From Erysipelotrichales bacterium (GTDB taxonomy: Bacteria; Bacillota_I; Bacilli_A; Erysipelotrichales; Erysipelotrichaceae): a stretch of DNA of 64,000 nt. This document shows positions 1-64,000 of the stretch, one piece after another. The DNA lies in assembly GCA_910576345.1 (NCBI GenBank), contig CAJTIT010000006.1, positions 1 to 64,000 on the forward strand, read 5' to 3'. A model generated the notes under the pieces. It was given only the letters and a program-made list of their open reading frames with translations, did no database searches and was not told where the DNA came from. The translations under genes were made by a program, and so were the position numbers. Every line of letters begins with the position of its first letter. Position 1 is the stretch's first letter.

Positions 1-118
1 ACGTCGATAGTATACCATGAACTACGATTTTACTTCAATACTTCCTTAAAAACTTCTCATATTTTCTTTATTTATCGCTTTTGTATCGCTTATTTCCACT
101 ATATATTTTTCAACCTTT

Positions 119-156
119 TGAAGTGGAAGTTACTTTTGCACTTCACGCTTTTTTCT
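119..156 (+). terminator. Rho-independent terminator-like hairpin
   Basis: TGAAGTG (119-125) pairs with CACTTCA (139-145), followed after ACGC by a six-T run. It probably ends a transcript entering from upstream of the window. Nothing convincing is coded in bases 1-235. Confidence 0.5.
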
Positions 157-202
157 GCTTCTTCGCTGTTCATCTGTGATATCGTTCATTATAAATGTTT
201 AT

Positions 203-217
203 TTCATTAAAAATGAA
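203..217. promoter_or_regulatory. Inverted repeat, possible operator
   Basis: TTCATT-AAA-AATGAA forms a perfect 6-bp inverted repeat ending 18 bases upstream of the -35 box of the ABC transporter operon; a further GTTCATT lies at 184-190. Its position suits an activator or repressor site. The operon encodes a winged-helix fusion protein that could bind it, but that link is inference. AT-rich palindromes also occur by chance. Confidence 0.25.
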
Positions 218-235
218 CAAATGAATCTGAAAAAC

Positions 236-264
236 TTGTGTTTTTAATTTATTTGCTTTATAAT
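236..264 (+). promoter_or_regulatory. SigA-type promoter of ABC transporter operon
   Basis: TTGTGT (236-241), 17-base spacer, TATAAT (259-264). Because it overlaps the earliest possible in-frame start at 238, the real start of the binding-protein gene must lie downstream, at 286 or 316. Confidence 0.65.
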
Positions 265-315
265 TACGCAGGATGTGTTCTAATAATGAATAATTCAATG
301 AATGGATGTGAATTC

Positions 316-1296
316 ATGAAAAAAATATTTCTGTTTATAACAGTTATTACAATAACGCTACTATTATATGTATCAAAAAACAAAGATGAGACGATTATAA
401 TTTATTCCAGTATGGAACAATTTCGCGGCGAAGAATTACAGCGACAGCTGGATGAGCATTTTCCAAACAGTTCCATACGTGTCATGTATATGCCAACTGC
501 GAAAGCAGCTGCGAAAATCCATATGGAAGGTATTGGAACAGATGCAGATATCATTGTCGGATTGGAAAGTTCTTACATGGATAATATCAAGACTTCTTTA
601 GCTGATATTTCAGGATTTTCTAAGTTGGACTTTTTGGATGATTTGAAACCGGCTGTACATGATAATCGCTATGTCACATGGGAGCGTCAAGCTGGTTCGT
701 TTATCATCAATAAAAAAGTGCTGGAAAAACACAATTTACCAATTCCTACCAGTTATGAAGAACTATTGGATCCTCGATACGAAGGATTGATTGCGATGCC
801 GGATCCCAAATCTAGCGGCACTGGTTATTTTTTCTACAAGAGTCTTGTAAATACATTGGGGGATGAAGCAGCGCTTTCTTACATCGATCAGTTGGAACAT
901 AACATCAAGCAGTTCAGTGAATCTGGATCTGGTCCTGTTAAACTGCTCATTCAAGGAGAAATTGGCATCGGTTTGGGTTTGACTTTTCAAGCTGTAAATG
1001 AAATCAATAAAGGTAATCAATTCGAAATCATTTTTCCAAAGGAAGGATCTCCATATTCTTTAACAGGAACGGCTTTGTTAAAAGGCAGAGAAGAAGATGA
1101 AGAAATCAAGAAAGTTTTTACTTTTATCGTAAATGATTTTCTTGTATATGATAAGGAATATTTTTCACCGGAACAGATTTTGAAAGACCAAGTCAATACG
1201 ATTGAAAACTATCCGAAAGATATTCATTATGCAGATATGCAAGGTATTGAAGAAATCAAAGAAAAAGAAAGGCTGTTGGAGTTATGGAAGTATTAA
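316..1296 (+). CDS. ABC transporter substrate-binding protein (FbpA-like)
   Basis: Extracellular solute-binding protein of the iron(III)/thiamine/aminoethylphosphonate type that delivers ligand to the permease encoded two genes downstream. The N terminus (MKKIFLF) has a basic start and a hydrophobic stretch, then YSS and a typical type-2 periplasmic-binding fold (DADIIVGLE, GSFIINK, MPDPKSSGTGY). No lipobox cysteine is visible, so it seems to be held by an uncleaved N-terminal anchor or secreted, which is unusual for a Firmicute binding protein. Start 316 is chosen because it begins the signal-like segment; ATG 286 is possible. The stop overlaps the ATPase gene by 13 bases. The ligand cannot be read from sequence; the cytidylyltransferase-like gene in the operon hints at aminoethylphosphonate or choline rather than iron (inference). 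Confidence 0.8.
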   Translation: MKKIFLFITVITITLLLYVSKNKDETIIIYSSMEQFRGEELQRQLDEHFPNSSIRVMYMPTAKAAAKIHMEGIGTDADIIVGLESSYMDNIKTSLADISGFSKLDFLDDLKPAVHDNRYVTWERQAGSFIINKKVLEKHNLPIPTSYEELLDPRYEGLIAMPDPKSSGTGYFFYKSLVNTLGDEAALSYIDQLEHNIKQFSESGSGPVKLLIQGEIGIGLGLTFQAVNEINKGNQFEIIFPKEGSPYSLTGTALLKGREEDEEIKKVFTFIVNDFLVYDKEYFSPEQILKDQVNTIENYPKDIHYADMQGIEEIKEKERLLELWKY

Positions 1297-2072
1297 AGGA
1301 ACATATCAAATTACAAGTCAAAGATTTATATAAAGATTTTGATGGAAAAACAGTGTTGAATCAATTATCGTTCGATGTCAGAGAAGGGGAGTTCCTTAGT
1401 GTACTTGGACCATCCGGATGTGGGAAAACAACATTGCTTCGAATTTTGATCGGACTAGAAACGCAAAGCGGAGGAAGTGTATTGCTGGATGGTGAAGATA
1501 TTTCTACCAGGAAACCGCATGAGCGTGATATGGGCATTATTTTTCAAAATTATGCGCTGTTTCCCAATATGAGCGTATTGGAAAATGTGGAATATGCGTT
1601 GAAATTGCGTGCTGACTTAAAACCAAACAGTCGTAAAATTGCGGAACAAACATTGGATCAAATCGGTATGCATGATCAGTTGGACAAGCGGCCGAACCAA
1701 TTATCCGGTGGTCAACAACAACGTGTAGCAATCGCCCGTACATTGGCTTTAAATCCAAAAATCATTTTGCTGGATGAACCAATTTCAGCATTGGATGTCA
1801 GTATGCGCGAAGTTATGAAAAAAGAATTGAAGGAAATTCAGAAGAAGTTCAATTCGACAATGATTTTCATTACACATGAACAAGAGGAAGCATTTTATTT
1901 AAGTGATCGCATTATGGTCATGAGTGAAGGGAACATTGAACAGCTGGATACCCCAAAAAATATTTACGATCATCCAGCCAATCAATATATCAAAGATTTT
2001 GTGATTGCACATCTAGATCAGAAATTGCAGTCGCTGTTACATTGCACCGGAAGGTCTTTATATGAAAAATAG
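1284..2072 (+). CDS. ABC transporter ATP-binding protein
   Basis: ATPase subunit that powers the importer formed with the neighbouring binding protein and permease. Walker A GPSGCGKTT is at residues 42-50, signature LSGGQ at 140-144, Walker B ILLDEP at 161-166 and the switch histidine in THEQEE near 198. At 262 residues it lacks most of the C-terminal regulatory domain of longer PotA/FbpC-type ATPases. It overlaps the gene before by 13 bases and the permease after by 11 bases, which points to translational coupling. Substrate is unassigned. Confidence 0.9.
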   Translation: MEVLKEHIKLQVKDLYKDFDGKTVLNQLSFDVREGEFLSVLGPSGCGKTTLLRILIGLETQSGGSVLLDGEDISTRKPHERDMGIIFQNYALFPNMSVLENVEYALKLRADLKPNSRKIAEQTLDQIGMHDQLDKRPNQLSGGQQQRVAIARTLALNPKIILLDEPISALDVSMREVMKKELKEIQKKFNSTMIFITHEQEEAFYLSDRIMVMSEGNIEQLDTPKNIYDHPANQYIKDFVIAHLDQKLQSLLHCTGRSLYEK

Positions 2073-3639
2073 AACGTATTACAGCTTAAAGGTGCTGATC
2101 TGTGTATTTCTCTTTGTTTCTGTGATATTGCCTTTAATCATGTTGATATGCAATATACATCCTCAAGATATTCAAAAAGTGTTCCAGGCACCGCAGTTTT
2201 TTCCAATGCTGGTAAATTCGCTTGTTTGCACCACATCCGCCACGATCATTTCAATTTCTTTGGCTTTGGCACTTGCATGGTGTGTCAATCGCAGTAGTAT
2301 GCGCTATCGATCTTTATTTTCCATGGCGTTTACGCTTCCTATGTTGATTCCTTCCATTTCTCATGGTATGGGGTTGGTATTTTTGTTTGGCGATAATGGT
2401 TTGATTACGAATTTTCTAGGCATCAATATCAATCTGTATGGCTATACCGGCATTATCATGGGATCGATTCTTTATGCATTTCCGATGGCATTTCTAATGC
2501 TGAACGATGTGTTTCGTTATGAGGATTATACGACATATGAAGCCGCAAGTGTGCTGGGATTAAGCAAGGCGCAGCAGTTTTTAACAATAACGCTTCCAAA
2601 TTTAAAGCGACCGTTATTATCTGCGGTGTTTGCGACGTTTACGATGATATTTACAGATTATGGTGTTCCGTTGATGGTGGGGGGGAAAACGATGACGTTG
2701 CCGGTGTATATGTATCGTGAAGTCATTGGTCTTTTGGATTTTTCCAAAGGTGCCATCATTGGCGTGATTTTACTCATTCCGGCATTGATTGCCTTTTGGT
2801 TGGATTTAAAAAATGAGAATGCGACAGGTTCCTCTACTATTATACGGTCCTATCAAATCAAGCCGAATAAGAAACGTGATCGTATCGCTTATATCTTTTG
2901 TGTGACAATCGTATGCTTGATTTCATTGCCGATTTTGTCATTTGTGGCATTGTCGTTTGTTGAACATTATCCAATTGATCTATCTTTTTCTTTTTCGAAT
3001 GTACAAAAAGCATTTGCACTAGGTATTGGATCTTACTTCATGAATTCTTTGGCAATCGCATTTGCGACTGCGCTTATCGGTCTTTGTTTCACGTATATGA
3101 GTGCTTATATTACCGCAAGAGGAAAACGCAACCTTGCCAATATCAGTATTCATTTGATTTCCATGATTTCACTTGCCATTCCCGGTATTGTGTTGGGGCT
3201 TGGTTATGTGCTCACATTTCGGGGAAGTGCGATTTATGGAACGTTTGCACTTTTAATCATGGTCAATATCACACATTTCTTCGCATCACCGTATTTGTTG
3301 GCCTATAATTCCCTGTCTAATTTCAATGAAAAAATGGAAGATGTTTCTGTGACATTGGGAATAGGTAAATGGAGAATGTTAATGGACGTTTATCTTCCGT
3401 CCACCAAAGCAACCATCATCGAGATGTTTTCCTATATGTTTGTCAACGCTATGGTTACCATATCGGCCGTATCCTTCTTGGCAAATTTCCGCAATATGCC
3501 GCTGGCACTCATGATCCCTCAGTTTGATTCACAGTCTTTGATTGAAGCGACTGCGTTCATATCGGTACTGATTTTGTTTGTCAATGGCATGATGAAACTA
3601 GTGGTCTACGGAATGAAGCGAAAGCTTACGAATCAGTGA
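2062..3639 (+). CDS. ABC transporter permease (double-length FbpB/ThiP type)
   Basis: Integral membrane permease of 525 residues with two tandem binding-protein-dependent transport modules, as in iron, thiamine and phosphonate importers. Two EAA-like loops that dock the ATPase are visible, one around 'YEAASVLGLSKAQQFLTITLP' and one around 'EDVSVTLGIGKWRMLMDVYLP'. About twelve hydrophobic helices can be picked out. One polypeptide supplying both halves of the channel explains why the operon has a single permease gene. It overlaps the ATPase gene and is followed after 19 bases by the HTH-nucleotidyltransferase gene. Confidence 0.88.
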   Translation: MKNRTYYSLKVLICVFLFVSVILPLIMLICNIHPQDIQKVFQAPQFFPMLVNSLVCTTSATIISISLALALAWCVNRSSMRYRSLFSMAFTLPMLIPSISHGMGLVFLFGDNGLITNFLGININLYGYTGIIMGSILYAFPMAFLMLNDVFRYEDYTTYEAASVLGLSKAQQFLTITLPNLKRPLLSAVFATFTMIFTDYGVPLMVGGKTMTLPVYMYREVIGLLDFSKGAIIGVILLIPALIAFWLDLKNENATGSSTIIRSYQIKPNKKRDRIAYIFCVTIVCLISLPILSFVALSFVEHYPIDLSFSFSNVQKAFALGIGSYFMNSLAIAFATALIGLCFTYMSAYITARGKRNLANISIHLISMISLAIPGIVLGLGYVLTFRGSAIYGTFALLIMVNITHFFASPYLLAYNSLSNFNEKMEDVSVTLGIGKWRMLMDVYLPSTKATIIEMFSYMFVNAMVTISAVSFLANFRNMPLALMIPQFDSQSLIEATAFISVLILFVNGMMKLVVYGMKRKLTNQ

Positions 3640-3658
3640 TTAGAGAGGAAGAAGAAAG

Positions 3659-4570
3659 ATGAATCTTACATGGAATCAATTTGAAGTATTGGTGCGCATT
3701 GAACGTGCGCAAGATAAAAAGTATACACAGCGTGAACTTGCCAAAGCATTGGATGTATCTTTGGGCGTCATTAATCGCACACTACAGGAGCTTTGTACGA
3801 TGGAGTTGATACAGACAATCGCCAGCGGACATTATCAAGTGAGCTTAAAAGGTTATGAATGGTTGGAGCCACATCGTGTAAAAAGAGCCATCTTTCTGGC
3901 GGCTGGTTTCGGTTCAAGGCTTGTACCAATCACATTGAATACGCCAAAGCCGTTGATTCTTGTACATGGCAAACGTTTGATCGAAACTCTGTTGGATGCG
4001 GTATTGGATGCGGGCATTGAAGACATCACGATCGTTCGCGGTTATTTGGGAGAACAATTTGATGTATTGCTCAAAAAGTATCCTACGATCAAATTTATTG
4101 AAAATCCAAGATACAATGAAGCCAATAATATTTCCAGTGCTGTGCTGGTCAAAGATTTATTGGCGAATGCTTATGTTTTGGAAAGTGATTTATTATTATA
4201 CCATTCTGAAGTGATCCGAAAGTATGAATATACATCCAATTATTTGGGAATGAAAGTGGATCGCACAGATGACTGGTGTTTTCATACGAACAAAAAAGGC
4301 ATGATTACAAAATTGTCTGTAGGCGGTGAGAATTGTCATCATATGTTTGGAATCTCTTACTGGAATAAGGAAGATGCTGTTCAAATGGCCACAGATATTG
4401 AAACTGTGTATCAGATGCCGGGTGGAAAAGAGAAGTACTGGGATGAAGTCGCATTACGAGAATGTATGGATCATTATCAGATCATGGTGAAACCGGTGCA
4501 TAAAGGTGATATTATTGAAATTGATACATTTAACGAATTGAAACAGATTGATCCTATATATAAAGCTTAA
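3659..4570 (+). CDS. Winged-helix / LicC-like nucleotidyltransferase fusion
   Basis: Residues 1-70 look like a MarR-type winged helix (QRELAKALDVSLGVINRTL); from residue 76 a sugar-phosphate nucleotidyltransferase fold begins with FLAAGFGSRL (79-88), TPKPL (95-99) and ESD (175-177), and ends with a YWDE segment. The catalytic part resembles LicC/PntC-type cytidylyltransferases, which make CDP-choline or CDP-aminoethylphosphonate from CTP. The HTH suggests it also binds DNA. Last gene of the ABC operon, with an SD-like GAGAGGAAGAAG before the ATG. The operon probably imports a choline- or aminoethylphosphonate-like head group that this enzyme activates for surface decoration (inference). No kinase, mutase or transaminase gene is nearby to settle the substrate. 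Confidence 0.8.
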   Translation: MNLTWNQFEVLVRIERAQDKKYTQRELAKALDVSLGVINRTLQELCTMELIQTIASGHYQVSLKGYEWLEPHRVKRAIFLAAGFGSRLVPITLNTPKPLILVHGKRLIETLLDAVLDAGIEDITIVRGYLGEQFDVLLKKYPTIKFIENPRYNEANNISSAVLVKDLLANAYVLESDLLLYHSEVIRKYEYTSNYLGMKVDRTDDWCFHTNKKGMITKLSVGGENCHHMFGISYWNKEDAVQMATDIETVYQMPGGKEKYWDEVALRECMDHYQIMVKPVHKGDIIEIDTFNELKQIDPIYKA

Positions 4571-4581
4571 TAATTTTCAAG

Positions 4582-4609
4582 AAACCATGAGAAATCATGG
4601 CTTTTTTTT
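4582..4609 (+). terminator. Terminator of ABC operon
   Basis: CCATGA (4585-4590), GAAA loop, TCATGG (4595-4600), with flanking AAA/TTT pairs and an eight-T run. Confidence 0.8.
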
Positions 4610-4656
4610 GGGATTTGCGATAGAATAGGATGGAAATAAAATAAGGAGGAATTGGA

Positions 4657-6453
4657 ATGGAAATCATCAATCGCTTACAGGCGTTGCGCAAAGAGATGGA
4701 GAAACGAAATATTGATGTGTATTTGATTCCGACCAGTGATTTTCATGAAACGGAATATGTCGGCGAGCATTTCAAAGCACGTGCATGGATGAGCAATTTT
4801 AGCGGTTCTGCGGGAACGTTGGTGGTTTGTAGAAAGTGTGCGGCGCTTTGGACGGATGGCCGTTATTTTATTCAGGCTGCGAAAGAATTACAAGGAACGA
4901 CCATCAACTTAATGAAGATGGGAGAAGAAGGAACTGTTGCCATAGAAGATTATGTGGCGGAACATCTTTCACAAAATGGCGTTTTGGGATTTGACGGACG
5001 TGTGGTGAATACCAAGCTAGCGGAAACATTGAAAGATAAGATCAAGCAAAAACAGGGAAGCATGCATTTCAATGAAGATTTGGTTGGTCTCATTTGGAAA
5101 GATCGTCCATCACTTCCAAAAGAAGACGCATTCTATTTGGATGAGCGTTTCAGTGGAAAAAGCATTACGTCAAAATTAACAAAGATACGAAAAGAAATGA
5201 AACAGCTACATGCGGATGTTCATATTCTATCTTCTTTGGATGACATAGCATGGTATTTGAATATGCGCGGCAATGATATTGCTTGTTATCCGGTTGTATT
5301 GTCTTTTTTCATCATCGAAGAAAATACTGCGAAATTATTTGTAGATGAATCAAAACTTAATGAACAGTTAAAAAAGAAGTTTGCAGAAAGTCATATTGAA
5401 CTATATGCTTATGAAGCGATTTATCATGCTGTAGAAAATGTGAGTGAACATGCGCGTGTGCTTTTGGATAAACATACCGTCAATTATAAAATTACATCCA
5501 GTCTACCAAGAAACGTTCAAATCATTGATCAGAAAAATCCTAGCCAGTTATGGAAATCAATCAAAAATGAAACAGAACTGGAAAATAATCGCAAAGCGCA
5601 TATTAAAGATGGTGTGGCAGTAACCAAGTTTATGTACTGGCTTAAACAAAATATCAAAAATCAAACGATCACAGAAGCTCAAGCCGCAGATGTATTGGAG
5701 GATTTCCGCAAGCAACAGGAAAATTTCATCGAAATCAGTTTCGATACGATTTCTGCTTATCAAGAGAACGCAGCGATGATGCATTATCATTGTGATCATG
5801 AAAGTACTAAGGAATTAAACCCACAAGGTTTTTTGTTGGTAGACAGCGGGGGACAATATTATGAAGGTACAACCGATATCACAAGAACATTTGTATTGGG
5901 AGACATCAGTGATCAAATGCGTCATCATTTTACATCCGTATTAAGAGGAATGATCAATCTGTCCAGAGCGAAATTCTTATATGGATGCAGTGGCATGAAT
6001 CTTGATATTTTGGCACGTGAGCCTTTGTGGTGTGAGGACATCGATTATAAATGCGGCACGGGACATGGTGTTGGTTTTGTGCTGAATGTGCACGAAGGAC
6101 CCAATGGTTTTCGCTGGAAAGTTGTTCCAGAGCGAAACGATAACGTTGTTTTGCAGGCCGGGATGGTTACGACCGTTGAACCGGGCATTTATTTAGAAGG
6201 ACAGTACGGTATTCGTACAGAGAATGAATTGATTACACGAAAAGGCGTGAAAAATGAATACGGTCAATTTATGGAGTTTGAGACCATTACATTTGCGCCA
6301 ATTGATTTGGATGGCATCAATCCAAAGGAAATGAGCAGAGATGAAAAAAATTGGCTGAATGCATACCATAAAGAAGTATATGATAAAATTTCTCCATATC
6401 TTAGCGATGAAGAATGTGTTTGGTTAAAAGAATATACACGTCCAATCGATTGA
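4657..6453 (+). CDS. Aminopeptidase P family protein (Xaa-Pro aminopeptidase, long form)
   Basis: Cytoplasmic M24B metallopeptidase that would release N-terminal residues preceding proline. At 598 residues it is the three-domain long form: two creatinase-like N-terminal domains (about 1-300) and a C-terminal pita-bread domain. Metal ligands are visible: D396 and D407 in DSGGQYYEGTTDITRTF, the GTGHGVGFVLNVHEGP histidine segment, TVEPGIY and TENELI glutamates. No signal peptide. The strong SD AAGGAGGA (4643-4650) sits 6 bases before the ATG. Monocistronic between two terminators. Two further, shorter M24 proteins occur at 56-59 kb. Confidence 0.92.
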   Translation: MEIINRLQALRKEMEKRNIDVYLIPTSDFHETEYVGEHFKARAWMSNFSGSAGTLVVCRKCAALWTDGRYFIQAAKELQGTTINLMKMGEEGTVAIEDYVAEHLSQNGVLGFDGRVVNTKLAETLKDKIKQKQGSMHFNEDLVGLIWKDRPSLPKEDAFYLDERFSGKSITSKLTKIRKEMKQLHADVHILSSLDDIAWYLNMRGNDIACYPVVLSFFIIEENTAKLFVDESKLNEQLKKKFAESHIELYAYEAIYHAVENVSEHARVLLDKHTVNYKITSSLPRNVQIIDQKNPSQLWKSIKNETELENNRKAHIKDGVAVTKFMYWLKQNIKNQTITEAQAADVLEDFRKQQENFIEISFDTISAYQENAAMMHYHCDHESTKELNPQGFLLVDSGGQYYEGTTDITRTFVLGDISDQMRHHFTSVLRGMINLSRAKFLYGCSGMNLDILAREPLWCEDIDYKCGTGHGVGFVLNVHEGPNGFRWKVVPERNDNVVLQAGMVTTVEPGIYLEGQYGIRTENELITRKGVKNEYGQFMEFETITFAPIDLDGINPKEMSRDEKNWLNAYHKEVYDKISPYLSDEECVWLKEYTRPID

Positions 6454-6512
6454 TATTGGATTATAAAACAGTCAGATTTTGAAAAAAGCTCTTTTCAAAA
6501 TGTGTTAAAATA

Positions 6513-6565
6513 AAAAAGCAGTAAGATGACTATGTAACTTTAAACTTGTGGCTCTTACTGCTTTT
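6513..6565 (+). terminator. Long-loop terminator
   Basis: AAAAGCAGTAAGA pairs with TCTTACTGCTTTT across a loop of about 26 bases. It lies downstream of the aminopeptidase P gene. Its internal wording resembles the hairpin after greA. Confidence 0.65.
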
Positions 6566-6709
6566 ATAATGGTGTAAGCTTAAACTGATAAGTACGCACA
6601 TGTGATTTCATTATAGTAATGATAAGTAACAGACTTTTGTAGAATCAATAGATTCAATACAAGTAATTTCGGTTATAAAAAGTATCCGGAATCTAAATGA
6701 CAATAAAAT

Positions 6710-6736
6710 TTAGCACTTAACGCTTGACTGTGCTAA
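6710..6736. promoter_or_regulatory. CIRCE operator 1 (HrcA site)
   Basis: TTAGCACTT, nine bases, CTGTGCTAA. The consensus is TTAGCACTC-N9-GAGTGCTAA, so three bases differ. It covers the -35 box of the htpG promoter. Confidence 0.8.
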
Positions 6737-6752
6737 CAAAAAGAGATATACT
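6724..6752 (+). promoter_or_regulatory. SigA promoter of htpG
   Basis: TTGACT (6724-6729), 17-base spacer, TATACT (6747-6752): close to consensus. It is bracketed by two CIRCE operators. Confidence 0.85.
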
Positions 6753-6753
6753 A

Positions 6754-6780
6754 TTAGCAGTTTAAAAGGCAGAGTGCTAA
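6754..6780. promoter_or_regulatory. CIRCE operator 2 (HrcA site)
   Basis: TTAGCAGTT, nine bases, GAGTGCTAA; the right arm matches the consensus fully and the left arm differs at two bases. It overlaps the expected transcription start and ends just before the htpG ribosome site. Confidence 0.85.
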
Positions 6781-6793
6781 CGGAGGTAATTAT

Positions 6794-8716
6794 ATGAGCA
6801 GAAAAAAACAGTTTAAAGCAGAATCAAAACGTTTATTGGACTTGATGATCAATTCCATTTATACACATAAAGAAATCTTCTTACGTGAATTGATTTCCAA
6901 TTCCAGCGATGCTATTGACAAATTGTATTATCGTGCATTGCGTGATAATTTGCAAGATGTTAATCGTGAAGATCTTCATATTCAAATTGAAACAGATAAA
7001 GAAAACCGTACCATTACAATCATCGACAACGGAATCGGTATGGACAAGGATGAACTTGAAGAAAACCTTGGTACAATCGCTAAAAGTGGATCTTTGGCTT
7101 TCAAAGAAAAACTTGCGACAGATGAAAAGAAAGAACAAGATGTGGATATCATCGGTCAGTTTGGCGTTGGTTTCTATTCCGCATTCATGGTTGCGAACCG
7201 AGTAGAAGTTACCAGCAAGAAATATGGTGAAGAAAACGCATATCGTTGGACTTCTAGTGCAAGTGACGGCTATACGATTGATGAAGTAGAAAAAGATACC
7301 TATGGTACGACCATTGTATTGTATTTGAAAGACAACACGGATGATGAAGATTACGATCAATATCTCAGTGCGTATGAGATCGAAGGTCTGATAAAAAAAT
7401 ACTCTGACTATATTCGCTACCCGATTAAAATGGAAGTAGAAACACAAAAGCAGATCGAAACAGAGAATGAAGAAGAACCAAAATATGAAACGGTACAGGA
7501 AATCAAGACCTTGAATTCGATGGTTCCTTTATGGAAACGTCCAAAAAAAGATATCAAACAGGAAGAATATCATGAATTTTACAAAGACAAATTCAATGAT
7601 TACAGCAATCCACAAAAAGTCATCCATACAAGTGTAGAAGGCAATGTTTCCTTTGATGCGCTGTTGTTCATTCCTGGAAAAGCGCCATATGATTATTATT
7701 CCAATGAGTACAAAAAAGGACTTCAGCTGTATAGCCGTGGTGTATTCATCATGGATAAGGCAGAAGATTTGATTCCTGAATATTTCCGCTTTGTAAAAGG
7801 ACTGGTGGATTCTCAAGATCTTAGTTTGAATATTTCAAGAGAAATGTTGCAGCATGATCGTCAATTAAAAATCATCGCTTCTCGCATTGAAAAGAAAATC
7901 AAAAGCGAATTAACGCTGATGATGAACAATGATCGTGAAAGTTATGAGACATTCTGGAATAATTTTGGACTGCAGTTAAAATTTGGCGTTTATAATAATT
8001 ATGGCATGGATAAAGAAAAATTACAGGATCTGCTTATGTTCTATTCTTCCAAGGAACAAAAATTGATTTCACTCGATGAATATATCAACCATATGGAAGA
8101 AGGACAGGAATATATTTATTTCATGTCCGGAGATTCTGTAGAAAAAATTGATAAACTGCCACAGTGCGCCCTTGTAAAAGAAAAGGGATATGAAATTCTC
8201 TATCTCACAGATAATGTGGACGAATTTGTGATGCAGGCATTGGGTACCTACAAAGAAAAGAAGTTCAAAAACATCTCGCAAGGAGATTTGGATCTAGCCA
8301 GTGAAGAAGAAAAGAAAGAATTGGAAACAAAAGCAGAAGAGAATAAGGATTTAATGGAAAGCATCAAAGAGGCATTGGGTGATAAGGTCAAAGAAGTTAA
8401 AATTTCGTCACGTTTGGTCAATGATCCGGTTTGTCTTTCCACAGATGAGGGCTTGTCATTTGAAATGGAGAAAGTTTTATCTGCAATGCCGGAGGGCAAT
8501 CCATATGGTATGAAAGCAGCGAGAATACTGGAAATCAATGGGAATCACGAAATCTTCCACGCGCTTCAAAGCATATATGCGAAAAATGCGGACGCCATCA
8601 AGGATTATGCTGATTTATTGTACCAGCAGGCATTGTTGATTGAAGGATTTTCCATCGATGATCCGATGGAGTTTTCACGCAAAATCTGTGATTTCATGAT
8701 CAAAGCAGCGAATTAA
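6794..8716 (+). CDS. htpG: Molecular chaperone HtpG (Hsp90)
   Basis: ATP-dependent cytosolic Hsp90 chaperone of 640 residues. The N-terminal GHKL ATPase shows ELISNSSDAIDKL, DNGIGM and GQFGVGFYS; the middle domain has the SRGVFIMD and LNISREMLQ segments typical of the family; the C-terminal dimerization domain is complete. SD CGGAGGT precedes the ATG. Two CIRCE elements flank its promoter, so repression by HrcA and induction by heat or protein damage are likely. In Bacillus subtilis htpG is not an HrcA target, so this wiring is a lineage difference. Monocistronic. Confidence 0.97.
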   Translation: MSRKKQFKAESKRLLDLMINSIYTHKEIFLRELISNSSDAIDKLYYRALRDNLQDVNREDLHIQIETDKENRTITIIDNGIGMDKDELEENLGTIAKSGSLAFKEKLATDEKKEQDVDIIGQFGVGFYSAFMVANRVEVTSKKYGEENAYRWTSSASDGYTIDEVEKDTYGTTIVLYLKDNTDDEDYDQYLSAYEIEGLIKKYSDYIRYPIKMEVETQKQIETENEEEPKYETVQEIKTLNSMVPLWKRPKKDIKQEEYHEFYKDKFNDYSNPQKVIHTSVEGNVSFDALLFIPGKAPYDYYSNEYKKGLQLYSRGVFIMDKAEDLIPEYFRFVKGLVDSQDLSLNISREMLQHDRQLKIIASRIEKKIKSELTLMMNNDRESYETFWNNFGLQLKFGVYNNYGMDKEKLQDLLMFYSSKEQKLISLDEYINHMEEGQEYIYFMSGDSVEKIDKLPQCALVKEKGYEILYLTDNVDEFVMQALGTYKEKKFKNISQGDLDLASEEEKKELETKAEENKDLMESIKEALGDKVKEVKISSRLVNDPVCLSTDEGLSFEMEKVLSAMPEGNPYGMKAARILEINGNHEIFHALQSIYAKNADAIKDYADLLYQQALLIEGFSIDDPMEFSRKICDFMIKAAN

Positions 8717-8725
8717 GCAGTAATC

Positions 8726-8763
8726 AAAAACAGGAGAATGTAAAGGCAATCTTCTGTTTTTTT
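8726..8763 (+). terminator. Terminator of htpG
   Basis: AAAACAGGAGA (from 8727) pairs with TCTTCTGTTTT (to 8760) and runs into seven Ts. Confidence 0.75.
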
Positions 8764-8815
8764 ACATGGTTTTTTCTTTTACAATAATGATGTAAAATCA
8801 TCGTTGTTATCGTTG

Positions 8816-8844
8816 GGATTTATCAAACAATTCTTTTATATGGT
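8816..8844. repeat. 29-bp target-site duplication, left copy
   Basis: Identical over 29 bases to 10372-10400; begins GGATTTATC and ends TTTATATGGT. The flanking bases differ (G at 8815, A at 10371), which fixes the length of the repeat. Confidence 0.95.
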
Positions 8845-10371
8845 GTCAAGCAAAAATGAAAATGTCTCAAAAAAAGTTAAACATTAGCACCAGATTGACG
8901 GTGCTTTTGTTTCGCAAGATAAGATTGAAAAGAGGCATGTTTCCACGGATGTGACATAGGTGGAATATAAATCTTTTTTTGCTTATCAGCTGTAACTATG
9001 TGATCAAATGTTTTTGATTTGGCTTCATGAGTCGCAACTTCTTCTAAAGCAAAGATATGATCTAAAATATTCACATACAGATTACCATCGAAGGCTTCAA
9101 TCACCATGGCAGTCATTCCTTTTTTCAAATAAACCTTATTTGCATTGCGTGTAACAGGCATATAATACTTATTCTTATAACGAAAGCAATTTCCACCATT
9201 CAACTTCCTACTAAACAGAACGGAAAGAATTTGATTGATTTTTTGATTTGAAGGTTGCTTTTCAAACACGTTTTTTGTATGATTAAGCGGTAGAGCGAAC
9301 AAAGCGTTGAATTCTTTTATGTAGGAGTTTAAGAATTTATTCGCAGCCTCTATGGTGGTAATACCCGCAAGTCTGAGTTCAACCACTAAACGAGATTGTA
9401 AGGTTTGATTGAGCCTTTCGACACGACCTTTGGCTTGCGGGACACTAGAACACTGCAGTTCAATGCCAAGCTGATGACAGGCATAAGAGAACTGAGTGAA
9501 CGTATCTTCTTCATCAGAGGATGCGTTTTTTCTTTTATACTCAAAGACTGAACGCCGATCCGTAAGGAACTTAGCAGGGATACCGTATGAAGTAAGGATT
9601 TGATGAGTGATTTCATAATAGGCACGGAGCGTTTCCTGTGTATCAAAGAAAGCGCCCAGAATAGAGCCGGTGGCATCGTCAATGGCTAAATGCAGGTGAG
9701 ATATGGAGTTACCAAACCAGAGATGAGGAGAAGCATCCAATTGAATCAGTTCACCCATATAAGCACATCTGGGGCGTCTTGGATGGACATCAGATCTATT
9801 TAACAGTTCCAGTTTATCTTCAATAACAGCCTTCAGTTTTAAGGAAGAAGAGGCTTTTTTACGATTTCTCAGATCAGCTTCCAGACGACGTTTGGTTTTT
9901 CTTCTGGCTTTAGGAGAAAGAATATCCACATCACGAAGCCAATGATTAAGGGAGGAATCACTGATAAGAATCCCCTCATGTTTATTAAGAAGTTGAGAAA
10001 AATGAGCGAAATTAGCGCCGAAGTATTTGGTATTGTATAAATCAATGACTTTGGCTTTGATGTCATCCGTAAAAGCAGTGGCAGGTTTTCTGCCTCTGTT
10101 TTTATGAACAAAGCCCTGTTTACCTTCCATTTTATACTTGATGATCAAGCGATTCACAGTGCGTAGGGAGCAATTCAGTTTAATAGCAGCATTCTTCTTA
10201 TTACCGTTGGAATCCACAAGTTTTTTGATAACAACATACTTAAATTGTTCATTCATTCTAAGATCAACCTTTCTCGTAATGACCTCGCTTTCTTATGAGG
10301 TCTTATTTTATAACATCTTTTAGGACAAAATCAATTTCGTTACATTAAGACATTATCATTTTCGATTCATA
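8845..10371. mobile_element. IS1202-like (ISNCY group) insertion sequence
   Basis: About 1527 bp between perfect 29-bp direct repeats, with one transposase gene on the minus strand. Imperfect terminal inverted repeats are visible: CAAAAATGAAAATGTCT at 8851-8867 against the complement of 10348-10364, two mismatches in 17. Long target duplications of this size are known for the IS1202 group. The duplication is intact, so the insertion looks recent. Confidence 0.88.
8877..10256 (-). CDS. IS1202/ISNCY-family transposase
   Basis: DDE transposase of 459 residues that would cut and join the insertion sequence ends. The N terminus carries helix-turn-helix segments (KKNAAIKLNCSLRTVNRLI, then the EGKQGFVHKNRGRKP linker); the catalytic core shows QLDASPHLWF (first Asp), FLTDRRSVF (second Asp) and KGRVERLNQTLQ (Glu). 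A C-terminal extension follows. The frame is complete with no stops or frameshifts, so the element may be active. It lies alone within the element, opposite in direction to both neighbours. Confidence 0.93.
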   Translation of the reverse strand: MNEQFKYVVIKKLVDSNGNKKNAAIKLNCSLRTVNRLIIKYKMEGKQGFVHKNRGRKPATAFTDDIKAKVIDLYNTKYFGANFAHFSQLLNKHEGILISDSSLNHWLRDVDILSPKARRKTKRRLEADLRNRKKASSSLKLKAVIEDKLELLNRSDVHPRRPRCAYMGELIQLDASPHLWFGNSISHLHLAIDDATGSILGAFFDTQETLRAYYEITHQILTSYGIPAKFLTDRRSVFEYKRKNASSDEEDTFTQFSYACHQLGIELQCSSVPQAKGRVERLNQTLQSRLVVELRLAGITTIEAANKFLNSYIKEFNALFALPLNHTKNVFEKQPSNQKINQILSVLFSRKLNGGNCFRYKNKYYMPVTRNANKVYLKKGMTAMVIEAFDGNLYVNILDHIFALEEVATHEAKSKTFDHIVTADKQKKIYIPPMSHPWKHASFQSYLAKQKHRQSGANV

Positions 10372-10400
10372 GGATTTATCAAACAATTCTTTTATATGGT
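10372..10400. repeat. 29-bp target-site duplication, right copy
   Basis: Matches 8816-8844 exactly. Its last T is the first base of the -35 box of the M18 aminopeptidase promoter. Confidence 0.95.
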
Positions 10401-10428
10401 TGAGTTTCTTCTTCATTTGTCTTATAAT
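10400..10428 (+). promoter_or_regulatory. SigA promoter of M18 aminopeptidase gene
   Basis: TTGAGT (10400-10405), 17-base spacer, TATAAT (10423-10428). The insertion sequence lies directly upstream; the duplicated target restores the -35 box, so the promoter is preserved. Confidence 0.75.
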
Positions 10429-10458
10429 AGGCTATGCAAAAAGAAAGGATGTGTCAAT

Positions 10459-11838
10459 ATGCGAAAGAATGCATGGAATACATATAATGAAACAGATAAA
10501 AAAGCTGTATTTGCACTTGCCGACGATTATAAGAATTTTATCTCCAACTGCAAGACAGAAAGAGAATGTGTGAAGGAAGCAATTCAAATTGCGGAAGCAA
10601 ACGGATACAAAAATCTGGAAACGATGATCAAAGAAGGAACGCCGTTAAAGGCGCATGACAAAGTGTATGCGAACAATATGGGAAAAACACTTGCGCTTTT
10701 CCATATTGGAAAAGAACCATTGGCAAACGGGATGAATATTTTAGGTGCACATGTGGATTCTCCAAGATTGGATCTAAAACAAGTACCTCTATACGAAGAC
10801 AGTGAACTGGCAATGTTGGATACGCATTACTATGGCGGTATCAAGTATTATCAGTGGGTCACATTACCGCTTGCGCTACATGGCGTCGTGATAAAAAAAG
10901 ATGGCTCAAGCATTGATGTATGCATCGGAGAAAAGGAAGACGATCCAGTGGTTGGAATCAGTGATCTATTGATCCATTTATCGCATGATCAAATGAGCAA
11001 AAATGCAGCTAAGGTCGTAGAAGGCGAAGATTTAAACGTAACAGTAGGATCGATTCCGTTGAAAGATACGGAAAAAGATGCTGTAAAAGCAAATATTTTG
11101 AAATTATTGAAAGAACAATATGATTTCGAAGAAGAAGACTTCTTATCAGCGGAAATTGAAGTCGTTCCGGCTGGCAAAGCACGTGATTATGGATTGGATC
11201 GCAGTATGGTCATGGGATATGGTCATGATGATCGTATTTGTGCTTATACATCTTTAAGAGCCATTTTAGAGGAAGAAGATATTCAACGCACTGCGGTGTG
11301 CTTATTGGTTGACAAGGAAGAAGTCGGCAGTATCGGCGCAACCGGTATGCACTCCAAATTCTTTGAAAACTGCGTTGCAGAAGTATTGGATCGCATGGGC
11401 GTATACAGTGAATTAAACGTACGGCGTGCATTAAAAAACAGCAATATGTTGTCAAGCGATGTATCTGCGGCATTTGATCCAAATTATGCAGGCGTTATGG
11501 AAAAAAATAATGCAGCTTATTTTGGAAAAGGAATTGTTTTCAATAAATATACAGGTTCACGTGGCAAAAGCGGTTGCAACGACGCCAATGCAGAATATTT
11601 GGCGCAACTGCGCGATATTATGGAAAAAGAAAATGTATGTTTCCAAACAGCGGAATTGGGAAAAGTGGATCAAGGCGGTGGCGGAACGATCGCTTATATC
11701 TTGGCACAATACGATATGCAGGTCATTGACAGCGGCATAGCCTTGCACAATATGCATGCGCCGTGGGAAGTCGCATCCAAGGCAGATATTTATGAAGCCA
11801 CAAAAGCATATAAAGCCTTTTTAAAACACGCAAAATAA
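10459..11838 (+). CDS. M18 family aminopeptidase (aspartyl aminopeptidase type)
   Basis: Cytosolic zinc aminopeptidase of 459 residues that removes N-terminal acidic or neutral residues. Family residues seen are GAHVDSPRLDLK (metal His/Asp), DKEEVGSIGATG (catalytic and metal Glu), DVSAAFDP and the C-terminal HNMHAPWE histidine. Start 10459 is chosen because AAAGGA lies upstream and translation begins MRKNAWNTY; an in-frame ATG at 10396 falls inside the insertion-sequence target repeat and upstream of the promoter -10 box, so it cannot be used. A terminator follows. Confidence 0.93.
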   Translation: MRKNAWNTYNETDKKAVFALADDYKNFISNCKTERECVKEAIQIAEANGYKNLETMIKEGTPLKAHDKVYANNMGKTLALFHIGKEPLANGMNILGAHVDSPRLDLKQVPLYEDSELAMLDTHYYGGIKYYQWVTLPLALHGVVIKKDGSSIDVCIGEKEDDPVVGISDLLIHLSHDQMSKNAAKVVEGEDLNVTVGSIPLKDTEKDAVKANILKLLKEQYDFEEEDFLSAEIEVVPAGKARDYGLDRSMVMGYGHDDRICAYTSLRAILEEEDIQRTAVCLLVDKEEVGSIGATGMHSKFFENCVAEVLDRMGVYSELNVRRALKNSNMLSSDVSAAFDPNYAGVMEKNNAAYFGKGIVFNKYTGSRGKSGCNDANAEYLAQLRDIMEKENVCFQTAELGKVDQGGGGTIAYILAQYDMQVIDSGIALHNMHAPWEVASKADIYEATKAYKAFLKHAK

Positions 11839-11849
11839 TGAAATCAAAT

Positions 11850-11880
11850 AAACGCAAGACATACGTCTCTGCGTTTTTTT
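11850..11880 (+). terminator. Terminator of M18 aminopeptidase gene
   Basis: AACGCA-AGAC / GTCT-TGCGTT arms with a seven-T run. Confidence 0.75.
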
Positions 11881-11921
11881 ATCATGTGATTTTGATCAAT
11901 TCATTCTTTTATTTTATTTGA

Positions 11922-11950
11922 TTGACGAAAATTTTTTATTCTGTTAGGAT
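11922..11950 (+). promoter_or_regulatory. Probable SigA promoter
   Basis: TTGACG (11922-11927), 17-base spacer, TAGGAT (11945-11950), upstream of the C45-like gene. Confidence 0.5.
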
Positions 11951-12002
11951 GTATGCGAGCAAGATCTTACTCAAATATATTTGAGGAGGTACATTTGAAT
12001 TT

Positions 12003-13022
12003 ATGATACACGCAAGATTTACACATACACCTTATGAAGCAGGTTATCGCTGGGGGAAACGTTTATATGACCACGGATTTCATATTCATCAAAACACGCA
12101 TTTTGTCATTGATGAGAAACGAAAGAACTTCGCATCCTTATGTATGCCCATTTATGAAAGGTATGCGCAAAATATCCTGTCAGAGATCAAAGGAATTGCG
12201 GACGGACAGAAAATGCCTTTTGAAGAACTCTGTGCATTTTTATTCAGTATGTATTGTTTCGATTTGGATCATCATTGTACGTGCTTTGCCTGCTATGATG
12301 ATGATCATATCTTTCTGGCAAGAAACAGCGATTTCTTAACAGAAATGGAACAACAGTATATGAATTGCCTATATCAATGCAGCGATATGATTCCGTTTCA
12401 AGCAAACACGACCGCATTCGTTCAAATGGAAGACGGTATGAATGCATATGGATTGGCTGTAGGCTTAACGTTTGTGTATACAAATCAAAGAAAACCGGGA
12501 CTCAACGGTGGCATGTTGATACGTTATCTTTTGGAACACTGTCGAAATGTCAAAGATGCATATGCCATTTTGCAAAGAATTCCGATCGCTTCTTCACAAA
12601 CGTTAACGATGGCAGATTCACAAGGAAATCTTTTGGTTGTAGAATGTATGCCGGATCATATAGAAACGATCAAACCCAATCAAAACAAGCCATTTGTGGC
12701 TGGTGTCAATCGTTTTCAAACATCTACACTCAAACAATTTCATGTACAAGGTGTGGATGATTGGCGATCAATGGAACGTTATCAAACAGTACGCAACACA
12801 TTACACCAACATGCATCCGATTTTTCACTCCAACTTGTGGAAGACATTCTTTCCGGAAACTATGGTTTTATGTGCCAGTACGACCGTAAACAAGGCGCAG
12901 ATACCGTTTGGTCTGTGGTTTATGACGTCAAAGCGAACGCCATCTATCGTGTAGAAGGAAATCCAAGTCGTATAGCATTCAAAGAAGATCTGCGCTGGAA
13001 GAAAATATCAGAGCACATATGA
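12003..13022 (+). CDS. C45-like Ntn hydrolase / acyltransferase family protein
   Basis: Looks like the penicillin acyltransferase/choloylglycine hydrolase-like N-terminal-nucleophile group. The key segment is HHCTCFACYDDDHIFLARNSDF around residues 90-111; the cysteine of CTCFA (C92) is the likely nucleophile, freed by self-cleavage of the preceding peptide bond. GMNAYGLAVGLTF, GVNRF and the C-terminal TVWSVVYDVK strand are also family-like. SD GAGGAGGT (11983-11990) stands 12 bases before the only usable ATG. The stop overlaps or abuts the YjbR-like gene, so the two form an operon. Substrate unknown; amide hydrolysis of a peptide or acyl amide is a family-level guess. Confidence 0.75.
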   Translation: MIHARFTHTPYEAGYRWGKRLYDHGFHIHQNTHFVIDEKRKNFASLCMPIYERYAQNILSEIKGIADGQKMPFEELCAFLFSMYCFDLDHHCTCFACYDDDHIFLARNSDFLTEMEQQYMNCLYQCSDMIPFQANTTAFVQMEDGMNAYGLAVGLTFVYTNQRKPGLNGGMLIRYLLEHCRNVKDAYAILQRIPIASSQTLTMADSQGNLLVVECMPDHIETIKPNQNKPFVAGVNRFQTSTLKQFHVQGVDDWRSMERYQTVRNTLHQHASDFSLQLVEDILSGNYGFMCQYDRKQGADTVWSVVYDVKANAIYRVEGNPSRIAFKEDLRWKKISEHI

Positions 13023-13039
13023 GAAATGGAGTGAAACGC

Positions 13040-13723
13040 ATGGAAACAATGATATTTCGACGGTATCGTTTGATACCGCATCAACTCATATCCTATGGCT
13101 TCATTGAACATGCAGGCGTCTATGAATATCAAACGAGTTTCTTACAGGATGCATTTCAAGCAGTTATCATCATCCATAATGGAAACGTCACAGGCAAAGT
13201 GATGGACCGACAAACTAATGAAGAATATGTAAATTTACGCATTTCATCACAAACCGGTGCATTTGTAAAAAAAGTCAGACATGCATATGTGGAAGTCTTA
13301 ATCGATATCAGAGACCATTGTTTTCAAGAGTGTCTCTATATTTCAGATCAGGCCATGCGCATCCATGAACACATGGTGAAGCGTTACCATGATGACGCAG
13401 AACACCCATGGGACAAAGATCCATATAGCGCTGTTTATCGCAACAAACAAAGTCGTAAATGGTATGCTCTCATTATGCGTCTTCCTGCCAAAACACTTCA
13501 TCACAAACAAGCGGAAGATATACTCAATATAAAGTTGGATCCAAATGAGATACAAATGCTGTTACAAAAAGATGGTTTTCAAAGTGCATATCATATGAAC
13601 AAGCAACATTGGATCACCATTGTTTTGGATGATACGATTACAGATGAAACAATTATGGATTTGGTTGAAAAAAGTCATGCTTTTACAGAGTCATCATCGA
13701 TTACAACACTTTCCAAGAAATGA
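13040..13723 (+). CDS. MmcQ/YjbR-like protein
   Basis: The C-terminal 120 residues match the YjbR pattern: WYALIMRLP, then ILNIKLDPNEIQMLL, then GFQSAYHMNKQHWITIVLDD and a final helix (LVEKSHAFT). The fold is a double-wing, CyaY-like domain whose role is unproven. The N-terminal 100 residues are an extension also seen in longer Firmicute members. Start 13040 is preferred because GGAG lies 9 bases upstream; ATG 13019 overlaps the upstream stop but lacks a ribosome site. Operon partner of the C45-like gene. Confidence 0.75.
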   Translation: METMIFRRYRLIPHQLISYGFIEHAGVYEYQTSFLQDAFQAVIIIHNGNVTGKVMDRQTNEEYVNLRISSQTGAFVKKVRHAYVEVLIDIRDHCFQECLYISDQAMRIHEHMVKRYHDDAEHPWDKDPYSAVYRNKQSRKWYALIMRLPAKTLHHKQAEDILNIKLDPNEIQMLLQKDGFQSAYHMNKQHWITIVLDDTITDETIMDLVEKSHAFTESSSITTLSKK

Positions 13724-13751
13724 AAAAGTAATGGTATTCCAAGGTAAAACA

Positions 13752-13760
13752 TGCTATAAT
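13752..13760 (+). promoter_or_regulatory. Extended -10 promoter of greA
   Basis: TGCTATAAT (TGn-TATAAT) 24 bases before the greA start; no good -35 box, as is usual for extended -10 promoters. Confidence 0.5.
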
Positions 13761-13783
13761 AGGGCATGAACAGGAGTGAAAAT

Positions 13784-14263
13784 ATGGCTCAAGAAAAATT
13801 TTTGATAACACAAGCAGGTTTGGATGAATTAAAAAAAGAACAAGACGAATTGATCCATGTTGTACGCAAGGAAGTCATTCGTGAATTACAAGAAGCACGT
13901 GCGCAAGGTGACTTGAGTGAGAATGCTGACTATGATGCCGCAAGAGATCATCAGGCACGCGTAGAGGCAAGAATCCGTGATTTGGAAGCGATGATTGCCA
14001 ATGCCGAGATCATTGAAGAAGATAAAAATGCATCTTCCAGTAAAACGGTTACACTTGGTTCCACTGTGACCATCATTGATCTTTCTACCAATGAAGAAGA
14101 AACCTATACCATTGTAGGTTCGATTGAAGCCGATCCGCTCAATGGGAAACTGTCCAATATTACACCGTTGGCCATAGCGCTCATGGACAATAAGGCAGGA
14201 GATGTCATAACGGTACAAGGCGCAGAGATTCCTTATGATGTAAAAATCAAATCATTGAAATAA
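13784..14263 (+). CDS. greA: Transcription elongation factor GreA
   Basis: Binds RNA polymerase and stimulates cleavage of backtracked RNA through its secondary channel. It has the N-terminal coiled coil with the acidic tip (ARAQGDLSENADYDAARDHQ) and a C-terminal domain (NEEETYTIVGSIEADPLNGKLSNITPLAIALM). With the start at 13784 it is 159 residues, the usual length; AGGAG lies upstream. The earlier in-frame ATG at 13766 is too close to the promoter. Confidence 0.96.
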   Translation: MAQEKFLITQAGLDELKKEQDELIHVVRKEVIRELQEARAQGDLSENADYDAARDHQARVEARIRDLEAMIANAEIIEEDKNASSSKTVTLGSTVTIIDLSTNEEETYTIVGSIEADPLNGKLSNITPLAIALMDNKAGDVITVQGAEIPYDVKIKSLK

Positions 14264-14272
14264 TCATTGAAT

Positions 14273-14332
14273 AAAAAAGCAGAAAGCTGACTTCTCATAT
14301 AACTAAAATGCAGAAGGAATTTTCTGCTTTTT
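14273..14332 (+). terminator. Long-loop terminator of greA
   Basis: AAAAAGCAGAAA pairs with TTTTCTGCTTTTT across a loop of about 30 bases; an internal GCAGAA (14310-14315) can compete for the same 3' arm. Its 5' part (AAAAAGCAGAAAGCTGACT) resembles the hairpin at 6513. Confidence 0.6.
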
Positions 14333-14592
14333 CTTATGAAAAGTAATATACCAAAAACAGCGACAGTATATAATTTCACGACTGAGCAATCATCAAAAGA
14401 AGAAAATGATATTATGTGAAAGAGACATGAAAAGACTTAGAACGTAAAATTGCACAAGGATTCACTATATATAATAAAATCTTTTTCATTTATCACACAA
14501 CCGTATATTTCAAAACTTTATAAATAATTTGTAAAGTTTTTTTTGTGATTTTGGATTTTAACTTGTATATAAGAAATAGGAGGTGAACATCA
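14333..14592. other. Intergenic stretch, AT-rich, possible gene scrap
   Basis: No intact gene. On the plus strand an open stretch ending at 14522 reads KDLERKIAQGFTIYNK and resembles a protein tail without a start, so a decayed gene is possible. AAAACTTTA (14512-14520) pairs with TAAAGTTTT (14532-14540) followed by Ts, a weak terminator. The comEA promoter occupies the right end. Confidence 0.3.
14543..14571 (+). promoter_or_regulatory. SigA promoter of comEA operon
   Basis: TTGTGA (14543-14548), 17-base spacer, TATATA (14566-14571). No ComK box search was possible. Confidence 0.5.
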
Positions 14593-15069
14593 ATGAAAAA
14601 AATCGGAAAGCTGATACCGTTGATAATCATACTGTATATAAGTGCAGGACATCAAGGAAAAACGACTGCTTTGAACATGCAAAAATCACAGAAAAAGCAA
14701 GTGGAATTAAAAGGCGAAGTACAGCAACCGGGAATTTGTGAAGTGAATTGGCATGCGACCATGCAAGAAATTCTGGATCAATGTGGCGGTGTAAAGGAAA
14801 CGGCCCATCTTGACCAAATGAATCTGACGCAAGTGCCAAACAATGGCGATGTGATCATAATCACGAAGAAAACGACATCCGCTTGTATTTCTATCAATAC
14901 GGCTGATGCGAAGACATTGGATCAGTTGCCCGGTATCGGACTCAAAATGGCTGAGCGCATTATCCAAGAGCGAACGATTGCGCCGTTTCAAACACTGGAG
15001 GATATCAAGCGAGTCAAAGGTATTGGCGATAAATCATTTGAAAAGATGAAGGATCAGATATGTCTATGA
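14593..15069 (+). CDS. comEA: Competence protein ComEA
   Basis: Membrane-anchored double-stranded DNA receptor for natural transformation. An N-terminal anchor (GKLIPLIIILYISAG) is followed by an SLBB-like domain (VELKGEVQQPGICEV ... QVPNNGDVIII) and a C-terminal helix-hairpin-helix pair (SINTADAKTLDQLPGIGLKMA, IKRVKGIGDKSFEKM) that binds DNA. At 158 residues it is slightly shorter than the Bacillus protein. SD AGGAGGTGAA precedes the ATG. comEC begins inside its last codons. Confidence 0.93.
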   Translation: MKKIGKLIPLIIILYISAGHQGKTTALNMQKSQKKQVELKGEVQQPGICEVNWHATMQEILDQCGGVKETAHLDQMNLTQVPNNGDVIIITKKTTSACISINTADAKTLDQLPGIGLKMAERIIQERTIAPFQTLEDIKRVKGIGDKSFEKMKDQICL

Positions 15070-17024
15070 AAGGAAAATGGCTGTATACTGCTCTATGCGT
15101 CTGGCTGATTTGTTTGATGCATCATATGCTAACATGGATCTTGTTTCCGTTTTTCTTTGTGTTTCTGAATCAGCGTCTAGGAAAATGGTCTTGGTTCATG
15201 TTATGTATTCTCATCTGTTTTCAACTGCGCACCTTGCCCATCATCCCTGTTCCACCCGCAAATGAATTACAGGTAACGGTAAAGGAAATAAAGGCGAACT
15301 CCATCATCGCACAAACAAGTGATCAGCGTATCATCCTATATGGCTTGGAAAATGCAGGTCTGCAAGATACGTTTCATGTCCAAGTGACTTGTAAACCACT
15401 CAGCTTTCAAAGAAACTTTGGTTTGTTTGATTTTACGAAATACTACCAAAAGCGATCGATTTATTATGCCTGTGATGCAAAAAAGGCAAAACGACTCAAA
15501 CAGGGGAGTGGGTTACAAGCAAAACTTTGGAATCATATAGAAAATCTTGATGCGCCTTATCAAACATTTCTGAAACAGTCTTTGTTTGGCATTCAGGAAG
15601 AAGAAAATGCATCGTATTTAATTCGTTCCAGTGGTTTGCATTTGTCTTTTTTGGCTTCACAATGCAAAATGATTTTGATGATGTTTTGTTCACCGCTGAT
15701 GGCAGGAATTGTGTCGCTTTTACTCATCACAGGGATTGGAGCGCTCACATATTGGAAAGAATCCTTGGCAAGGCTATTGATTTTTCGCTTTATGCAGACG
15801 CTGTTTCCAACATGGGATCGCAAAGATCAACTGGGCTTTTCCATGATGATGATATTATTCATCTATCCATATATAGCGGATGAACTCTGTTTTGTTTTGC
15901 CGGTGATGTTTCGCATGGTTTCTTTGTTTCAAACGCATAAGCGAAATCGTATCTTGATTTCCTGTTTGATTCTCATACCGATGCAGTTTTACTATATGCA
16001 TGAAGTTGATCCGGTCCATATTTTGTTGTTTCCACTTTTGCGTGCATTCTATGCATATGGGTATCTGTGTACATGGCTGTTATGTCTGTTTCAAAGTCAA
16101 GCAATGCTTTCATTCCTACAGATGATGTACAAAGCGGCACAATTTTTTGAACAAGATTGTAGTTTATATTATCAAGCGTCTTTGTGCTTTCTATTGATAT
16201 GGTTCTATTTTGTATTTCGCTATATATCCAGAAACAAGAAAAAAGATGTTTGGATACTGCTTATGTTAATGATTTACACGCAATGCGCTGCTTTTTTTCA
16301 TCCCTACATGGAAATATTAATGATCGATGTCGGACAGGGAGATTGTTTTTTAATAACGCTTCCGTTTCATCAAGGGAATATTTTGATTGATGCGGCAGGC
16401 AGTGAAAACAAAGATTTGGCAAATGATGTCATCATACCGGTTTTACAAGCAAAAGGTATTACTTCACTGGATCTTGTGATCATCACACATGATGATTTGG
16501 ATCACAACGGTTCTTTGTCTTCGATTCAACAGCAGATATCAATCAAGCGAATCATCACAGAAAAACAACAAAAAGAGCTGCATTTTGGAAATTTCACGCT
16601 GCATTTTCTTTTGCAGGAGCAAACCTTTGACAATAAAAATGATAACAGCTTGATCGTATATATGCATGCGTTTGATACCGATTTGCTGTTTATGGGCGAT
16701 GCGGGCGCAAATACAGAACGTGCCATTATGAGAGAATATCCCAACCTGCGTGCCGACATTCTAAAAGTCGCTCATCATGGTTCCAAAACAGCATCTACGC
16801 GCGCCTTTCTTCATCAGTTGCATCCACTTCTTGCACTTATTTCCTGCGGCGCCAATAATCGTTATGGACACCCACATGAAGAAACCATTGATTCATTAAA
16901 CAAAGAACAGATACATATGCTCAATACGGCCAATCATGGTGCCATTTCCATAAAACTTACAAATTTCATTCGTTTTTACAAGACGACGGATGATGAATTT
17001 GGTATAATAAGCACAGGTGATTGA
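15060..17024 (+). CDS. comEC: ComEC/Rec2 DNA uptake channel
   Basis: Membrane protein that passes single-stranded DNA into the cell during transformation. It has N-terminal helices, an OB-like extracytoplasmic segment (about 70-140), a competence domain starting at RSSGLHLSFLA, several helices, and a C-terminal metallo-beta-lactamase-like domain (EILMIDVGQGDCFLI, ITHDDLDHNG, LLFMGDAG, LKVAHHGS). The HxDxDH-style metal motif is the normal ComEC form. It is 654 residues, shorter than the roughly 770 of Bacillus, mostly in the middle membrane part. Start 15060 has AAGGA 7 bases upstream and overlaps comEA by 10 bases. Confidence 0.92.
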   Translation: MSMKGKWLYTALCVWLICLMHHMLTWILFPFFFVFLNQRLGKWSWFMLCILICFQLRTLPIIPVPPANELQVTVKEIKANSIIAQTSDQRIILYGLENAGLQDTFHVQVTCKPLSFQRNFGLFDFTKYYQKRSIYYACDAKKAKRLKQGSGLQAKLWNHIENLDAPYQTFLKQSLFGIQEEENASYLIRSSGLHLSFLASQCKMILMMFCSPLMAGIVSLLLITGIGALTYWKESLARLLIFRFMQTLFPTWDRKDQLGFSMMMILFIYPYIADELCFVLPVMFRMVSLFQTHKRNRILISCLILIPMQFYYMHEVDPVHILLFPLLRAFYAYGYLCTWLLCLFQSQAMLSFLQMMYKAAQFFEQDCSLYYQASLCFLLIWFYFVFRYISRNKKKDVWILLMLMIYTQCAAFFHPYMEILMIDVGQGDCFLITLPFHQGNILIDAAGSENKDLANDVIIPVLQAKGITSLDLVIITHDDLDHNGSLSSIQQQISIKRIITEKQQKELHFGNFTLHFLLQEQTFDNKNDNSLIVYMHAFDTDLLFMGDAGANTERAIMREYPNLRADILKVAHHGSKTASTRAFLHQLHPLLALISCGANNRYGHPHEETIDSLNKEQIHMLNTANHGAISIKLTNFIRFYKTTDDEFGIISTGD

Positions 17025-17027
17025 AAC

Positions 17028-17981
17028 ATGAATTATGTCATATACGGTGAAGAACAATATCAAGTGAAAAAAGCCATTCAATCCGTGCTTCAAAAAGAAT
17101 TGGGAAGCCATGATGATATGAGTTCCACTGTCTACAATGCTTTGGATACATCGATCGATGTCATACTGGAAGATGCCCAGACCATACCTTTCTTTACCGA
17201 AAAAAAAGGAATCCTTATCCAGAATGCGAATTTTTTAAGTTCCAACAATGATACGGATATCGCTTTGGATAAGTTAGAGGCATATTTGTCAAAGCCCATG
17301 GATTCTACCGTTTTGATTTTAACCGGCGCTTTTCCAAGAATGGACATGCGTAAAAAAATCGTAAAGAAAGTTGCTTCGCTTTGTAAAGTAACCGTCTGTA
17401 ATAAACTGGATAAGCATAATTTATCCAACTATGTCAAAGAAGAAATAAACAAGCGTCATTTAAAAATGGAGGAAACCGTATTTCGTCAATTATGCGAACA
17501 GCTTCCTTATGATATTGCCACTATTCAATCAGAACTAGACAAATTGGAATTGTATGGCGGTACCATTGATGCGCAAACGCTTATCTGTTTGACCACAAGG
17601 ACATTGGAAGATGATGTGTTTGCGCTTGTCAATGCGGTGGTAGAAAAGAATGTAAAAAAAATGTTTTCCATTTGGGAAGATCTACAGATCCTTAACAAGG
17701 ATCCAATTTATTTGATTGCCTTGATCGCTTCCCAATTTCATCTGTTGTTTCAAGTCAAATGCGCTATGATTAAAGGCATGCACGATCAAAGTGAAATCGC
17801 ATCTTTATTAAGCGTACATCCTTACCGCGTGAAATTGGCGCTTCCTGTATGCGCACGCTTATCCGTGGATACGATTATGGATCTGTTGCATCGCTTGGCT
17901 GATTTGGATCAATCCATCAAATCAGGAAAACTCGATAAAAAACTTGGTTTTGAAATATTTTTGTTGAAACTGAAAGGATGA
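17028..17981 (+). CDS. holA: DNA polymerase III subunit delta
   Basis: Clamp-loader subunit that opens the beta sliding clamp. It has the N-terminal vestigial AAA+ region (YVIYGEEQYQVKKAI), the middle PRMDMRKKIVKKV segment and the C-terminal helical collar domain (SVHPYRVKLAL, LADLDQSIKSGKLDK). 317 residues is somewhat short but complete. AGGTGA lies 8 bases upstream of the ATG. The comEA-comEC-holA order is common in Firmicutes. Confidence 0.92.
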   Translation: MNYVIYGEEQYQVKKAIQSVLQKELGSHDDMSSTVYNALDTSIDVILEDAQTIPFFTEKKGILIQNANFLSSNNDTDIALDKLEAYLSKPMDSTVLILTGAFPRMDMRKKIVKKVASLCKVTVCNKLDKHNLSNYVKEEINKRHLKMEETVFRQLCEQLPYDIATIQSELDKLELYGGTIDAQTLICLTTRTLEDDVFALVNAVVEKNVKKMFSIWEDLQILNKDPIYLIALIASQFHLLFQVKCAMIKGMHDQSEIASLLSVHPYRVKLALPVCARLSVDTIMDLLHRLADLDQSIKSGKLDKKLGFEIFLLKLKG

Positions 17982-17986
17982 ATATC

Positions 17987-19195
17987 ATGAAATCATTGAA
18001 AGAACTGTTTCGCATTGGTCCAGGGCCTTCCTCTTCTCATACGTTGGGTCCGCAGCGCGCTGCCAGAATGTTTCAAAAAGAAACGCGTTTTGCCACGCGT
18101 TATGAAGCAGTGCTGTTTGGATCATTGGCACTAACAGGAAAAGGACATCAAAGCGATACCATCATCAAAGCTGTTTTTTCACCCATTCCTTGCGATGTGC
18201 ATTTTCAAATCGGAGAAGACCTGAAACATCCCAATACAATGAAACTGACTGCGTTTGATAAGGAAAATCAAGTGTTGGATACATGGACGATTTATTCCAT
18301 TGGCGGCGGCGCCATTGAAATTGAAGGAAAAGTGCTAAAGGAAGGGAAAGAAGTATATCCCCATCATACATTCAAAGAAATCATACAGTATTGTAAAGAG
18401 CACAATCTACATTTATATGAATATGTCGATTGTTTTGAACAGGTAGATGATTATTTATTGGAAATCCTGTTACAAATGTGTAGAACCGTTGATAACGGAC
18501 TGAACCAGCAGGGACTTTTGCCGGGTAAGCTGAAATTGGAGCGTATCGCCAGAAAGCTGTTGGACAAAGCCAATGCTTGTACATCACTCATGGAACGTGA
18601 AAAATTGTTGTTAAGCGCATATGCATATAGTGCAAGTGAAGAAAATGCGGCCGGAGGAATGGTTGTTACGGCGCCAACCCTTGGATCCAGCGGTGTTTTG
18701 CCAGCTTTGCTTTATTATTATTACTATGATTGTAAATATCAAAGAGAGGAATTGTTAAAAGGATTAAAAATCGCAGGTTTGTTTGGAAATTTGATCAAAC
18801 AAAATGCGACAATTTCCGGTGCTCAGGGAGGCTGCCAAGCAGAGATTGGCGCAGCTTGTGCAATGGCTGCCGCAATGGTGGCATATTTGCGTGGATTAAA
18901 TGAAAAGCAGATTGAATGTGCCGCAGAAATGGGTATCGAGCATCATTTAGGCTTGACGTGTGACCCGGTTGGCGGTTATGTGATGATTCCCTGTATTGAG
19001 CGTAACGCCGTGGCGGCGTTAAGAGCTATGGACAGTGCCGTATTGGCAGAATTTATTTCGCAAGTCAAAGAAAATCGAGTGAGTTTTGATATGGTCGTGA
19101 ATACAATGGGCAATACCGGAAAACAGATGCCGATGGAATTAAGAGAAACTTCATTGGGGGGACTGGCCCTCGTCGTGCCGGTGAGTGAATGTTAA
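17987..19195 (+). CDS. sdaA: L-serine ammonia-lyase, single-chain iron-sulfur type
   Basis: Converts L-serine to pyruvate and ammonia. Beta-type N-terminal region opens with ELFRIGPGPSSSHTLGP; the alpha catalytic region has GSSGVLPALL, SGAQGGCQAEIGAACAMAA and LTCDPVGG, carrying the cysteines for a [4Fe-4S] cluster, plus the C-terminal METSLGGLA-like end (RETSLGGLALVVP). Both domains are fused in one chain, unlike the two-subunit Bacillus SdaAA/SdaAB. Start 17987 is favoured by AAAGGA 10 bases upstream; an ATG at 17978 overlaps the holA stop. Confidence 0.93.
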   Translation: MKSLKELFRIGPGPSSSHTLGPQRAARMFQKETRFATRYEAVLFGSLALTGKGHQSDTIIKAVFSPIPCDVHFQIGEDLKHPNTMKLTAFDKENQVLDTWTIYSIGGGAIEIEGKVLKEGKEVYPHHTFKEIIQYCKEHNLHLYEYVDCFEQVDDYLLEILLQMCRTVDNGLNQQGLLPGKLKLERIARKLLDKANACTSLMEREKLLLSAYAYSASEENAAGGMVVTAPTLGSSGVLPALLYYYYYDCKYQREELLKGLKIAGLFGNLIKQNATISGAQGGCQAEIGAACAMAAAMVAYLRGLNEKQIECAAEMGIEHHLGLTCDPVGGYVMIPCIERNAVAALRAMDSAVLAEFISQVKENRVSFDMVVNTMGNTGKQMPMELRETSLGGLALVVPVSEC

Positions 19196-19461
19196 AACTA
19201 CCTGATCAAAAAGGCTTTTATGTCTATATTCTGGAATGCAGGGATCATACTTACTACACTGGGTGGACAACCAATTTGAACAAGCGATTTCTTGCGCATA
19301 AATCGGGTAAAGGCGCACGCTATACGAAATCGCATCCACCACTTTCTTGTGTCTATTACGAATGTTTTCAAGATCAACCAAGCGCAATGAAACGTGAATA
19401 TGAGATCAAACAGATGACACGTTTGAAAAAACAACAACTGATTGATACAATGATGAAATAA
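19189..19461 (+). CDS. GIY-YIG nuclease superfamily protein (UPF0213/YhbQ-like)
   Basis: Single-domain 90-residue GIY-YIG protein: YVYILECRDHTYYTGWT holds the two signature triads, RFLAHKSGKGARYTKSHPP follows with the conserved Arg, and MKREYEIKQMTRLKKQQLI carries the catalytic Glu. Members nick or cleave DNA in vitro, but the cellular role is unsettled. It overlaps the serine dehydratase gene by 7 bases and is the last gene of the comEA operon. Confidence 0.9.
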   Translation: MLKLPDQKGFYVYILECRDHTYYTGWTTNLNKRFLAHKSGKGARYTKSHPPLSCVYYECFQDQPSAMKREYEIKQMTRLKKQQLIDTMMK

Positions 19462-19508
19462 ATATATTTTTCTGCAAGGAAAATAGGATATAACTTGTAT
19501 TGCAATAA

Positions 19509-19557
19509 TAAAGATAGAAATTTATATTACAACCAAATGTGATTTCTGTCTTTTTTT
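19509..19557 (+). terminator. Terminator of comEA-holA-sdaA operon
   Basis: AAAGATAGAAAT pairs with GATTTCTGTCTTT (wobble pairs allowed) and runs into seven Ts; loop about 20 bases. Confidence 0.6.
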
Positions 19558-19885
19558 AATATTGTATAATGAAATAAAGATGTGAAGATTGATTATGAAA
19601 TATGATTTTATAGCATGATTGTATGCATTTTCCATGATCTTTGCACTTTTCATCAGGAAGTACATCCAGGTAGGGGATATGGTAGCGATCACTTTTTGTA
19701 TCTCCCAATCATATTCTCATTTCATGTATTTTTATAATTGTCACCTCTATTACGTAATACATTCATTGGGTGTTTTTATCAAAATGATCATTTGGATTAT
19801 TTAAATTCATGATTTATATAGGGATAAGTATCCATAAAAAGATGAAAAGAAGTAAATGAAGGTATCCTTAATGTAAATAATCAGA

Positions 19886-19910
19886 TATAAAAAAACCGCA
19901 TAATATGCGG
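19886..19910 (-). terminator. Terminator of rpsT
   Basis: Read on the minus strand: CCGCATATTATGCGG followed by seven Ts. Confidence 0.85.
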
Positions 19911-19922
19911 ATGATGCGTGAA

Positions 19923-20186
19923 TTAAGCAATGGTGTTGATTGCCTTAGATAAACGTGATTTCTGACGGCTAGCGTAATTCTTGTGATGAATTCCTTTTGC
20001 TACTGCTTTGTCTAGTTTAGAGCTGGCATCATTATAAGCAACAAGTGCAGCTTCTTTATCTTTTGCGTCAACTGCAGCCAATACTTTTTTGATTGCGGTT
20101 TTCAACGCTGATTTCTGAGAAACAGCTGCCATTGTTCTTTTGTTGTTCGTGAGTACACGTTTTTTCTGTGACTTGATTTGTGGCAT
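19923..20186 (-). CDS. rpsT: 30S ribosomal protein S20
   Basis: Primary 16S rRNA-binding protein of the small subunit. 87 residues, basic, with MPQIKSQKKRVLTNNKR at the start, KKVLAAVDAKDKEAA in the middle and the KGIHHKNYASRQKSRLSKAI end that marks the family. A strong AGGAGGTGTAGG ribosome site precedes the start. It diverges from gpr, as in Bacillus. Confidence 0.97.
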   Translation of the reverse strand: MPQIKSQKKRVLTNNKRTMAAVSQKSALKTAIKKVLAAVDAKDKEAALVAYNDASSKLDKAVAKGIHHKNYASRQKSRLSKAINTIA

Positions 20187-20266
20187 ATCCTACACCTCCT
20201 AATTTCAATTGCCAATAAATTATATCAAACATGATTGAAAAAAGCAATAATTACCTTGAAAAATTC

Positions 20267-20273
20267 CATACTA
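20267..20273 (+). promoter_or_regulatory. Forespore (SigG/SigF) -10 element of gpr
   Basis: CATACTA matches the SigG/SigF -10 consensus exactly. A weak GCAATA lies at -35 distance. The predicted start leaves a short leader ending in the GAGGTG ribosome site. Confidence 0.5.
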
Positions 20274-20294
20274 TCCATATATGAGGTGATGAAC

Positions 20295-21170
20295 ATGAAA
20301 AAGCATTATCAAATACGAACAGATTTTGCGGATGAATCCGAAGGGTGTACATTAAACGATGAAACGTTTACGCATGAAAAAACAGTGCATGGCTCTATCG
20401 TCAGTAATTATATCAAAGTGCTAAAGGATGAAAATGCGTTGGGAAAAGAAATCGGTGATTATGTGACCATCCAATTTGAACAGCTGTTTGATCATGAAGA
20501 GCGCGAAGAAATCGTCAAAGTGGTATGTGAACAGATGCATCGTATGCTACGATCTATGAAATTGATGCCGAAAAAAGTTTTGGTTGTTGGTTTAGGCAAT
20601 CGCTTTATCACTTCGGATGCTTTGGGACCGGAAGTGGCGAATGATATTTTGGTCACGGCGCATTACTATGCGAATGAAGATAAGGAAATGCTGAAAGGAA
20701 CCGGCAATGTGGCAGTATTGCAGCCGGGGGTGATGGGACAGACAGGGCTTGAATCTTCCCATATCGTGAAAAGCATCGTGCAGCAGTTTCAGCCGGATCT
20801 TGTGATTGCCGTGGATGCATTGGCAACCAGAACCGTATCCAGAATCAACCGAGTCATTCAGATCAACAATACCGGCATTCAGCCAGGCAGCGGTGTTGGC
20901 AACCATCGAAACGCTATTAATGAGGCAGTGCTTGAAGTACCGGTTATTTCTATTGGTGTTGCAACCGTGACCAGTATTGGTGCGATTTTATCTGACCTTT
21001 TGCAGGAAACATCTGTCGCAATCGATCAGCTGATCGATGAAATACAAACTCCGCAAGATTTAGATTTGGTCGTCACACCAAAGTCTATGGATGATGAATT
21101 AAAACAACTCGTCTATTTGCTTTCACAAAGCATCAACCGTGTCATACACCCCAATTATTTAAAGCTTTAG
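20295..21170 (+). CDS. gpr: Germination protease GPR
   Basis: Aspartate protease of the forespore that degrades small acid-soluble spore proteins at germination. Recognised by YQIRTDFADES, VVGLGNRFITSDALGPEV, LQPGVMGQTGLES, VIAVDALATR and GIQPGSGVGNHR. The N terminus would be the propeptide removed on activation. Start 20295 has GAGGTG 6 bases upstream. Followed by a hairpin and spoIIP. It shows the organism belongs to an endospore-forming lineage. Confidence 0.95.
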   Translation: MKKHYQIRTDFADESEGCTLNDETFTHEKTVHGSIVSNYIKVLKDENALGKEIGDYVTIQFEQLFDHEEREEIVKVVCEQMHRMLRSMKLMPKKVLVVGLGNRFITSDALGPEVANDILVTAHYYANEDKEMLKGTGNVAVLQPGVMGQTGLESSHIVKSIVQQFQPDLVIAVDALATRTVSRINRVIQINNTGIQPGSGVGNHRNAINEAVLEVPVISIGVATVTSIGAILSDLLQETSVAIDQLIDEIQTPQDLDLVVTPKSMDDELKQLVYLLSQSINRVIHPNYLKL

Positions 21171-21172
21171 CA

Positions 21173-21220
21173 TAAAAACACTTCCAATTTCATAAAGTTA
21201 TGAAAGAGGGGGTGTTTTTA
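21173..21220 (+). promoter_or_regulatory. Hairpin overlapping gpr terminator and spoIIP ribosome site
   Basis: TAAAAACAC (21173-21181) pairs with GTGTTTTTA (21212-21220), TTCC (21182-21185) with GGGG (21208-21211), and TTTCAT (21188-21193) with ATGAAA (21200-21205). The A-tract/U-tract layout fits an intrinsic terminator for gpr, but its 3' arm is the spoIIP Shine-Dalgarno (GAGGGGGTG) and the stem ends one base before the TTG start. Confidence 0.7.
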
Positions 21221-22129
21221 TTGAAAACGACCAGTAAAATCTTTTTGAAATTGGCCTTGTTGATTTCTTTTTTATGTATCACACCTTTTTTTAGCGGAAT
21301 TTCCAATATGTTACAACAGAACGGCTTTTTGAATGCTTTTGTCTATCATCAGCGTACTATTGATGAAAGTGTTTCCATAAAGAATCAACTGAATCTGTTG
21401 TCTTATAATACGAATTTAACGATTGAGGATGATTTTCAGTTTCAGACGACACAAGATGTCGAACAAACAAACGATAAACAGGATGAAGTAAAACAAGAAC
21501 CAAAAACAAAGGAAAATGAGAAAACACCCGATCCGAAACCGGCAGAACCAAAAGACACCGGTAAAAAGGTCTATATTTACAATACACATCAAAATGAAGG
21601 TTATGCGGATGGAAAGACCGTTATGGATGCGGCCGCAATCTTAGGCAATGCGCTGGAAGAAAAAGGTGTGCATGTTGTATTGGAAACAGCTGATTTTCAG
21701 GCATATGCAAAAAATCAAGGATGGGATTATAATCAAAGTTATCAAGTTTCCTATAATTTTTTAAATGATGCTTTGGTCAATTATGGTGGTTTTGATCTGA
21801 TCATTGATTTTCATCGTGATGCGATCCCAAGAGAAGCAAGTTTCATTGAAATCGATGGGAAGACCTATGCCAAACTAATGCCGGTTGTCGGTGGTTTGGG
21901 TAAGAATGCGGAAGCAACAAAAAAAATCGCATCGACTTTATCTGACATAATGGACGCCAAATATCATGGTATTATGCGTTCAACCATGGTACGTGAAGCG
22001 TATTACAATCAAGAAGTTACAGATCATATGATCTTGATTGAATGTGGCGGTGATGTGAATACGTTTGAGGAAGTAAAAAATTCCATGGGAATATTGTCGG
22101 AAGGAATTTATGAGTATTTAACGAGGTGA
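21221..22129 (+). CDS. spoIIP: Stage II sporulation protein P
   Basis: Peptidoglycan amidase/endopeptidase of the DMP complex (SpoIID-SpoIIM-SpoIIP) that drives engulfment. An N-terminal membrane anchor is followed by a charged linker rich in E, K and P (about 75-115), then the catalytic domain with YIYNTHQNEGY (His and Glu ligands), FDLIIDFHRDAI, and MILIECGG. Start TTG 21221 is chosen because GAGGGGGTG stands 7 bases upstream; an ATG at 21200 lies inside the hairpin with no ribosome site. Confidence 0.94.
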   Translation: MKTTSKIFLKLALLISFLCITPFFSGISNMLQQNGFLNAFVYHQRTIDESVSIKNQLNLLSYNTNLTIEDDFQFQTTQDVEQTNDKQDEVKQEPKTKENEKTPDPKPAEPKDTGKKVYIYNTHQNEGYADGKTVMDAAAILGNALEEKGVHVVLETADFQAYAKNQGWDYNQSYQVSYNFLNDALVNYGGFDLIIDFHRDAIPREASFIEIDGKTYAKLMPVVGGLGKNAEATKKIASTLSDIMDAKYHGIMRSTMVREAYYNQEVTDHMILIECGGDVNTFEEVKNSMGILSEGIYEYLTR

Positions 22130-22134
22130 GCAAG

Positions 22135-22422
22135 ATGCGAAGATTTTTGGCGGATGCGCTTTTGGTATTGATGTTGGTGTCTTTGGTAACGTATATTACG
22201 GAACCAAAGGAAAAAAAAGAAATTGATCAAAAAATAGCGGAATTTGAAGATGATGTCGCAAGACATGATCGTGCACAACAGAAAGTAGAAGATACAAGAC
22301 TGAATGAAATTCATGAAAATGGTGCAGCCAGATTGGCACAATCAAGCAGTGAAGCCGTGATTGATTTGATGCATGGCAGTGTGGATGTATTGTCGCAGTT
22401 TTTCATGGGATTTCAAAGATAG
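22135..22422 (+). CDS. Small membrane-anchored protein in spoIIP operon
   Basis: 95 residues: one N-terminal helix (LADALLVLMLVSLVTYI), then a charged, probably coiled segment (EKKEIDQKIAEFEDDVARHDRAQQ broken here for length) and a hydrophobic end. Not recognised. It occupies the place of yqxA behind gpr-spoIIP in Bacillus, so a sporulation link is plausible from position only. SD GAGGTG overlaps the spoIIP stop. The mobile element begins about four bases after its stop codon. Confidence 0.7.
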   Translation: MRRFLADALLVLMLVSLVTYITEPKEKKEIDQKIAEFEDDVARHDRAQQKVEDTRLNEIHENGAARLAQSSSEAVIDLMHGSVDVLSQFFMGFQR

Positions 22423-24318
<1,896 letters not shown>

Positions 24319-24346
24319 CAGAGAAAAGGGATTTCCTCAATGAAAA

Positions 24347-24377
24347 GGCTATGACAGTAACAGTTATAGTCTTTTTT
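24347..24377 (+). terminator. Terminator after recombinase gene
   Basis: GGCTATGAC pairs with GTTATAGTC (wobbles allowed), loop of seven, then six Ts. Confidence 0.65.
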
Positions 24378-24546
24378 CATGCGGTAATTACCGTAAGGAA
24401 TGAACCCCTATTCCCCCAAGCGGAGAAATACCCGTTAATGATATTCCGCAATTCAAACTCCCGACAATTAACGGAAGAAAATCATTTATCCGCACCGAAA
24501 CCAATCAATCATATCAATCAATCCATATCACAGGAGGGCAAAGACC

Positions 24547-25206
24547 ATGAATAAAAGGCAGGAACAGCAGATTTTGGACTATTACAGTACCGCCGACAAA
24601 TATATCCATAGCAAGACACACTCCAGTGCGCATCAGACTGTATTCACCAAAGAAAGCGATAAATACCAGTGGCTTGTGTTTGAGCAGAAAAGCCAGTGCG
24701 AAGTTGAGGTAAGGCAGACTGACAGTCATGGAACAATCACAGCGAGGGATAATTATGAACTGACAGGAAATCTCCCTAAGTGCGTGGGCGTGGAGCGTTT
24801 ATGTGAGGGCGCAAATTTTCAAATACCTTTTAATGCTGATGAAATCAACTTAATCTATCAGTTTGGGGAGCAGGGCAAAGCGGAAACGTGCGCCAGTCTG
24901 TCCGCTATTCTTCCGCAGATAAAAGATGATAACACAAAGCAGATAGTAAGCGACACCTTGAAGAAATTAAATGCCCTGTCAGAAAAAACGTGTGCGGAAC
25001 TGACCGCCACCACCAAAAGACGGAAACTGACCGAGCGTGACCACTCCATAAAGGCAAGGTTAGCCAGAGCAAAGGAACAGGCAAAACAGCCGGCAGTTGC
25101 CGAGGGAAAAAAGCACTGGACACCACAACATCCGATGTTGTCCGCCGTGGTATCGGCAAGGTGTATGACGAACTGGAAAAATAACGGAGGCGGCGAACCC
25201 CTGTAA
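24547..25206 (+). CDS. Mobile-element accessory protein, probably frameshifted at its end
   Basis: 219 residues as read; family not recognised. Soluble, with an N-terminal segment rich in His/Lys, a central helix region (CASLSAILPQIKDDNTKQIV) and a basic tail (RARAKEQ-like). In the last 30 codons the text loses protein character, while the frame reached by adding one A to the six-A run at 25107-25112 continues KKALDTTTSDVVRRGIGK and stops at 25184. A one-base deletion in the run is therefore likely. An AGGAGGGC ribosome site precedes the ATG. It lies between the recombinase and a broken DUF6809-like gene. Confidence 0.55.
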   Translation: MNKRQEQQILDYYSTADKYIHSKTHSSAHQTVFTKESDKYQWLVFEQKSQCEVEVRQTDSHGTITARDNYELTGNLPKCVGVERLCEGANFQIPFNADEINLIYQFGEQGKAETCASLSAILPQIKDDNTKQIVSDTLKKLNALSEKTCAELTATTKRRKLTERDHSIKARLARAKEQAKQPAVAEGKKHWTPQHPMLSAVVSARCMTNWKNNGGGEPL

Positions 25207-25326
25207 AGAATTGCGCCACCTCACACTGCGCCCACCTGCAAGGCAGACTGCGTAAATATTATACACTACACATTCTTGTCTTGCAAGCGGCGCATGGAGC
25301 AAAACGGAAAGGAAACAGATAAAAGT

Positions 25327-25615
25327 ATGGGAAAAATCCTAGACGCATTTTTAGATGACCAGCTTCATGTAAACGCTGTAACCGCAAAAAGGACAAGACA
25401 CCACCAGTATCTTTGTGAACAGGTGGAAATACTCCATAACAAACTTGCAGAAAAGCTGAATGACGAAGGCACTGTTACAAAAACTTGCGGACACATACTT
25501 TGATGAAAGCTGTTGCGATGCGCATAGTTACTTTGTCAGAGGGTATCGGCTAGGTGTCCTTATGACTATGGAGGTATTTGAGGGGCAGGACAGCTTCTTA
25601 GGAAATGACGAATAA
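25327..25615 (+). pseudogene. DUF6809-like gene, frameshifted
   Basis: The first frame gives MGKILDAFLDDQLH to LAEKLNDEG; near 25466 the coding sense jumps to the next frame, which continues KALLQKLADTYFDES, then SYFVRGYRLGVLMTMEVF and stops at 25615. Together they make a protein of about 95 residues with the GxRLG-M-ME ending of small DUF6809-type proteins found on Clostridia mobile elements. A single frameshift explains the break. The family name is my recognition and should be treated as tentative. Confidence 0.55.
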
Positions 25616-25639
25616 AATAAACTGAATATTGGTGCTTAT

Positions 25640-25679
25640 GGTGGCGGTTTATCCTAACGGAAAATCAGCCACCTTTTTA
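25640..25679 (+). terminator. Terminator inside mobile element
   Basis: GGTGGC (25640-25645) pairs with GCCACC (25668-25673), then five Ts. Confidence 0.7.
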
Positions 25680-25725
25680 TTTGCAGAAACCATCAACACA
25701 GCACAGAAAGAATGAGGTATCAGAA

Positions 25726-26004
25726 ATGATTGAGAACAAGAATGACGCAAGCAGAAATTTAGAAAAAGCATTACAGGCACTGGAACAGGCGAAACAGCGT
25801 GTAGCCAATGAAAAGAAAAAGCAGAACGAGAAGAAACGCAAAGCCGAGAACCACCACAAGTACATCATGGGCGGTATCATTGTGAAGTATTTCCCCGACT
25901 GCTACCGCTATGACGAGGGTGAGTTAAACCGTATCTTATCGGTTGCCTTGCAGACAAGGGAGTGCCAGCAGATTATTTCTAAAATCAAAGCGGAAAGCAC
26001 CTAA
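25726..26004 (+). CDS. DUF3847-like protein
   Basis: 92 residues: a highly charged N-terminal helix, rich in K, E and Q (ALEQAKQRVANEKKKQNEKK), then the conserved HHKYIMGGIIVKYFPDCYRYDEGEL region. Such proteins sit just upstream of MobA/MobL relaxases on Firmicute mobilizable elements; their function is unknown. GAGGT lies upstream of ATG 25726. Here the relaxase that should follow has lost its front. Confidence 0.65.
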   Translation: MIENKNDASRNLEKALQALEQAKQRVANEKKKQNEKKRKAENHHKYIMGGIIVKYFPDCYRYDEGELNRILSVALQTRECQQIISKIKAEST

Positions 26005-26027
26005 GAAAAATATCCGACAGAACCGCC

Positions 26028-26561
26028 TTGCAGTCAGCCGACAATGCGGAGAAATTCATCACCACAAGGAAGATAGACAGCTTTGAGAGCCTTGCGAAAT
26101 TCACAGCGGATAAGGAACAGAAATACAGTCAGCTTGAAACAGTGCATTTGTCAAAGGGGCAGAAACTAAGCCGATTAAAGGAACTGTCAAAAATGTATGC
26201 CCTCTTTGCGCCAATCCAAGCAACCTATAAAGAGAGCCAGTCACTAAAAGGACTTGCGAAAATGCGATATGATAAAGAGCATAAGGACAGCTTATCGAAG
26301 TACCCCGAATTAAAGGAGCGTATGCAGAGCCTTTTACAGAATGGCGAGAAGATAACGCCGAAACAGTGGAAAGCCGAGATACAGTCTTTGCAATCTGAAT
26401 ATGACAGTATCAGCAAGGAGCAGACCAAGACCGCCACAGAATTAGCATATGCGGAAGTAATCAGCTACAACAAAATGAACCTTGAAAGGGAGCTTCAGAA
26501 CGAGAGCCGACAGCATAACAGACAACAGAGCAGGACTAAACGGAGGGAGGAAGAAATTTAA
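26028..26561 (+). pseudogene. C-terminal remnant of MobA/MobL relaxase
   Basis: Reads as the helical C-terminal part of a MobL-type relaxase (SFESLAKFTADKEQKYSQLE, KLSRLKELSKMYALFAPIQ, ending QQSRTKRREEEI). The N-terminal nickase domain with its HUH/tyrosine motifs is absent; the frame stays open back into the end of the DUF3847-like gene (…LRKISDRTALQSADN), which suggests one internal deletion joined the two. No ribosome site or ATG. It would not support mobilization. Confidence 0.65.
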
Positions 26562-26635
26562 TAAAAATTTGATAGAAACGTGAGCGTGATTGTGGTATTC
26601 TATTAGTGATACAAATCGGAATATGGAAGCAAGCT

Positions 26636-27094
26636 ATGAGTGTAAGTGAACGAGAAAATATTCATACCCTCTTTTTAGGGAAAAATTATCTTGAGCTTTA
26701 TAAAACGCAGTCAAAGGTACTACAAGCAATGTTATTTGTTGAAACCCAGAAAGAATTTGAGGATTTCTTAAAAAACGAAGAAAGATTAGAAGAAGATATA
26801 TTCTGGCTTTACTATGAAACAGTACAGGGCGAAAGTTTGTTAATTGGCGGGTATGAAGAAGATGTTACTTCTAAAGTAACTACATTTATGAAAAAGAAAC
26901 TGCCGGAAACTGCGTTCACAGCTATTCAGGAATATTTACAAGATATTTATGTGGACATTGACGATATGGATAATCTGCAAGAAAAGATGGATATTCTCAA
27001 TCAGCATTTATCAGAATACGGCTATCATGTTCAGATAGAAAGTGAAGATACATATTGTGCATTAGCCTACTTCTTGATGTTAAAGCAAAAGTAA
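26636..27094 (+). CDS. Unknown AT-rich cargo protein
   Basis: 152 residues from ATG 26636 (GGAAG upstream); a GTG at 26606 is possible. Acidic, soluble, mostly helical by look, with no motif I recognise: SVSERENIHTLFLGKNYLEL opens it and ALAYFLMLKQK closes it. Codon use is AT-rich like the chromosome and unlike the rest of the element. An extended -10 (TGGTATTCT, 26594-26602) lies just upstream. It has its own terminator, so it reads as an independent cargo unit. Immunity or regulatory roles are possible but unsupported. Confidence 0.55.
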   Translation: MSVSERENIHTLFLGKNYLELYKTQSKVLQAMLFVETQKEFEDFLKNEERLEEDIFWLYYETVQGESLLIGGYEEDVTSKVTTFMKKKLPETAFTAIQEYLQDIYVDIDDMDNLQEKMDILNQHLSEYGYHVQIESEDTYCALAYFLMLKQK

Positions 27095-27160
27095 CTATTC
27101 CAGTTTGTCGAAACAAACATTACCACAATCACAACTGAATAAGTAATACAACACAGCGTC

Positions 27161-27196
27161 AGAGCGTATAGAAACCAGTCTATGCGCTCTATTTTT
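27161..27196 (+). terminator. Terminator of cargo gene
   Basis: AGAGCGTATAGA (27161-27172) pairs with TCTATGCGCTCT (27179-27190), followed by ATTTTTA. Confidence 0.8.
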
Positions 27197-27215
27197 ATGT
27201 AAAGGAGCAGAGAAT

Positions 27216-27380
27216 ATGGCAGAAACCAAAAACGAGCAACAGCCCCACAGTTTCAAGCGAAAGTTGGGGAACACCACTTACACCGTCAAGGTACATTTCA
27301 GTAAAGACACTGACAAAACCTTTAAGGACAGAGTGCAAAAGCTGATTATCAATGAGTGCCTTGAAAAAAATCAGAAATAA
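27216..27380 (+). CDS. TnpW-like small transposon protein
   Basis: 54 residues, starting MAETKNEQQPHSFKRKLGNTT, then YTVKVHFSKDTDKTFKD and a helical end (VQKLIINECLEKNQK). The KxGxTTYxVxVHFS pattern matches TnpW proteins, which lie at the end of TnpX-type elements and, in the excised circle, just upstream of the recombinase gene. AAAGGAG stands 9 bases before the ATG. Function unproven; an excision or regulatory helper is the usual guess. Confidence 0.7.
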   Translation: MAETKNEQQPHSFKRKLGNTTYTVKVHFSKDTDKTFKDRVQKLIINECLEKNQK

Positions 27381-27407
27381 TCCACGTCAACACTTTACAC
27401 CCCTTAT

Positions 27408-27413
27408 CAGATG
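27408..27413. repeat. Right end of mobile element (shared CAGATG)
   Basis: Second copy of CAGATG. A TTTACA box lies 14 bases before the end of the element and pairs with TATGCT at the left end when the ends are joined. Confidence 0.5.
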
Positions 27414-27421
27414 ATTGTCTT

Positions 27422-27446
27422 CTAAACGAACTTGTTTAGTCTTTTT
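27422..27446 (+). terminator. Probable original terminator of spoIIP operon
   Basis: CTAAAC-GAACTT-GTTTAG followed by TCTTTTT. It lies just beyond the mobile element; without the element it would stand about 15 bases after the small spoIIP-linked gene. Confidence 0.55.
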
Positions 27447-27487
27447 CATTTCACCTGTTGATTTCTATGTCATCGTATGTTTTTGTA

Positions 27488-27496
27488 TGATATAAT
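27488..27496 (+). promoter_or_regulatory. Extended -10 promoter of fmt
   Basis: TGATATAAT, 26 bases before the fmt start, with no clear -35 box. Confidence 0.5.
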
Positions 27497-27521
27497 GGTA
27501 CACATGAGAGGTGATCATTGT

Positions 27522-28451
27522 ATGACAAGAATCGTTTTTATGGGAACTCCGGATATTGCGTGCGGCATTTTACATCAATTGATTCAAGATAATTATGAAA
27601 TTGTTGGTGTTGTAACACAGCCGGATAAAAAGGCAGGAAGAAAACAGGAACTCAAAGAAAGTGAAGTTAAACAAATGGCGCGTAAGCATCATATTGAAGT
27701 TTTTCAACCGATGCATATCAAAGAAGACTATGAACAGATATTGGACTGGAAGCCCGATCTTATCGTGACATGTGCTTATGGTCAATTTATTCCTTCGCAT
27801 ATATTGGATTTTCCTAAATTCGGTTCCATTAATGTTCATGCATCCTTATTGCCGGAGCTGCGCGGAGGAGCGCCCATTCACTGGGCTGTCATTCAGGGGC
27901 ATAAAAAAACTGGCATGACCATTATGCGAATGGTCAAGCAAATGGATGCAGGTGCGATCATGAAACAAAAAGAAGTGGAAATCGCTGAAAATGATACGAT
28001 GGGTGATGTATATGAAAAGCTGAAACGATGTGGTGCTGCGCTTATTCATGAAAGCATGAAAGACATTCTTGAAAACAATATAGAGTGCATCGAACAAAAT
28101 GAAGCGGAAGCAACGTATGCCTATAATATTACCAAAGAACAAGAACATATTGATTTTACACTAAATATACAACAAGTGTATGATCATATTCGAGGACTCA
28201 TTCCATTTCCGATTGGTTACGCAATGTGTGATGGAAAGAAAATCAAATTTCATCGTGCAAGAATGCAGCGTTGTGCACATTCATATGCAAAAGGTGAAAT
28301 ATGTGGTTATATGAATGGCGGTTATGCAATAGCTGTTGAAGGTGGTTATATTATCATTGATGAAATTCAAATGGAAGGCAAAGGCAAAGTGGATGCGAAA
28401 TCATTTGCGAATGGTCAGGGAAGATCTTTAATCGGAAAGCGTTTTGAATGA
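27522..28451 (+). CDS. fmt: Methionyl-tRNA formyltransferase
   Basis: Formylates initiator Met-tRNA using 10-formyl-THF. 309 residues: VFMGTPDIACGIL start, the catalytic stretch INVHASLLPELRGGAPIHWAV (Asn-His and downstream Asp in MKQMDAG-like MVKQMDAGAIM) and the C-terminal tRNA-binding barrel. Start 27522 has GAGAGGTGATC upstream. In many Firmicutes fmt follows def; here def is 9 kb away on the other strand. Confidence 0.95.
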   Translation: MTRIVFMGTPDIACGILHQLIQDNYEIVGVVTQPDKKAGRKQELKESEVKQMARKHHIEVFQPMHIKEDYEQILDWKPDLIVTCAYGQFIPSHILDFPKFGSINVHASLLPELRGGAPIHWAVIQGHKKTGMTIMRMVKQMDAGAIMKQKEVEIAENDTMGDVYEKLKRCGAALIHESMKDILENNIECIEQNEAEATYAYNITKEQEHIDFTLNIQQVYDHIRGLIPFPIGYAMCDGKKIKFHRARMQRCAHSYAKGEICGYMNGGYAIAVEGGYIIIDEIQMEGKGKVDAKSFANGQGRSLIGKRFE

Positions 28452-28466
28452 AGTGATGAATTATAA

Positions 28467-28502
28467 TAAGGCTAAGGTGTTATTTAACCTTGTCTTTTTT
28501 TA
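28467..28502 (+). terminator. Terminator of fmt
   Basis: AAGGCTAAGGT pairs with AACCTTGTCTT with one bulge, ending in a T-run. Confidence 0.7.
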
Positions 28503-28524
28503 TTAAAAATTGAATTTATCCTAC

Positions 28525-28553
28525 TTGTGAGATAGTTTGATCTTTGTTATAAT
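28525..28553 (+). promoter_or_regulatory. SigA promoter of SpoU methyltransferase gene
   Basis: TTGTGA (28525-28530), 17-base spacer, TATAAT (28548-28553). Confidence 0.65.
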
Positions 28554-28580
28554 TGTAGAAAATTCAAGGAGAATGGATAT

Positions 28581-29333
28581 ATGGAGATTACTTCAATACA
28601 TAATGCGAATGTGAAGGCATGGATGAAATTAAAGGAAAAAAAAGGCAGAGACAAAGCAAGACAGTTTATCGTGGAAGGAAGACATTTGATAGAAGAAGCA
28701 TATCGAGCGAATTGTCTTCGTTGTTTGATTTTATTAAAGGGAATTGCATATCGAAAAACGAAGTTTCCGGTTTATGAAGTCAGTGAGGAGATCATCCGGA
28801 AATTGACGTCTTTAACCTCAAAGGAAACGATGTTGGGCATCTGCGATTTTCCAAAACAAACGATACAAAAAAAAGAACGCTTGATTTTATTGGACGATGT
28901 GCAGGATCCCGGCAATCTTGGCACGATCATACGCACTGCGATTTCTTTTGGCTATGATGCGCTTCTTATGACAAAAGGATGTGCAGATGTTTTCAATGAA
29001 AAGGTCATACGCTCTACACAAGGCGGGATTTTTCATCTGCCAATCTTGAGAGACGACATTGATTCACTGATTCAGTTTTGTAAACAGGAAGATGTGTGCA
29101 TTTATGCGACTAGTTTGCATCAGGCAAAACATCTTCATGAAGTGAAAGTAAGCAAACCCTATGTTTTGGTTTTCGGCAATGAAGGAAGCGGCGTAGGAAA
29201 ACAAGTCTTGGCTTCATGTGATGAAACGATCAAAATTCCAATGGAACAATTTGAATCATTGAATGTCGCTGTGGCTGCCGGTATTTGCATGTATGCGTTT
29301 CGCTATGGTCCATACATAGGAGATTTAAATTGA
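28581..29333 (+). CDS. TrmH/SpoU family RNA methyltransferase
   Basis: SAM-dependent 2'-O-ribose methyltransferase of the SPOUT class, 250 residues. An N-terminal substrate-binding domain (KGRDKARQFIVEGRHLIEEA) is followed by the knotted domain with DDVQDPGNLGTIIRTA, VFGNEGSGVG and the cofactor loop IPMEQFESLNVAVAAGI. Likely an rRNA or tRNA modifier; the exact nucleotide cannot be told. Its TGA overlaps the ATG of the prepilin peptidase gene. Confidence 0.92.
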   Translation: MEITSIHNANVKAWMKLKEKKGRDKARQFIVEGRHLIEEAYRANCLRCLILLKGIAYRKTKFPVYEVSEEIIRKLTSLTSKETMLGICDFPKQTIQKKERLILLDDVQDPGNLGTIIRTAISFGYDALLMTKGCADVFNEKVIRSTQGGIFHLPILRDDIDSLIQFCKQEDVCIYATSLHQAKHLHEVKVSKPYVLVFGNEGSGVGKQVLASCDETIKIPMEQFESLNVAVAAGICMYAFRYGPYIGDLN

Positions 29334-30076
29334 TGATTTTATATGTATATGTAGGCATCCTGGGAGCGATCTTTGCCAGTTTTGTGAATGTTGTCGTTTA
29401 TCGATATCCAAAAGGCATGCAATTTGTGAAAGGCAGAAGTCATTGTCCTTATTGTCATGCGACACTGGACTGGATTGCCATGACGCCTATTTTGGGTTGG
29501 TTCATTTGTAAAGGCAAATGTCGATATTGTCATTCCACTATTTCTTTGCGTTATCCGCTTGTTGAAACAATGGGCGCTGTTTTTATGATAATGGCAGTGT
29601 CTTGTTTTGGTCTTACTGTACAAGCAATTTGTATTTCTATCATTTTTATGGTGTTGTTATGTATTGCATGGATCGATGTAGATACATTATGGATTTCAAA
29701 TGATTTTTTAATCCTATTGATGATTTTGGCAGTTTGGTTGACTTTTTATCAAACGAATCTTTCATTTATGAATCATCTGTTGGGAAGCATATCAGCCGCA
29801 TGTCCCATGCTGTTGTTGAATCTAATTGTAAAAGATAGTTTTGGCGGTGGAGATATAAAACTGATGTTTATATGTGGGTGGATGCTAGGTATGCCATGCG
29901 CTGTTGTGGCAGATCTGATAGCGGTATTCAGTGCCGGTCTCTATGCTTGTTATCTTTTGTTTTGCAAGCGTATCAAAAGATACGATCATATTGCTTTTGG
30001 TCCATTCCTGTGTCTTGGCATTGTCATATCCATGTGTTATGGAATGCAGCTATTGGAATGGTATTTGTTATGGTAA
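29333..30076 (+). CDS. comC: Prepilin peptidase (ComC/PilD family, A24)
   Basis: Membrane aspartate protease that cleaves and usually methylates type IV pilin-like prepilins, including competence pseudopilins. 247 residues with about eight helices. An N-terminal cytoplasmic loop has the two CxxC pairs (CPYCHA, CKGKCRYCHS); the catalytic aspartates are in WIDVDTLWIS and FGGGDIKLM (the GxGD motif). Start 29333 overlaps the upstream stop as ATGA. It fits functionally with comEA-comEC at 14.6 kb. Confidence 0.93.
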   Translation: MILYVYVGILGAIFASFVNVVVYRYPKGMQFVKGRSHCPYCHATLDWIAMTPILGWFICKGKCRYCHSTISLRYPLVETMGAVFMIMAVSCFGLTVQAICISIIFMVLLCIAWIDVDTLWISNDFLILLMILAVWLTFYQTNLSFMNHLLGSISAACPMLLLNLIVKDSFGGGDIKLMFICGWMLGMPCAVVADLIAVFSAGLYACYLLFCKRIKRYDHIAFGPFLCLGIVISMCYGMQLLEWYLLW

Positions 30077-30129
30077 GTGTTTCCTTTTTAACGTGTTGTC
30101 ATATACAATCTGTCTGTTTTCATTATGAA

Positions 30130-30412
30130 AATGGTTGAAATTTGTAACAACATCGTGTATACTTACACCGATAAATGTTGATCAGGCTAAGTATGCAAAT
30201 CGTTTTTTATCAGGGATAGGTGATCATGGACTGAAAGTCATCTTTAAAAGGCCTTGCAGAAATTCACCTGGGAGTGAGAGCAAACCTCTTCCGTTTTACA
30301 TGACGGTTATCCATGTATGAAAGGTAATAAAGTGTGTCGTTTGACAAAACAGGATGGTACCGCGCAAATAAACTTGCGTTCCTGTGTTGAGCGACATTTT
30401 TATTTGTTACAG
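30130..30412 (+). promoter_or_regulatory. T-box riboswitch upstream of pheST
   Basis: The T-box core AGGATGGTACCGCG (from 30351) follows a long structured leader. It is followed by a CGCAA/TTGCG hairpin, ACAGGA/TCCTGT pairing and CGACA plus a T-run, the usual antiterminator/terminator switch. A TTC triplet at 30263-30265, followed by A and inside an AGGTGA/TCACCT helix, is the best candidate specifier and matches tRNA-Phe. Uncharged tRNA-Phe would allow read-through into pheS. Confidence 0.9.
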
Positions 30413-30432
30413 AAACAGAAAGGAATATGGCG

Positions 30433-31473
30433 ATGGAACATTTAACAAAAATTAAAGAACAGGCAAAAACAGAAATCGAAGCCTGCGAAGACAACGCAAG
30501 TTTACAACAGCTGCGCATTTTGTATTTAGGAAAAAAAGGGCCGATTCAAGAAGTAATGAAAACAATGAAGGATCTACCTAAGGAAGAACGTCCTGCATTT
30601 GGCGCACAAGTCAATGAAGTGAAAAATGAAATCTCACAGTTGTTGGAAGAGCGCAAAACGATTTTGGAAGAAAAAGAAATGTTGGAAACGATGGAACAAG
30701 AAAGGATCGATATTACGTTATCCGGATATCGTCCTCATATGGGAAACATGCATCCGCTGATGATCGTACAACAAGAATTGGAAGACATTTTTATCGGATT
30801 GGGATATCAGGTAGCGGAAGGACCGGAAGTGGAATGCGATCTTTACAATTTTGAACGCGCCAATATTCCAAAGGATCACCCTGCTAGAGACATGCAGGAC
30901 ACCTTCTTTATCAACGCTGAAGAATTGTTGAGAACTCATACGACGGCAGTGCAGATGCGGCAGCTTGAAAAGTATCATGAAGAAGGCAAGGAATTGATCA
31001 AAGTCATCTGTCCGGGAAAAGTATATCGCCGCGATGACGACGATGCAACCCATTCCCATCAGTTTATGCAATGTGAAGGATTGGTCGTAGGCAAAGATAT
31101 TCAATTATCTGATTTAAAAGGAACGCTTTCTTTCATGGCGAAAAAAATGTTTGGTGATAAACGAATCATTCGTTTTCGACCAAGCTATTTCCAATTTACA
31201 GAGCCAAGTGTGGAAGTGGATGTTTCTTGTCATATTTGTGGGGGAAAAGGCTGTCATGTATGTAAGGGAACCGGATGGATTGAAATTCTAGGCGCAGGCA
31301 TGATCCATCCGAATGTTTTGGAAATGGCTGGCTTTGACAGCACGAAAGTAAGTGGATTTGCTTTTGGTATGGGCATTGAGCGTGTGGCAATGCTGAAATA
31401 TGGCATTGATGATATTCGTTCTTTTTATACGAATGATCTTCGCTTTTTGAAGATGTTCAACCGGTTTGAATAA
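30433..31473 (+). CDS. pheS: Phenylalanine-tRNA ligase alpha subunit
   Basis: Catalytic class II synthetase subunit, acting as an alpha2-beta2 enzyme with PheT. 346 residues: N-terminal coiled coil, motif 1 region [19 protein letters not shown], motif 2 [21 protein letters not shown], the [15 protein letters not shown] Phe pocket, and motif 3 [17 protein letters not shown] 30433 is preferred since AAAGGA (30419-30424) is 8 bases before it; ATG 30427 would leave only 2. Confidence 0.96.
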
Positions 31474-31485
31474 GGAGGTATCTCT

Positions 31486-33891
31486 ATGTTAATCAGTAGA
31501 AAATGGTTAAGTCAATATATGGATTTGGGAAATCGATCCATGGAAGAAATCGCAGATAAGATTACGTCTGCAGGTCTTGAAGTTGAAGGTATCATAAAGA
31601 TGAGTGAAGGCAGCAATCTGGTCATTGGTCATGTATGTTCCTGCATCGATCATCCGGACAGCGATCATTTGCATGTATGTCAAGTTGATTTGGGTGATAA
31701 TATAGAACAGATTGTATGCGGCGCACCCAATGTCGCTTCCGGACAAAAAGTCATCGTCGCAAAGGTCGGAGCGAAACTTCCCGATGGTGAAATTAATGCC
31801 GGTATGATTCGTGGTCAAGCATCCAACGGTATGATCTGTTCTTTATTGGAATTAGGCGTCGATCCTCATCTGTTGAGTGAAGAAAGCAAAAACGGTATCG
31901 AAGTGCTGGATGAGAATGCACCGATCGGTCATAGTGATCCATTGGGATATCTTGGCTTGGATGATGTGATTTTGGATATCGGTTTAACGCCAAATCGTAA
32001 TGACTGTATGGCTGCTTGGGCAATGGCAAAAGAAGTGGGTGCAATTTTGAATCTGCCGGTAACATTACCTGTCTGCGATGGTATGGCGATGCAGGAAGGG
32101 TTGAAAGCAACTTTAAAAGTTGCCAGTGACACAGAGAAATGTCCACTGTTTTTAGGAAAGGTCATTCATCATGTGACGATCAAGGAAAGTCCAAAATGGA
32201 TGAAAGAATTGTTGCATGCATCCGGTGTAAAATCCATCAATAACGTGGTGGATATTTCCAATATCGTTATGCTGGAGACAGGACAGCCGATGCATTTTTA
32301 TGACAAGGATGCGCTGCCTTCTTTGGAAATCACTGTAAAAGATCAGATGCAGACCTCCTATACGGCTTTGGATAAAGAAACATATAAAATCTTACCTGAT
32401 GACATCATGATTACCAATCAAGGGAAACCAATTGGCATTGCCGGTATTATGGGTGGGAATGATTCAAAAATCGAACAGACGACAAGAGGTATCGTTTTGG
32501 AAGCGGCGATTTTCCATCATGTATCGATTCGTAATACGGCAAGGCGTTTGAACTTGAATACAGATGCCAGCATTCGTTATCAAAAAGGTATTGAGCCGCT
32601 TGCGACGTATAAAGCATTGGATCGTGCCGTGCAGTTATTGATCGAATACGCAGATGCCTCTAAAATAGAAGAAACGGTTGTTTGTGGATCCAATCATTAT
32701 GAACCAACAGAACTGGATGTGAATTTGGAAAGAATCAATCATTTGTTAGGTACAAATTTTACAGAAGCAGAAGTTTTGAACGTATTGGAACGTCTGCATT
32801 TAAGTCCATCTAAAACAAGCGACGATATTCATTTGATGATTCCAAGTTATCGTCAGGATTTGCGTATTGAAGCAGACATAGCAGAAGAAATCATTCGCAT
32901 CCTTGGCTATGATCATTTGGATGAAACGCTGCCAACCATGCCTGCGACATTGGGCATGCTGGATGCGCGTCAACAGATGCGTCGTCGCTTGCGTAATGAA
33001 TTAACGATTTGTGGCTATCAGGAAGCAATTACCTATACGCTGGTATCGGATCAGCGCAATGAAGATGCCATCTTGGGACTGGATGAACCTGTTGTATTGG
33101 CATCACCAATGAGTGAGGATCGCAAAATCGTTCGTCGTAGTATCCTACCATCTTTATTAGGTAGTGTAGCTTATAATCAGAATCGATCCATGAAGGATGT
33201 TGCGTTATTTGAGATTTCCAATGTTTATGGAAAAAATCATGTGGAAGAACATCTTGCCATTGCGATGAGCGGGGATATCCAAAGTAGTCGTTGGCAGGGA
33301 ATCAAAATCAAAGCCGATTTTTATACAATGAAGGGGATGTTGATCAGTTTGTTAAGTTCTTTGGGGTTTGAGGGCAAGCGAATCAGTGTACAACCAAATA
33401 CGCTAGACAAGGTGCATTTTCATCCATATCAGTCCGCATGTCTGTATATGGGCAAGGAGTTATTGGCGATATTTGGTACGATTCATCCAAAAATGGCAAA
33501 GCAATATGACGTTTCCCATGTGGTCATGGCAGAGTTGACATTAGAGCCGTTAATGAAACAAAAACCAAGCAAGGTAAAATATATGCCGATTTCTAAATAT
33601 CCTTCAGTTACACAAGACCTTGCATTTGTAGTTTCAAAGGATGTAAATGTTGCGGATATTATCAAAGCAATAGAAAAGAACGGTAAATTGGATAAGGAAC
33701 AGGTCATTGTAAATATAGAAGTCTTCGATGTTTATACAGGAGAACATGTAGAACAAGGGTATAAATCTATAGCACTTTCTGTTACATTCCAATCATCAAA
33801 ACGCACGCTTTCTGAAACAGAAATTCAATCGTTGCGTGAACAGATTTTGAGTGCATTGGAAAGTGATGTACATGCAATACTAAGAAAATAA
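31486..33891 (+). CDS. pheT: Phenylalanine-tRNA ligase beta subunit
   Basis: 801-residue partner of PheS. It carries the N-terminal OB tRNA-binding domain (VIGHVCSCIDHPDSDHLHVC, IVCGAPNVASGQKV), B3/B4 editing region (LTPNRNDCMAAWAMAKEV, INNVVDISNIVMLETGQPMH), B5 and the catalytic-like core, and a C-terminal anticodon-binding FDX-ACB domain (PISKYPSVTQDLAFVV). It begins 12 bases after pheS with SD AAGGAGGT, under the same T-box. Confidence 0.96.
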   Translation: MLISRKWLSQYMDLGNRSMEEIADKITSAGLEVEGIIKMSEGSNLVIGHVCSCIDHPDSDHLHVCQVDLGDNIEQIVCGAPNVASGQKVIVAKVGAKLPDGEINAGMIRGQASNGMICSLLELGVDPHLLSEESKNGIEVLDENAPIGHSDPLGYLGLDDVILDIGLTPNRNDCMAAWAMAKEVGAILNLPVTLPVCDGMAMQEGLKATLKVASDTEKCPLFLGKVIHHVTIKESPKWMKELLHASGVKSINNVVDISNIVMLETGQPMHFYDKDALPSLEITVKDQMQTSYTALDKETYKILPDDIMITNQGKPIGIAGIMGGNDSKIEQTTRGIVLEAAIFHHVSIRNTARRLNLNTDASIRYQKGIEPLATYKALDRAVQLLIEYADASKIEETVVCGSNHYEPTELDVNLERINHLLGTNFTEAEVLNVLERLHLSPSKTSDDIHLMIPSYRQDLRIEADIAEEIIRILGYDHLDETLPTMPATLGMLDARQQMRRRLRNELTICGYQEAITYTLVSDQRNEDAILGLDEPVVLASPMSEDRKIVRRSILPSLLGSVAYNQNRSMKDVALFEISNVYGKNHVEEHLAIAMSGDIQSSRWQGIKIKADFYTMKGMLISLLSSLGFEGKRISVQPNTLDKVHFHPYQSACLYMGKELLAIFGTIHPKMAKQYDVSHVVMAELTLEPLMKQKPSKVKYMPISKYPSVTQDLAFVVSKDVNVADIIKAIEKNGKLDKEQVIVNIEVFDVYTGEHVEQGYKSIALSVTFQSSKRTLSETEIQSLREQILSALESDVHAILRK

Positions 33892-33898
33892 ATCAATA

Positions 33899-33923
33899 GA
33901 AAAAGAGGTTGTCCTCTTTTTTT
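33899..33923 (+). terminator. Terminator of pheST
   Basis: AAAAAGAGG-TTGT-CCTCTTTTTTT. It can also serve the converging metallophosphoesterase gene, since the A-tract becomes a U-tract on the other strand. Confidence 0.85.
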
Positions 33924-33925
33924 GT

Positions 33926-34843
33926 TTATTCTGTCTTTTGTTCATTCTTATTTGTTTCAACTTTTGGCTGTGTCTGTATCTCTTCATGCTGTAAACGATA
34001 TACAATCATTTGCGGCGGAGAAAACAGGCGCATGTCCATCGTAGATGTACCAAGACCGTTGGTGATATGCAGCGTCATATTTTTTATCGTATGCTTGCCA
34101 TGATTGTATCGCTGCGCACCTTCTTCAGATGATAAAGAGCCAATCAAAGGGAGAGAAATCTGTGCTGCATGCGAATGTCCGGACAGCATCAAATCAATTT
34201 TATCATCCGGGAAGTTTTCCAAAAATGCTGTATCGGGACAATGTGCGACAAGAATATTGAATGAATCACTTGATACATTGCTGAAAGCACTCTCCATATC
34301 TATCAATCCGTTGATGTAAGAATCCAATCCTATGAGTGTAATGCTTTCTTTCGATCCGTTTCGGATTTTAATGGATTTGTTGTCTAGCAGTTCAAAATCG
34401 GCGGTATATAAAACGTCTTTTACCATTTTTGTGACATCTTCAGCAACATTGTCCTGTTCTCCTAAAACTGCAAATTTTCCAAGTGGGGCATGAATGTCTT
34501 TTAACAACTGACTTACTTCTTGTTTTGTTACATCATTAGGCGCATAAGTCAATGGAAGATTGAATACATCGCCGCCAAAAATCACAACATCCGGTCCTGC
34601 TTCATTGATTGCGTTGACCATTTTTGTTAAACGCTCTTTATTCATGAAATGGTTGTATTCCAAATCGGAGAGAAAAGCAATTTTGACATCATTCATGGAT
34701 GAAGGTATCTTTGCACTTTTAAATGATTCATAATCTACATTTAGACGTTCTACAGATACAAAAATTGAATAAAAAAAGATACCTGCGGCACAGACGGCCA
34801 AAAACAGCAAAATGGAAACAACTTTCAGTAATTTTTTAATCAT
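33926..34843 (-). CDS. Metallophosphoesterase-like protein with altered metal ligands
   Basis: 305 residues: N-terminal membrane anchor (LLKVVSILLFLAVCAAGIFF) and an extracytoplasmic calcineurin-like domain of the YkuE type. Conserved parts are FLSD (D60), FGGD (D92), VAH (H201) and GHSH (222-225). Two motifs deviate: the usual DxH reads D60-L-E62, and GNHD reads G128-E-Q-D131. Acidic residues replace histidine and asparagine, so metal choice or activity may differ. A C-terminal tail rich in Gln, Lys and Glu follows. Monocistronic, facing pheT. Confidence 0.82.
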   Translation of the reverse strand: MIKKLLKVVSILLFLAVCAAGIFFYSIFVSVERLNVDYESFKSAKIPSSMNDVKIAFLSDLEYNHFMNKERLTKMVNAINEAGPDVVIFGGDVFNLPLTYAPNDVTKQEVSQLLKDIHAPLGKFAVLGEQDNVAEDVTKMVKDVLYTADFELLDNKSIKIRNGSKESITLIGLDSYINGLIDMESAFSNVSSDSFNILVAHCPDTAFLENFPDDKIDLMLSGHSHAAQISLPLIGSLSSEEGAQRYNHGKHTIKNMTLHITNGLGTSTMDMRLFSPPQMIVYRLQHEEIQTQPKVETNKNEQKTE

Positions 34844-34920
34844 GAAGATACCACCTCATATATAGTACTATTTTACCATAAACGGCACAAGGGGAAAAGA
34901 AAACTCCATTTGAAGTTTTC

Positions 34921-36756
34921 TTAACTTGATTTCGTATTTGTTGTTTTTTTACGATTCTCTGTTTTTGTCGTTGATGCAATTTTTGCATTTCGATTTGCAA
35001 GCATTTGTTCCATTGCTTTTTTTGAATTCAAAATAACCGGTATTACAATGGGATTTCGATGTGTTTTATGATATAGGAATGGTTCCAGCGTAGAGCGTAT
35101 GGTATTTTTCAATTCTGAGAAAGTGGTGCGCTGTGCCATTTTTTCTTTCAATGCATGATAAACGATGTTTTCTGCCTCTTTTAACAACCCTTGTGAATCC
35201 TTGATGAAAACAAAACCGCGTGATACGATCATTGGGCGTGCAAGAATACGGTTTTCACTGGAATCAATCGCTGCAATGACGGCAACCAAACCATTATCCG
35301 CCAATATTTTGCGATCCTTCAAGACTGCGGTAGAAACGCCGCTGATATCATTGCCATCCACATAGATATCGTCTGCTTGAATGCGATAAGAAGAAGGAAA
35401 GACTTTGCCGTTTCGCATGATCAGTACGTCACCATTTGCACACATGAAGATGTTTTCTTCCGGAATACCGGTTTCCATCGCTGTTGCGCCATGTTGCTTC
35501 AACATTTTGTATTCGCCATGAATGGGCATGAAGTATTTTGGTTTGATCAGCTGCAACATCAGTTTTTGTTCTTCTTGGGATGCATGACCGGTCGTATGCA
35601 AATTGGTTAAAACAGATTTTGTCAGCACATGTGCGCCGAAACGGAATAATTTATTGACAACTTGGTTGACGCTAGCGCCGTTGCCGGGAATCGGAGAAGA
35701 AGAAAATACGACCGTATCGCCTGGAATCAGTTTGATATAGCGATGTGTTCCGTTAGCAATGCGGGATAGAGCAGCTAGGGGCTCTCCTTGACTTCCGGTG
35801 CATACGATACATACTTTATTTGCAGGTAGCGTATTTAATTGTTCCGGGGTTATAAAGTGTTGTGCACCAACTTTGATCGTGCCTAGTTTTCTACCAATCG
35901 TTACTACATTTTCCATGCTTCTGCCGAAGATGATGACTTTACGGCCGCACTTTACGGCAGCTTCCAATATTTGCGCCACACGATGAACGTTAGATGCAAA
36001 TGTTGCGACGATCAGTCGACCTTTGGTCTTGCGCATGATTTCAAAAATTTCATTGGCAACTTTTCGCTCTGAAATGGAAAAGTCTTCCACACCAGAATTG
36101 GTGGAGTCACTCATTAACATCGTGACGCCAATTTGTCCAATATACGCCATGACTTGATAATCTGCGTTGGTTCCGACCGGTGTCAAGTCGAATTTGAAAT
36201 CACCGGTATGTACAACACGCCCGTTTGGCGTATTGATTAAGATTCCCAAAGAATCAGGAATGGAATGAACCGTATTGAAAAAACCACATGTAAAATGCTC
36301 CATCGTTACGCTGGAGTTGGCGTTAATTTCATGAATCTGCACAGAGCGAAGCATTTTGCGCTCTTCTAGTTTTTTATTAATCAACGACACCGCAAAGCGA
36401 GGCGCGTAAATATCTGAAATGGAAACTGTTTTTAACAAAAAAGGTATTCCACCAATATGATCTTCATGTCCATGGGTAATAATCAACACCTTTTTCTTTG
36501 CCTTGTTTTTGACCAGATAGGCATAATCCGGAATGACATAATCCACACCGAGCAAATTTTCTTCAGGAAAACGAACACCGGAATCCACGATTAAAATTTC
36601 ATCTTCGTGTTCAAAGCAGTACATATTTTTTCCAACTTCACCCAGACCGCCCAAAGCGTATACGAGTGTATCGGAACGTCTATGATCGATTCGATTATAC
36701 GTGTTTTTAGAATTTCCTTGATTTCTCGGTGCATTCGTACGATGATGATTGTTCAT
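34921..36756 (-). CDS. rnj: Ribonuclease J
   Basis: Metallo-beta-lactamase/beta-CASP endo- and 5'-exoribonuclease of mRNA decay and rRNA maturation. Motifs: GGLGEVGKNMY, VDSGVRFPEE, ITHGHEDHIGG (zinc ligands), HTGDFKFDL, beta-CASP CTGSQGEP and the HTTGHASQEE and MPIHGEYKML segments. 611 residues from ATG 36756, which has AAGGAG upstream; longer reading from 36792 lacks a site. The N terminus has a basic, Asn/His-rich extension and the C terminus a Lys/Thr/Asn-rich tail, both outside the usual fold. Only one RNase J is seen in this window. Confidence 0.95.
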   Translation of the reverse strand: MNNHHRTNAPRNQGNSKNTYNRIDHRRSDTLVYALGGLGEVGKNMYCFEHEDEILIVDSGVRFPEENLLGVDYVIPDYAYLVKNKAKKKVLIITHGHEDHIGGIPFLLKTVSISDIYAPRFAVSLINKKLEERKMLRSVQIHEINANSSVTMEHFTCGFFNTVHSIPDSLGILINTPNGRVVHTGDFKFDLTPVGTNADYQVMAYIGQIGVTMLMSDSTNSGVEDFSISERKVANEIFEIMRKTKGRLIVATFASNVHRVAQILEAAVKCGRKVIIFGRSMENVVTIGRKLGTIKVGAQHFITPEQLNTLPANKVCIVCTGSQGEPLAALSRIANGTHRYIKLIPGDTVVFSSSPIPGNGASVNQVVNKLFRFGAHVLTKSVLTNLHTTGHASQEEQKLMLQLIKPKYFMPIHGEYKMLKQHGATAMETGIPEENIFMCANGDVLIMRNGKVFPSSYRIQADDIYVDGNDISGVSTAVLKDRKILADNGLVAVIAAIDSSENRILARPMIVSRGFVFIKDSQGLLKEAENIVYHALKEKMAQRTTFSELKNTIRSTLEPFLYHKTHRNPIVIPVILNSKKAMEQMLANRNAKIASTTKTENRKKTTNTKSS

Positions 36757-36852
36757 AAAAACTCCTTTCTCTGCACCTTGTCTGCAAGACATTATAACAT
36801 AGTTTCATAGAAATACCTATGCTTTTTTTGGGAAATGTTGAAATGCGTATAC

Positions 36853-36881
36853 GAAAAACAGTTGTTATTCAATAACAACTG
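36853..36881 (-). terminator. Terminator overlapping the end of def
   Basis: On the minus strand CAGTTGTTATT-G-AATAACAACTG is followed by five Ts. The left arm includes the last sense codons and the stop codon of def. Confidence 0.8.
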
Positions 36882-37422
36882 CATCAGGATCTTCTTTCCA
36901 TGGATCTTCTTTATTAATGTGGTCATAGAATAAACGACCGCTCAAATGATCGATTTCATGTTGTAAAACAATCGCTTCATAACCATCCGCATGAATCAAC
37001 ACTTCTTTTTTTGCCAATGCATCATAAGCCTTCACTTTGATTCTGGCATGACGTACAACATATCCAACATGCTCCTGATCAACGGACAGGCAACCTTCTC
37101 CGGATTTCAGATAGGCGTTTTGTGCGCTGTGTGAGACGATCCTTGGATTTGCCAACAGATATTCTTTTTTACCATCTTCTCCATAATCAATGGATATGGC
37201 TACCAGCTGTTTTAAAATTCCGATTTGCACAGCCGAAATACCTACAGAAGGGCGCAGATTTTGCTCTTTGCTTTTGATAGGATCAATAGAATCACGTACA
37301 TACGTCAACATCGTTTTTAGGATTGTATCATCTTCATCCGTTAAAGGAACAGCTACTTTCTCACTCTTTAAACGAATTCTTGGATCATCGTCTTTTACGA
37401 TTGTTTCATTGTTAATGATCAT
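36865..37422 (-). CDS. def: Peptide deformylase
   Basis: Removes the N-formyl group from new proteins; the counterpart of fmt. 185 residues with the three family motifs: GISAVQIG, EGCLS (metal Cys) and HEIDHLSG (metal His and catalytic Glu). The long insert between motifs and the length fit the type 2 form of Gram-positives. Start 37422 has AAAGGAG upstream on the minus strand. Confidence 0.95.
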   Translation of the reverse strand: MIINNETIVKDDDPRIRLKSEKVAVPLTDEDDTILKTMLTYVRDSIDPIKSKEQNLRPSVGISAVQIGILKQLVAISIDYGEDGKKEYLLANPRIVSHSAQNAYLKSGEGCLSVDQEHVGYVVRHARIKVKAYDALAKKEVLIHADGYEAIVLQHEIDHLSGRLFYDHINKEDPWKEDPDAVVIE

Positions 37423-37566
37423 AGGAAAACTCCTTTCTTCTTTCATGCAATATTTTACCTGTATTTTCTTAGAAAAGAAAGAGATTTTTTAATTTTCACT
37501 TAAAAAGAATCCTACTTTATGGTATGATGTAGAAGATGAATTTTAGATACGTAAGGATATGATGCA

Positions 37567-38742
37567 ATGGCAAAGCAAAAAATAAAACTTACCTTGAAAA
37601 TGCCTAGAAAATATGATTTTTGGCTTCATCTGTCTTCTTTGATTTTGTTGTTGTTTGGCTCATTGATGATTTTGTCTGCGAATGTGGGAAACACAGAAAG
37701 TGATTCCATGATTGTGGCAAAAGTCATTTTGAAACAAACGGCATTCATCATTATATCATATTTTATGATGATCGGACTTGCCAATAATTTTACAATGGTG
37801 CGGGCAAGACGCTATGGAAAACTTATCGGACTGATCTTGATTGCTTTATGTTTGAGCACGATGTTTTTTACACCGGTGCAAGGCTCGCGTGCCTGGATTC
37901 ATTTGGGCAGTATTACGATTCAGCCGGCAGAGTTTGTCAAAGTGTTTATGATCGTTGTGATTGCAGTATATATTGAAATCGCCGGTCGAAGAAATTTTGA
38001 CTGGTGGACGATCATCAAGACACCGTTTACTTTTTTCTGTGCTTTTATTGGTATCGTGATTTTACAGCGAGACTTAGGAACGATGGTCATCATCGCATTG
38101 ATGTCCGTTATATCTTTCTTGATTCCTTCACATAAGAATTTAAGAAAAGTGCAGAAAATTGTGAAAATTGGATTATGTGGAGGTTGTTTGACTACGATTT
38201 TTCTGATGACGCCGGCAGGTGTAGGGATTTTAGAAAATCTGCCGGTTTTCTCCCATGTTTCTACGCGTTTTGAAAATGCGTTAAATCCTTTTTCTGATCC
38301 TTATAACAAAGGTCATCAAGCGATACAAGGGCTGGTGAGTATAGCCTCAGGTGGTTTGACCGGAAAGGGGATCGGTCAATCCCAACAAAAATTTGGCTAT
38401 TTGACGCAGGCGGACAATGATTATATTATCGGTGTGGTCATCGAAGAATTGGGGATTTTTGGGTTGGCTTTCATTATGATTGGCTATGTAGTCATCATCC
38501 AGCGACTATTTCAGTATGCGCTGCGTACCAAAAGTGAAGGTTATAAAATCATACTCATCGGTACTGCCATGTATATCTTTTTGCATTTCTTCTTTAATGT
38601 AGGCGGTGTCGGTGGTTTGATACCATTGACCGGTGTCCCGCTATTATTTATTTCCAGCGGCGGCTCATCTCTTATGTCCATTATGTCGGCAATCGGCATA
38701 TCGCAAGCTGTCATTTCCAGAATACGCAGGCAAGGGGAATAG
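37567..38742 (+). CDS. ftsW: FtsW/RodA/SpoVE family glycosyltransferase
   Basis: Polytopic SEDS-family peptidoglycan polymerase, 391 residues, about ten helices. Typical stretches are GSRAWIHLGSITIQPAEFVK, LQRDLGTMVI, GHQAIQGLVSIASGGLTGKG, and the C-terminal LTGVPLLFISSGGSSLM. The ADNDYIIGVVIEELG segment is FtsW-like and contains the family's essential acidic residue. Whether it serves division, elongation or spore cortex cannot be told. A perfect 10-bp hairpin follows the stop. Confidence 0.92.
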   Translation: MAKQKIKLTLKMPRKYDFWLHLSSLILLLFGSLMILSANVGNTESDSMIVAKVILKQTAFIIISYFMMIGLANNFTMVRARRYGKLIGLILIALCLSTMFFTPVQGSRAWIHLGSITIQPAEFVKVFMIVVIAVYIEIAGRRNFDWWTIIKTPFTFFCAFIGIVILQRDLGTMVIIALMSVISFLIPSHKNLRKVQKIVKIGLCGGCLTTIFLMTPAGVGILENLPVFSHVSTRFENALNPFSDPYNKGHQAIQGLVSIASGGLTGKGIGQSQQKFGYLTQADNDYIIGVVIEELGIFGLAFIMIGYVVIIQRLFQYALRTKSEGYKIILIGTAMYIFLHFFFNVGGVGGLIPLTGVPLLFISSGGSSLMSIMSAIGISQAVISRIRRQGE

Positions 38743-38744
38743 GA

Positions 38745-38821
38745 AAAGCATCCCGATTATGGGATGCTTTAAGAAAGGGAAGAGGAGAAACAAAGATTGG
38801 GGGAGCATCCTTATCGGATGC
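38745..38821 (+). other. Tandem hairpins with shared GCATCC stems
   Basis: AAAGCATCCC-GATTAT-GGGATGCTTT (38745-38770) is a perfect 10-bp stem; 35 bases on, GCATCC-TTATC-GGATGC (38805-38821) repeats the same core. The arms can pair crosswise. The first may end the ftsW transcript weakly (no U-run). Both lie in the leader of rsmD. Confidence 0.6.
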
Positions 38822-38872
38822 ACTATTATGTTGCCCGGATTTGTGCATCATATACATGAGGAGTTGAAAAAA

Positions 38873-39427
38873 ATGCGAATTGTTGCAGGAACCTATCGAT
38901 CCAGAATCATTAAAGCTGTAGAAGGTACCCATACACGACCAACAACCGATAAAATAAAAGAAGCTGTTTTTTCCAGTATAGGACCGTATTTTGACGGCGG
39001 CGTTATGTTGGATCTTTTTGCGGGCAGTGGCAATATTGGTTTAGAAGCATTGTCAAGAGGAATGGATACGATTTATTTCTGTGATCACCATCCACGTTCT
39101 GTTGCTACTATCAAGTCCAATTGTGCATCGCTTCATGTACAAGATGCATGTCATATCTATACATGTGATTATCAATCGCTGTTGCGACAGTTGGCGCAAA
39201 AAAATATGACGTTTGATCTTATTTACTTGGATCCGCCATATCGAAAGCAGCGCATTCATGATATTATGACATTTATTTCGCAACATGCATTATTAAAGAA
39301 ACAAGGTATTGTGGTCGCAGAAAGTTTGAAAGAAGATACATTTGAGGATACATATATTGATTTATATAAATGCAAAGATAAAACTTATGGAATTACGAGA
39401 ATAACGATATATGAGAGGTCATTATGA
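38873..39427 (+). CDS. rsmD: 16S rRNA (guanine966-N2)-methyltransferase RsmD
   Basis: SAM-dependent methyltransferase of the small-subunit rRNA, 184 residues. It begins MRIVAGTYRSRII with the THTRPTTDKIKEAVFSSI segment, has the SAM site VMLDLFAGSGNIGLEALSRG and the catalytic IYLDPPY. Start 38873 is set by GAGGAG 9 bases upstream and by the family start; the frame is open further upstream but that part is not conserved-looking. It overlaps coaD by 4 bases, a standard pairing. Confidence 0.94.
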   Translation: MRIVAGTYRSRIIKAVEGTHTRPTTDKIKEAVFSSIGPYFDGGVMLDLFAGSGNIGLEALSRGMDTIYFCDHHPRSVATIKSNCASLHVQDACHIYTCDYQSLLRQLAQKNMTFDLIYLDPPYRKQRIHDIMTFISQHALLKKQGIVVAESLKEDTFEDTYIDLYKCKDKTYGITRITIYERSL

Positions 39428-39900
39428 AAACAGCTATTTTTCCAGGAACATTTGATCCAATCACGAACGGTCATATCGATATCGCAAAAAGAGCCGCCCA
39501 TCTGTTTGATGAATTATATGTGGTGGTATTGAACAATACGGATAAGCAGACATTGTTTACGAAAGAAGAACGTGTACAGTTGGCAAAACAATCCTTGTAT
39601 GATGTTTCTAATATCCATGTCGTTGCTTATGACGGATTGACGACGTCTTTTGCAAGACAAGTGAGCGCAAGTGCAATCGTACGTGGTGTGCGACAGATCA
39701 AAGATTATGAGTATGAATACAATATTTCTTTATGCAACAAATTTATTGATGATGAATTGGAGACAATTCTGTTGTTTACCGGAAGCGAATATGCTTTTGT
39801 ATCTTCCGGTATTGTAAAAGAACTTGCACTTTATCATCAGCGTTTGGATGGACTTGTAAGTGAATGTGTAGAAATTGCATTGAACGAAAAATATAAATAA
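39424..39900 (+). CDS. coaD: Phosphopantetheine adenylyltransferase
   Basis: Fourth step of coenzyme A synthesis: transfers AMP from ATP to 4'-phosphopantetheine. 158 residues with FPGTFDPITNGHIDIAKRA (HxGH-type TNGH), VRGVRQIKDYEYE and the ISSGIVKELA-like VSSGIVKELA end. Start overlaps the rsmD stop; GAGAGG lies upstream. Confidence 0.96.
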   Translation: MKTAIFPGTFDPITNGHIDIAKRAAHLFDELYVVVLNNTDKQTLFTKEERVQLAKQSLYDVSNIHVVAYDGLTTSFARQVSASAIVRGVRQIKDYEYEYNISLCNKFIDDELETILLFTGSEYAFVSSGIVKELALYHQRLDGLVSECVEIALNEKYK

Positions 39901-39955
39901 TGTTCAAACATAGGGGAGTGTGGTATACTATACTGTAAGGAAAGGAATGATCGTT

Positions 39956-40807
39956 TTGTCGAACGCAAAACAATCAACGCAGAATGAGATGGTGAAAAAT
40001 AAACTACTGTTTCTATTCTGTATGTTGATGATTATGTCAAGTTTATTTCTGGTCTGTTATATCTGTTTTTTTCGGACCGTTACGATAGATGTTACAAAAG
40101 ATATGAAGATTGAATACAGTGGAGAAAGTGGCGCTGCCACTGTCATGGTTACAAATACATCCAATAATCTCAATCAGCGTACACAAGAATTTTTGGATAC
40201 GATAGTATATACGGTGACACCGAATGCGAAGTTGTCCAATGGTACGAAAATTACGATCCAAGCCAGATATAATCAAGAACTTGCAGATAAATACCATATT
40301 CAAGTCATCAACGAAACAAAGGAAATCACCATTTCGGGACTGGAAGAGCGTTTTTCAGATGCAAAACAGATTACAAAAGAATTTCAAAAGAAAATCGATC
40401 AAGTGGGCAACGATTATTTGGATAAGAATATAACTGAGATTTTACAAGCATCGTTTGAGCTTTTTGATCATGACAGTGATATTCAACTGGTTGATCAAAA
40501 GCATATATATCGTCTTTTTCTTAAATCTCTTAATAAAGAAAATAAAGATAAGATCATCGATATTTATCAGATATTCGCAAAAGGAACGGTTTCAAATGAG
40601 AATCAAGCACAAGTAGGAAAAGAAGAGGCTGTTTATTATGTTATTACTTATGACAATATCAATTCATCTCTGCAGATTCGTGATGAATCAGTATTTGGTG
40701 AAAGCTGGAATGTCGATGATATTTCTACACAGGAGAAACTGATACCGATAGTACAAAGCAAATATCAGTTTGGTTATCGAGTTAGTATACTCAAAGACGG
40801 CAAATAA
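39956..40807 (+). CDS. Membrane-anchored extracytoplasmic protein, unknown
   Basis: 283 residues from TTG 39956, chosen because AAGGAAAGGA (39937-39946) lies 9 bases upstream; an ATG at 39947 abuts that site. One helix near residues 14-40 (LFLFCMLMIMSSLFLVCYICFF) anchors an outside domain made of beta-like and charged helical segments. No family recognised. The stop codon is embedded in a terminator. Two dozen bases after coaD, so co-transcription or its own promoter (TATACT near 39924) are both possible. Confidence 0.65.
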   Translation: MSNAKQSTQNEMVKNKLLFLFCMLMIMSSLFLVCYICFFRTVTIDVTKDMKIEYSGESGAATVMVTNTSNNLNQRTQEFLDTIVYTVTPNAKLSNGTKITIQARYNQELADKYHIQVINETKEITISGLEERFSDAKQITKEFQKKIDQVGNDYLDKNITEILQASFELFDHDSDIQLVDQKHIYRLFLKSLNKENKDKIIDIYQIFAKGTVSNENQAQVGKEEAVYYVITYDNINSSLQIRDESVFGESWNVDDISTQEKLIPIVQSKYQFGYRVSILKDGK

Positions 40808-40820
40808 CCGTCTTTTTCTT
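40793..40820 (+). terminator. Terminator overlapping stop codon
   Basis: AAAGACGG-CAAATAA-CCGTCTTT with Ts; the loop contains the TAA of the preceding gene. Confidence 0.8.
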
Positions 40821-40903
40821 TCTGTCTTCTTATGGTTTGGTGTTCTGTTTTTTTTCACAATCTTCATATTCTTCGCATATACATGAATAAGGAGAGGTAT
40901 CGG

Positions 40904-41128
40904 ATGAAAAAAGAAGATGTGTATCTTTTGGGTTTGTTCGCTTATCGAAAAAAAATTGAGTTGTGGCTGAAGGAATCCAATGAAAAAACATTATTGTTGG
41001 ATGGGGAAAAGGCATCGATGTTGTTTCCGGTTCTCATATCTTCTTTATTTGAAGAAAAACTTCTTTCCATGACGCTTGGCATTTCTGCGCATCTGATACA
41101 GGAATTGAAAGATGAACTGCGCAATTAA
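40904..41128 (+). CDS. Small unknown protein
   Basis: 74 residues starting MKKEDVYLLGLFAYRKKIEL, mostly helical, no cysteine and no clear membrane span. AAGGAGAGGT stands 8 bases before the ATG, which supports a real gene. Not recognised. It faces the HIT gene across a shared hairpin. Confidence 0.55.
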   Translation: MKKEDVYLLGLFAYRKKIELWLKESNEKTLLLDGEKASMLFPVLISSLFEEKLLSMTLGISAHLIQELKDELRN

Positions 41129-41152
41129 AAAGCATGGCGCAATACCATGCTT
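41125..41152 (-). terminator. Terminator of HIT gene
   Basis: AAGCATGG/CCATGCTT stem; the T-run is on the minus strand (CCATGCTTTTTAA), so it mainly ends the HIT transcript. Confidence 0.75.
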
Positions 41153-41549
41153 AATCCATTTTCAATAATGCATGCAATGCTTCCATATCTTGTTTATCGC
41201 TTTCTTTAAACGAAATGACACAGGCATCTTGCGCACTCCAGCGTGGAATCAGATGCAAGTGAACGTGTGGTACGCTTTGACCCGCAGCTTCATTTGCATT
41301 GCTTAACAAATGCATGCCATTCGCACCTGTTTTTTTCATAATATGATTGCCCAGTTTCTGGGCTGTCTGCGTTAACTTTTTCAAAATGATTTCATCGCAG
41401 TTTAGAAAATTGTCATAATGCTTTTTTGGGATGATCAGCGTATGACCTTTCGTTACTTGTGAAATGTCTAGAAATGCAAGAACGTCTTCATCTTCATATA
41501 ATTTATATGCCGGTATGTTTCCTTTTACAATATCACAAAAAATACACAT
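41151..41549 (-). CDS. HIT family nucleotide-binding protein
   Basis: Histidine-triad hydrolase of the Hint branch acting on nucleoside phosphoramidates or dinucleotides. 132 residues: MCIFCDIVKGNIPAYKLYED start with a CxxC pair that can bind zinc, FLDISQVTKGHTLIIPKKHY, and the catalytic HVHLHLIP. Start 41549 follows AAAGGAAAGG on the minus strand. The prsA-like genes lie upstream in the same direction, and in many Firmicutes a HIT protein neighbours prsA. Confidence 0.93.
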   Translation of the reverse strand: MCIFCDIVKGNIPAYKLYEDEDVLAFLDISQVTKGHTLIIPKKHYDNFLNCDEIILKKLTQTAQKLGNHIMKKTGANGMHLLSNANEAAGQSVPHVHLHLIPRWSAQDACVISFKESDKQDMEALHALLKMD

Positions 41550-41601
41550 GTTTTGATCTTCCTTTCCTTTTGTAAGAAAAGAAACAGGCGTTACCTGCTT
41601 C

Positions 41602-42507
41602 TTATTCCTGATCCTGAACGAGATAGTCAGGATTATTCGTTTTATATGTATTATAGATGTCAATGTCGTATACACGGAAATTGTATTTGTTCAAATAGAA
41701 TTTCATCGCATCTGTTTTTGCGGACGTTGCTTTATCTAAAATAGACTTTATTGCTTCATCTTTAAATTCTTCCAATGCTTTTGTGTTTGTGACCTTCACC
41801 ACATAATAAACAGGGTTTTCTGCGTCTGTCACACTGTCGGTGATGACTTCATTGATCATCGCTTCTTTGTCGGTAATGACAGAAATTTTAGACCATACGG
41901 CAGATGGCAGTCCACTGGATTGATTGACAATTTCTTCTGCTCCTTTGTATGTGTCTGTTTTTCCATATTGTTTTGCGGCTTCTTCAAAGCCGGTGCCTTT
42001 TTGTACGGCTTCCAGAGCTTTCTTTGCATTATCTTCACTTGTACAAGCGATGATGCGTACTTTCACCGGTTTATAAGTTGTGATTTGTTCTTCGGCATGC
42101 TCATTTAAGAATTTTTTTGTCAATGCGTTGAGCTGTGCGTTTGGCAAAGAAACTTTTGTATAGAACGCATCTTCGTTTTCACATCCGTAATATTGCTTAA
42201 TTGTTTCCAAGAAGTTTTCGCCCATATCTTTTTTTGCTTGTGCGAGCGCATCTTTTGCTTCTTTTTTGATTTCGTCATTTTCCGGAACTTCTTTGTCGTA
42301 TATGATTTTTGATACCATGGAATTCACTTCACTGTATCCGCCGTTTAAGAACAGGGAGCGGAAAATATCATCATTGGTCACTTTGGTATTTCCGACCTTG
42401 AATAATTCTTCACTTCCGTTTGAAATATCTACACTGGCATCTTTACATCCGGAAAGCGCCAGCATCAGCACTGCGGCAAAACTCAATATTGTTGTCTTTT
42501 TCATCAC
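41602..42507 (-). CDS. SurA/PrsA-like foldase lipoprotein
   Basis: 301 residues; lipoprotein signal with lipobox LSGC. After KVGNTKVTNDDIFRSL it has the helical SurA-N-like shell, then a region resembling a parvulin domain (KPVKVRIIACTSEDNAKKALEAV, TGFEEAAKQYG) that is poorly conserved, and a C-terminal tail. Likely a chaperone for secreted proteins at the outer face of the membrane; proline isomerase activity is doubtful. It follows the second foldase gene by 12 bases, so both are co-expressed. Confidence 0.78.
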   Translation of the reverse strand: MMKKTTILSFAAVLMLALSGCKDASVDISNGSEELFKVGNTKVTNDDIFRSLFLNGGYSEVNSMVSKIIYDKEVPENDEIKKEAKDALAQAKKDMGENFLETIKQYYGCENEDAFYTKVSLPNAQLNALTKKFLNEHAEEQITTYKPVKVRIIACTSEDNAKKALEAVQKGTGFEEAAKQYGKTDTYKGAEEIVNQSSGLPSAVWSKISVITDKEAMINEVITDSVTDAENPVYYVVKVTNTKALEEFKDEAIKSILDKATSAKTDAMKFYLNKYNFRVYDIDIYNTYKTNNPDYLVQDQE

Positions 42508-42519
42508 TAGCGCTCCTTT

Positions 42520-43512
42520 CTATTCTTTGACTTTCATGTAGTCCATCAGCTGTTTCTTCACATCGTCATTTGCGAATGTGACATCTAGCTCTTTGCTTTT
42601 TTCCCAAACGATATCCATTTGCAGATTGGTATTTGCATTCATAATGGCTTGATAAACACCGTTTTTTACCATTTCGTTTTCGTCTTCGTATTTCACGATG
42701 GCATCTTTTTCTGTTTCCAAAACAACGATTTTATGCCATCCCTGATAATTGGTGGACGCCACTTTCACCCAGTCGCTGACTTCGCCTTTTTTAAGTCCCA
42801 TGGCTGTTTTTTTAAATTCTTCCACTAGGGAACTGTCTTCATCTACATAGCCGATCAATCCACCCAATGTCGCACTGGAATCATCACTGAATTCTTTGGC
42901 GATTTCTTCAAACGTCTTGCCGTTTTTAAATGCGTCTTCCACTTTTTTTACTTTTTCTTTTTCTGCGTCGCTTGGACTTGCGCTATTGTCCATCTTGATG
43001 AGAATGTGCGCCACAACGCGTGATTTTTTCTTGTCATAAATTGGCTTAAATAATTCTTCCATGTGCGCATCCATATAATCGGTATATAATTTCTGCACCT
43101 TTACGCTTTTGAGACAGTAATCATTCAAATCACTATATCCCATTTTTTCCAGTTGCGATTGAATGTTCGTCTTGTAGTTGGTCGCATCGCTTGCTTTGAA
43201 GTTTTCTTCAATCGCGTTTGCCTGTGTGCTTGCATCTTCCTTGATTTCGCTTGTCGTTTCAATTGCTTCATCTGCGACGGCATCTTTGAAAGCTTGAAAC
43301 ATGAGTGCATCCGCAGACTGTGATTTTAATTGCGCGAATACATCATCCGCAAACACATTTTGATCCGCTACGCTTGCGATTACATCTTTTCCGTCCGCTG
43401 TTTTGCCTTTCAGCTTTCCTTTGTTGGTATCCCAAATACTGAATACCGCAAAAGAGATCAGAATGACGGCAATCAAAACAACGAACCATTGTTTTTTTAA
43501 TATTTCAATCAT
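42520..43512 (-). CDS. PrsA-like membrane-anchored peptidyl-prolyl isomerase
   Basis: 330 residues with an N-terminal transmembrane anchor (WFVVLIAVILISFAVFSIW) in place of a lipobox. The outside part has a helical domain and a parvulin domain near 170-280: SRVVAHILIKMD, KNGKTFEEIAKEFSDDSSA, GGLIGYV, MGLKKGEVSDWV, GWHKIVVLE. Assists folding of exported proteins. SD AGGAGGAC on the minus strand. First gene of the pair with the lipoprotein foldase. Confidence 0.85.
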   Translation of the reverse strand: MIEILKKQWFVVLIAVILISFAVFSIWDTNKGKLKGKTADGKDVIASVADQNVFADDVFAQLKSQSADALMFQAFKDAVADEAIETTSEIKEDASTQANAIEENFKASDATNYKTNIQSQLEKMGYSDLNDYCLKSVKVQKLYTDYMDAHMEELFKPIYDKKKSRVVAHILIKMDNSASPSDAEKEKVKKVEDAFKNGKTFEEIAKEFSDDSSATLGGLIGYVDEDSSLVEEFKKTAMGLKKGEVSDWVKVASTNYQGWHKIVVLETEKDAIVKYEDENEMVKNGVYQAIMNANTNLQMDIVWEKSKELDVTFANDDVKKQLMDYMKVKE

Positions 43513-43673
43513 AATGTCCTCCTAAATATTTTTCACCTGTACTATTATAGAATAATTGGCTTAAAAAAGCAATTTCTTGAAGTGCTGAAACATAATTTCC
43601 CATAATATTATGGTGAAAATACATAAAGAAAGAGAGATTGGCAAAGGATAAGTAAGAGCGGCAATCGTTTTCG

Positions 43674-43702
43674 TTGTAGAATTTCGCTTTTTTTGATATG
43701 AT
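43674..43702 (+). promoter_or_regulatory. SigA promoter of suf operon
   Basis: TTGTAG (43674-43679), 17-base spacer, TATGAT (43697-43702). Confidence 0.6.
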
Positions 43703-43736
43703 ATACGCATATTTTATAAAGGAAGGATGTATCTGC

Positions 43737-44561
43737 ATGGCAGTTTTGAATATCAGTGATTTACATGTGAATGTAGAAGACAAGGAAATACTAAAAGGGG
43801 TGAATCTTGTAATCAAGGATCATGAGACGCATGCCTTGATGGGACCCAACGGCAATGGGAAATCCACATTGCTGGCAGCGATCATGGGACATCCCAAATA
43901 TACGGTTACCAAAGGCACTATTATGTTGGATGAGCAGGATGTTTTAGCGATGCGTGTGGATGAGCGTAGTCGTGCCGGTTTGTTTTTGGGTATGCAATAT
44001 CCAAGTGAAATTAGCGGTGTGACCAATTCTGATTTTTTGCGTGCTGCGATCAATACCAGAAGAGAACAGCCAATCTCATTATTCGCATTTATCAAACAGA
44101 TGGAACAGGCAATCAAAGATTTGGATATGAAAAGTGATTTGGCGCATCGTTTTTTAAATGAAGGTTTTTCTGGCGGGGAGAAAAAGCGTAATGAAATCGT
44201 ACAGATGAAACTGTTACAGCCAAGTATTGCGATGCTGGATGAAATTGACAGCGGACTGGATGTGGACGCATTGAAACTAGTCGCAAATGAAATAAAAGCA
44301 ATGCAGGAAAACAATCACATGGGATTATTGGTTGTATCGCATTATGAGCGTTTTTATGAGTTGTTAAAACCTACGCATGCACACGTATTGATCAATGGTG
44401 CCATCGTTATGGATGGCGATGAACGACTCATTCAGAAAATCGATACGCTTGGTTATGACTGGATCGAAAGTGAATTGGGCATCGAAATTCAAGAAGAAAG
44501 CGTCAAGCAAGTTTCATCGATTGGATTATGCGGTGTTAAACAGCGTGGTGATGGACAATGA
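43737..44561 (+). CDS. sufC: Fe-S assembly ATPase SufC
   Basis: ABC-type ATPase of the SufBCD scaffold that drives cluster assembly. 274 residues: Walker A GPNGNGKST, Q-loop region MQYPSEISGV (family-specific), signature FSGGEKKR, Walker B IAMLDEIDSGLD, and SHYERF. It is about 25 residues longer at its C terminus than the usual 250. ATG 43737 has GGAAGGA upstream. First gene of sufC-sufD-sufS-sufU-sufB. Confidence 0.96.
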   Translation: MAVLNISDLHVNVEDKEILKGVNLVIKDHETHALMGPNGNGKSTLLAAIMGHPKYTVTKGTIMLDEQDVLAMRVDERSRAGLFLGMQYPSEISGVTNSDFLRAAINTRREQPISLFAFIKQMEQAIKDLDMKSDLAHRFLNEGFSGGEKKRNEIVQMKLLQPSIAMLDEIDSGLDVDALKLVANEIKAMQENNHMGLLVVSHYERFYELLKPTHAHVLINGAIVMDGDERLIQKIDTLGYDWIESELGIEIQEESVKQVSSIGLCGVKQRGDGQ

Positions 44562-45373
44562 TGCAAGATAAGAAACAAACCATATATCTTACAAAAGATG
44601 GCTTTCAAGAAATACAGGTTGATTGTGACAAACAGCGTTCACTGTTGATTCATGTGGACAAACGCCGTTTCATCCAACTGTATGTCACATATCTTGGAAA
44701 GAGTGCCACACTCGATATAACGATACAGATGGATCAAGGCGCCTATGGAGAAATCGTTTTCTGGAATGAGACAAGAGATAAGTTTCATGCCAATATATGG
44801 ATGAGAGGAGAAAAGGATGCGGTGTTGAAATTAGGCATCGGGGATCTTTCTTCTTCCAACAGTGAAATAAACATTTGTGGTGATCTTGATCACAGTGGTA
44901 TGCAGTTTCATGTGACGACTGCGATTCTTGCGCTTTTCAAGCATGTGCAGATGGAAATGCATCATAAGACGTCCTATACGGAAGCAGTCATGAAAAATTT
45001 TGCGGTTGTCACTGATTTAGGCAGTTATCAAATGCACGCAAGCGGACGCATTGACAAAGGCGCAAAACACAGTGTTTCTCATCAGCAAACAAGCGTGCTG
45101 ACTTTGTCGCAGAATCAAACAAGTGAAGTGCTGCCTATTTTGTATATTGATGAAAATGACGTCAAGGCATCTCATGCGACAACCCTTGGGCAACCGGATG
45201 ATTTACAGCTATATTATCTATGCTCCAGAGGACTTTCCCGAGCGCAGGCGATCGCGCTTTTGACGCATGGTTATTTAATGCCGATCGCTGGCGTTATTCA
45301 GAAGGAAACACTGTCTGCGCGACTGGCTGATTTAATAGAAGAAAAGGTGATGGTTCATGCGAAATATTTATGA
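44558..45373 (+). CDS. sufD: Fe-S assembly scaffold SufD
   Basis: 271 residues; the beta-helix core and C-terminal helical end of the SufB/SufD family are visible (SGRIDKGAKHSVSHQQTSVL, DDVKASHATTLGQPDD-like, YYLCSRGLSRAQAIALLTHGYL). It is short for SufD, lacking much of the N-terminal domain, so assignment rests on the C-terminal part and operon place. It overlaps sufC by 4 bases and sufS by 17. Confidence 0.9.
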   Translation: MMQDKKQTIYLTKDGFQEIQVDCDKQRSLLIHVDKRRFIQLYVTYLGKSATLDITIQMDQGAYGEIVFWNETRDKFHANIWMRGEKDAVLKLGIGDLSSSNSEINICGDLDHSGMQFHVTTAILALFKHVQMEMHHKTSYTEAVMKNFAVVTDLGSYQMHASGRIDKGAKHSVSHQQTSVLTLSQNQTSEVLPILYIDENDVKASHATTLGQPDDLQLYYLCSRGLSRAQAIALLTHGYLMPIAGVIQKETLSARLADLIEEKVMVHAKYL

Positions 45374-46589
45374 AATACGTCAAGATTTTCCAATGTTACA
45401 AAACAAGCAAATGCAGGGACACGATCTCATTTATTTTGACAATTCCGCAACCACATTGAAACCATATTCTGTACTGGATGCGATTGCTTATTATTATACA
45501 AACATCACCAGCAATGCGCATCGCTCCGATTATGATTTGGCATTTGCGGTCGATCAGGCTTATGAAAATGCGCGCCTTAAGATCGCAGAACTGATTCATG
45601 CGAACAAAAATGAAATCGTCTTTACCAGTGGCGCCAGTGAAGGGCTGAATTTAATAGCGTATGGATATGGCTTACGATATTTAAAAGAAGACGATGTGAT
45701 TTTGGTCAGTGAAGCAGAACATGCATCATGTGTTTTGCCATGGATGCGGGTATGTGAAAAAACCGGCGCCAGATTGAAGTATATACCACTAAATGAAGAA
45801 GGTAAGTTAACGATTGAGGCATTTCGATCCATAATGGATGCCAATGTTAAAGTAGTTGCGCTGGCACAGATTTCCAATGTGCTGGGATATGAAGTGCCAA
45901 TGAAGGAAATTTGCGAATTTGCCCATGCATATGGTGCCATTGTCGTAGTGGACGGTGCGCAAAGCGTACCGCATCTTCCTATTGACGTTAAAGATATGGA
46001 TTGTGACTTTTTAACGTTCAGTGCGCATAAAATGTGTGGACCAACCGGAATTGGCGCTATTTATGGCAAATATGAATGGCTGGAAAACATCGACGCATGG
46101 ATGCTGGGAGGCGGCAGCAATGCACGTTTTGATGCCTGCGGGCATATTCTGATGAAAAAACCACCCGCAAAATTTGAAAGCGGCACTCAGAATATAGAAG
46201 GTGTATTGGGGTTTGGAGCGGCTGTTGATTACTTGCAGGATCTTGGAATGCATCAGCTTCATGCTTATGAACAAAAGCTGCGTCATTACATTGTCTCACA
46301 TATGAAACGCATGGAGAATATTCGATTATATAACGAGGATGCACAAAGCGGAATTATCACATTCAATGTGAAAGATGTGTTTGCACAAGATGCGGCCAGC
46401 TATTTTAATGCGCATGGCATCGCAGTACGCAGTGGACAGCACTGTGCCAAATTGTTAAGCGAGCAATTGAAAACGGCTGCGACGGTGCGTGCAAGTCTGT
46501 ATTTCTACAATACGCGTGCTGAAGCAGATGAATTTTTGAAAGTTTGCGCAAATGCGGATATGCATACTTGTCTTGATATTTATTTTTAA
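45357..46589 (+). CDS. sufS: Cysteine desulfurase SufS
   Basis: PLP enzyme that takes sulfur from cysteine. 410 residues: YFDNSATTLKP, SNAHRSDYDLA (usual R/H-rich site), FTSGASEGLNL, DGAQSVPHLPIDV, PLP lysine in SAHKMCGPTGIG, and active-site cysteine in RSGQHCAK. Supplies persulfide to SufU next door. Start overlaps sufD; AAAGGTG lies upstream. Confidence 0.96.
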   Translation: MRNIYEIRQDFPMLQNKQMQGHDLIYFDNSATTLKPYSVLDAIAYYYTNITSNAHRSDYDLAFAVDQAYENARLKIAELIHANKNEIVFTSGASEGLNLIAYGYGLRYLKEDDVILVSEAEHASCVLPWMRVCEKTGARLKYIPLNEEGKLTIEAFRSIMDANVKVVALAQISNVLGYEVPMKEICEFAHAYGAIVVVDGAQSVPHLPIDVKDMDCDFLTFSAHKMCGPTGIGAIYGKYEWLENIDAWMLGGGSNARFDACGHILMKKPPAKFESGTQNIEGVLGFGAAVDYLQDLGMHQLHAYEQKLRHYIVSHMKRMENIRLYNEDAQSGIITFNVKDVFAQDAASYFNAHGIAVRSGQHCAKLLSEQLKTAATVRASLYFYNTRAEADEFLKVCANADMHTCLDIYF

Positions 46590-46601
46590 AGGAGAATGTA
46601 T

Positions 46602-47060
46602 ATGGATGATATGAGAAACGATCCGATGATGTTAAGATCCATTATTATGGATCACTATGAATATCCAAGAAATCATGCATTGGTGAATGAGGAAGCCTAT
46701 GTACAAAAACATATGGCTTCTGATTCATGCATTGATGATATCACGGTTCAGGCAAAAATCGTACAGGATCGCATTGAAGATATTCGCTTTGACGGTGTTG
46801 CCTGTACAATTTCAACAGCTTCCACATCGATCATGAGCGAATTGTTAAAAGGAAAAACCAAAGCGCAGGCCAAGGCGATTATGGATAACTATTTTGCGAT
46901 GATTGACGGTGCGGATTATGATGCGAATGTATTGGAGGAAGCGATTGCGTTTTATACGGTTGGCAAACAGGCAAACCGGATCAAATGTGCAACGATTGGA
47001 TGGAATGCGATGAAAGAATTGTTGGAAACTAGCGAGGATGATGCCAATGAACAAGGATAA
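46602..47060 (+). CDS. sufU: Zinc-dependent sulfurtransferase SufU
   Basis: Accepts sulfur from SufS. 152 residues from ATG 46602 (AAAGGAG upstream). Zinc ligands of the Gram-positive SufU type are kept: SDSCIDD (Cys and Asp two residues on), VACTIST (Cys) and RIKCATIGW (Cys). The long insert between the second and third cysteines is the SufU hallmark. sufB starts within its last codons. Confidence 0.93.
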
Positions 47061-48444
47061 TTTTCCCAACAGTGAATATCAATACGGTTTTCATGATCAA
47101 GATGTCTCTGTGTATAAAACAAAACAGGGCTTGCGCAAAGAAACAGTGATCGAAATTTCCCATATGAAAAAGGAACCCAAATGGATGTTGGAGTATCGCT
47201 TAAAGGCTTTTGAAGCGTTTGAGAAAATGGACATACAATCATGGGGACCGGATGTGAGCGATATTAATTTTGATGAATATACATACTATATCAAACCAAG
47301 CGAAAAAGGCGAACAAAGCTGGGATGAGGTACCGGAAACAATCAAGAATACGTTCGATAAATTGGGAATTCCGGAAGCAGAAGCAAAATATCTTTCCGGT
47401 GTGACGACCCAGTATGAAAGTGAAGCGGTATATCATAACATGCTGGACGAAGTCAAAGAAAAAGGCATTGTTTTTCTGGATACGGATAGCGCTTTAAAAG
47501 AAGTACCGGAATTATTCAAACGATATTTTGGTAAACTTGTGCCTTATACGGACAATAAGTTTGCGGCGTTGAATAGCTGCGTATGGTCTGGCGGCAGTTT
47601 CATTTATATTCCCAAAGGTGTGAAACTGGAAAAACCGCTGCAATCTTATTTTCGTATCAATTCCCAGTCGATGGGGCAGTTTGAAAGAACCTTGATCATT
47701 GTGGATGATGGTGCAGAAGTGCATTATGTGGAAGGGTGTACGGCACCTACGTATTCCAAAGATTCTCTACATGCGGCAGTAGTGGAAATTTATGTTGGCA
47801 AACATGCGAAGTGTCGCTATTCAACGATTCAAAATTGGTCAGGGAATATATTGAATCTTGTCACAAAGCGTGCAAAAGTGATGGAGCAGGGAATGATGGA
47901 GTGGATCGATGGCAATATCGGCTCGCATGTCACGATGAAATATCCGGCTTGCGTACTGGCAGAAGAAGGCGCCAAAGGCTTGACAGTTTCCATTGCGGTG
48001 GCATCTTGTCATCAGATACTGGATGCCGGCGCAAAAATGATCCATTTGGCGCCACATACATCTTCTACCATCATTTCTAAATCGGTTTCACGACTTGGCG
48101 GTGAAGTAAATTATCGCGGTTTGATTCAGCATAATAAACATGCGCAATATGCGAAAAGCAAAATTGAGTGTGATACGCTGATTTTGGATCAAGCGTCCAG
48201 AAGTGATACGATCCCTACCAACATCACACGCAATCAGACATCGCAGATCGAACATGAAGCAACCGTTTCCAATATTTCGGAAGAACAGCTGTTTTATTTG
48301 ATGAGCAGAGGATTGAGCAAAGGACAGGCAACGGAAATGATCGTGATGGGGTTTTTGGAGCCGTTCACAAGAGAGTTGCCTATGGAATATGCGGTGGAAC
48401 TCAATCAGCTGTTGAAACTGGATATGAGTGATTCGATTGGATAA
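47047..48444 (+). CDS. sufB: Fe-S assembly scaffold SufB
   Basis: Main scaffold subunit of SufBC2D. 465 residues from ATG 47047 (GCGAGG 9 bases upstream), with [76 protein letters not shown] and the C-terminal [19 protein letters not shown] and [17 protein letters not shown]. Ends the suf block; the folate enzyme gene overlaps it by 17 bases. Confidence 0.96.
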
Positions 48445-48985
48445 CCAAGCGATTCGTAAAATAATACAAGCAAAGTGTAAAAAAATGACGATGAAACAGC
48501 GAAACCATGCCAGTCAAAGGATTGCGTGTGTTTCCCAAGGATTTATCCAAAAACAAGCGATCATTGGACTTTTTATGCCCATGTCCTATGAACCGGATAT
48601 TACTTCTTTATACTATGACAATGATAAAATGAATCGTTTTGCGTTGCCAAAAGTCACTTCCAAAACGGCGATGGAATTTGTATGGTGGGATGAAACGACA
48701 AAATTTCAAACAGGTGCTTTTTCTATTTTAGAGCCTGGTCATTCAAATTACATCGCACCTAATGCGCTTTCTGTAATTTTTGTCCCGGTCGTTGCGTTTA
48801 ATCATCGCTGTGAAAGACTGGGGCATGGGAAAGGGTATTACGATCGCTATTTGAATAAAGTTGATGCGTTAAAAATAGGGATCGCTTTTTCTTGTCAACA
48901 AAGTGAAGATATACAATGTTTTGCCCATGATGTTGTTTTGGATGTTGTTATTACGGAAAAAGATATTTTTTATAAGGTTGCATGA
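48428..48985 (+). CDS. 5-formyltetrahydrofolate cyclo-ligase
   Basis: Converts 5-formyl-THF to 5,10-methenyl-THF with ATP. 185 residues: basic N terminus ([16 protein letters not shown]), VFVPVVAF-like segment [26 protein letters not shown] with the GxGxGYYDR signature. Start is either GTG 48428 or TTG 48437, which has GAGTG a few bases upstream. Translational coupling with sufB is likely from the overlap. Confidence 0.92.
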
Positions 48986-49004
48986 TTATGTGTATATTTA
49001 TTTA

Positions 49005-49028
49005 GAACAGCCAATCGGCTGTTTTTCA
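49005..49028 (+). terminator. Terminator of suf operon
   Basis: AACAGCC-AATC-GGCTGTT followed by Ts. Confidence 0.85.
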
Positions 49029-49107
49029 TTCTTCATTATCTTTTCTTATTGATTCTGTATGTTTCATCATTCATCAACCACACTAAGAATGATCAGGAGT
49101 GATGAAC

Positions 49108-50259
49108 TTGAATCAACGGATGAAATTGAAATATTATTGTTTAGATTTTTTGGCATTTTTTGCGATTTCCTTGGTCAATACACAAATGATACCATATTTG
49201 ACCAATATCGGTTATGATGTCATTACCAGAGGATATATACTGGCCGCAAATGCCGTCGTGGCAATTGGGGGACAGTTTTTATTTGGCTATATCTGTGATC
49301 GTTATCAGAAAATCAAACCGTTTTTCACTTTGGCTTATACATTATTGATGGTCAGTGGTTTGGCGATGTTGTTTTATGAGGAACGTATTTTTTGGTATCA
49401 TCTGATCAGTGTCGGCATGATGGGTGGCATGGTTAAAGTGATCATGGGTTTGAATGAAACATGGATGTTGGAGGCGGACAGCGAACATTATGGAGCGCTG
49501 CGAGCCGCTGGCGCAATTGGTCTTTGCGCAGGTTCTCCGGTGGCTGGCGTGTTGGTAGATATGTATGGTTTTTCAATATTACGCTGGGCGCTAATAATCA
49601 CTTCGCTGTTATGTTATCTTTTCTTATACCTTGTCAAAGATGTGGAAAAAGAAGGTAAACCGATACAATTAAAAACACTGACCCAGCTACTTACCAATAT
49701 ACCTTATCTCATTCTTGTGTTGATTTATTTGTTGGTGTATATGATCGGAACGGCAGATCAATACGTTGTGGTAGATAAAATGCTTTATCTAGGCAGTGCG
49801 CACTCCTTAGTCGGAATCAAATGGGCGCTGCAATCCTTTATGGAAGTGCCGCTGTTTTTATTGGCCGGCAAAATCTTAAAAAAATACAAACCGGGAACGC
49901 TTTTGATATTTGGTACCGTTATGTACGCTGTAAAATTTATTTTATATGGACTTTCACCCAATGGATGGTGGATCATTGCGACTGCGTCTTTGCAATTGGT
50001 AACGTTGCCAATCATTATGTTGACCAGCAAACTGCTGATCAAAGAAACGACGCCGGAAAACTTGGCCAGCAGTGCACAGATGTTTGCAATGGCCGTATTT
50101 ATCGGTGGATCCGGATTGATTACACCGTTGATCACATCGTTTTTGTCAGAGCGTTTTGGTTATGATTTGACATTGTTTATTGTATCAGTTTTTGCGATTT
50201 TGCCATTGGTGATTATCTTTCTCTATCTTCATATGCGCAAACAAAAACAACCTACATAA
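49108..50259 (+). CDS. MFS transporter
   Basis: Major facilitator superfamily permease of 383 residues, about twelve helices (for example FLAFFAISLVNTQMIPYL, LILVLIYLLVYMIGTA, LTLFIVSVFAILPLVIIFLYL). The loop between helices 2 and 3 (GYICDRYQKIKPF) is a variant of the MFS G-x-x-x-D-R motif. It resembles the LacY/nucleoside-permease-like (MFS_1-like) branch loosely; substrate unknown. Start TTG 49108 is favoured by AGGAG 8 bases upstream over GTG 49099 and ATG 49102. Monocistronic. Confidence 0.85.
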   Translation: MNQRMKLKYYCLDFLAFFAISLVNTQMIPYLTNIGYDVITRGYILAANAVVAIGGQFLFGYICDRYQKIKPFFTLAYTLLMVSGLAMLFYEERIFWYHLISVGMMGGMVKVIMGLNETWMLEADSEHYGALRAAGAIGLCAGSPVAGVLVDMYGFSILRWALIITSLLCYLFLYLVKDVEKEGKPIQLKTLTQLLTNIPYLILVLIYLLVYMIGTADQYVVVDKMLYLGSAHSLVGIKWALQSFMEVPLFLLAGKILKKYKPGTLLIFGTVMYAVKFILYGLSPNGWWIIATASLQLVTLPIIMLTSKLLIKETTPENLASSAQMFAMAVFIGGSGLITPLITSFLSERFGYDLTLFIVSVFAILPLVIIFLYLHMRKQKQPT

Positions 50260-50306
50260 GAAGATATGCATAACACATTGATTGTATTGTTTTTTTATTT
50301 GTCTGT

Positions 50307-50342
50307 CATGTACTCTTGTTTCCAAGTAGAGTGCATTTTTAT
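50307..50342 (+). terminator. Terminator of MFS gene
   Basis: CATGTACTCT pairs with AGAGTGCAT (one wobble), loop of eleven, then five Ts. Confidence 0.75.
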
Positions 50343-50538
50343 TTTGGAAAGTTACTTGCGAAAATCTTTAACAATGCAGAAAAAAACGCTTTCATTTGTG
50401 CGTCTTTACTTAAAAATATACAAGATGAAATAAAAAATATTGCAAACTCATTGAAGTTTCACGGTGAAACTATACTCTTTTATGTAAAAAAATGTAACAG
50501 AAGTTGTAAGATGAGTGAAAAAATAAATGAAAAATGTA

Positions 50539-50567
50539 TTGAAAAAATGTGAGAAAAATTGTATTCT
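50539..50567 (+). promoter_or_regulatory. SigA promoter of opp operon
   Basis: TTGAAA (50539-50544), 17-base spacer, TATTCT (50562-50567). Confidence 0.65.
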
Positions 50568-50705
50568 ATATATATGTTCATTCATATGTTGAAGCATATC
50601 GACAGTTTCTGTCAGAAAACATATACCTAGTCATTATGCGGATTTTTTGATATTCTGCATCATATTATATGAACAAGTTTAAGGAAAAAAGGAAAGGTGA
50701 AATGC

Positions 50706-51629
50706 ATGTTTAAATACGTTTTCAAACGTGTTATGGTGGGAATCGTAACCTTGTTTTTACTGGCAAGCGCGACATTCTTTCTTATGAAATTAACACCCGG
50801 ATCCCCCATTTCTTCTGAGAGATTGAAAACCGAAGAAGCAAGAAAAGCCGCCATGGAAAAATACCATTTGGATAAATCCATACCGGAACAGTATGCGATT
50901 TATATTGGAAATGTACTGCATGGCGATTTGGGCGAAAGCATGACTGCGAACACGAAAGGGCAGAAAGCGACTGATTTAATTGGCAAATCGTTTCCGGTTA
51001 CTGCGCGCTTGGGAACTGTCGCGTTCATAATTGCTTTGATTGGTGGTATCGGACTTGGAACGGCCGCCGCTTTGTCCAAACGCAAATGGGTCAATAACGT
51101 TTGTATGTTTGTGGCGACGATTGGGGTTTCGGTGCCTTCTTTCTTATTGGCGCTTTTGTTAATTATCGTATTTGGTGTATGGCTACATGCCTTACCGTTT
51201 ATCGGCTTAAAGTCACCGGTGCATTATATTATGCCAGCTACAACGTTGGCGCTTTATCCGATTGCGACAATTGCACGACTTACCAGAAGCAGTATGTTGG
51301 AAGTGATGAAACAGGATTATATCATTCTTGCACGCTCCAAAGGTACGCCTTATAAAAAAGTTGTGATCAAGCATGCTTTGAAAAATGCCATGTTGCCGGT
51401 CATCACATATGCTGGACCGATGTTTGCGTTTATGTTGACAGGAAGTTTTGTAATTGAGAGTGTGTTCTCCATACCGGGCATTGGTCAGTTAATGGTATCC
51501 AGCATTCAGAATCGTGATTACAGTATGATTATGGCAGTGACGATTTTCCTTGGAGCACTCGTCATTACCTTTAATATTTTGGCGGATATCGTATCTGCGG
51601 CAGTTGATCCGCGCATCAAATTGAAATAG
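50706..51629 (+). CDS. oppB: Oligopeptide ABC transporter permease OppB
   Basis: One of two channel subunits of a dipeptide/oligopeptide importer. 307 residues from ATG 50706 (AAAGGTGA upstream). Begins YVFKRVMVGIVTLFLLASATFFLMKLTPGSP, typical of OppB/DppB; about six helices and the EAA loop near ARSKGTPYKKVVIKHALKNAMLPVI. First gene of oppBCDFA. Confidence 0.95.
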   Translation: MFKYVFKRVMVGIVTLFLLASATFFLMKLTPGSPISSERLKTEEARKAAMEKYHLDKSIPEQYAIYIGNVLHGDLGESMTANTKGQKATDLIGKSFPVTARLGTVAFIIALIGGIGLGTAAALSKRKWVNNVCMFVATIGVSVPSFLLALLLIIVFGVWLHALPFIGLKSPVHYIMPATTLALYPIATIARLTRSSMLEVMKQDYIILARSKGTPYKKVVIKHALKNAMLPVITYAGPMFAFMLTGSFVIESVFSIPGIGQLMVSSIQNRDYSMIMAVTIFLGALVITFNILADIVSAAVDPRIKLK

Positions 51630-51640
51630 GAGGTTGCTTT

Positions 51641-52576
51641 ATGGAAGAGAACAAAGTATCTGATTTCACGCTATCTCCTGAACTGTTTGAAAAATTGGAT
51701 GATAGTGAAAAGAATGCGGAAAAAATCGCATATGAAAGTTCCACTTATCTACAAGATGCGTGGAAACGTTTCAAACAAAACAAATTGGCATTGATTGGCT
51801 TGATATTCTTGCTCATCATGCTGATATTATCCATCGTCGTACCTATGATTTCACCTTATACGTATGATGGACAGGATTTATCACTGCAGCATGCGGGAAG
51901 CAGTCTGCAGCATTTAATGGGTACCGATAAATTTGGACGCGATATGCTTGTGCGCATTATGTGCGGAGGACGTATCTCATTGGCCGTTGGATTTGCGGCT
52001 GCGGCAATTTCATTGGTCGTTGGTGTTGTGTATGGTGCGATCAGTGGATATTTCGGTGGAAAAATCGATATGGTCATGATGCGTATCGTTGACGCTATGT
52101 ATTCAATACCGGATATGTTGTATGTTATTATGGTCGTTGTAGCGATGGGCGCCAATTTCTTATCGATTATGATCGGTGTCTGTCTCACATTCTGGATGGA
52201 TATGGCACGACAAGTAAGAAGTCAAGTCATGACGCTGAAAGAACAGGAATTCTCATTGGCAGCATTCGTATTAGGTGCCAGCAAGTCAAGAATTTTATTC
52301 AAACACTTGATTATCAACAGTATGGGACCGATTATTGTAACAGTTACCATGATCGTTCCACGTGCCATTTTCTATGAGGCGTTCTTGAGTTTCTTGGGGA
52401 TTGGAATCGCAGCGCCACAAGCTTCTTGGGGAACGCTTGCCAATGATGCGAAAGGTCTTGTCAGTACTTATCCTATGGAAGTCATTTGGCCAGTGTTGGC
52501 AATTTGTTTGACAATGTTGTCACTGAACTTTATTGGCGATGGACTAGGGGATGCCCTGGATCCGAAGAAGAAGTAG
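51641..52576 (+). CDS. oppC: Oligopeptide ABC transporter permease OppC
   Basis: Second channel subunit, 311 residues. A cytoplasmic N-terminal tail leads to the OppC N domain (DAWKRFKQNKLALIGLIFL), then LMGTDKFGRDMLVRIMCGGR and the EAA loop (FVLGASKSRILFKHLIINS). SD AGGAGGT stands upstream. It begins 11 bases after oppB. Confidence 0.95.
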   Translation: MEENKVSDFTLSPELFEKLDDSEKNAEKIAYESSTYLQDAWKRFKQNKLALIGLIFLLIMLILSIVVPMISPYTYDGQDLSLQHAGSSLQHLMGTDKFGRDMLVRIMCGGRISLAVGFAAAAISLVVGVVYGAISGYFGGKIDMVMMRIVDAMYSIPDMLYVIMVVVAMGANFLSIMIGVCLTFWMDMARQVRSQVMTLKEQEFSLAAFVLGASKSRILFKHLIINSMGPIIVTVTMIVPRAIFYEAFLSFLGIGIAAPQASWGTLANDAKGLVSTYPMEVIWPVLAICLTMLSLNFIGDGLGDALDPKKK

Positions 52577-52588
52577 GAGGTAGATGCT

Positions 52589-53599
52589 ATGAGTATGTTG
52601 GAAATCAAAAACCTTTCTACGGAATTTACGACAGATAACGGCATTGTTCGTGCCGTTCGTGATGTATCCTTGCATTTAGACAAAGGTGAAGTATTGGGCA
52701 TTGTAGGCGAGTCCGGCTCCGGAAAAAGTCAGACGATGTTTTCTACGATGGGATTATTGAGCGCAAATGGAAAAGTGGTAAATGGTGAAATTTGGCTGAA
52801 CGGAAAAAATATTTCACCGCTGGCTTTTAAAGACAGTCGTGAATATGAAAAAACAATGGATGACATTCGTGGAAATGACATGGCAATGATTTTTCAAGAT
52901 CCCATGACGTTCTTAAATCCGGTATTGCGTATTGAAACGCAGTTGATTGAACCAATTTTGAATCATCATCCGGATATGGATAAAAAAGAGGCAATCGCAA
53001 AAGCAATTGAATTGATGCGAAAAGTTGGTATTCCTTCACCGGAAAATCGCATTCGGCAATATCCGTTTCAGTTTTCCGGCGGTATGCGTCAGCGTATCAT
53101 CATTGCAATCGCTCTTGCTTGCGATCCAAAAGTCATCATTGCCGATGAGCCAACAACTGCATTGGATGTAACCATCCAAGCACAAGTGCTGGATTTGATC
53201 AGCAACCTAAAAGACGAAATTGATTCCAGTATTATTATGATTACCCATGACCTTGGTGTCGTGGCTTCTATATGCGATCGCATTGCGATTATGTATGGCG
53301 GTAAAATTGTAGAAAGCGGAACAACGGATGAAATATTCTATCAACCAAAGCACCCATATACAAAAGGTCTATTGTCCTGTATCTCCAATCCGGAGGATCC
53401 GGAGCGAAAAGAACTGCATCCGATTCCCGGTTCTCCGCCTGATTTGTTAAACATTGCGGAAGGATGTCCGTTTGCGGATCGATGTGAGTCCGCAATGAAA
53501 GTCTGCAAGATGAAGATGCCGGATCGTACAACATTCAGCGATACGCATGTATGTTCTTGCTGGCTTCAGCATCCAATGGCAGAAGGAAAGGGTGAGTAG
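52589..53599 (+). CDS. oppD: Oligopeptide ABC transporter ATPase OppD
   Basis: 336 residues with Walker A GESGSGKSQ, signature FSGGMRQR, Walker B IIADEPTTALD and the C-terminal oligopeptide-type extension with cysteines (EGCPFADRCESAMKVCK) that in this family can hold an iron-sulfur cluster. Partners with OppF. Begins 12 bases after oppC. Confidence 0.95.
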   Translation: MSMLEIKNLSTEFTTDNGIVRAVRDVSLHLDKGEVLGIVGESGSGKSQTMFSTMGLLSANGKVVNGEIWLNGKNISPLAFKDSREYEKTMDDIRGNDMAMIFQDPMTFLNPVLRIETQLIEPILNHHPDMDKKEAIAKAIELMRKVGIPSPENRIRQYPFQFSGGMRQRIIIAIALACDPKVIIADEPTTALDVTIQAQVLDLISNLKDEIDSSIIMITHDLGVVASICDRIAIMYGGKIVESGTTDEIFYQPKHPYTKGLLSCISNPEDPERKELHPIPGSPPDLLNIAEGCPFADRCESAMKVCKMKMPDRTTFSDTHVCSCWLQHPMAEGKGE

Positions 53600-53600
53600 T

Positions 53601-54572
53601 ATGAGTAATCCAATTCTGAAAGTTACGGATTTAAAGGTTCACTTTCCTGTCGCCGGGGGCGTATTTGCAAAAAAGCAAGTCGTAAAAGCCGTAGATGGTT
53701 TGAATTTTGAAATCATGCCGGGTGAAACCTTTGGATTGGTTGGTGAAAGTGGCTGTGGAAAAAGTACCACAGGACGTGCGATTGTTAAAATCTACACACC
53801 AACGGAAGGAACCGTAGAATTTGATGGCAAAGATATTACCAAAATCAAGGGCAAGGAATTAGCAGAATTCAGAAAAAATGTCCAGATGATTTTTCAGGAT
53901 CCATACGCAAGTTTGAATCCTCGTATGACTGTTGGTGAAATTATCCGTGAACCTATGGATATTCACAATATATTTTCAACGAAGGAAGAGCGCGAAAGCC
54001 GTGTTCGTGAACTTCTCGAAATCGTTGGATTAAAACCTGACCATATTCGTCGTTATCCGCATGAATTTTCCGGGGGACAAAGACAGCGTATCGGCATTGC
54101 CCGAACGCTTGCTTTGAATCCGAAATTCGTTGTATGCGATGAACCTATTTCAGCACTGGATGTTTCCATTCAGGCACAAGTTATCAACCTGTTGGAAAAC
54201 ATTCAGGAAAAAATGGGAATTTCTTATTTATTTATCGCCCATGATCTGAGCATGGTTAAACACATTTCTGATCGAATCGGCGTGATGTATTTGGGAAATA
54301 TGGTTGAGATAGGAGAAGCTGATGATGTTTATAACTCACCGCTTCATCCTTACACGCAGGCTCTTTTATCAGCGGTGCCTATTCCTGATCCAAAAGTAGC
54401 CCGGCAAAAGAAACGGATCGTTTTGGAAGGTGAACTTCCCAGCCCGATCGACCCACCAAGCGGTTGTGTCTTCCGCACTCGCTGTCCGAATGCAACGGAA
54501 CGTTGTGCGAAGGAAAAACCGCAAGCGGTGAAGGTCGGTAATCGAACCGTAGCTTGTTTCTTATATGAATAG
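53601..54572 (+). CDS. oppF: Oligopeptide ABC transporter ATPase OppF
   Basis: 323 residues: Walker A GESGCGKST, FSGGQRQR, VVCDEPISALDVS, and the C-terminal SGCVFRTRCPNATERC cysteine segment. Start 53601 (AAAGGGTGAG upstream) lies one base after the oppD stop; the frame is open further upstream inside oppD but without a site. Confidence 0.95.
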   Translation: MSNPILKVTDLKVHFPVAGGVFAKKQVVKAVDGLNFEIMPGETFGLVGESGCGKSTTGRAIVKIYTPTEGTVEFDGKDITKIKGKELAEFRKNVQMIFQDPYASLNPRMTVGEIIREPMDIHNIFSTKEERESRVRELLEIVGLKPDHIRRYPHEFSGGQRQRIGIARTLALNPKFVVCDEPISALDVSIQAQVINLLENIQEKMGISYLFIAHDLSMVKHISDRIGVMYLGNMVEIGEADDVYNSPLHPYTQALLSAVPIPDPKVARQKKRIVLEGELPSPIDPPSGCVFRTRCPNATERCAKEKPQAVKVGNRTVACFLYE

Positions 54573-54589
54573 GCGAAAGGAGAAAGAAA

Positions 54590-56242
54590 ATGAAAAAGTT
54601 TTTGACTTTAGCTGCTTGCAGTTTGTTGGTCCTTTCCGGATGCGGCGACGGCGGTAGCTCAAGCAGTGATGGAGTCCTGAAAGTCGGCGTTGGCGGTGAT
54701 TTTTCACAGTTAGATCCGGCAAAGGCTGATGACTCTATTACGGCAAACGTTCTGAACCAGACTTATGAAGGATTGTATACGCTGGATACGAACGGCAATG
54801 CAGTGCCAAATTTGGCAACGGCAGACGCAGAGGTTTCTGAAGATGGTCTTACCTACACAATCACATTAAAAGACGGCGTTAAATGGAGTGATGGTCAGGA
54901 TCTGAAGGCAGAGGACTTCGTTTATGCATGGAAGCGTGCAGCTGCGATCGGTAATGCAGACTCTTACTATTCTCAGTTTATCACTACGAATATTGAGGGT
55001 GCCGTAGAAAGCGGAGATGTTGACAATATGCCGGATTTCGGAGCCGTTGCAAAGGATGACAAGACTATTGAAATCACTTTGAAACAGCGCACTCCTTATT
55101 TCCAGGCACTTTTGACCAATACCGTATTCTACCCGGTTCGTAAAGATTTCATCGATGCAAACAGCAACGGTGATTACAAGGGCAGTGAATGGACGAACAA
55201 TCCGGAGGCTCCGGTTTTGAGCGCATTTAAATTCACTTCTATCAACATTAAGGATGAAGTCGTATTGGCTAAAAATGAAAACTACTATGATGCGGACAAA
55301 GTAAAATTGAGCGGTGTAAGCTTCAAAGTAATGCCGGATATGGATTCCGAGACCAATGCATTCAAAACGGGTGACTTGGATTTCGCTACTTCGGTAAACC
55401 GTGAAACGGCATTGAGCGATGAATTGAAGGGAAACGTTTATGTTATTGAACCATTTGTATGTAACTACTTCATGTTGGTAAATGCCGGTAATGAAAACGA
55501 TGAATCCAATGAAGCGTTGAAAGCATTGAAAGATCCTGAAATCCGTAAGGCAATTTCTATGGGAATCGATCGTGCGGCTGTTCTTCAAGTCTTAGGATAC
55601 GGTGATTTGGCTTATGAATTGCATGGTTTGATTCCAAAGGGAATTCCTGGTGTTTCCAAAGACTTCCGTGAAGAAGCTGATGAAGCAGGTGCTTATGCAG
55701 CAACGGATGTAGAAGCTGCGAAGAAAATTATGGAATCCAAAGGATACAGCGCAAACAAGATGTTAACGGTTAAGTATAGCTACAATGACAACCAAATGCA
55801 TAAAGACGTTGCACAGTCTATGCAGGCATCTTTGAAAAATATCTATATCAATTTAGAATTGACTCCAACAGAAAAAGAAGCATTCTTCGATGATCGTGAT
55901 AACGGAAGATTTGAATTGGCTCGTCATGCGATGACTGCTGACTTCATTGATCCGATGGCTTATTTATCCATGTATTATAATAATCCGGGCGCTAAAGCTA
56001 AAACTGCCGGTAATACGGTAGATGATACAAAATATGAAGAATTGATTGACAAAGCCAATGCATTGGATGGTGAAGAACGTTTGAATGCACTTCACGAAGC
56101 AGAAAAATATCTGATTCAGGAACAGAATTACATTATTCCGTTGTTCGGATATTCTGAACCTTACTTGTTGAACAGTTCCGTTAAGGGAATCACTTCTTCT
56201 CCGGAAGGACACTACAGTCTGCACAATGCATATTTTGAATAA
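54590..56242 (+). CDS. oppA: Oligopeptide-binding lipoprotein OppA
   Basis: Substrate-binding lipoprotein of the importer, 550 residues. Lipobox LSGC, then a Ser/Gly linker and a family 5 solute-binding fold: GGDFSQLDPAKADDSITANV, YEGLYTLD, the KDGVKWSDGQDLKAEDFVYAWKR signature region, and the C-terminal lobe. Placed last in the operon, with high expression expected. It fixes the family as peptide (or nickel/peptide) binding; exact ligands unknown. Confidence 0.95.
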   Translation: MKKFLTLAACSLLVLSGCGDGGSSSSDGVLKVGVGGDFSQLDPAKADDSITANVLNQTYEGLYTLDTNGNAVPNLATADAEVSEDGLTYTITLKDGVKWSDGQDLKAEDFVYAWKRAAAIGNADSYYSQFITTNIEGAVESGDVDNMPDFGAVAKDDKTIEITLKQRTPYFQALLTNTVFYPVRKDFIDANSNGDYKGSEWTNNPEAPVLSAFKFTSINIKDEVVLAKNENYYDADKVKLSGVSFKVMPDMDSETNAFKTGDLDFATSVNRETALSDELKGNVYVIEPFVCNYFMLVNAGNENDESNEALKALKDPEIRKAISMGIDRAAVLQVLGYGDLAYELHGLIPKGIPGVSKDFREEADEAGAYAATDVEAAKKIMESKGYSANKMLTVKYSYNDNQMHKDVAQSMQASLKNIYINLELTPTEKEAFFDDRDNGRFELARHAMTADFIDPMAYLSMYYNNPGAKAKTAGNTVDDTKYEELIDKANALDGEERLNALHEAEKYLIQEQNYIIPLFGYSEPYLLNSSVKGITSSPEGHYSLHNAYFE

Positions 56243-56252
56243 CATTCCTATT

Positions 56253-56274
56253 CTCATTCTCGTATGAGAATGAG
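56253..56274 (+). other. Perfect 9-bp stem-loop after oppA
   Basis: CTCATTCTC-GTAT-GAGAATGAG with no U-run; perhaps an mRNA 3'-end stabiliser for oppA upstream of the terminator. Confidence 0.55.
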
Positions 56275-56291
56275 GATATAAAACAGGGAAT

Positions 56292-56334
56292 ACACAGCAG
56301 CGTTTCTATGAGACGTCTGTTGTGTTTCTTTGTT
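56292..56334 (+). terminator. Terminator of opp operon
   Basis: ACACAGCAG-CGT pairs with ACGTCTGTTGTGT with one bulge, followed by TTCTTTG. Confidence 0.65.
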
Positions 56335-56357
56335 TCATGTCAAAGGAGGATGCTATC

Positions 56358-57572
56358 ATGTTTCAAATCAAGACAGTAAAAGAACAATATGAAATTAGGG
56401 ATCAGATTTTAAAAGAGCGTTTGGAAATCTTACTTCCAAAAGTAATGAACAACAGCAAAGCCGATGCATGGATCATAGCCAGTAAGGAATATCATGAGGA
56501 TTTATTGTTTCCTTTATTGGTGCCGGCTTCCTATATTACGGCACGCAGAGTAACCATGTTGGCCTTTATCAAGGACAAAGAAAACATACGAAGATTCTCA
56601 TTGAGTTTGCCGGATGATGATTTAGAGCAATATTATGAGCGCTATTGGGATTATAAAAATGAAACCCAAAGTGAAGCATTAAATCGTTTGTTTACGGAAT
56701 TTAACGTTTCGCATATTGCATGGAATACATCTGAAGACAGCGCTTTTGCAGATGGTTTGAGCAGTGGCCTGTATAAGCAGTATCAAAGAGAAATCGACCC
56801 AAAATTTGTGGCGTGTTTTATGGAAGATAAACTGTTGCCTATCAAACTGATGGAAATTCGCAGCGAAACTGAGAAATCATTGTACCCGCATGTTTTAAAG
56901 GCTGCGTTTTCTGTGATTGAAGACACGTTTTCTAAACATACCATCACGCCGGGCGTAACTACTTGTGCAGATTTGGAATGGCATATGAAACAAAAAGTAC
57001 AAGATATGGGACTGATGTTCTGGTTTTCTCCGACGATCGATCTTCAACGAGTTGGGCAAGGACCGCGTTTTTATGGAGTGATTGAAAAAGGTGATTTATT
57101 ACATTGCGATTTTGGCATTCGCTACATGAATCTTTGTACCGATACACAGCGCAATGCCTATGTGGCAAAAGATGACGAAACGCAAATTCCGGAAAAAATC
57201 AGAAAGGGATTTGCGCTTAATAATCGCTTTCAAGATATTGTCTGTGAGAATTTTGCATTAGGAAGAACGGGAAATGAAGTATTCAGCGCATCGATAAAAC
57301 AGGCGAAACAAGAGGGCATACGAGCATGTTTGTATTCACATCCGTGCAACGTATATGGGCATGGTCCCGGTACGTTGATGGGATTGTATTCCAAACAGGA
57401 AGAAATACCAATCAGAGGGGACATTACACTTGATTATGATACGGTTTTTGCATTAGAATTGAATATTCAGTATGAGGATATGACATTGTATAGTGAAGAA
57501 ACTGTGTTGTTTGATGAATCCGGTGTGCATTTCTTGTATCCAAATCGAGACCAGATTTACTTTATAAAATGA
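56358..57572 (+). CDS. M24 family metallopeptidase, paralogue A
   Basis: 404 residues from ATG 56358 (AAAGGAGGA upstream). A creatinase-like N-terminal part (to about 170) precedes a pita-bread domain. All metal-ligand positions look kept: HCDFGIRYMNLCTDTQRNAYV (two Asp), YGHGPGTLMG (His), ALELNIQ and EETVLF (Glu). Likely a Xaa-Pro dipeptidase/aminopeptidase-like enzyme, though creatinase-type hydrolases share the fold. Similar along its length to the protein at 58155. Opens the six-gene operon downstream of opp. Confidence 0.85.
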   Translation: MFQIKTVKEQYEIRDQILKERLEILLPKVMNNSKADAWIIASKEYHEDLLFPLLVPASYITARRVTMLAFIKDKENIRRFSLSLPDDDLEQYYERYWDYKNETQSEALNRLFTEFNVSHIAWNTSEDSAFADGLSSGLYKQYQREIDPKFVACFMEDKLLPIKLMEIRSETEKSLYPHVLKAAFSVIEDTFSKHTITPGVTTCADLEWHMKQKVQDMGLMFWFSPTIDLQRVGQGPRFYGVIEKGDLLHCDFGIRYMNLCTDTQRNAYVAKDDETQIPEKIRKGFALNNRFQDIVCENFALGRTGNEVFSASIKQAKQEGIRACLYSHPCNVYGHGPGTLMGLYSKQEEIPIRGDITLDYDTVFALELNIQYEDMTLYSEETVLFDESGVHFLYPNRDQIYFIK

Positions 57573-57583
57573 GGAGAACGACA

Positions 57584-58150
57584 ATGAAAAAAGGAACATT
57601 ATTGATTTTAACAGGTGCCAGCAGTGTAGGAAAAGGCGATATCCGTGATTTGCTGATGGAAGATAAAGAACTGCATTTATTCTATTCCATTTCCATGACG
57701 ACACGTCCACAAAGGGAAAATGAGGTAGATGGAAAAGATTATTATTTTGTTGATTATGAAGCATTTGCACAAGCGGTAAGAAACAAAGAGCTTTTAGAAT
57801 TTGCGGAATTTGATGGGTATTATTATGGAACACCACGCAAACAAGTCGATTTTCTGTTAAATTCAGGGAAGAATGTGCTGATCGAAGTAGAAGCACAAGG
57901 TGTTGGTCAAATTAAACTCAAACATCCGGATGCAGTATCTGTTTTTGTCATGCCGGAAAGCATTGAAGATTTAGAAAAGCAGATCTATTTGCGCTATAAT
58001 GATGATGCAAGTGCCAATCGTCGTATTTCCAAGGCAAGAGTGGAAATGGAATTGGCGTCCTTATTCGTGCATCAAGTAAAAAACACAGATGCCAAACAAG
58101 CTGTATCACAAATCAAAACATTTGTGAAAGAAGCGATGGAAAAGGAGTAA
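57584..58150 (+). CDS. Guanylate kinase-like protein
   Basis: 188 residues with the P-loop GASSVGKGD (11-19), MTTRPQRENEVDGKDYYFV (the GMP-binding TTRxxRxxExxGxxYxF pattern), EFAEFDGYYYGTP and the lid region LRYNDDASANRRISKA. The usual GxSGVGKGT has Asp in place of the last Thr, and the lid lacks the common RGxD/E wording, so catalysis or substrate may differ. ATG 57584 follows GAGGAGAA. Its place between two peptidase genes is unlike canonical gmk, which usually sits near rpoZ; it may be a second copy. Confidence 0.8.
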   Translation: MKKGTLLILTGASSVGKGDIRDLLMEDKELHLFYSISMTTRPQRENEVDGKDYYFVDYEAFAQAVRNKELLEFAEFDGYYYGTPRKQVDFLLNSGKNVLIEVEAQGVGQIKLKHPDAVSVFVMPESIEDLEKQIYLRYNDDASANRRISKARVEMELASLFVHQVKNTDAKQAVSQIKTFVKEAMEKE

Positions 58151-58154
58151 GTCT

Positions 58155-59456
58155 ATGTTGTTAAAAGAAAAGATTTTGCCGTATCGAAAACAAGTGGAGA
58201 TTATGGACCGCTGGTTGAAACAGCGTTTGGACAAGATCATACCGATGATCATGGATCGCTGGGATCAGGATATGTGGATTGTGGCGTGTGAAGAATACAA
58301 TGAAGATCCTGTTTTTCATTCTATGACGCCTTGTGCTATGATCACGGCACGTCGTATAACGATTCTGGCATTCTGCCGCAGCGAAAAAGGAATTGAGCGT
58401 TTTTCATTGGCACGTCCGCATATTGGATTAGATGATTATTATGAATCCATATGGACAAAGGCGACCGGTCAAAACTGGAATGTGCAAAGTGACAGTGTTT
58501 ATCAAAGTCCGAAAGAGGAAACACAGATGGAATGTTTAGAGCGATTGATTCGTTTAAAACAGCCAAGAAGCGTTGCGCTCAATGTTTCCGATTCCGTTGC
58601 GTTTGGTGATGGTATTTCACATCGTTTCTATACACAGATCGAAACGATTTGTAAAAGTGTCGATATACCAATCGTACATGGTGACAAGCTTTGTATAAGC
58701 TGGCTGGAAACGCGCACAGAGGAAGAAATGGCTGCGTATCACGGCATTGTGGAAATCGCACATGAAATCATTGCGGAGGCCTTTTCATCACAAGTCGTTT
58801 TGCCAGGTGTCACGACAAATCTGGATGTGAAATACTGGATGATGCAGAAAGTAATCGACCTTGGTTTAACACCATGGTTTGATTTTGAAGTATCTATCAA
58901 GCGTGAAGGAAAACAAGAATATGAAAGTGAAGAGATGACCATTCTTCCTGGAGATTTTCTGCATTGTGATATCGGCTTGAAATATTTGCAGCTTTGCACG
59001 GATACTCAAGAAAATGCTTATGTGTTAAAAGCAGGTGAAAGTGATGCGCCAGACGGACTGAAAGAAGGAATGCGCATCGTTAATCGTTTACAGGACATTG
59101 TGATGGGAAATTTCAAAGCAGGTAGAAACGGGAATGAAATTCTTCGCTTATCACGCATGCAGGCAGAACAGGAAGGAATTCGCCCATGCATCTATACGCA
59201 TCCAATTGGTTATCATGGACATGGCGCAGGACCAACGATCGGTCTTTGGGATATGCAACAGGGTGTATCAGGACTTTCTGGTAGTTATCCACTGTTTAAA
59301 AACACGCTGTATTCATTGGAACTGAATGCAACAATTGATTTAGCGGAATGGAACGATGATGCATTTGTATTTCCAATAGAAACCGATATCATTTTTACAA
59401 ATGGAAAAGCTGTTTTTGCCAAAGAGCGACAGACGAAGTTCCATTTGATACGATAA
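58155..59456 (+). CDS. M24 family metallopeptidase, paralogue B
   Basis: 433 residues, same architecture as the protein at 56358, with HCDIGLKYLQLCTDTQENAYV, YHGHGAGPTIGLWD, SLELNATI and FPIETDIIF carrying the metal ligands. An extra loop near residues 90-110 accounts for the greater length. The pair probably arose by duplication with the kinase-like gene between them. It starts 4 bases after the kinase gene and stops 1 base before the EamA gene. Confidence 0.85.
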   Translation: MLLKEKILPYRKQVEIMDRWLKQRLDKIIPMIMDRWDQDMWIVACEEYNEDPVFHSMTPCAMITARRITILAFCRSEKGIERFSLARPHIGLDDYYESIWTKATGQNWNVQSDSVYQSPKEETQMECLERLIRLKQPRSVALNVSDSVAFGDGISHRFYTQIETICKSVDIPIVHGDKLCISWLETRTEEEMAAYHGIVEIAHEIIAEAFSSQVVLPGVTTNLDVKYWMMQKVIDLGLTPWFDFEVSIKREGKQEYESEEMTILPGDFLHCDIGLKYLQLCTDTQENAYVLKAGESDAPDGLKEGMRIVNRLQDIVMGNFKAGRNGNEILRLSRMQAEQEGIRPCIYTHPIGYHGHGAGPTIGLWDMQQGVSGLSGSYPLFKNTLYSLELNATIDLAEWNDDAFVFPIETDIIFTNGKAVFAKERQTKFHLIR

Positions 59457-59457
59457 T

Positions 59458-60351
59458 ATGAAACAAGATATAAAGAAAGGCGCTCTGTATTTGCTGGCGG
59501 CATCCTTTCTTTTTTCCAGTATGCAGGCAGCGTCCAAGGCGCTGTATTACATTTCCAGCTTTGAGCGTACCTTCTATTTTTCCGCAGTGGCAGCTGTCTT
59601 GTTTTTCGCTGTTTGTCGATATCGCAAAGAACCGCTACGTGGAAAGCGGCCGGATTTATTGTTTCTTCGATCGTTGTTTGGCTTTGTATCCACCATTTTT
59701 CTGTTTTTATCATCCACCAAAGATTTTCCGATTGCCAATGTTTCTTTATTGAGTTCAACTTCTACGATTTTTGCGTTGGTAGCTGCTTGTGTGTGGCTGA
59801 AGGAGAAGATGAACAAAGGACAGATTGCGGCATTGATTTTGGCATTTATCGGTGTTATTGCCATATTGCAGCCTCGTCTTACCGGAATCGAAATGTCGGC
59901 TGTTTATGGCTTGTTAGGTGGCTTGTTGGCTGGTATGGCTTATACAGTGGTGCGACGATTGAAAGATGATGCGACGCCTTATACGATGACGTTTTATTTC
60001 ATGGCATTTTCCGCCTTGGCTTCACTTCCTATTGTGATGGTACAAGGATTTACGCCGCTGCATGGAAAGGAAATCGCATTGTTGATCTTCATGGGGCTTT
60101 GCATGTCGTTTGCGCAGCTGTTTCTTAGCTATGCTTATCAATATGCTCCTTCTACAAAAATCAGCGTGTATTTATATTCCCAAAATCTGTTCGCGTTTTT
60201 GATTGGTATTATAGCGTTTCACGAAATACCAGATATCATTTCTATATGTGGCGGGATTTTATTGATTGGAGCCGGCATATTGAACTTTTATGAAGTGAGA
60301 AAGGAAGCAGAGTATGAAAGAAAAAATGAAAAAAGCGTTTCAGGTGTTTGA
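59458..60351 (+). CDS. EamA/DMT family transporter
   Basis: Ten-helix drug/metabolite exporter type protein of 297 residues, made of two EamA repeats (SLLSSTSTIFALVAACVWLKE in the first, SVYLYSQNLFAFLIGIIAFHE in the second). Family members export amino acids and other metabolites. Its last 38 bases overlap the aminotransferase gene. Export of an amino acid freed by the peptidases is a fair guess. Confidence 0.88.
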   Translation: MKQDIKKGALYLLAASFLFSSMQAASKALYYISSFERTFYFSAVAAVLFFAVCRYRKEPLRGKRPDLLFLRSLFGFVSTIFLFLSSTKDFPIANVSLLSSTSTIFALVAACVWLKEKMNKGQIAALILAFIGVIAILQPRLTGIEMSAVYGLLGGLLAGMAYTVVRRLKDDATPYTMTFYFMAFSALASLPIVMVQGFTPLHGKEIALLIFMGLCMSFAQLFLSYAYQYAPSTKISVYLYSQNLFAFLIGIIAFHEIPDIISICGGILLIGAGILNFYEVRKEAEYERKNEKSVSGV

Positions 60352-61519
60352 AGGCGGCTTGTTTAGCGATGTTGAAAAAGCAGATGTAGGTGATTCCTAT
60401 CAAAAGCTTGGTGAACAAGGCGTTGCACTAATGGGATGGGCAGATCCGTTCACTCCTGATTTCAGTCTTCCCAAGCATGTCTTAGATAAAACAATAGATG
60501 CATTGCGCTCACCACTCTCTGCACATTATACAGCGCCAGTAGGCAACGATGCACTGAAAGAGCTGATCGCAGAAAGAAGTCGCACTTTCCATCATTTACA
60601 TGTAGATCCAAGACGCAATGTCATTATCACACCGGGCAGCGACAGCGCTTTGTTTTTCGCAATGTTTCCCTTTATCGAAAAAGGCGACGAAGTTATGATT
60701 CCTTCGCCTAGCTATCCAAATAATTTTACCAATGTGAAGATGATGCAAGGTACCATTGTACCTATTCCCTTACATGCAGAAGATGGTTATCAGCTCAATA
60801 TCGAAGAATTTGAAAAACGTGTGACACCAAAAACAAAAATGGTTGTATTAACGCATCCAAATAATCCAACCACAACGGTATTCAATCGAAAATCACTGTT
60901 GGATTTAAGCAATTTTATACAGAAACATGATTTGATTTTGGTTTGTGATCAGGCGTTTGAAGATTTTACATTTGAACATGAGATGATTACACCGGCTTCT
61001 TTACCTGGCATGTTTGAGCGTACCATTACGGTTTGTAGCGTATCAAAAGGAATGGGACTGAGTGGATATCGCGTTGGCTATATCATTGCGAATGATGAAA
61101 TCATGGATGTGATGTATGGATGTGCGGTCAGTGTAATTGGCGCTACCAATACGATTGCGCAAGTAGCGGTGATGGAGGCGTTTAAGGATCCATCCTTTAT
61201 GGAGCGATTTCACAAGTCTTATGATGTAAGAAGACATGCCGCATACGAGATTTTGAATCAAGTGCCCAATGTCAGTGTACAGCTTCCACAATCCGGTTTC
61301 TTATGTTGGGTCGATGTATCTCAATTAGGAAACAGCAGTGACATCTGTGCTTATTTGATTCAAGAAGCACGGGTTGCGCTCAATGATGGTGTGAATTACG
61401 GTGTTGGCGGCGAAGGACATTTGCGTATCGTTTTGGGCGTTTATGAAGAGGATGCTAAAGTAATCGACGCATTACATCGTATGGCGGATGCTTTGAAAAA
61501 GTATTCAAGCATAAAATAA
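60314..61519 (+). CDS. Class I/II PLP-dependent aminotransferase
   Basis: 401 residues, fold type I. Recognised by HYTAPVGNDALKELIAER, ITPGSDSALFFAMFPFI, THPNNPTT, VCDQAFEDFTFE and the PLP lysine in SVSKGMGLSGYRVG, with a C-terminal Arg in HLRIVLG. Substrate amino acid not readable; aspartate, aromatic or branched-chain are all possible. AAAGGAAGC lies upstream of ATG 60314, inside the EamA gene. Confidence 0.9.
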   Translation: MKEKMKKAFQVFEGGLFSDVEKADVGDSYQKLGEQGVALMGWADPFTPDFSLPKHVLDKTIDALRSPLSAHYTAPVGNDALKELIAERSRTFHHLHVDPRRNVIITPGSDSALFFAMFPFIEKGDEVMIPSPSYPNNFTNVKMMQGTIVPIPLHAEDGYQLNIEEFEKRVTPKTKMVVLTHPNNPTTTVFNRKSLLDLSNFIQKHDLILVCDQAFEDFTFEHEMITPASLPGMFERTITVCSVSKGMGLSGYRVGYIIANDEIMDVMYGCAVSVIGATNTIAQVAVMEAFKDPSFMERFHKSYDVRRHAAYEILNQVPNVSVQLPQSGFLCWVDVSQLGNSSDICAYLIQEARVALNDGVNYGVGGEGHLRIVLGVYEEDAKVIDALHRMADALKKYSSIK

Positions 61520-61537
61520 ATAAAGGGGAAATGTTAA

Positions 61538-61987
61538 ATGAATCGATATGTATCATTGCTGTTGATGTTCTTGAGCGCTTTCTGTTTGAGTGCCTGCCAT
61601 ACAAGCAAATCCTATACGTTTCGAATTGAAAACGGTGAAATGATCGAAGTGGAACTTGATACAAGTGATGGTTATGATTTGACACAGGAAAATGGCAGAT
61701 TTGCAGTTGAGAAATCAGATGAAACGATTTTGCAGGGATATTTTTTGACAGAAGATGGATTGCGTGAGAAAGAAACGCTCATTCTTTCATCGAAGGATGT
61801 AGAAATCAAACGTAAAAGTGAACATCCGAAACTGTATGTTTATCAATATGATGGTGAAGCTGGTTTGGAAACGGATTTTCTTTTGCAAGTGGAAAAAGCA
61901 AAGACAGGTGTGATTATTGGAAGCCTGCATTCTTTTGAGGAAGCAGAAGCAGCTTTTGAAAATATGTCTTTTCTTAAAGAAGAGTGA
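61538..61987 (+). CDS. Small lipoprotein, unknown
   Basis: 149 residues: signal peptide with lipobox LSAC near residue 20, then an acidic beta-rich domain (TFRIENGEMIEVELDTSDG) and a helix at the end. No family recognised. It is the last gene of the M24-kinase-EamA-aminotransferase operon; its TGA stop lies in the terminator hairpin. Confidence 0.7.
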   Translation: MNRYVSLLLMFLSAFCLSACHTSKSYTFRIENGEMIEVELDTSDGYDLTQENGRFAVEKSDETILQGYFLTEDGLREKETLILSSKDVEIKRKSEHPKLYVYQYDGEAGLETDFLLQVEKAKTGVIIGSLHSFEEAEAAFENMSFLKEE

Positions 61988-62004
61988 TGGAAACATCATT
62001 TTTT
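61985..62004 (+). terminator. Terminator of M24/EamA operon
   Basis: TGATG-GAAA-CATCA followed by six Ts; the stem contains the stop codon of the lipoprotein gene. Confidence 0.7.
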
Positions 62005-62019
62005 CTTTTTGAAATAAAT

Positions 62020-62048
62020 TTGCATCTCAATAAGAAAACAGGTACAAT
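62020..62048 (+). promoter_or_regulatory. SigA promoter
   Basis: TTGCAT (62020-62025), 17-base spacer, TACAAT (62043-62048). Confidence 0.6.
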
Positions 62049-62074
62049 GAATACAAAGAAAAGGATACAGGGAT

Positions 62075-62581
62075 ATGATGGAATTAGAAATGAAGCAACA
62101 GGGTGAAAGATGTTTTGGTTACCATGAAGGCGTTTTGCTTTACCAAGCAGATTTGCAAGTAATAAAAAATGTTTATCATTTACAGGTGTATAATGCCTTT
62201 CATGATGAAATTCTAACGATAGAGTATGAGAAGATAGGTTTTTCACTATTCAAAGAAAAGCAATCGGAAATCGTATTTGAAATGCAGGGAATACAAGGCG
62301 TGTTGGTGCCACAGGAGCGAACCTATGAACTTCGTTGGAATGATTGTTCTTATATATTTGTTTGTGGAGATTTTACCGATCGCATGGATGTGATCATGCG
62401 AGATCAAAATGAAACGTTAGGTTATGTGGAATATCAAACGATGCATGTTAAGCATATGATGTACAGCGCATATCTTTTTGCGATTTGGTTTCTTATGCAA
62501 AAGCGAAGACATTTAAAGATGCGTGTATTTATGGAAAGTGAGAAATTTGAACGGGCTATGAAGGAAGTGAAATCGTTGTGA
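62075..62581 (+). CDS. Unknown 168-residue protein
   Basis: Mostly beta-like text in the first two thirds (EGVLLYQADLQVIKNVYHL, DEILTIEYEKIGFSLF) and a helical, slightly hydrophobic end (MMYSAYLFAIWFLMQKRRHLK). ATG 62075 or 62078; AAGGA lies about 10 bases upstream and a good promoter precedes it. The beta-repeat look recalls tubby/LURP-one-like proteins, but I see no motif to prove it. Confidence 0.6.
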   Translation: MMELEMKQQGERCFGYHEGVLLYQADLQVIKNVYHLQVYNAFHDEILTIEYEKIGFSLFKEKQSEIVFEMQGIQGVLVPQERTYELRWNDCSYIFVCGDFTDRMDVIMRDQNETLGYVEYQTMHVKHMMYSAYLFAIWFLMQKRRHLKMRVFMESEKFERAMKEVKSL

Positions 62582-62931
62582 TACTTGCAAAAGACAAAAA
62601 AACGCTGATCGTAGTTTATTGCAAGACGATACTTATTTGATTGGTAACGATGCGATCGTAGAAATGGTGGGATATGTTTCTCACGTGGAGTGTGTAGTAT
62701 TGCTGACAAAAGTATAGAACTGAATACCGAAAAAGGTTTGAAAATAAGGCGTTTCCGAGAGTTTGGCATTTTGCTTTGACGGCTGCGAAACGGAAAGTTT
62801 TACATCTGGCCTATGGTGAAAATGATAGGTTAAGTTGACAGGTTGAAAATAGGCAAAGTCGAGTGGACAAGATGATTTTGCCGATTGTTGAGTTGATAGA
62901 ATGGTTAAATGTACGGCAAGGAGGAATAAAG
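62582..62931. other. Gap with gene scrap, otherwise no gene
   Basis: Contains the short reading frame at 62601-62717 described separately. The rest up to the DUF4268 gene is without open frames of note and ends in the strong AAGGAGGAAT ribosome site. Confidence 0.5.
62601..62717 (+). pseudogene. Possible 3' scrap of an RlmCD/TrmA-type RNA methyltransferase
   Basis: Open frame without start reading ...LLQDDTYLIGNDAIVEM, then VGYVSHVECVVLLTKV and stop at 62717. SHVECVVLL is the typical C-terminal wording of RlmD/RlmCD (rumA) uracil methyltransferases. The preceding family text is missing. The 3' end of that gene is a known attachment site for integrative elements, so this could be an attachment-site relic. 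The match is short. Confidence 0.35.
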
Positions 62932-63858
62932 TTGATTAATTTAGGAAAATTGAAAGAAATAAAAAACTTAAGAAAGGTATGGTCGCATGAGGCATTGGAC
63001 TTCACTCCCTGGCTTGCAGAAGAGGATAATCTTGCGTTGTTGGCGGATGCCGTTGGATTGGAGATAACCATTGACGAGACTGAGTCTGGTGTTGGTAACT
63101 TTAATGTAGACATTTATGCAACCGAAACCGGAACGGACAGAAAAATCATCATCGAGAATCAGCTTGAAGATACCAATCATGACCATCTGGGCAAATTGAT
63201 TACATATGCATCTGGCAAATCTGCCGAAATTGTAATTTGGGTTGTAAAGAGAGCAAGAGAAGAACATTGCTCTGCAATTGAGTGGCTGAATAATCACACC
63301 GATGAGAATATTGCTTTCTTCCTGGTAGAAATCAAACTATACCAAATTGGCAATTCTGATATTGCTGTTAAATTTGAAGTAGTAGAAAAGCCGAATGTCT
63401 GGACAAAGGAAATCAAGCGTAACATCGGTAATTCCCCTACGCTGCAAGCAAGATATGACTATTGGGTTGCCTTTAATGATTATGTATTCCAAAATCACGC
63501 ATTCGCAAAGCAGTTTAATAAGAGGAAGGCAAGCACAGACCATTGGATGACCATGAGTGTAGGTTCTTCCGCTTGTCATATCAGCATCAATCAGATTCGC
63601 AAGGATAACCGGATTGTAGTAGAATGGTATATTTCCGATGATAAAGAACTGTTCCATAAGTTTCACTCCCATAAGACGGAAATTGAAACGGATATGGGTA
63701 TGAAACTTGACTGGAGAGAATTGCCGGACAAGAAAGCCAGCAGAATCCTTATATCCCATTTGGCAGATTTTGATAATAAGGATAAGTGGCCTGAACAGTT
63801 TGATTGGGCGATGGACGTTGCCTTGAAGATGAAAAATGCATTCAAGAAATACTTATAA
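62932..63858 (+). CDS. DUF4268 / PD-(D/E)XK-like protein
   Basis: 308 residues from TTG 62932, set by AAGGAGGA a few bases upstream; reading from 62863 has no site. N-terminal domain shows a nuclease-like core: FNVDIYA (D60) then IIIENQLEDTNHDHLGKLITYASG (E75, Q77 as the E-x-Q variant). The C-terminal half is DUF4268-like (ARYDYWVAFNDYVF, ISINQIRKDNRIVVEWYI, DWRELPDKKASRILI). Family members occur in accessory regions; DNA cleavage or defence is suspected, not shown. Confidence 0.8.
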   Translation: MINLGKLKEIKNLRKVWSHEALDFTPWLAEEDNLALLADAVGLEITIDETESGVGNFNVDIYATETGTDRKIIIENQLEDTNHDHLGKLITYASGKSAEIVIWVVKRAREEHCSAIEWLNNHTDENIAFFLVEIKLYQIGNSDIAVKFEVVEKPNVWTKEIKRNIGNSPTLQARYDYWVAFNDYVFQNHAFAKQFNKRKASTDHWMTMSVGSSACHISINQIRKDNRIVVEWYISDDKELFHKFHSHKTEIETDMGMKLDWRELPDKKASRILISHLADFDNKDKWPEQFDWAMDVALKMKNAFKKYL

Positions 63859-63903
63859 ACAAGTGAATACTGAATAGCCTTGAAATCATAATGGTTCCGG
63901 GGG

Positions 63904-63936
63904 TCGGAGGTATTCTTCTAACCCTCGATTTTTTTA
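63904..63936 (+). terminator. Terminator of DUF4268 gene
   Basis: TCGGAGGT pairs with AACCCTCGA (one mismatch, one wobble), then seven Ts. The last 64 bases of the window hold nothing recognised. Confidence 0.6.
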
Positions 63937-64000
63937 TTAGGGCTTCTTTGCTTGAAACATCAAGAAACATCTCATAATGTAGGTTTGTCAATGATGATGA

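Follow-up and report, generated by a model that had tools for sequence, protein, structure and literature searches.

A terminator-type hairpin enclosing a candidate sigma-E promoter and the ribosome-binding site of spoIIP in Erysipelotrichaceae

Layout of the gpr–spoIIP junction

The window, a 64,000-nucleotide stretch of contig CAJTIT010000006.1 from an Erysipelotrichales bacterium, carries gpr followed by spoIIP, both identified with NCBIfam models and separated by about 50 bases (Table 1). Two other in-frame codons, ATG at 21200 and GTG at 21212, are candidates for the spoIIP start. TTG at 21221 was adopted because a Shine-Dalgarno (SD) sequence precedes it at normal spacing and because it matches the start position placed in relatives.

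TABLE 1 Features at the gpr–spoIIP junction, in window positions
Feature	Position	Strand	Basis or remark
Sigma-G-like gpr promoter	20245..20273	+	CAATA (20245-20249), N17, CATACTA (20267-20273); sequence motif
gpr, germination (SASP) protease	20295..21170	+	TIGR01441, 267.4 bits, 1.3e-79; ORF call
-35 element GCATA of the putative nested spoIIP promoter	21170..21174	+	G is the final base of the gpr stop codon
Terminator-type hairpin	21173..21220	+	Arms 21173-21185/21208-21220 and 21188-21194/21199-21205; loop 21195-21198
-10 element CATAAAGT of the putative nested spoIIP promoter	21191..21198	+	Upper stem and loop, N16 after the -35; like elements before spoIVA and spoIID
spoIIP Shine-Dalgarno sequence AGAGGGGG	21205..21212	+	Mostly inside the 3' arm of the hairpin
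U-run, terminator tail and SD-to-start spacer	21215..21219	+	Run of at least four T
spoIIP, engulfment peptidoglycan hydrolase	21221..22129	+	TTG start; TIGR02867, 139.6 bits (cut-off 123.15), 1.2e-40

The space between the two genes folds into a hairpin that begins 2 nt after the gpr stop codon: a lower stem of 13 pairs and an upper stem of 7, separated by a 2x2 internal loop and capped by a loop of four bases. Its minimum free energy is -21.8 kcal/mol (z -6.97), and none of 200 shuffled sequences was equally stable. Among 63 gene starts in the window, taken from ORFs called with a simple script of our own, the spoIIP start region had the lowest z (-7.39); the runner-up stood at -3.76, and the mean was -0.30 with a standard deviation of 1.50. 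The initial annotation had described a 48-base near-continuous stem: the 48-nt span is correct, but the internal loop interrupts the stem, which has 20 pairs. The stem does end, as had been claimed, at the base before the TTG codon, and in a longer folded segment the first U of that codon pairs too. The proposal that the SD and spacer form the 3' arm also agrees with the fold, in which five of the six bases scored as SD are paired and the U-run is the spacer. A simple terminator scanner did not list the hairpin, an omission that we attribute to the internal loop, and Rfam covariance models gave no match in positions 20900-21500 at E values up to 1.

Beyond spoIIP, a short gene of membrane-protein-like sequence (22135-22422) had no match in an NCBIfam search; by eye it resembles one in locus L002. 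Directly after the spoIIP operon, at 22489-24318, parts of a serine recombinase (Resolvase N-terminal; Recombinase and DUF4368) lie in two separate reading frames. In L002 a gene judged by eye to be methionyl-tRNA formyltransferase-like sits there instead, which suggests that the recombinase parts are those of a mobile element inserted after the operon.

Conservation of the hairpin and co-evolution of its arms

SpoIIP was present in 39 of the 272 family genomes searched, 38 of which were readable at the junction; genome G010 (L038) was omitted, its contig beginning just before spoIIP. The SD lies inside a nested hairpin in 20 of the 38 readable genomes, with z between -2.5 and -7.9; these genomes belong to 10 of the 17 genera, and the other 18 genomes lack the nested hairpin. 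Conservation of the stem in relatives, on which the initial annotation had made its proposal depend, is therefore seen in 20 genomes, and with arms that co-evolve. On the Gpr tree the trait requires at least four changes versus 13.0 with shuffled labels, a clustering that near copies aid. The sigma-G-like pattern [CGA][AC]ATA-N17/18-CATACT[AC] precedes gpr in 24 of 37 readable loci and in 17 of 19 readable hairpin loci, both being motif counts without a shuffle control. It is consistent with the presumed expression of gpr in the forespore; in the window, C replaces the first G of the -35 in the consensus that PMC3416734 tabulates (GNATA / CAWAMTA).

Four or more T in a row precede the start in 19 of the 20 hairpin loci. 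The 18 loci without the hairpin have no such run, and among 51 other genes of the window 3 do. This association argues that the hairpin is first of all an intrinsic terminator, and its designation as the gpr terminator fits a stable G+C-containing stem followed at once by the U-run. Start codons differ as well: TTG in 13, ATT in 1 and ATG in 6 of the hairpin loci versus ATG in 15, GTG in 2 and TTG in 1 of the loci without hairpin. Weak start codons are thus commoner in hairpin loci than in other spoIIP loci. In L031 (genome G020), which has no ATG, GTG or TTG at the position homologous to the spoIIP start, spoIIP apparently starts at ATT behind a good SD.

SD burial does not always come with a U-run. 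In L015 the terminator stands apart from the SD, which is buried by a second hairpin without U-run, and in L092 of the sister family f2 one hairpin without U-run buries both SD and -10 (z -3.8 and -3.3). These two cases favor burial in its own right. In f2 at large, a start could be called in 20 of 23 loci, and none of these 20 showed the U-tailed nested hairpin. Some f2 loci bury the SD without a U-run, L092 most clearly, and spoIIP starts are also structured in L064 (z -4.3), L066 (-2.8) and L085 (-3.1). None of 12 more distant spoIIP loci had a U-tailed nested hairpin, one of them (L121) being structured at the spoIIP start (z -3.3). The absence of the U-tailed nested hairpin from these f2 and distant loci implies that it is dispensable for sporulation. 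An automatic terminator check found no terminator in the 18 non-hairpin family loci, yet it missed that of L015, so that its zero is no evidence of absence. From one junction comparison, 8 of 35 loci were dropped for lack of a gpr match to the query used.

Two further arrangements were noticed. In f2 loci such as L052-L058, L086 and L092, the spoIIP -10 region is itself palindromic (CATACAATTAGTTGTATAG-like). In four loci of genus g57 (L021, L022, L024 and L028), a CATANNNT -10 lies just 13-15 nt before the spoIIP ATG with no clear SD, and their spoIIP mRNA would be nearly leaderless.

When all 20 hairpin loci were aligned with MAFFT, the promoter elements rather than the arms were brought into register, and we therefore exchanged the 5' and 3' parts between genera. 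Across 17 genera, with hairpins not selected for, native arms gave total energies of -266 to -288 kcal/mol versus permuted means of -178 to -187 kcal/mol; none of 5,000 permutations was as low in any of five draws (z -6.9 to -8.6). Seven of 19 rows had been dropped from this test because they lacked a gpr match to the query. The corresponding count was 0 of 10,000 when one locus per genus was permuted among the 10 hairpin genera, a test that took 17 of the 20 hairpin loci (L003, L007 and L027 being left out as near copies) and in which single foreign arms sometimes outdid the native arm, most often in L009 (6 of 16). Within the genus, 92.9% of cells were paired versus 51-67% when the arms were slid. 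Changes there are few: a double change was seen in 1 of 14 pairs, and 64 of 500 shuffles did as well. The case for co-evolution consequently rests on the comparison between genera, where the arms do co-evolve; the covariation that the initial annotation had proposed looking for in relatives is present at that level and thin within the genus.

A promoter motif inside the hairpin and access to the Shine-Dalgarno sequence

Of the 38 spoIIP upstream regions, 24 contain the motif YATR-N16-CATANNNT, against a mean of 0.06 and a maximum of 1 after shuffling; among 63 genes of the window, spoIIP alone has it. The spacing is N16 in 16 of the 20 hairpin loci and N15 or N17 in 2; L012 and L031 had no nested promoter by this spacing criterion. 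When the window's own genome was scanned for CATA-N16-CATANNNT with an SD behind it, six matches were returned versus none in a reversed control. They lie before spoIIP, spoIID (TIGR02870), spoIVA, a SpoIIIAH-like gene (a weak match to PF12685, E 5.4e-4, below the cut-off) and an aminotransferase-like gene, so named from its sequence, the sixth having no ORF. With a TATA-type -35 the same scan gave three matches versus four in the control, nothing above chance.

Similar elements mark other sporulation genes. Before spoIVA, [GAT][CT]ATA-N16-CATANNNT stands 32-33 nt from the start in all eight family loci; in six f2 loci it is absent from four and has N15 in two. Before spoIID, 5 of 12 family loci carry an N16 element 27-28 nt from the called start, one of them with GAATG as the -35, and 4 more carry an N15 element. 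A -35 containing ATA and a CATANNNT-like -10 at fixed spacing are thus common to spoIVA and spoIID, and a genus-wide motif scan returns SigK and YtvI too; sigma-K shares the sigma-E -10 (PMC3789822). Judged by its motif, the nested element is a conserved, putative sigma-E-type promoter of spoIIP. It would supply the transcript beginning inside the hairpin that the initial annotation had envisaged. On the assumption that transcription starts six bases after the -10, the start falls at about 21205, at the SD, and the promoter transcript would lack the 5' arm of the hairpin.

The computed cost of opening the SD was 9.3-19.5 kcal/mol in read-through RNA and 0.1-7.9 kcal/mol in RNA from the predicted start (20 of 20 hairpin loci). 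When every start was set at -16, the two costs differed by 5.8-16.6 kcal/mol in the hairpin loci, more in each of the 20 than in any of the 51 other window genes. All 51 were also exceeded by 4 of the 18 non-hairpin loci (L015, L018, L019 and L036); the mean difference was 4.3 in the 18 as a set versus 1.1 in the window genes. In the window, the probability that the SD is unpaired is only slightly higher in RNA from the predicted start (0.27) than in read-through RNA (0.17). Of 18 hairpin loci for which this probability was computed, 17 show an increase, and in L002 it falls from 0.17 to 0.13.

At spoIID, a hairpin takes in the -10 and has the SD in or beside its U-tailed 3' arm in 5 of the 12 loci examined (L096, L098, L100, L105 and L107, the SD of the last sitting in the upper stem); two of the 12 had no promoter by the criterion used. 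In this nested hairpin the sigma-E-type -10 occupies the loop region, the U-run is the spacer and the start is often TTG. Arm swaps were not clear-cut for spoIID, three of the sequences being alike. Such a hairpin was also noticed at the spoIID loci L111 (which, with L098, is the place at about 128250-128310 of contig C1 in the window's own genome), L152 and L162.

From the genus-wide motif scan, 30 loci among the matches listed were examined together with two from the own-genome scan, giving 24 distinct places with an ORF. A z of -3.2 or lower together with a U-run was found among these at seven places, four spoIIP and three spoIID, and the SpoIIIAH-like gene was intermediate (z -2.9, U-run present). 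The U-tailed nested hairpin was absent, among the matches listed, at SigK, YtvI, GDT1, P-type ATPase, VEG-like and other loci; several motif loci without it have a same-strand neighbor 31-81 nt away. Within the genus, the opening-cost difference was 8.4-14.0 kcal/mol at the four spoIIP and 15.4-16.9 kcal/mol at the three spoIID loci. The SD of spoIVA is buried more weakly (4.0-9.1 kcal/mol in six loci of genus g1, L070-L075, without U-run), and differences of 8.6 in one of three GDT1 loci, 7.0 in one of three SigK loci and 6.0 and 3.9 in two ATPase loci were obtained. These costs rule out that SD burial is exclusive to spoIIP and spoIID. Sigma-E-motif genes differ by degrees in how far the SD is buried in read-through RNA, and among those examined the strong, U-tailed form is confined to spoIIP and spoIID.

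A terminator that may double as a translational lock

The order of gpr and spoIIP in the window is that of Clostridioides difficile and Bacillus subtilis, for which PMC3789822 and PMC3416734 describe cotranscription of the two genes, sigma-F transcription common to both and a response of spoIIP to sigma-E too. This sharing makes forespore transcription of the window's junction plausible. In those species forespore transcription through gpr reaches spoIIP, as far as these sources go, whereas the junction in the window looks built against that; the host family appears to have built a stop there.

We consider it fairly probable that the gpr terminator doubles as a translational lock on transcripts that leak past it, with a sigma-E promoter nested inside. 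From the computed hairpin, its conservation, the co-evolution of its arms, the promoter motif and the energy difference, we infer a course of events in which sigma-E use, start site, termination, translational repression and biological purpose are all predictions. RNA from the gpr promoter would meet an intrinsic terminator made of a G-rich 3' arm and the U-run. Where polymerase passes the hairpin, the SD and spacer would be held in the 3' arm and the read-through RNA would be poorly translated. The mother-cell promoter, with its -35 at the 5' base of the hairpin and its -10 in the upper stem and loop, would yield a transcript that starts at the SD without the 5' arm, so that neither terminator nor lock could form. 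The mother-cell promoter, not transcription arriving through gpr in the forespore, would then be the source of SpoIIP; this would give the separation of gpr expression and SpoIIP synthesis that the initial annotation had raised as a possibility. In the host and about half of the relatives that keep spoIIP, only transcripts started at the nested promoter can probably make SpoIIP.

The most serious competitor, which we regard as less likely, is that the hairpin only ends gpr transcripts, its overlap with the start arising from short intergenic space (45-127 nt in the hairpin loci) and the burial of the SD being without consequence. The anatomy is that of an ordinary terminator, and the U-run that accompanies the hairpin in 19 of 20 loci is not always paired to an A-run. 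Being first of all a terminator, the hairpin may act as a lock in a second, minor layer, and efficient termination would leave the lock little to do. Yet a terminator-like hairpin was seen in 21 family junctions and covers the SD in 20; the exception, L015, covers it by the separate hairpin without U-run, and L092 buries it with no U-run at all. Space does not explain the overlap readily either: it persists in loci with 55-84 nt free before the hairpin, and the sigma-E-motif genes SigK, GDT1 and P-type ATPase, which have a same-strand neighbor 31-73 nt off, lack a U-tailed overlap.

Because the gpr stop codon lies so near the hairpin in the window, a ribosome reaching the end of gpr could disrupt the pairing of the 5' arm and free the SD, which would make SpoIIP depend on gpr translation. 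The cotranscription described in PMC3789822 and PMC3416734 would suit such coupling, and in 9 of the 20 loci 2-10 nt separate the stop from the hairpin. In the other 11 the distance is 19-84 nt, out of a terminating ribosome's reach; the U-run argues for termination, and spoIIP has a promoter motif of its own. We consider coupling improbable.

More improbable still is that the inverted repeat is a protein-binding site in DNA, the RNA fold being incidental. The repeat does extend across the promoter, beginning at the base of its -35 and running beyond the predicted start, and palindromic -10 regions occur in f2 too, but genera that differ in arm sequence preserve the pairing, which includes G-U pairs, and a U-run comes after the repeat. 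A search of 57 family genomes for SpoIIID, an obvious candidate binder, gave nothing above the cut-off; two weak hits were partial (E 1.9e-4 and 7.3e-4). A SpoIID match was present in 13 of these 57 genomes. Chance or base composition can hardly explain a hairpin with z of about -7 that was equaled in none of 200 shuffles, is the extreme of 63 window genes and has arms that outdid all 5,000 permutations.

The lock we favor follows a known logic. In long upstream transcripts of phage T4 gene e, the RNA folds over the ribosome site and about 100-fold less lysozyme is made, whereas late promoters just before that site give transcripts without the 5' strand, which are translated (PMC3014915). There, as at spoIIP, a cell-wall hydrolase is guarded. 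The promoters of gene e are phage late promoters, and the portion of that account available describes no terminator role; the spoIIP stem is U-tailed and would end the preceding gene. Two elements of the T4 arrangement have computed counterparts here: the SD is paired in upstream transcripts by opening cost in 20 of 20 hairpin loci, and a promoter whose transcript would lack the 5' arm is indicated by the motif in 24 of 38. For T4 I-TevI and SegB and Aeh1 MobE, PMC2988022 likewise reports that the ribosome site is sequestered on early and middle transcripts and that the position of the late promoter keeps the hairpin from forming in late RNA; these are homing endonucleases in another organism, with other sigma factors. 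The same logic has been proposed for the sporulation gene sigG of B. subtilis, where a large hairpin would form in read-through from PspoIIG. This case concerns another gene and other compartments, and no terminator role is described in the text available; the 5-pair hairpin at the sigG ribosome-binding site that was tested there (2-4-fold) is a separate structure inside the promoter transcript. A search of the open literature, outside which the original spoIIP paper falls, returned no description of the spoIIP layout. The lock logic is thus known from T4 gene e and I-TevI and proposed for sigG; what appears new is the merging of terminator, promoter and SD, and its use on engulfment hydrolases.

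A broader claim can be put forward only tentatively: SpoIIP and SpoIID, the two hydrolases of septal peptidoglycan in engulfment, may in this lineage share a dedicated terminator-promoter-SD lock that permits translation only from RNA of the mother-cell promoter, whatever arrives from upstream, and that is kept despite drift of the arms. If so, the weaker burial at genes such as spoIVA would represent insulation of this kind to a lesser degree, and the hazard guarded against would presumably be mistimed hydrolysis of the septal wall. At the gpr–spoIIP junction itself, four signals (terminator, promoter, SD and spacer) fit into about 50 bases with co-evolving arms, and they offer a testable answer, at the level of sequence, to the question of what could shield spoIIP from gpr transcription in the forespore.
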